Made by a program: the position numbers and the translations under genes
Part shown: in pieces, positions 1 through 20,554 of the stretch
How positions within the stretch are numbered: the stretch's first letter is position 1
Layout: each line of letters begins with the position of its first letter
The notes under the pieces: model-generated
Seen by the model: the letters and a program-made list of their open reading frames with translations, nothing else
What the model was told of the DNA's origin: nothing
The model's database searches: none
Origin: Clostridiaceae bacterium
Lineage (GTDB): Bacteria > Bacillota > Clostridia > Lachnospirales > Lachnospiraceae
Assembly (NCBI GenBank): GCA_902362865.1
Contig: CABIYE010000044.1
Coordinates: 1 to 20,554 of the forward strand
DNA: 20,554 nucleotides
Direction: 5' to 3'

Positions 1-8
1 TCTGCCAT
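1..8 (-). CDS. First codons of a leftward gene cut by the window edge, possibly a transposase
   Basis: On the minus strand an AAGGAGTG ribosome binding site (positions 15-22) lies seven bases before an ATG whose A is at position 8, followed by GCA and then the window edge. Only Met-Ala and part of a third codon are visible, so the product cannot be identified. The reading as a transposase rests on context alone: the neighbouring rightward gene appears to have lost its 5' end exactly where this gene's promoter region starts. An ordinary divergent gene is the alternative. Confidence 0.45.
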
Positions 9-31
9 TTTGTTCACTCCTTATTCTCTAG

Positions 32-65
32 ATTATATCTCAAATCCTTGAGAATGGGGTGTCAA
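32..65 (-). promoter_or_regulatory. Promoter-like hexamers for the leftward gene at the window edge
   Basis: Read on the minus strand, a perfect TTGACA (60-65) and a perfect TATAAT (32-37) are present, but 22 bases apart rather than the usual 17. The spacer contains a small CTCAA/TTGAG inverted repeat. Both hexamers point at the ATG at position 8. The long spacer would make this a weak promoter unless the spacer is bent or structured. Confidence 0.35.
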
Positions 66-2090
66 CTTTTTTTATACCACATCAAATTATATAAAAACAC
101 TACGGAGGATTTTACAACAATCAGTAATCCTGACAAGATAGCTTCCCGTTATGATGCGAGTGTAGATGGAAATATCGCGAATGCGGTTCCTTGCAATGTT
201 CTTCCGGTTACGAAGGCTGAGGCTGATTTGTTAAAGACGAAGCTGATGCCGCTTGAGAATACGGGAGTTGAAAAGAAGGAGTATTCTTTTAAGACGGAAC
301 CTGGCAAGGAATTAACGGAAGAAGATATTAAATCTACGATTACAGCACAGTATAACGACAGGACGACCGATGAGATTCCGATTGAATGGGATATGAGTTC
401 GGTAGATTTTGATGCAGAAGGAACTTATACAATCACAGGGCAGGCAAAACTTACGGAATATCCGGTTTTAAATGGAAGGGCAGATCCTAATATTTTCAAA
501 TATAATGGAAAATATTACTTTATCGCAACCGGCGAAACGCAGAGCCAATCTCAGGTATGTATTCGGGAGGCAGATACACCGCTGGGATTATTTACGGCAG
601 AAGATCATGAGCTGATTCCAAATGTAGGGAAACCAAGGTGGGCTCCGGAGCTTCATGAAATTAATGGGAAATTATATATTTTCCTTGCCATTGGAGATGC
701 ATGGAATAAGGTGCAGAGCTCTGTCATGGAGTTAAAAGAAGGAGGCAATCCGACGGTAAAGGAAGACTGGAAAGAAGCTGTTCAAGTGACAAGAGCGGAC
801 GGAAGTGCTCTTTATACAGGCGGTATTACTCTTGATATGACTTATTTTGAGCAGGACGGCGTACATTATCTGTGTTGGGCACAGCGTGCGATTAATCCTA
901 ACGGAACTTCTGATCTTTGGATTGCTACGATTGATCCGGATAATCCGTATCAGATTACCAGTGAACCGGTATGTATCCTCCGAAATCAGTATGGATGGGA
1001 TCGTGTAGATACAACGGTAGATGAAGGACCATTTATTGTAAAGAATAATGGAAAGATTTATATGACATTTTCAGGAGCTGGTGTAAGTAATTTATATGTA
1101 GTAGGACTCCTGACTGCCGACGAGGATGCTGATTTGTTAAAGGCAGAAAGCTGGACAGAAACAAATTATCCGATTTTATCTTCTGAAAGTGTTGCAGGAC
1201 AGTATGGACCAGGTCATAGTTGCTTCTCAGTTGATGAAGATGGAAGAACCATTTTTGTGTACCATATGAAACCTAATGGAGGAACCAGGAGCGCGACGGT
1301 AAGAAGAGTGCATTGGTCTGCAGACGGTTCTCCAGTACTGGATATGACAGTTGACCAAGAGCTGAAAGAAGAATACCGTAAGGTAACAGGAACTGTAACG
1401 GTTACGAAAGATCCGGATCCGGTTGATCCAGACCCGGTTGATCCGGACCCGGTTGACCCAGACCCGGTTGATCCAGACCCGGTTGATCCAGACCCGGTTG
1501 ATCCAGACCCGGCTGATCCGGATCCGGTGAAGCTTCCTTATATAGATGTGGAGGATTCCAGCTGGTATTATGATGCAGTATATTATAATTATCGTGTTGG
1601 AACGATGACTGGACTTGACAAGGAACATTTTGGGCCGTATGATCCGTTAGCACGTGCACATTTTGCTATTATACTTCATCGTATGAACGGAGAACCAAAA
1701 GTAGCGTATGAGTCTGTGTTCCCGGATGTACCGGATGGTACCTGGTTTACAGACGCGATTCTCTGGGCGGCGAAAACAAAGGTTGTCACCGGATATGAGG
1801 ATACAGGTCTTTTTGGACCTTCCGATTATATTAACCGTGAGCAGATGGCAGTTATGATGTATCGCTATGCCCGAATGAAAGGATACGAGTCAGAAAAACC
1901 GGCAGATATCAGCGGATATAAGGATGCATCCAAGGTAAATGCATTTGCAAAGGAAGCGATGGAATGGGCAGTTGGAAATAAGATTATTTCCGGCAAGTAT
2001 AATGAAACTACTCTTGACCCACAGGGAAATGCAAGCAGAGCAAAATGCGCAATAATTATCATGAGGTTTATAGAGAATATTGTAAATTAA
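48..2090 (+). pseudogene. 5'-truncated GH43 glycoside hydrolase with Big_4-like, DPDPV-repeat and SLH domains
   Basis: GH43 enzymes are five-bladed beta-propeller arabinanases, arabinofuranosidases or xylosidases; the substrate here cannot be told. Residues are numbered from a TTG at 48, although the frame is open to the window edge. Residues about 77-134 resemble a bacterial Ig-like (Big_4) domain. The GH43 propeller spans about 138-450. Its three acidic residues are all present: D146 (RADPN), D263 (LDMTYF) and E326 (DEGPF). Their spacing of 117 and 63 residues suits the family. A Val-Asp-Pro-Asp-Pro linker (455-494) leads to three SLH repeats (about 498-680) that would hold the protein on the cell surface. 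An SLH protein needs a signal peptide, and none exists; the first 20 or so residues look like translated non-coding DNA. The 5' end has therefore probably been lost, most likely to a mobile element. Catalytic and anchoring parts are intact, but export is unlikely. Confidence 0.72.
1410..1529 (+). repeat. 15-nt tandem repeat, eight copies, encoding a DPDPV linker
   Basis: Eight consecutive 15-base units encode Asp-Pro-Asp-Pro-Val, with the seventh ending in Ala. Units differ only at synonymous third positions, such as GAT/GAC and CCA/CCG, apart from the GTT/GCT/GTG last codon. The product is a stiff, acidic, proline-rich spacer between the GH43 propeller and the SLH domains. Because the unit is a multiple of three, copy-number change by slippage would alter linker length without breaking the frame. 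Confidence 0.95.
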
Positions 2091-2170
2091 GAGGGAATCA
2101 GCTGGACAATTTCCGGTGTATGTGCTAATCTGAGTGAGTGGAGAATGTTTGATACGAAGGAGGAGCAGGT

Positions 2171-2656
2171 ATGAAACTGGTAATTACAATGAGCAGGCGA
2201 TATGGTACAGGAGCAAGCATGATAGCGAAGGAATTGTCTGAGCAGCTTGGAATTCCGGTGTACGATAAAGTGAATGTGGAAGAAGAGCTATCAAAGAATA
2301 CCTATGAATCTGAAGTAGAGGTTATCCGTCAGCTTGCGAAAGAACCGTGTATTATTTTGGGGCGCTGTGCATCTGAGATATTGAAGGATCAAAGGAATGT
2401 ATTTAATATCTACGTATGTGCTGACAAGGAAGACAGGATCCGACGCATCATGAAGATAGAGAATCTGCCTTACGAAGATGCAAAAGCAGAGATTGAGCAG
2501 ACAGACAGAGAGCGTTCAGAGTACTATCATGAACACACCGGGAAGGCATGGGGAGATGTGAATAATTATCACATGATATTGAATACGTCTGATTTAGGAG
2601 TAGAGAATTGTGCAGGCATCCTGTTAAAGTATTTTGAACGGAAGGAATTTATATAG
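2171..2656 (+). CDS. Cytidylate kinase-like family protein (short form)
   Basis: This 161-residue protein resembles the cytidylate kinase-like P-loop family. The N-terminus ITMSRRYGTGASMIAKEL matches that family's modified P-loop (usually SR-YGSGG). It is followed by a GIPVYDK motif, a GRCASEIL segment, an arginine-rich lid-like stretch (EDRIRRIM, near 90-97) and the C-terminal YYHEHTGKAWGD and NTSDLG segments. Family members are usually around 200 residues, so this one is short; the missing part lies between the YDK motif and GRCA. The true substrate is unknown, and members are not proven CMP kinases. The start is well supported by AAGGAGGAG eight or so bases upstream. It stands alone between the damaged hydrolase gene and a strong hairpin. 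Confidence 0.75.
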   Translation: MKLVITMSRRYGTGASMIAKELSEQLGIPVYDKVNVEEELSKNTYESEVEVIRQLAKEPCIILGRCASEILKDQRNVFNIYVCADKEDRIRRIMKIENLPYEDAKAEIEQTDRERSEYYHEHTGKAWGDVNNYHMILNTSDLGVENCAGILLKYFERKEFI

Positions 2657-2663
2657 CGAACCG

Positions 2664-2697
2664 CAGAGCGGCATAGTCAAAGGGCTATGCCGCTCTG
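2664..2697 (+). terminator. Strong hairpin after the cytidylate kinase-like gene
   Basis: A perfect 13-bp stem (CAGAGCGGCATAG with its complement) closes an 8-base loop seven bases after the stop codon. The following bases are only moderately T-rich (ATAGTTTAT), so termination may be incomplete or protein-assisted. The stem is symmetrical and could also work on the other strand. Confidence 0.7.
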
Positions 2698-2731
2698 ATA
2701 GTTTATACGGGTGAGGTTTTGAGAAATACTA

Positions 2732-2760
2732 TTGAAATTGCACATCTGATTTTATATAAT
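2732..2760 (+). promoter_or_regulatory. Near-consensus SigA promoter for the MATE transporter gene
   Basis: TTGAAA (2732-2737) and a perfect TATAAT (2755-2760) are separated by exactly 17 bases. Transcription would start near 2767, giving a leader of about 28 bases that contains the AGGGGG ribosome binding site of the MATE gene at 2795. With the preceding hairpin, this makes the transporter an independent unit. Confidence 0.8.
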
Positions 2761-2794
2761 AGGTGGAGTTTTGTAATACAGGGGGATAACGGTA

Positions 2795-4138
2795 ATGGAA
2801 AGAGATATGACAACAGGGGCTCCGGGAAAGATTATTTTAAATTTTACAATCCCGATTTTTATAGGGAATATGTTCCAGCAGCTTTACAGCATGGTGGATA
2901 CGATTATTGTGGGTAAATTTGTGGGAAATGAAGCGTTGGCTGCAGTTGGTTCCTGTGGAACCCTGATGTTTCTTATTCTGGGGTTTCTTATTGGTCTTAC
3001 GGCAGGATTTATGGTGATTACTTCGCAGCATTATGGATCCGGAAATATGCGAGCAATGCGGCAGTCGGTTGCTTCTGCGGCGATTCTGTCAGCAGTAATT
3101 TCTGTGTTGATGACCTTGTGCAGTATGTTGATGATGAAGCAGATTCTTCATTTGATGAATACACCGGAGGATATTTATCAGGAAGCATATGGTTATATCA
3201 TGGTTATCTGCGGCGGTATTGCAGCGCAGGTGCTTTATAACTTATTGGCCAGTATATTGCGGGCACTGGGGGACAGTAAGGTTCCGCTTTATTTCCTGAT
3301 ACTGGCGGCGTTTTTAAATATCGTGCTGGATCTGGTATTTATTATTGTATTCCATATGGGGGCTGCAGGGGCTGCCCTTGCAACGGTTATCTCCCAGGGA
3401 GCGTCAGGAATTTTATGCCTTGTGTATATTATAAAGAAGGTTCCGGAACTTCATTTAAGGAAGGAGGACTGGAAGTTTGGGAGAAGCATGGCAATATGGC
3501 AGATGAAGATTGGAATTCCTATGGCTCTGCAATATTCTATTACGGCAATTGGAACTATTATGGTACAGTCTGCGCTGAATATGCTGGGTTCTCTCTCCGT
3601 GGCCGGATTTGCGGCGGCAAATAAGATCGAGCAGTTGGTAACGCAGGCGTATGTAGCGATCGGGACAACGATGGCGACTTACTGTGCGCAGAATACGGGG
3701 GCAGGAAGGATAGACCGTGTACGCCAGGGATTTCGGGCGGCTACGGTTATCGCAAGTATTTATGCTGTAGTGACCGGACTTATGGCTATATTTGGAGGAA
3801 AGTATCTGACAGTACTTTTCGTGTCAGAAAATCTTCCGCAGATTATGGAACTGGTAGATATTTATATGAAATGCATTGGCGCTGTGTTTATTCCGCTGGC
3901 AGTTGTTAATATATACCGTAATGGCATTCAGGGAATGGGCTATGGATTACTTCCGATGATGGCCGGTGTTGCGGAATTAATTGGCAGAGGCGTAGTTGCA
4001 TTGATTGCTGCGTCAAGGAAAAGTTATGTAGGCGCCTGTCTTGCGAATCCCGCGGCATGGCTGTTTGCAGGGGCGCTGCTTTTAATCATGTATTTTTCTA
4101 TTATGAAAAAGCGTGAAAAAAATTCCCTTTTATCATAA
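2795..4138 (+). CDS. MATE family multidrug/cation antiporter
   Basis: This 447-residue integral membrane protein belongs to the multidrug and toxic compound extrusion (MATE) family, which exports organic cations, drugs or metabolites in exchange for Na+ or H+. The opening segment GKIILNFTIPIFIGNMFQQL followed by DTIIVGKFVGNEALAAVG is the family hallmark of helices 1-2. Two homologous halves of six helices each are visible (about 10-195 and 230-440), the second opening with GIPMALQYS. The short basic tail KKREKN is cytoplasmic. Length is typical. The start follows AGGGGG about ten bases upstream. It has its own promoter, so it is not obviously linked to the next operon. The substrate cannot be inferred. 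Confidence 0.92.
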   Translation: MERDMTTGAPGKIILNFTIPIFIGNMFQQLYSMVDTIIVGKFVGNEALAAVGSCGTLMFLILGFLIGLTAGFMVITSQHYGSGNMRAMRQSVASAAILSAVISVLMTLCSMLMMKQILHLMNTPEDIYQEAYGYIMVICGGIAAQVLYNLLASILRALGDSKVPLYFLILAAFLNIVLDLVFIIVFHMGAAGAALATVISQGASGILCLVYIIKKVPELHLRKEDWKFGRSMAIWQMKIGIPMALQYSITAIGTIMVQSALNMLGSLSVAGFAAANKIEQLVTQAYVAIGTTMATYCAQNTGAGRIDRVRQGFRAATVIASIYAVVTGLMAIFGGKYLTVLFVSENLPQIMELVDIYMKCIGAVFIPLAVVNIYRNGIQGMGYGLLPMMAGVAELIGRGVVALIAASRKSYVGACLANPAAWLFAGALLLIMYFSIMKKREKNSLLS

Positions 4139-4151
4139 CCTGTGTTATACT
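4123..4151 (+). promoter_or_regulatory. Candidate extended -10 promoter for the pyrH operon
   Basis: An extended -10 element, TGT followed by TATACT (4143-4151), lies about 70 bases upstream of the pyrH start. The hexamer 17 bases further upstream, TTCCCT (4123-4128), is a poor -35 and falls at the end of the MATE gene. No rho-independent terminator is visible between the MATE gene and pyrH, so readthrough could also supply the operon. Confidence 0.4.
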
Positions 4152-4220
4152 TGATTATAAGTATGTACAACATCTAAAAAGAAGATTCTTTCTGAAAACT
4201 GAAAATAAGGAGCAGGATTT

Positions 4221-4919
4221 ATGAAGAGAGTGTTATTAAAATTAAGCGGAGAGGCCCTTGCGGGAGATAAGAAGACAGGATTTGATGAAGCAACCTGCAT
4301 TGGGGTTGCGAAGCAGGTAAAGCAGTTGACCGATGAGGGAATTCAGGTCGCAATCGTTACCGGAGGAGGTAATTTCTGGAGGGGGCGTACCAGTGAGACG
4401 ATCGATCGGACGAAGGCAGACCAGATTGGGATGCTGGCAACGGTTATGAACTGCATTTACGTGTCTGACATTTTCAGATATGTGGGAATGAAGACGGAGG
4501 TATTTACTCCATTTGTATGCGGATCTTTTACATCTTTGTTCTCTAAGGATCGGGCGGTGGAAGCGCTGGAAGAGGGAAAGGTGGTTTTCTTTGCGGGAGG
4601 AACCGGACATCCTTATTTCTCTACGGATACGGGAGCAGTTCTCCGGGCAATTGAAATAGAAGCGGATGCGATGTTGCTGGCTAAGGCGATTGACGGAATC
4701 TATGACAGTGATCCGAAGGTGAATGCACAGGCAAAGAAGTATGATGAGATTTCCATTCAGGAAATTATTGATAAAAAACTGATGGCAGTCGATCTGACGG
4801 CTTCTATCATGTGTATGGAGAATAAGATGCCGATGTTGGTATTTGGACTGAATGAAGAGAACAGTATCGTAGAAACAATGTCAGGAAGATTTACAGGTAC
4901 AAAAGTAACTGTATCATAA
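4221..4919 (+). CDS. pyrH: UMP kinase
   Basis: UMP kinase phosphorylates UMP to UDP with ATP, the entry to UTP and CTP synthesis. It is a cytoplasmic hexamer of the amino acid kinase fold, unrelated to eukaryotic UMP kinases. The 232 residues show the N-terminal KLSGEAL phosphate-binding motif, the TGGGNFWRG glycine-rich segment, the ATVMN stretch and the GTGHPYFSTDT nucleotide-binding motif. The C-terminal AVDLTASIMC and MPMLVFGL segments are also typical. The start follows AAGGAG eight bases upstream. It is the first gene of a six-gene operon. The usual upstream partners rpsB and tsf are absent; a MATE gene takes their place. Confidence 0.96.
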   Translation: MKRVLLKLSGEALAGDKKTGFDEATCIGVAKQVKQLTDEGIQVAIVTGGGNFWRGRTSETIDRTKADQIGMLATVMNCIYVSDIFRYVGMKTEVFTPFVCGSFTSLFSKDRAVEALEEGKVVFFAGGTGHPYFSTDTGAVLRAIEIEADAMLLAKAIDGIYDSDPKVNAQAKKYDEISIQEIIDKKLMAVDLTASIMCMENKMPMLVFGLNEENSIVETMSGRFTGTKVTVS

Positions 4920-4934
4920 AGGGAGGATATAAGT

Positions 4935-5486
4935 ATGAACGAGAGATTACAGGTCTATGAAGACAAAATGAAAAAGACAATGGCGAGTCTGGAGTCAGAA
5001 TTGATGACGATCCGTGCGGGACGTGCGAATCCCAATGTACTGAATAAGATTATGGTGGATTATTATGGGACGCCTACGCCGATTCAGCAGGTGGGGAATG
5101 TGTCCGTGCCGGAACCGCGTATGATTCAGATCCAGCCATGGGAGAAGAGTATGGTGAAAGCAATTGAAAAGGCAATCAACATGTCTGATCTTGGGATTAA
5201 TCCTACGAACGATGGCTCTGTTATTCGCCTGGTATTTCCGGAACTTACCGAGGAACGCAGAAAAGAACTGGTGAAGGATGTAAAGAAGAAAGGCGAACAG
5301 GCGAAGGTTGCTGTCCGCAACATCCGTCGTGATGGAAATGATGCATGGAAGAAGTTAAAGGGGACAGATGTATCGGAGGATGAGATTAAAGATCTGGAGA
5401 CACAGCTTCAGAAGATTACGGATAAGTACGTAAAAGAAGTGGATAAAGCAGTGGAAGCAAAAGCAAAAGAGGTTATGACTGTTTAA
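4935..5486 (+). CDS. frr: Ribosome recycling factor
   Basis: The ribosome recycling factor acts with EF-G to split post-termination ribosomes. Its 183 residues match the family length of about 185. The L-shaped protein's hallmark regions are all present: the N-terminal helix up to TIRAGRANP, the small domain with YYGTPTPIQQ and VPEPRMIQIQPW, and the long charged helices of domain I after ERRKELVKDVKKKGEQAKV. The gene starts 15 bases after pyrH with GGGAGG as its ribosome binding site. The tight spacing implies co-transcription with pyrH, an arrangement conserved in most bacteria. Confidence 0.97.
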   Translation: MNERLQVYEDKMKKTMASLESELMTIRAGRANPNVLNKIMVDYYGTPTPIQQVGNVSVPEPRMIQIQPWEKSMVKAIEKAINMSDLGINPTNDGSVIRLVFPELTEERRKELVKDVKKKGEQAKVAVRNIRRDGNDAWKKLKGTDVSEDEIKDLETQLQKITDKYVKEVDKAVEAKAKEVMTV

Positions 5487-5493
5487 GAAGTAT

Positions 5494-5530
5494 AGAGGGA
5501 CGGGGCGTGCAGGTTCCCGTCTCTGTTTTT
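5494..5530 (+). terminator. Hairpin plus T-run in the frr-uppS gap, possibly attenuating
   Basis: A left arm AGAGGGACGGG (5494-5504) can pair with CCCGTCTCT (5516-5524), leaving a two-base bulge. It is followed directly by TGTTTTT. This resembles an intrinsic terminator placed between two genes of one operon, only 16 bases before the uppS start. It may lower expression of uppS and the genes after it relative to pyrH-frr, or act in mRNA processing. The bulge and short T-run make strength uncertain. Confidence 0.5.
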
Positions 5531-5546
5531 GGGAGGAGACTGTGCT

Positions 5547-6257
5547 ATGAATGTACCGCAGCATGTGGCGATTATTTTAGATGGCAACGGACGTTGGGCA
5601 AAAGCAAAAGGAATGCCAAGAAATTATGGACATGCCCAGGGAAGTAAGAATGTAGAAAAAATCTGTGAAGAAGCATGGCGGCTGGGGATAAAATATTTGA
5701 CGGTCTATGCATTTTCTACGGAGAACTGGAACCGGCCGAAAGATGAAGTTGACGCTTTGATGAAGCTTCTTCGCAATTACATGAAGACCTGCTTGAAGAC
5801 GGCGGCAAAGAATGATATGAAGATCCGTGTGATTGGGGATAAGACAAGGCTGGATGAGGATATACGTCTTCGGATTGATGAGTTAGAGAAGGCAACCGTG
5901 AATAATGGAGGATTGAATTTTCAGATTGCCATTAACTATGGAAGCAGAGATGAAATTGTCCGGGCAGTGCGCCATATAGCGCAGGATTGTGCAGATGGCA
6001 GGATACAGCCGGATGCTATTGATGAGAGTGTACTGGAATCCTATCTTGATACTCATGATATTCCGGATCCGGATCTGATGATTCGGACCAGCGGAGAACT
6101 TAGGCTTTCCAATTATCTGCTTTGGCAGCTTGCTTACTCAGAGTTTTATTTTACAGATGTTCCATGGCCGGATTTTACAAAAGAAGAATTGATAAAGGCC
6201 ATAGAACAATATAATTCCAGAGACAGACGTTATGGCGGGGTAAAGGAGGACCGATAA
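5547..6257 (+). CDS. uppS: Isoprenyl transferase (undecaprenyl diphosphate synthase)
   Basis: This cis-prenyltransferase adds isopentenyl units to farnesyl diphosphate to make undecaprenyl diphosphate, the lipid carrier for peptidoglycan and other wall polymers. The 236-residue protein shows the catalytic HVAIILDGNGRWAK motif (Asp12), the GHAQGSKN segment, YAFSTENWNRP, and the C-terminal DLMIRTSGELRLSNYLLWQ and YFTDVPWPDF motifs. The ATG at 5547 is preferred over an in-frame TTG at 5529, because GGGAGGAG lies eight bases before the ATG and the TTG would translate the ribosome binding site itself. Its last codons contain the ribosome binding site of cdsA. Confidence 0.96.
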   Translation: MNVPQHVAIILDGNGRWAKAKGMPRNYGHAQGSKNVEKICEEAWRLGIKYLTVYAFSTENWNRPKDEVDALMKLLRNYMKTCLKTAAKNDMKIRVIGDKTRLDEDIRLRIDELEKATVNNGGLNFQIAINYGSRDEIVRAVRHIAQDCADGRIQPDAIDESVLESYLDTHDIPDPDLMIRTSGELRLSNYLLWQLAYSEFYFTDVPWPDFTKEELIKAIEQYNSRDRRYGGVKEDR

Positions 6258-6258
6258 G

Positions 6259-7056
6259 ATGTTTAAAACAAGATTGCTTAGCGGAATCGTGCTTGTAATT
6301 ATTTTGATTGCTACGGTCGGATACGGGGGCAATGTATTATTTGGTGTGCTTGCACTTATCAGTCTGATTGGAGTAAAGGAATTGTATCAAGTTGTTAAGG
6401 TGCAGAATACGCTGCTGGGAGGAGTCGGATACCTTGCGGTGATAGCTTATTATGTACTGGTATATATGGAAAAAATAGATCTTATGGTGTTCCTGAGCAT
6501 ACTGCTTTTGGTACTTTTGATGGCTGTATATGTTTTTTCCTTCCCCAAATTCCGTGCGGAGCAGGTAATGACAGTGTTTTTTGGCGTGTTTTATGTTGCA
6601 GTCATGCTGTCATTTATTTATCAAACCAGGATGCTGGCAGATGGCGCATATATGGTATGGCTGATTTTCTTAAGTTCCTGGGGATGTGATACCTGTGCGT
6701 ACTGTGTGGGAATGCTGATTGGGAAACATAAGATGGCGCCTGTCTTAAGTCCGAAAAAATCTGTAGAGGGCGGAGTCGGAGGTGTCATAGGAGCTGCGCT
6801 TCTGGGGCTTTTATATGCATTTGCCATGAACCATTGGGGAAATGCCGGCCTGGATCCGGTCTTCTGTGCGATTACCTGCGGGGTGGGAGGAATTATCTCC
6901 CAGATTGGAGACCTGGCAGCTTCTGCGATTAAGAGGAATTATGAAATTAAGGATTATGGCAAATTAATTCCGGGACATGGTGGCATATTAGACAGATTTG
7001 ACAGTGTAATTTTTACAGCGCCGGTTATTTTTATCTTATCATTAGTACTTTTATAA
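6259..7056 (+). CDS. cdsA: Phosphatidate cytidylyltransferase (CDP-diglyceride synthase)
   Basis: CdsA converts phosphatidic acid and CTP to CDP-diacylglycerol, the precursor of all major bacterial phospholipids. The 265-residue protein is an integral membrane protein with about eight hydrophobic segments. The family signature is complete near the C-terminus: SAIKRNYEIKDYGKLIPGHG continuing into GILDRFDS (residues about 222-249). The ATG at 6259 lies one base after the uppS stop, and its AAGGAGG is inside the end of uppS, so translation is probably coupled. The CTP it uses depends on PyrH, the first enzyme of the operon. Confidence 0.95.
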   Translation: MFKTRLLSGIVLVIILIATVGYGGNVLFGVLALISLIGVKELYQVVKVQNTLLGGVGYLAVIAYYVLVYMEKIDLMVFLSILLLVLLMAVYVFSFPKFRAEQVMTVFFGVFYVAVMLSFIYQTRMLADGAYMVWLIFLSSWGCDTCAYCVGMLIGKHKMAPVLSPKKSVEGGVGGVIGAALLGLLYAFAMNHWGNAGLDPVFCAITCGVGGIISQIGDLAASAIKRNYEIKDYGKLIPGHGGILDRFDSVIFTAPVIFILSLVLL

Positions 7057-7092
7057 TATCTGTAGATAATATATATCAGAAAGAGGAAGATT

Positions 7093-8235
7093 ATGAAAAA
7101 GATTGCGATTTTAGGTTCTACAGGTTCTATCGGGACACAAACGCTGGAGATTGTGAGAGAAAATAAGGATATTGAAGTCCTGGGAATGGCTGCAGGAAGT
7201 AATGTACAGCTTCTGGAGAAGCAGATACGAGAGTTTTCTCCGAAACTTGTGGCTGTATGGACGGAAGAGAAAGCCAGGGAGCTGAAAGAGCGAATCCGGG
7301 ATTTGGATGTACGTGTGGTCTGTGGGATGGAAGGATTGATTGAAGTAGCGGTCATACCTGAGATAGAGATTTTGGTGACGGCGATTGTGGGCATGATAGG
7401 AATCCGGCCTACAGTAGAAGCAATTAAGGCAGGCAAGAATATTGCGCTTGCCAATAAAGAGACGCTTGTGACAGCAGGACACATTATTATGCCGCTGGCC
7501 AAAGAACGCCATGTGTCAATTCTTCCTGTAGACAGTGAGCATAGCGCTATATTTCAATCTCTTCAGGGAGGACAGAAAAAAGCGGTGAAGAAGATTCTTC
7601 TTACGGCGTCCGGCGGACCTTTCCGGGGAAAGAAAGAAGAGGAGCTTTTAAACATTTGTGTGGAAGATGCATTGAAGCATCCGAATTGGCAGATGGGAAA
7701 GAAAATTACCATTGATTCTTCTACTATGGTAAATAAAGGATTAGAGGTTATTGAGGCAAAATGGCTGTTTGGTGTATCTGTAGATGATGTACAGGTAGTG
7801 GTACAGCCTCAGAGTGTCATTCATTCTATGGTAGAGTATGTGGATGGGGCAATTATTGCAGAACTGGGAACGCCGGATATGAAACTGCCCATACAATATG
7901 CACTCTACTATCCTGAACGCCGTTATCTTCCGGGAGAACGCCTGGATTTCTGGAAACTGGGGAAATTGGAATTTGAGAAACCGGATATGGATACTTTTTA
8001 TGGACTGTCGCTTGCTTATGAAGCCGGACGGGCCGGCGGAACACTTCCGACAGTGTTTAATGCGGCAAACGAACTGGCAGTCAGCCTGTTTTTAAAACGG
8101 CAGATTAAGTATCTGGAGATTATTGAGATTATTGAGGATTGTATGAGGGCACACAGGAATATAAAAGAACCGACATTAGAGCAGGTTCTTGATACAGAAC
8201 AGGAAACCTATGACCGTATTAATAGCAGGAGGTAG
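7093..8235 (+). CDS. dxr: 1-deoxy-D-xylulose 5-phosphate reductoisomerase
   Basis: Dxr makes 2-C-methyl-D-erythritol 4-phosphate from DXP with NADPH, the first committed step of the MEP isoprenoid pathway. Its 380 residues carry the N-terminal dinucleotide-binding motif ILGSTGSIG, LANKETLVTAG, the metal- and substrate-binding PVDSEHSAIFQ, and LTASGGPFRG. HPNWQMGKKITIDSSTMVNK and NAANE follow, all strongly conserved. It sits 36 bases after cdsA with a GAGGA ribosome binding site. Its product ultimately feeds the prenyl donors used by UppS in the same operon. The cell therefore uses the MEP pathway. Confidence 0.97.
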   Translation: MKKIAILGSTGSIGTQTLEIVRENKDIEVLGMAAGSNVQLLEKQIREFSPKLVAVWTEEKARELKERIRDLDVRVVCGMEGLIEVAVIPEIEILVTAIVGMIGIRPTVEAIKAGKNIALANKETLVTAGHIIMPLAKERHVSILPVDSEHSAIFQSLQGGQKKAVKKILLTASGGPFRGKKEEELLNICVEDALKHPNWQMGKKITIDSSTMVNKGLEVIEAKWLFGVSVDDVQVVVQPQSVIHSMVEYVDGAIIAELGTPDMKLPIQYALYYPERRYLPGERLDFWKLGKLEFEKPDMDTFYGLSLAYEAGRAGGTLPTVFNAANELAVSLFLKRQIKYLEIIEIIEDCMRAHRNIKEPTLEQVLDTEQETYDRINSRR

Positions 8236-8238
8236 ATT

Positions 8239-9273
8239 TTGGGTATTATAATTGCACTTTTATTATTTAGCTTTATTGTTTTCTTTCATGAACTGGGGCA
8301 TTTCTTGTTGGCGAAGAAGAATGGAATTGATGTAGAGGAATTTGCAATCGGAATGGGTCCTCTGCTTCTTTCCAAAGACTATAAGGGAACCAGATATGCA
8401 CTCCGATTGCTGCCGATTGGAGGGGCGTGCATGATGGGAGAAGATGATGAGGCAACGGGCACAAAGGGAAATTTTCACAGTAAATCCGTGTGGGCAAGGA
8501 TTTCTGTCATTGCTGCGGGACCGGTGTTTAATTTCATTCTTGCCTTTTTATTTTCCGTGATTTTGGTAGCAATGACTGGATATGATGAGCCGGTGGCGGC
8601 AGATGTAAATGAAGGATATCCGGCGGCGGAGGCAGGAATGCAACCAGGTGATGTGATTGTCCGGATGGGAGATAAAAAGATTAATCTTTTTAGGGAAATA
8701 TCTACGTATAATCAATTCCATCAGGGAGAGGACGTGGAAGTAACCTACCTGCGGGACGGAGAAGAGCATGTGGTGACTATGGCGCCCAAATATAATGAAG
8801 AGGCGGAATATTACATGCTTGGAATTGTGAGAGGCAACAATCAAAAAGCAACGGTTCTGACGGCTCTGCAGTATGGAGTCTATGAGGTGAAATATTGGAT
8901 TTGTACGACGGTATCCAGTCTTGGAATGCTGGTAACCGGTCAAGTTGGCATTAATGATCTGTCAGGACCGGTTGGTATTGTGGATATGGTAGATGATACT
9001 TATAAGTCGAGTGTCAGTTATGGCGCTTCCGCAGTTGTTGCGAATATGTTGAATCTTGCAATCCTTTTGTCGGCCAATCTGGGTGTCATGAACCTTCTGC
9101 CGATTCCTGCATTGGATGGAGGACGCCTGGTATTCCTGATTATAGAGGCTGTCCGCAGAAAGAAAATCCCGCCGGAAAAAGAAGGGTATGTGCATTTTGC
9201 AGGATTCGTGCTGCTGATGGTTCTGATGGTAGTCGTTATGTTCAATGATATACAGAGAATATTCCTGAATTAG
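8239..9273 (+). CDS. rseP: RIP metalloprotease RseP / site-2 protease
   Basis: This intramembrane zinc protease of the site-2 family cleaves membrane-embedded anti-sigma factors and remnant signal peptides (RasP in Bacillus). The 344-residue protein has the catalytic HELGH (His17, Glu18, His21) in its first membrane helix. One PDZ domain lies at about 115-185 (GYPAAEAGMQPGDVIV). The second zinc-binding motif is LPIPALDGGRL, with Asp293, and two or three further helices end the protein. It starts at a TTG six bases after AGGAGG, which overlaps the dxr stop region. It closes the operon: ispG and polC, which commonly follow in Clostridia, are absent, and a terminator comes next. Confidence 0.95.
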   Translation: MGIIIALLLFSFIVFFHELGHFLLAKKNGIDVEEFAIGMGPLLLSKDYKGTRYALRLLPIGGACMMGEDDEATGTKGNFHSKSVWARISVIAAGPVFNFILAFLFSVILVAMTGYDEPVAADVNEGYPAAEAGMQPGDVIVRMGDKKINLFREISTYNQFHQGEDVEVTYLRDGEEHVVTMAPKYNEEAEYYMLGIVRGNNQKATVLTALQYGVYEVKYWICTTVSSLGMLVTGQVGINDLSGPVGIVDMVDDTYKSSVSYGASAVVANMLNLAILLSANLGVMNLLPIPALDGGRLVFLIIEAVRRKKIPPEKEGYVHFAGFVLLMVLMVVVMFNDIQRIFLN

Positions 9274-9289
9274 GTTATAGAAGAGAAGA

Positions 9290-9328
9290 GGAGCCCGGAC
9301 TCGTATGAGCCGCGGGCTCCCTTTGGTT
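9290..9328. terminator. Bidirectional terminator between rseP and the aminopeptidase P gene
   Basis: GGAGCCCG (9290-9297) pairs perfectly with CGGGCTCC (9313-9320). The 15-base loop can form a further short ACTC/GAG stem. CTTTGGTTTC follows on the plus strand, and a run rich in T and C follows the hairpin on the minus strand. It lies between two convergent genes, so it probably ends both transcripts. Confidence 0.75.
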
Positions 9329-9342
9329 TCTGAACGGGATTC

Positions 9343-11130
9343 TTAGATTGCGCGTGTGTATTCTTTCAACCATTCCCGCTCTTCATCATTCAGGTGAGGT
9401 GCAATAATTTCGTATACTTTTGCGTGGTATTCATTCAGCTGCTTTTTGTCTTCTGCAGTCATCATGTCAGGCAGTACAGCATCCAGGTCAATGGGGACGT
9501 AGGTGATTGGTTCAAAATACATGAACTGTCCATACTCGTTGGCAATTCCTTTTCTAACTACCATTTCATTTTCGGTACGGATTCCATGGGAACCTTCAAT
9601 GTAGATACCTGGTTCATTTGTAATAACCATGCCTTCCTCCAGAGGAGCTTTCTCCTTTTCGCGGATTGCAATACGGAAACCGCTTGGCGCTTCATGGATA
9701 TTCATTAAATATCCGACGCCGTGGCCTGTGCCATGATTAAAGTTGATTCCCCGCTCCCAGGCCGGCTGTCTTGCCAGAATATCTAAGTTATATCCTGCTG
9801 TGCCGTATAAGAACACAGCTCTTGCAAGATGCAGATTGCAGAGAAGAACGGTAGTAAAGTCTTCTTTCATGCGGTCAGTCAGCTTGCCGAAAGCAAAGGT
9901 TCTGGTGATGTCCGTGGAACCCTCCAGATATCCGCCGCCGGTATCTGTCAGGAACAGACCGTCCGTTACAACGGGAATATCTGTCTCAGGTGTTGCAGCA
10001 TAGTGGACGATAGCAGCATGCTCGCCGGAACCGCAGATTGGCTCAAAACTCTGCCACAGATAGCCTTCTTGTTCTTTGCGGAAGGAGTCCAGTTTTTCAG
10101 CGGCGCTTAGTTCGGTGATTTCAATTTTGCCTACATTTTTCTTCAGCCAGTACATGAATCTGGTAACAGCTACGCCGTCTTTGATATGGGCATTGATGAT
10201 ATTCTTAAGCTCTACTTCGTTTTTCATAGCCTTCATAAGAATCTCCGGATTCATCTGTTCAATGACTTTGACGCCTTCCGGAAGATTGTTATATAAGGCA
10301 TAATTCAATCTTGACGGATCAACCAGGACAGCATCTCCATTCCGGAAGGATTTGACGTCTTCGTAAATTGCATTGTACGGATGGAGAGAAATGTTGTCCT
10401 TTGCCAATTTTTCCTTTATCTCTTCAGAAAGCTTCCGCTCGTCAACATAGAACTTCATCTCATCCATGGTAATGATGGCGTAGGACAAAAGTAACGGGAA
10501 ATATTCAATATCATCTCCGCGGAGATTGGTGGTCCAGCAGATGTCGTCTAGTGCTGCAACTACGTGGACATTAGCTCCCGCAGTTTTCATTGCTTCACGG
10601 ATGCGGGACAATTTGCTTGCCGTGCTTTCTCCTGTGTATTCTTCTCCAAGGGCGAATGCCGGTTTTTCAGAAAGAGGTGGTCTGTCTTCCCAGATTTCGT
10701 CAATCAGATCCATGGAATAATTAATCTTGCCTTCTTTTGCCAGGACGGCTGCTTCTAATGACTGTCCTTCCCCCATGGCAACTACGCGGCCGTCAAAACC
10801 GAGGGTGCCGCCCTGCGGCAGGATACCGGCAATATACTCTTCTACGGTAGGAACGCCCGGTTCGCCCATTTTGAAAAGCGTAACGCCGCTTCCTTCAAGC
10901 TGCTGCGCTGCCTGGATGAAATATCTTCCATCTGTCCAGAGACCGGCTTCATCCTTTGTGATTACTGCAGTTCCGGCAGAACCCGTAAATCCTGTGATAA
11001 AAGCTCTTGCCTTAAAATGTTCCCCAACATATTCACTCTGATGGTTATCATCGGTAGGAACGAGATAGGCATCAAAATGATTTTTTTCCATCAATGCACG
11101 CAAGGCATTGATTCTTTCAGGTATATTCAT
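9343..11130 (-). CDS. Aminopeptidase P family protein (Xaa-Pro aminopeptidase, M24B)
   Basis: Enzymes of this family remove the N-terminal residue from peptides whose second residue is proline, using two Mn or Zn ions. The 595-residue protein has the long architecture of cytosolic eukaryotic-type aminopeptidase P: two creatinase-like N-terminal domains (about 1-155 and 160-310) and a pita-bread catalytic domain (about 315-530), then a C-terminal extension. All five metal ligands are present: Asp396 and Asp407 (DTGGGYLEGSTDITRT), His470 (NHGTGHGVGYL), Glu506 (NEPGIY) and Glu520 (GIRTENEMVV). There is no signal peptide, so it is cytoplasmic. AAAGGAGG precedes the ATG. It is monocistronic and convergent with rseP. 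Confidence 0.93.
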   Translation of the reverse strand: MNIPERINALRALMEKNHFDAYLVPTDDNHQSEYVGEHFKARAFITGFTGSAGTAVITKDEAGLWTDGRYFIQAAQQLEGSGVTLFKMGEPGVPTVEEYIAGILPQGGTLGFDGRVVAMGEGQSLEAAVLAKEGKINYSMDLIDEIWEDRPPLSEKPAFALGEEYTGESTASKLSRIREAMKTAGANVHVVAALDDICWTTNLRGDDIEYFPLLLSYAIITMDEMKFYVDERKLSEEIKEKLAKDNISLHPYNAIYEDVKSFRNGDAVLVDPSRLNYALYNNLPEGVKVIEQMNPEILMKAMKNEVELKNIINAHIKDGVAVTRFMYWLKKNVGKIEITELSAAEKLDSFRKEQEGYLWQSFEPICGSGEHAAIVHYAATPETDIPVVTDGLFLTDTGGGYLEGSTDITRTFAFGKLTDRMKEDFTTVLLCNLHLARAVFLYGTAGYNLDILARQPAWERGINFNHGTGHGVGYLMNIHEAPSGFRIAIREKEKAPLEEGMVITNEPGIYIEGSHGIRTENEMVVRKGIANEYGQFMYFEPITYVPIDLDAVLPDMMTAEDKKQLNEYHAKVYEIIAPHLNDEEREWLKEYTRAI

Positions 11131-11160
11131 GTTTAAAACCTCCTTTAATTACCCTGTCTG

Positions 11161-11189
11161 TCTATAAATTTTAACACATTTATTTGCAA
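11161..11189 (-). promoter_or_regulatory. Promoter of the aminopeptidase P gene
   Basis: On the minus strand TTGCAA (11184-11189) and TATAGA (11161-11166) are 17 bases apart. Transcription would begin near 11154, leaving about 24 bases before the ATG, enough for the AAAGGAGG site. An alternative extended -10 (TGT then TAAAAT, 11168-11176) overlaps it. The -35 hexamer is the same TTGCAA that serves the divergent gene, since the surrounding ATTTGCAAAT is a perfect palindrome. Confidence 0.55.
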
Positions 11190-11212
11190 ATTGACAGGAA
11201 TAATTATATAAT
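11184..11212 (+). promoter_or_regulatory. Promoter of the metallophosphoesterase gene
   Basis: TTGCAA (11184-11189) and a perfect TATAAT (11207-11212) are separated by exactly 17 bases. Transcription would start near 11219. That is three bases before an in-frame ATG at 11222 and about 39 bases before a TTG at 11258 that has a ribosome binding site, which affects the choice of start for the gene. Confidence 0.68.
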
Positions 11213-11257
11213 CAAAAAAGAATGCGAAACGAAAAACTAAGTATCGGGAGTGGGGAA

Positions 11258-12115
11258 TTGAAGAAATTAGCAACTGTAATTGGAAGTATGACAATATTTG
11301 GAATGTTGGAGGTATTCCGCGAGCAGAAGTGTTTCCGTGTCAGAAAATATAAGATAGACGTACCGGACAGATGGAAGCCGGACAGACCGGTACATATGGT
11401 ATTCCTTTCCGATCTTCACGGGAAGGAGTATGGAGAAGAGAATGAAAAGCTTGTAAGGGCAGTCAGGCAGGAAGCTCCTGATTTGATTTTTTGCGGCGGC
11501 GATATGCTGGTGCGCGGCAGGGAAGATACGGCTGCGAAAGCAGTCCGCTTCATTAGAAAACTTTCAGCCATTGCTCCGGTTTTCTGTGCTAATGGAAACC
11601 ACGAACAGAAAATGCGCGAGAATCCTGAATTTTATGATAATCTCTACCAAAGGTATCGTGCAGCTCTGGATTCCGACGTCTGTTTTCTGGAGAATGATTC
11701 TGCAGATATTTCGGTAAATGGAATGGATATGACGGTTACAGGATTGGAAATCCCGGTTGGCTGCTATGGGCATCTTAAGAAGCGGCCTCTTCAGATGCAG
11801 GAGATACAGTCGCGTATTGGTTATGCAGAGAAAGACAGGTATCAGATTCTTCTGGCGCATAACCCGGTTTATATGGAGCAGTATCAGGAGTGGGGAGCAA
11901 AGCTGACATTAGCAGGACATTTGCATGGCGGGATAGTAAGAATCCCGGGTATTGGCGGATTGATTACGCCTCAGATTCAGCTGTTCCCTAAGTATTCGGG
12001 GGATTTGTATTATGATGGCGAGTATTATGGAATCGTTAGCCGAGGCCTGGGTACGCATACAGTGAATATCCGTTTGTTTAATATGGCAGAATTGGTGTCT
12101 GTGTCCCTGGAATAA
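11258..12115 (+). CDS. Calcineurin-like metallophosphoesterase (YkuE/YaeI type)
   Basis: This is a binuclear metal-dependent phosphoesterase. All family motifs are visible (numbered from the ATG at 11222): LSDLHG (Asp64, His66), GGD (Asp94), GNHE (Asn126, His127), His213 in LLAHNP, and GHLHGG (His233, His235). The sequence near ITPQIQLFPKYSG is typical of the YkuE/YaeI group, whose members hydrolyse lipid-linked or wall-related phosphodiesters; the true substrate is unknown. A hydrophobic N-terminal stretch (LATVIGSMTIFGML) may attach it to the membrane. The TTG at 11258 is chosen because GGGAG lies seven bases upstream and the promoter would leave only about three leader bases before the ATG at 11222. 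Starting at that ATG would add 12 residues. It is divergent from the aminopeptidase gene. Confidence 0.85.
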   Translation: MKKLATVIGSMTIFGMLEVFREQKCFRVRKYKIDVPDRWKPDRPVHMVFLSDLHGKEYGEENEKLVRAVRQEAPDLIFCGGDMLVRGREDTAAKAVRFIRKLSAIAPVFCANGNHEQKMRENPEFYDNLYQRYRAALDSDVCFLENDSADISVNGMDMTVTGLEIPVGCYGHLKKRPLQMQEIQSRIGYAEKDRYQILLAHNPVYMEQYQEWGAKLTLAGHLHGGIVRIPGIGGLITPQIQLFPKYSGDLYYDGEYYGIVSRGLGTHTVNIRLFNMAELVSVSLE

Positions 12116-12119
12116 CTAC

Positions 12120-12148
12120 TTGTGTAACGGTACGGATTCTAGTATAAT
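12120..12148 (+). promoter_or_regulatory. Promoter of scpA-scpB
   Basis: TTGTGT (12120-12125) and a perfect TATAAT (12143-12148) are 17 bases apart. The -35 begins five bases after the metallophosphoesterase stop. Transcription would begin near 12155, about 35 bases before the scpA start. Confidence 0.65.
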
Positions 12149-12189
12149 AAAAAGGCTGGCATAAATGGGAAAGAGGTATTGATTGGCTT

Positions 12190-12966
12190 ATGGGCATACC
12201 GGTGAAGCTGCAAGTGTTTGAAGGTCCCCTGGATCTTCTCCTGCACTTAATTGATAAGAATAAAATTGATATTTATGATATTCCGATTGTGGAGATTACC
12301 AATCAATATATGGAATATATTCAGGCAATGGAGAAGAGCGATCTGAATGTGATGAGTGAATTTCTTCTGATGGCTGCTACTCTTCTGGATATTAAATGCA
12401 GGATGCTTCTTCCAAAAGAAGTGAATGAAGAGGGAGAAGAAGAAGATCCCAGGCAGGAATTGGTAGAACAGCTCCTTCAATATAAGATGTACAAATATAT
12501 GTCTTATGAACTGAAAGACAGGCAGATCGAAGGAGATATGGTTCTCTATAAAGAACCTACCATCCCTGAGGAAGTAAAGAATTACGAGGAACCTGTGGAT
12601 CTGGATGCGCTTCTTGACGGGCTGACGCTGGCGAAGCTGAACCAGATTTTTCAGGATGTGATGAAAAAGCAGGGAGATAAGATTGATCCGCTCAGGAGTA
12701 AATTCGGGAAGATAGAAAAGGAAGAAGTAACCTTGCCGGAGAAGCTGGATTTTGTAGAGGGTTATGCAAGACAACACAAGAAGTTTTCTTTTCGTTCCCT
12801 GTTAAAGACACAGAGTTCTAAGACACAGATTGTCGTAACTTTTCTTGCAATCCTTGAGATGATGAAGACGGGGAAGATAAGGATTGAGCAGGAACAGCCA
12901 TTTGAAGATATAATGATAACATCAATGATAGAGCAGGATGGGAAGGAAGCAGAAAGTGGAGATTAA
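12190..12966 (+). CDS. scpA: Segregation and condensation protein A (kleisin)
   Basis: ScpA is the kleisin subunit that bridges the SMC ATPase heads, with ScpB, in the bacterial condensin that organises and segregates chromosomes. The 258-residue protein opens with the characteristic VKLQVFEGPLDLLLHLIDKN. The N-terminal helical domain (about 1-100) binds the SMC neck and contains SEFLLMAATLLDIKCRMLLP. A charged middle region follows, then a C-terminal winged-helix region (about 180-250, VTFLAILEMMKTGKIRIEQE). AAGAGG lies 13 bases before the ATG, so initiation may be weak. It overlaps scpB, which points to coupled translation of the two partners. Confidence 0.95.
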   Translation: MGIPVKLQVFEGPLDLLLHLIDKNKIDIYDIPIVEITNQYMEYIQAMEKSDLNVMSEFLLMAATLLDIKCRMLLPKEVNEEGEEEDPRQELVEQLLQYKMYKYMSYELKDRQIEGDMVLYKEPTIPEEVKNYEEPVDLDALLDGLTLAKLNQIFQDVMKKQGDKIDPLRSKFGKIEKEEVTLPEKLDFVEGYARQHKKFSFRSLLKTQSSKTQIVVTFLAILEMMKTGKIRIEQEQPFEDIMITSMIEQDGKEAESGD

Positions 12967-13525
12967 TAGATTAGAGGGGATTATCGAAGCGATTCTTTTT
13001 ACAATGGGGAATTCGGTGGAATTAAGCAGGATTGCGGCGGCAATCGAACATGACGAAGCTACGACCCGGAAGATTATTTACAATATGATGGATAAGTATG
13101 AGGCACAGGATAGAGGCATAAGGATTATCGAACTGGAAAATTCTTTTCAGATGTGTACAAAGACGGAGATGTATGAATATCTGATCCGGATTGCAAAGCA
13201 GCCAAGGCGGTATACATTGACGGATGTACAGTTGGAGACACTGTCGATTATTGCATATAAGCAGCCGGTGACGAAGCTGGAGATTGAGAAAATCCGCGGT
13301 GTGAAGTCAGACCATGCGGTAAATAAGCTGATTGAGTATAACCTGGTTTGTGAACTGGGGCGTTTGGATGCTCCGGGAAGACCGCTTCTTTTTGGGACGA
13401 CGGAAGAGTTTTTGAGAAGGTTCAGTGTGCATTCCCTGGACGAGCTTCCCAGTCCGAATCCGGAACAGGTGGAGAATTTTAAAACAGAAGCAGAAGAAGA
13501 GGCGCAATTGAAATTAAAGGTATAG
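12956..13525 (+). CDS. scpB: Segregation and condensation protein B
   Basis: ScpB dimers bind ScpA and complete the SMC condensin complex. The protein has two winged-helix domains. The first begins MEINRLEGIIEAILFTMGNS; the second includes QPRRYTLTDVQLETLSIIAY, followed by KQPVTKLEIEKIRGVKSD. RPLLFGTTEEFLRRF closes the conserved part. The acidic tail is variable in the family. A GTG at 12956 (189 residues) is preferred because AAGGAA lies seven bases upstream and the protein then begins like other ScpB proteins. An ATG at 12938 would add six residues. Either start overlaps the end of scpA. Confidence 0.94.
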   Translation: MEINRLEGIIEAILFTMGNSVELSRIAAAIEHDEATTRKIIYNMMDKYEAQDRGIRIIELENSFQMCTKTEMYEYLIRIAKQPRRYTLTDVQLETLSIIAYKQPVTKLEIEKIRGVKSDHAVNKLIEYNLVCELGRLDAPGRPLLFGTTEEFLRRFSVHSLDELPSPNPEQVENFKTEAEEEAQLKLKV

Positions 13526-13577
13526 ATTGTCTGCCGGATACATAAACTTACTGTAACTTTAGTTTTATGGTGTCGGT

Positions 13578-14792
13578 ATGAGAGTAAGAAAATGGATAGC
13601 TGGTTTTTTGGTTATAATCCTTCTGTCGGGAAGCTTTGGGGGTCGTGCCTGTGGGGAGGAAGCAGCGCCGGAGGAACTTAAGAATCTGTACGCCCGGTCA
13701 GCGGTATTGTTAGATGCTGACAGCGGGCGTGTTTTATTTGGCAAGGAGGAGAATGTGCCCCGCCCCATGGCAAGCACCACAAAGATTATGACTTGTATTC
13801 TGGCTCTTGAGAATGCAGATGAGGAGGAAATTGTAGGGATATCGGATGACGCTGCATCCCAGCCGCAGGTAAGGCTGGGGGTAAGGAAGGATGAGAACTA
13901 TTATTTAAAGGATTTGTTGTATTCTTTGATGTTGGAATCTCACAATGACAGCGCAGTGGCGATTGCGGAGCATGTTGCAGGAAGCGTGGAGGCATTTGCA
14001 GAGATGATGAACCGGAAAGCCCTGGATCTTGGATGTAAAGATACGCATTTTGTTACGCCCAACGGCCTGGACGCCCGGGACGAAAAGGGAGTTCATTCTA
14101 CTACAGCAAGAGACTTGGCTGTAATTATGAAATATTGTATCCGTGGTTCAGAAAAGAAAGAACGGTTTCTGGAAATCACAAGAACCAGAAGTTATACCTT
14201 TTCTGACGTCGATGGAAAAAGACAGTTCTCCTGCAGTAATCACAATGCATTTTTAGACATGATGGAGGGAGCGCTGTCGGGAAAGACGGGTTTCACCGGG
14301 GATGCCGGATACTGTTATGTGGGCGCTTTGGAAAGTGAAGGAAGAACTTTCGTTGTAGCTCTGCTGGCATGTGGCTGGCCTAATAATAAGGGGTATAAAT
14401 GGTCGGATACCAGGAAGCTGATGTCTTACGGGATGGAAAATTATCATTATCGGACACTGCGTACCGGCCTTTCTGATACTTACATAGAAGTAAAGGATGG
14501 AATCCCGGAGAATGGCCGGGTGAATGAGAAAGCTTATGTAGAAATATCTGTGCCGGAGGAAGAATGGCAGGCCCTTCTGAAAGACACAGAAGAGATCAAG
14601 GAATATTCTGAATGGAAGGAAAGCCTGGATGCCCCGGTGAAAAAGGGAGAGAAGGTGGGGAGTATTCGTTATTTTCTTGGCGATACGGTGATAAAAAGTG
14701 TGGAAGTAAAGACGTGCAAAAGTGTTTATGAGAGAACATTTAAATGGTGTTTGGCTCAAGTGGGGAAATGTTTCACTCTTTTTGCAGATTAA
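13578..14792 (+). CDS. D-alanyl-D-alanine carboxypeptidase (S11, DacF-like)
   Basis: This low-molecular-mass penicillin-binding protein trims the terminal D-Ala from peptidoglycan stem peptides outside the membrane. The 404-residue precursor has a signal peptide (KWIAGFLVIILLSGSFGG). The active-site motifs are in order: S66-T-T-K69, S121-H-N123 and K236-T-G238. The C-terminal beta domain (about 285-375) and a hydrophobic end (FKWCLAQVGKCFTLF), probably a membrane-associating helix, follow. It lies 52 bases after scpB, a neighbourhood common in Clostridia. The start has no strong ribosome binding site, only a weak GGTGTCGG, so expression may depend on readthrough from scpB. Whether it acts in vegetative growth or sporulation cannot be told. 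Confidence 0.93.
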   Translation: MRVRKWIAGFLVIILLSGSFGGRACGEEAAPEELKNLYARSAVLLDADSGRVLFGKEENVPRPMASTTKIMTCILALENADEEEIVGISDDAASQPQVRLGVRKDENYYLKDLLYSLMLESHNDSAVAIAEHVAGSVEAFAEMMNRKALDLGCKDTHFVTPNGLDARDEKGVHSTTARDLAVIMKYCIRGSEKKERFLEITRTRSYTFSDVDGKRQFSCSNHNAFLDMMEGALSGKTGFTGDAGYCYVGALESEGRTFVVALLACGWPNNKGYKWSDTRKLMSYGMENYHYRTLRTGLSDTYIEVKDGIPENGRVNEKAYVEISVPEEEWQALLKDTEEIKEYSEWKESLDAPVKKGEKVGSIRYFLGDTVIKSVEVKTCKSVYERTFKWCLAQVGKCFTLFAD

Positions 14793-14807
14793 AATAAATC
14801 AATAAAA

Positions 14808-14834
14808 ATGATTAATATCATCACTTTTCTTTTC
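14808..14834 (+). terminator. Weak A/T hairpin with T-rich tail after dacF-like gene
   Basis: ATGAT-TAAT-ATCAT (14808-14821) forms a five-pair A/T-rich stem with a four-base loop, followed by CACTTTTCTTTTC. The stem is too weak to be convincing alone, but it is the only terminator candidate after the carboxypeptidase gene. Confidence 0.3.
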
Positions 14835-14852
14835 CTATACGATATGTTAGGA
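14833..14852. promoter_or_regulatory. Imperfect dyad in the leuA leader, candidate operator
   Basis: TCCTA (14833-14837) and TAGGA (14848-14852) are inverted. AC at 14839-14840 pairs with GT at 14846-14847 if one extra T is allowed. The dyad overlaps a possible extended -10 (TGT then TAGGAT, 14845-14853), which has only a poor TTTTCT -35. It lies about 90 bases before the leuA start. A regulator could bind here, possibly the AraC-type domain of the LeuA fusion itself, but AraC-family sites are more often direct repeats. No T-box or leucine-rich leader peptide is visible. Confidence 0.3.
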
Positions 14853-14943
14853 TAGTAAAGAATAAAAAAAGACAATAAATTTGATAATTATTCATCTCGT
14901 TTGTGGAGTGATTGTCGGATAAAGATAGAAGGAGAGATTATTT

Positions 14944-16932
14944 ATGAAGAATTGTGAAAAGTACGAAAGACAATATTTTATGCCGCCGGAAGTTACTTAT
15001 GACTGGGTGAAAAAGGAATACATCGATAAGCCACCGATTTGGTGCAGCGTTGACTTAAGAGATGGTAATCAGGCGTTAATCGAGCCCATGAGCTTGGAGG
15101 AGAAGCTGGAATTCTTCCAGTTACTTGTGAAGATTGGATTTAAAGAAATCGAAGTAGGATTCCCGGCAGCATCTGAGACAGAGTATAAATTCATGCGTAC
15201 CCTGATTGAGAAGGACATGATTCCCGACGATGTAACCGTTCAGGTGCTGACACAGGCAAGAGAGCATATTATTAAGAAGACCTTTGAAGCAGTGAAAGGA
15301 GCGCCTCATGCGGTGGTTCATTTGTACAATTCCACATCGGTTGCGCAGAGAGAACAGGTTTTTAAGAAGGACAAAGAAGAGATTAAGAAGATAGCAGTAG
15401 AAGGTGCAAAGCTTCTGAAAGAGCTGGCTGATGAGACAGAAGGGAATTTTACTTTCCAATACAGTCCGGAAAGCTTTCCGGGAACAGAAGTGGATTATGC
15501 GGTGGAAGTATGTAACGCAGTTCTGGATGTATGGCAGCCGAATTCAGAGAAGAAGGCGATTATCAATATTCCGACTACCGTTGAAAATGCGATGCCTCAT
15601 GTATTTGCTACCCAGCTGGAATATGTGCATAAACATCTGAAATATAGAGAAAATGTGATTCTCTGCCTGCACCCTCACAACGACAGAGGCTGCGGTGTGG
15701 CGACTGCGGAAGCAGGCATACTGGCAGGAGCAGATCGTATCGAAGGCACCTTATTCGGTAATGGAGAGAGAACCGGTAATGTGGATATCATTACCCTGGG
15801 GATGAATATGTATTCTCACGGAGTGGATCCGGGACTTGACTTTACAAATATGGCAGAAATACGCGAGACCTATGAAAGACTGACCAGGATGCATGTATAT
15901 GAGCGTCAGCCTTATGCCGGAGATTTGGTATTTACGGCGTTTTCCGGTTCCCATCAGGATGCAATCGCCAAGGGCATGGCGTGGCGAGAAGAGAAAAAAT
16001 GCAGCACCTGGACGGTTCCGTATCTGCCAATTGATCCGCAAGATGTGGGAAGAAAGTATGATTCTGACGTAATCCGGATTAATAGTCAGTCAGGAAAAGG
16101 CGGCGTAAATTATATTCTGAAACAGAGCCATGGAATCAACCTTCCACAGAAGATGCGGGAAGAAGTGGGGTATCTTGTAAAGGATGTATCAGACAAGGCT
16201 CATAAGGAACTTACGCCTGAATGGGTATACCAGATATTTTCTGATAATTATATTAATACAAAATCTGTATTCCATATTGATGAGTGCCATTTTAAGCAGG
16301 TGGATGGAATCACGGCAGAGGTTACGATTAATCATGGCGGCGAGAGCAGAGTGATTACGGCGAACGGTAACGGACGTCTGGATGCAGTAAGCAATGCCAT
16401 TAAACAGTATTTCAATATCAGCTATGAACTGACCTTCTATGAAGAACATTCCCTTACAAAAGGTTCTTCTTCTAAGGCGGTAGCTTATGTCGGGATTATC
16501 TGCAAAGGAAAAGTCTGCTGGGGTGTAGGAATTGATGCGGATATTATCAGGGCATCAATTGAAGCGTTGATTGTTGCGGTAAATAAACTGGAAGAGATAG
16601 GCAGTGCGCAAGGATGCAAGGATGAGAGAATGATTGAAATCATGAACTATATCCAGGCGAATTATATCGACATTACGCTGGATGATCTTGCTGAGAAGTT
16701 TTATTTATCCAAACCATATATATCCAAATATATTAAGGAAAAGTCGGGTGTAACTTTCGGAGAACTGGTGAAAAAAATCCGGATGAAGAAAGCGAAAGCC
16801 CTCCTTAAAAGCAGCAGCATGACGGTGGAAAATATTGCGCTTTCTGTGGGATACCAGAATGTAGAACATTTTAACCGGTTATTTAAGAAAACATATAACA
16901 TGACGCCGGTGCAGTTCAGAAACCAGAAATAA
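14944..16932 (+). CDS. leuA: 2-isopropylmalate synthase fused to a C-terminal AraC-type DNA-binding domain
   Basis: The synthase condenses acetyl-CoA with 2-ketoisovalerate, the first committed step of leucine synthesis. Residues 1-557 form a complete enzyme of the long (yeast-like, about 555-residue) LeuA class. The TIM-barrel motif is [16 protein letters not shown], with Arg39 and Asp40. The metal site is LHPHNDRG (His243, His245), followed by [12 protein letters not shown] and GSHQDAI. The leucine-sensing dimer domain (about 440-555) includes [14 protein letters not shown] and [11 protein letters not shown]. Without a gap, residues 558-662 form a full AraC/XylS domain. Its first helix-turn-helix is at 578-598 ([20 protein letters not shown]) and its second at 627-650 ([20 protein letters not shown]). 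The domain ends with MTPVQFR. AAGGAG lies nine bases before the ATG. The likely inference is a leucine-sensing enzyme that also binds DNA. No other leu genes are in the window. Confidence 0.93.
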
Positions 16933-16951
16933 GAAATAAGGAAGAAAAATG

Positions 16952-16982
16952 GGACGGAAGAAGAAGCTTCTGTCCTTTTTTT
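16952..16982 (+). terminator. Rho-independent terminator of leuA
   Basis: GGACGGAAG (16952-16960) pairs with CTTCTGTCC (16967-16975) over nine positions, with one G-T wobble and a six-base loop. Seven T residues follow (16976-16982). It starts 19 bases after the leuA stop and is the clearest intrinsic terminator in the window. Confidence 0.9.
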
Positions 16983-16995
16983 GTGGGGAAAAATA

Positions 16996-17004
16996 TGATA
17001 AAAT
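16996..17004 (+). promoter_or_regulatory. Candidate extended -10 promoter for the ABC exporter
   Basis: TGA followed by TAAAAT (16996-17004) fits an extended -10 element. The T-run of the leuA terminator occupies the -35 position 17 bases upstream. The expected start near 17011 gives a leader of about 30 bases ending in the GGGGG ribosome binding site of the permease gene. Confidence 0.45.
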
Positions 17005-17040
17005 AAAGATAGAAAGCAGCAGTGAAATGGGGGAAATGAA

Positions 17041-19707
17041 ATGAAGGAGAGGTTGCATACAGGCAGGAAATTTTCAGCTGTCGTTCTGGTAATTGTGCAG
17101 GTCATACTTGTCCTGCCCTGGATTTTGATTGATGGGAAGTATTATAATACTTACATGTATTTGTTCCGTATGTTTTCCACGGGCGATTTCAAGAGCGTTG
17201 TAATGGAAGACTTCAGCTTCTTAGGAATGGAATGGACGGATTTGGAACAAATGATGTATTTTTTTGTATTTCAGTTGGTACTTTTAATTGTTCTGCAGTT
17301 TGTGGATCTTCTGAATCTTATCTTAACGTGCAGAAAAGAAAGTGTCGGTCCATTATCACCTGTCAGTCTTGTTATCTGTGGAATTCAAATTTTCAGTGTT
17401 AATTTTAGCCCGGTTTTTTATTTTGATAACTGGATTACATTATTGTACATTATCATAATTGCGGTTCTGCATTTGATTCTTCTGTTGGGAAGCAGGATGA
17501 TTGATTCATGGGAGGAATCTACGGCAGAACAGCGGCAGATAAAGGAGCGGGATAAGGCAGCAAAAAAGGAGAGAAAGGAACGCCTTGCTTTTGAGGGAAA
17601 GTATTCTTCTTTGTTCTACACGGTAATCTGGAAAAATTTCAAGGCAAATTGGGAGGCTTACCGGATTTTTATTCTGGTGGCAGGCCTGTCGGTAAGTTTT
17701 GTTTTTGCAGGAATCGGTATGCAGGAAATGATGGCGGATATTACGGGTGCGGAGGATATCCTGAGCCTTCTAAGAGGTCAGGGGCTTGTGACAATCCTGC
17801 TTAATTTTCTTGTAGTGGCAATCGTAATATCTATCTTTCTGATTGTGTCCGTATTTATGTTCTATCTGAAGAATCACATGAGCAGTTATACGTTGTTCGT
17901 GAATCTGGGCATGCGCAGCATGACGCTTTATCTTTTCGTGGGAATGGAGCTTCTGGTGTGTACTATTATAGCGCTTGTGGCAGGAAGCATAATAGGGAAT
18001 GGAATTCTTGCAGTCTGCCGGATTGTAATCCGCAGAGGATTTGAAGGAACTATTTCCTTCCATCGTATTACAGCGAAGACTTATCTGTTCACTTTGCTTG
18101 TTATTTTCCTTATTTATTTGATTTCGGCAATGGCGACCAGGGATATCTACATAGATACAGGAGCGTCAACAGCAAGATATAAAGCCGTCCTCAAAGAAAA
18201 GATGCCAGGGAAATTAAGTCCGGTCTTTTTGCTTATAGGCGCTGCTCTTGTAGTCTATGCAGTTTATAGCTTTGCGAGGAGAGAGAAGGCAGAGGGAATA
18301 CAGCTATTTATCATATTGTTTGTGGGACTTTATTTTTTCCTGCGAAATTTCTGGAATTTTTACCTAAGAGCGCGAAGGAAGAAGCTTTCGGCATATTTTC
18401 GAAGCCTTCTTAAGAAGAATTATTTTTATCATCATTTTAAAACGGCGTTTCGCTATCTCTATATGATAACACTGCTTCATATCGGTGTACTATTTGTGTT
18501 TGCCAGGGATGCAGCCTCCGATATATCGGCAGAGCGGCCGGAGAATATGTTTCCTTATGATTATGTATGTATGGCCGTGGATGAGGAAGAGGATTTCTTC
18601 CGGGAAATGGAAGACACTTATGGCGCAGAGGTCAGCATTTTTCCTATGGTACGGGTTACAAGTGTAGACAATTCATCCATGCCGGATGATATAAGAGAAT
18701 GTATGCTGCCCCAGGGGCAGAATATAGGGATATCAGAATCCACCTACCGGGCGTTGTGCAAGATGGTCGGCTGGAAGCCGGAAGAGCTGAACCTTGAGAA
18801 AGATGGTAGTGAGATTTATGTGATTTATCAGGAGGATGAAAGTGTAGCTGCCCATCCGCTGGATTACTATGCGGATCGTGTTACACCACGTCTGCATATC
18901 GGACAGCCTGTTTTGAGTTATAACTTTGTCCGACGGGAAGAAATTTTCGTTCCAAGGACGATCGTAGGTTCTGCGAGGGGTTACCTGGTTGGAAATCTGC
19001 AGCAGGGAGAGCATGAAAATATCGTTGTTTTCTCGGACGCATATTTTGAGACGGTAAAAGAAGATTGGAAATACACCAATTGCCTGACCGGAGATCCTCT
19101 TGCCGAGGGTGAGGCTGTGGAAGATGTTACATTCCATCATTGGCCGGACAGGCTGGTGCTGATGAATGTTCCGGCAGATCAGAAAATACAGGTAGAGAAA
19201 GAACTGGAAAGCTTTGCGGACAATCACTTTTTTGATTTTCAGTATGACCGGGTGGTGCAGTCCTGGTACTCGAAAGATGCACAGATGGAGCAGATAAAAG
19301 CCGAGCGTTTCATGCATATAGCAATCAGTATATTTATTATGGTTATTCTGACAAGTGTGACGATTATCCTTCTCTACATGAAGGCGGAATCGGAGATGAA
19401 TGAAAAGAAAAAACAACAGGAATTCTTGAAATCCATGGGAATGCGGGAAAAGGAAAGAATAAAAGCCGTAAAATCAGAAATCCAGAGTTTTTTCTGGATA
19501 CCGTTTACAATTGCAACCGTGATTACATTTGTATTTACAGCAATCCTTTGGAGAATACGTATGTATACGCAAGCAGATTGTATCAATTATCTGAAAGCAG
19601 AAGCGGTGATTTATCTGCTATATGCGGCGATACAATGGCTGGGAGTGAAATGGATTGAGCGGTATATTTTAAGAAAAGTGGAGGGACATCATGGGAGAAA
19701 TCATTAG
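17041..19707 (+). CDS. FtsX/BceB-like ABC transporter permease with N-terminal membrane extension
   Basis: The 888-residue protein is the membrane half of an ABC transporter of the FtsX/MacB-like superfamily, nearest in layout to BceB-type peptide-antibiotic sensors and exporters. Four hydrophobic segments (about 11-30, 72-95, 105-128, 131-150) and a very charged linker (about 160-185, rich in Lys and Glu) come first; typical BceB proteins of about 650 residues lack them. The BceB-like body follows: a first FtsX region (about 205-330, with YTLFVNLGMRSMTLYLF), further helices to about 490, and a 265-residue outside domain (about 490-755). The second FtsX region has three final helices (about 757-875, with EFLKSMGMREKERI). 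GGGGG precedes the ATG. It overlaps its ATPase gene by 17 bases. The substrate is unknown. Confidence 0.85.
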   Translation: MKERLHTGRKFSAVVLVIVQVILVLPWILIDGKYYNTYMYLFRMFSTGDFKSVVMEDFSFLGMEWTDLEQMMYFFVFQLVLLIVLQFVDLLNLILTCRKESVGPLSPVSLVICGIQIFSVNFSPVFYFDNWITLLYIIIIAVLHLILLLGSRMIDSWEESTAEQRQIKERDKAAKKERKERLAFEGKYSSLFYTVIWKNFKANWEAYRIFILVAGLSVSFVFAGIGMQEMMADITGAEDILSLLRGQGLVTILLNFLVVAIVISIFLIVSVFMFYLKNHMSSYTLFVNLGMRSMTLYLFVGMELLVCTIIALVAGSIIGNGILAVCRIVIRRGFEGTISFHRITAKTYLFTLLVIFLIYLISAMATRDIYIDTGASTARYKAVLKEKMPGKLSPVFLLIGAALVVYAVYSFARREKAEGIQLFIILFVGLYFFLRNFWNFYLRARRKKLSAYFRSLLKKNYFYHHFKTAFRYLYMITLLHIGVLFVFARDAASDISAERPENMFPYDYVCMAVDEEEDFFREMEDTYGAEVSIFPMVRVTSVDNSSMPDDIRECMLPQGQNIGISESTYRALCKMVGWKPEELNLEKDGSEIYVIYQEDESVAAHPLDYYADRVTPRLHIGQPVLSYNFVRREEIFVPRTIVGSARGYLVGNLQQGEHENIVVFSDAYFETVKEDWKYTNCLTGDPLAEGEAVEDVTFHHWPDRLVLMNVPADQKIQVEKELESFADNHFFDFQYDRVVQSWYSKDAQMEQIKAERFMHIAISIFIMVILTSVTIILLYMKAESEMNEKKKQQEFLKSMGMREKERIKAVKSEIQSFFWIPFTIATVITFVFTAILWRIRMYTQADCINYLKAEAVIYLLYAAIQWLGVKWIERYILRKVEGHHGRNH

Positions 19708-20449
19708 AACGAATCATCTGGTCAGAAATTATTCCAAATCCGGAAGCAAACGGGAACAGCCGGACGATATCCGGGTATTAAAGGGAATTACTCTGACGGT
19801 AGAAGAAGGAGAATTTGTGGGGATTATGGGGAAATCCGGCTGTGGCAAGACAACTTTGATTAAAGTGCTGGGATTAATTGATGAACCTACAGATGGAAAT
19901 GTCTATTTTAAAGAGCGGGATACGGAGAAATTGTGGACGGATGAGCTGGCAGATATCAGACGGAGAGAAATTGGTTTCGTATTCCAGGATTTTTATCTGA
20001 TGGATAGCTTGTCGGTGAAAGAAAACATTATGCTGCCTATGATTCTGGATAAGGCGGAAGCAGACAGTTGTGTAAAACGGGCAGAACAGCTTGCCGGACA
20101 ATTCGGGCTCAGTCATCTGCTTGCGAAGAATCCTTATGAGCTGTCGGGCGGCGAAAAGCAAAGAGTGGCAATCTGCAGGGCGCTGATTAATAACCCGGAT
20201 CTGATTATGGCAGACGAGCCTACGGGGAATCTGGATTCCAAGTCCGGCAAAATCGTCGTAGACGAATTCATCAATATCAATGAAAAGATGGGAAAAACTA
20301 TCGTCATGGTTACCCATGACCCTCAGGTGGCAAGCCAGTGCAAGCGCATTATTTTCTTAAAGGACGGAGTAATCTTGGAAGATTTAAAGAGGAAAGGGGG
20401 GAGCGGTGAATTCTATCAGGAGATATTGGAGCGGATGGTGATGTTGTAG
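19691..20449 (+). CDS. ABC transporter ATP-binding protein (MacB/BceA-like)
   Basis: This 252-residue ATPase belongs to the MacB/LolD/BceA group that partners FtsX-like permeases. All motifs are present: Walker A GKSGCGKT (near 47), the Q-loop FVFQDFYLM, the signature LSGGEKQR, Walker B DLIMADEP, the D-loop GNLDS and the H-loop THD. The ATG lies inside the end of the permease gene, with GGAGGG as ribosome binding site, so the two are translationally coupled. Gene order is permease then ATPase, the reverse of the usual bceA-bceB order. No two-component regulator is visible on either side in this window. Confidence 0.94.
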   Translation: MGEIIRTNHLVRNYSKSGSKREQPDDIRVLKGITLTVEEGEFVGIMGKSGCGKTTLIKVLGLIDEPTDGNVYFKERDTEKLWTDELADIRRREIGFVFQDFYLMDSLSVKENIMLPMILDKAEADSCVKRAEQLAGQFGLSHLLAKNPYELSGGEKQRVAICRALINNPDLIMADEPTGNLDSKSGKIVVDEFININEKMGKTIVMVTHDPQVASQCKRIIFLKDGVILEDLKRKGGSGEFYQEILERMVML

Positions 20450-20554
20450 GAATTGAATTTAAGGAGTTTGAGGTAGTGTCAAGTAATCTATGAAAAAACT
20501 GAGTTAAAAAAATAGGCTCAGATGAACCTTGAAAATTGCAGATATGTTAGTGAT
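20450..20554. other. Non-coding right-hand end of the window
   Basis: These 105 bases hold no convincing gene. A short inverted repeat, CTGAG and CTCAG around an A-rich centre (about 20499-20521), is present without a following T-run, so it is a poor terminator. A GTGTCAA motif near 20478 echoes the GTGTCAA near 59-65 at the other end of the window, but the two have the same orientation and the similarity stops there. It may be the approach to another mobile element; this is a weak suspicion only. Confidence 0.3.

Follow-up and report, generated by a model that had tools for sequence, protein, structure and literature searches.

Ada, a methyltransferase with an AraC-family domain, activates its own gene, and AraC itself acts at araI1/I2, where direct-repeat half-sites about 21 bp apart overlap the −35 element and two boxes lie about 11 bp apart. 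The DNA-binding domain of PutA is a ribbon-helix-helix, and BirA and NadR belong to enzyme and helix-turn-helix (HTH) families other than those of LeuA and AraC. Trigger enzymes are, to our knowledge, few, and we are aware of no other case where an AraC protein has its effector domain replaced by the allosteric domain of an enzyme committed to a biosynthetic pathway. Here we describe LeuA–AraC, a 2-isopropylmalate synthase joined in one reading frame to an AraC-type DNA-binding domain, as a putative new trigger enzyme variant; a matching DNA site at its own promoter suggests that the enzyme may sense leucine and switch its own gene in many gut Lachnospiraceae. The open-licence PMC text that we searched contained no account of such a fusion.

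The fusion shares with Ada the combination of an enzyme and an AraC-type domain, but Ada is a suicide DNA repair protein without an allosteric amino-acid feedback domain, and whereas the sensor of AraC is a sugar-binding domain, that of LeuA–AraC would be an enzyme. T-box control likewise acts on leuA expression, but by RNA attenuation, and the window has no T-box match. LeuA of M. tuberculosis (1sr9; leucine-bound, 3fig) is of the same enzyme type and has the same domains as the LeuA part; however, it lacks the AraC domain, and alignments to it stop within LeuA_dimer. The E. coli trigger enzymes named in PMC8249747 are BirA, NadR, PepA, PutA and PyrH, with LeuA not among them. BirA and NadR resemble LeuA–AraC as enzymes that also act as transcription factors, and are called multi-target in the same paper on the strength of the authors' unpublished data (PMC8249747). 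A further parallel is with PutA, a metabolic enzyme that has its own DNA-binding domain, targets its own promoter and is single-target in E. coli (PMC8249747); PutA, however, is a catabolic, substrate-sensing repressor, whereas LeuA–AraC is biosynthetic, carries an AraC domain and has an operator placed as for activation.

In the window, by which we mean the whole stretch of 20,554 nucleotides that was analysed, LeuA and AraC do lie in one frame as originally noted, with four domains in order along a single uninterrupted open reading frame (ORF):

14944..16932, + strand: leuA–araC fusion gene, 662 aa, ATG start, no internal stop
15037..15867, + strand: HMGL-like catalytic barrel, residues 32-308, Pfam match above gathering
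15922..16122, + strand: IPMS_D2 post-catalytic domain, residues 327-393, Pfam match above gathering
16207..16590, + strand: LeuA_dimer allosteric domain, residues 422-549, Pfam match above gathering
16639..16926, + strand: AraC-type double HTH, residues 566-661 (HTH_18 at 582-661 and HTH_AraC at 621-660, Pfam matches above gathering)

The HTH_18 profile is covered end to end (1-80 of 80) above its gathering score, so that the two-HTH domain is complete, and the ORF passed the cut-off of the PRK03739-type 2-isopropylmalate synthase model of NCBIfam. The named protein records among the 120 matches listed are all called "2-isopropylmalate synthase". The neighbours in the window are not leucine genes: a dacA-like gene and scpAB lie upstream, and an FtsX-type permease and an ABC ATPase downstream. 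Near the window edge, at 48-2090, Pfam finds a GH43 glycosidase with Big_4 and S-layer homology domains.

Fifteen of the 15 positions of LeuA chosen as active-site residues are invariant across 134 fused and 40 unfused sequences (H337 lies just past the barrel match). At the leucine site, alignment to M. tuberculosis LeuA places G475, G477 and Y499, which are invariant in fused sequences; the differences are D in place of A536, and S or A at A558. Over 135 sequences, mean entropy is similar in the HTH (0.98 bits) and in LeuA_dimer (1.04 bits), and residues 550-565, between the two, are variable (2.2 bits); counted rows are distinct proteins of at least 640 aa that match to residue 650, with the partial L071 and L135 and the split L216 excluded. 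HTH positions S594, K595, E641, H642, F643 and R645 are nearly invariant in these sequences. An AlphaFold model of the fusion has confident HTH helices, seven of them between residues 561 and 660, and its pTM of 0.50 makes the path of allosteric coupling unreadable from it. An AraC-type structure was absent from the best 50 matches listed by a fold search, which is thus uninformative on the HTH.

The fusion is widespread. A scan of genome contigs gave 122 loci, of which the best 80 were kept (L001-L080); 79 of these match as far as residue 659 or further, with 67-92% identity, and the remaining one, L071, stops at residue 535, where its contig ends. The record titles of the kept loci include Faecalicatena, Dorea, Sporofaciens, Mordavella, Merdimonas, Claveliimonas and Extibacter, as well as Mediterraneibacter, Roseburia, Butyrivibrio, Agathobacter, Lachnospira and Eisenbergiella. 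The title of L051, a metagenome bin, is Muribaculaceae, and we take this label to be wrong. The concern that the fusion might be found only in this genome did not hold, as protein comparison found it in full in at least 68 of the 299 genomes of one family, that of G002 (the genome of L020, titled Lachnospiraceae bacterium). In the 299-genome set, LeuA of G180 is interrupted by a contig end, and in G081 (L216) the HTH lies in a different frame, with the operator site described below still present. In a class-wide sample, 13 of 391 genomes have the fusion. Because the same fusion recurs in 79 of the 80 kept loci and in these 68 or more genomes, an assembly artefact is ruled out: the fusion at 14944-16932 is confirmed as real, and LeuA–AraC is a trait of a lineage.

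In a tree of the LeuA part (154 rows), all 110 fused rows fall within one 126-row clade (SH-aLRT 97), inside which 15 unfused rows are nested. The tree requires about 10 changes of fusion state, at least 5 of them on well-supported branches, a pattern that fits one gain and several losses of the HTH. L158, L161 and L170 show no HTH remnant downstream, though they were matched past their stop codons. Four genomes (G042, G128, G389 and G525) carry a second, unfused LeuA, with 50-53% identity, in addition to the fused one.

Fused leuA genes share an operator sequence on their 5' side, TTAAAATAnATCAAnnnAAnTGATTAAA, which in the window is set among the following elements:

14789..14816, + strand: operator O1, TTAAAATAAATCAATAAAAATGATTAAT, with box ATCAA at 14798 and box TGATTA at 14809
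14820..14826, + strand: second ATCAC box, 22 bp past the first box, at the position of a −35 element
14843..14853, + strand: extended −10, TATGTTAGGAT, with the usual spacing from O1; the predicted transcription start lies about 7 bp past 14853
14862..14892, + strand: second operator copy O2, in the same orientation as O1 and 73 bp downstream, in the predicted early transcribed region
14928..14936, + strand: ribosome binding site-like GAAGGAGAG

By a position weight matrix (PWM), the operator site is present upstream of 120 of 133 fused genes and of 1 of 40 unfused genes. As the matrix was built from L001-L080 and the window, its count among training regions (75 of 78, with one further row having too little upstream sequence) is not independent; among held-out fused regions, from loci of the same family, it found 45 of 55 (Fisher 7e-16 against the 1 of 40 unfused, ignoring kinship). 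The 40 unfused loci, from 39 genomes, are among the best-scoring unfused rows of the family listing and not a random draw. The sole unfused leuA with the site is L146, from genome G098, where the HTH is a separate ORF that follows leuA, at position 3593 on the leuA-oriented strand; L146 is either a fusion that has been split naturally or a case of frameshift.

The pattern TGnTAnnAT stands at one exact offset in 102 of the 120 sites, with any other offset seen in at most 4; a looser −10 pattern keeps the exact offset in 73 of 75 training sites but only in 33 of 45 held-out ones. This offset stays fixed while the distance from O1 to the start codon ranges from 60 to 1,041 bp. By eye, no −35 element is seen upstream of the window's leuA, and the −35 position coincides with the second ATCA box, which follows the first by 22 bp. 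Boxes 11 bp apart that repeat at 22 bp fit AraC-type half-sites and would be compatible with putative binding by such a domain. Across the flanks of L001-L080 (1.56 Mb, both strands), the only two sites scoring at least 14 are the displaced operators of L030 and L031, each about 1 kb upstream of leuA; in both loci operator and promoter remain together, separated from leuA by another ORF that by eye resembles an alpha/beta hydrolase. L030, L031 and L132 had been candidates for operator-less exceptions and were rejected as such once the site was located further upstream.

Thirteen of 109 fused rows score below 12; eight of these keep the −10 within 2 bp of its expected offset, and five (L198, L206, L209, L211 and L217) have no such −10 relation. 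One of the five, L206, is also the exception in the protein. Degradation of the recognition helices, which would have spoken against a DNA-binding role, was looked for among 135 homologues, and the DNA-contact helices are nearly invariant in all but this one. Its frame is intact, with the HTH at L206:3425-3760, and its recognition helices read EEEFSAYMK and AEFEQEFQK, against the usual KPYISKYIK and EHFNRLFKK, with acidic replacements in both; its upstream region contains no recognisable operator. The HTH of L206 may have taken on a new role. An independent-pairs test on well-supported branches gave, for HTH and operator, 3 pairs changing in the same direction, 0 in the opposite and 2 without difference (5 pairs, p 0.25). 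With L146 coded as HTH-positive, 129 of 200 pairings gave 3 the same and 1 without difference, and 55 gave 4 of 4. This paired test is consistent with the co-occurrence, but not significant alone.

From the observed fusion, its conservation, the operator, the promoter geometry and the co-occurrence of operator and HTH, we infer that LeuA–AraC is probably an autoregulated trigger enzyme that binds and activates its own promoter and is switched by a signal that is likely leucine. The fused protein would be a working 2-isopropylmalate synthase that also serves its own gene as transcription factor. The AraC domain at its C terminus would bind O1, which adjoins the −35 position of the leuA promoter on the upstream side and covers it, and a weak extended −10 without a −35 would depend on that contact, as at class II AraC-type promoters; activation is proposed because O1 lies over the −35 position, no −35 is visible and the −10 hexamer is poor. 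Leucine is most likely the natural ligand, given that G475, G477 and Y499 of the leucine site are invariant. Bound at LeuA_dimer, directly next to the HTH, it would either end activation by the protein or put the protein into a repressing state. In the clade of the window, such a repressing state might use O2, seven helical turns downstream. O2-like sites occur in 45% of the 88 representatives, compared with 2% of control windows: 40 of the 88 have a second copy scoring above −2, and 29 of these copies lie 73-75 bp downstream of O1 in the same orientation, a placement that points to an added repressing contact. The trigger enzyme reading finds support in the sequences, in that recognition helices are conserved, the HTH tracks the promoter element, enzyme residues are intact and the leucine site is largely conserved.

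In whole-genome searches of 50 fused genomes, every match to the operator pattern with 0-2 mismatches is located at leuA. The first 20 of these gave their own leuA in 19 cases (the 20th, G006, was matched in a separate pattern search) and ten remaining matches, namely two O2 sites of leuA and eight strings with 3 mismatches. The further 30 gave their own leuA in 30 of 30, plus ten 3-mismatch matches elsewhere; these genomes were hand-picked with the site already seen, so that the count informs uniqueness and not frequency. Thirty unfused genomes gave one leuA match, in G098, and four 3-mismatch matches. Non-target matches thus numbered 8, 10 and 4 in the three sets, against 2, 6 and 2 for a reversed-pattern control, and a few of them could be real. 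A palindrome-only pattern was discarded as too narrow (3 of 8 genomes, one match away from leuA).

The wider regulon proposed beyond leuA is supported in one clade only, for leuC and a permease gene, with no operator in 20 leuB regions and one weak match in 22 ilvC-type loci. The best leuC-type locus per genome was scanned in 50 genomes (49 fused, and G098), second leuC-like copies in 4 genomes of the first 20 only, and leuD was not located; leuC is not adjacent to leuB, and ilvD lies beside or near leuB. An O1 site stands about 120 bp 5' of leuC in 3 of the 50 genomes, G224, G695 and G696, which form one clade in the LeuA tree (L196, L066 and L072; support 99). In two of them, a looser pattern also finds an operator-like site upstream of an AA_permease_2 gene, with 0 mismatches in G696 and 1 in G695.

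L332 of G224: leuC operator site, score 28.9
L364 of G695: leuC operator site, score 15.8
L366 of G696: leuC operator site, score 19.7
L389, minus strand: AA_permease_2 locus in a genome of the leuC-operator clade
L391:1343-2870: AA_permease_2 locus in a second genome of that clade

A TATGTTATATT-like −10 follows the leuC sites at offsets of 57, 56 and 56, within 1 bp of the leuA arrangement (hand-counted), and at the permease sites TATAAT lies about 5 bp nearer than the −10 at leuA. In the three genomes the looser pattern also recovered the sites at leuC and, for G695 and G696, those at leuA; it gave eight further 3-mismatch matches, and its reversed control gave four. The leuC and permease sites of this clade tie the operator to leucine and amino-acid supply, and the same protein would there have taken over leuC, plus the permease gene in two of the three genomes. 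Control by the HTH of a broad set of branched-chain amino acid genes across most of these species, to which these added targets could be taken to point, is nevertheless very unlikely, since the other 47 of 50 leuC-type loci score at most 3.4 anywhere in the locus, no site scores 5 or more in 20 leuB regions and 22 ilvC-type loci hold one weak match (7.5).

Other accounts of O1 and of the HTH are harder to reconcile with these patterns. In some members of the window's clade, O1 also resembles an intrinsic terminator for the gene that precedes it: around O1, L006 folds to a strong hairpin (z −2.85), and a T5 run stands behind O1 in 27 of 94 representatives. That this should be its main function is scarcely credible, as the window itself (z −0.50), L050 and L055, the others of the four sequences folded, do not fold better than shuffled sequences, a terminator would leave the ATCAA part and the spacing to the −10 unexplained, and O1 is missing at 39 of 40 unfused leuA genes and present at leuC in one clade. 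O1 might also be owned by a different, unlinked regulator, with the fused HTH serving another end such as stability or oligomerisation; the co-occurrence of HTH and O1 is a correlation, and some fused genes have no clear O1. We regard this as unlikely, because inside the 126-row fusion clade O1 is lost in 14 of 15 unfused members and kept in L146, where the HTH is the adjacent ORF, because it is unrecognisable in L206, whose recognition residues are lost, and because the 11-bp boxes and their 22-bp repeat match AraC-type half-sites.

The protein could also regulate its own gene in response to its substrate or product state (ketoisovalerate, acetyl-CoA) and not to leucine. Trigger enzymes can sense a substrate, as PutA does with proline (PMC8249747), and this possibility carries some weight; it seems doubtful, given that the HTH follows directly on the leucine-binding domain and that the leucine site is largely conserved. 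We return to leucine-switched autoregulation, and lean towards a general form of it in which, across many Lachnospiraceae, the feedback-inhibited LeuA is a leucine-responsive AraC-type activator of its own promoter, so that one leucine-binding domain would set both the activity and the amount of the enzyme, alongside a T-box in some lineages and with leuC and a permease added in one clade. If true, common gut bacteria would have another leucine control besides T-boxes and separate repressors. The fusion also offers a clean test system: most species have a single strong operator in the genome, and nature provides losses, a split form in L146, an HTH mutant in L206 and a clade to which targets have been added.

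The window contains no tRNA and no Rfam family above its gathering score, which agrees with the earlier remark that no T-box is seen upstream of its leuA. The further idea that the fusion replaces the T-box stands for most fused rows, which have none, and fails for the 14 of 109 that have a T-box-like leader, which in 12 of them accompanies the operator; Rfam confirmed a T-box in 9 of 10 fused loci submitted. In L132 the operator lies upstream of a T-box, and L206 has a T-box-like sequence below the Rfam cut-off. A search for T-boxes found none in 20 leuB loci, in 10 of 20 longer leuB regions or in 20 leuC loci. Among the 40 unfused relatives, 32 have a T-box-like leader, and in two loci (L144:2458-2616 and L149:2722-2885) the T-box is separated from the unfused leuA by a Clostridiales-1 RNA (RF01699).
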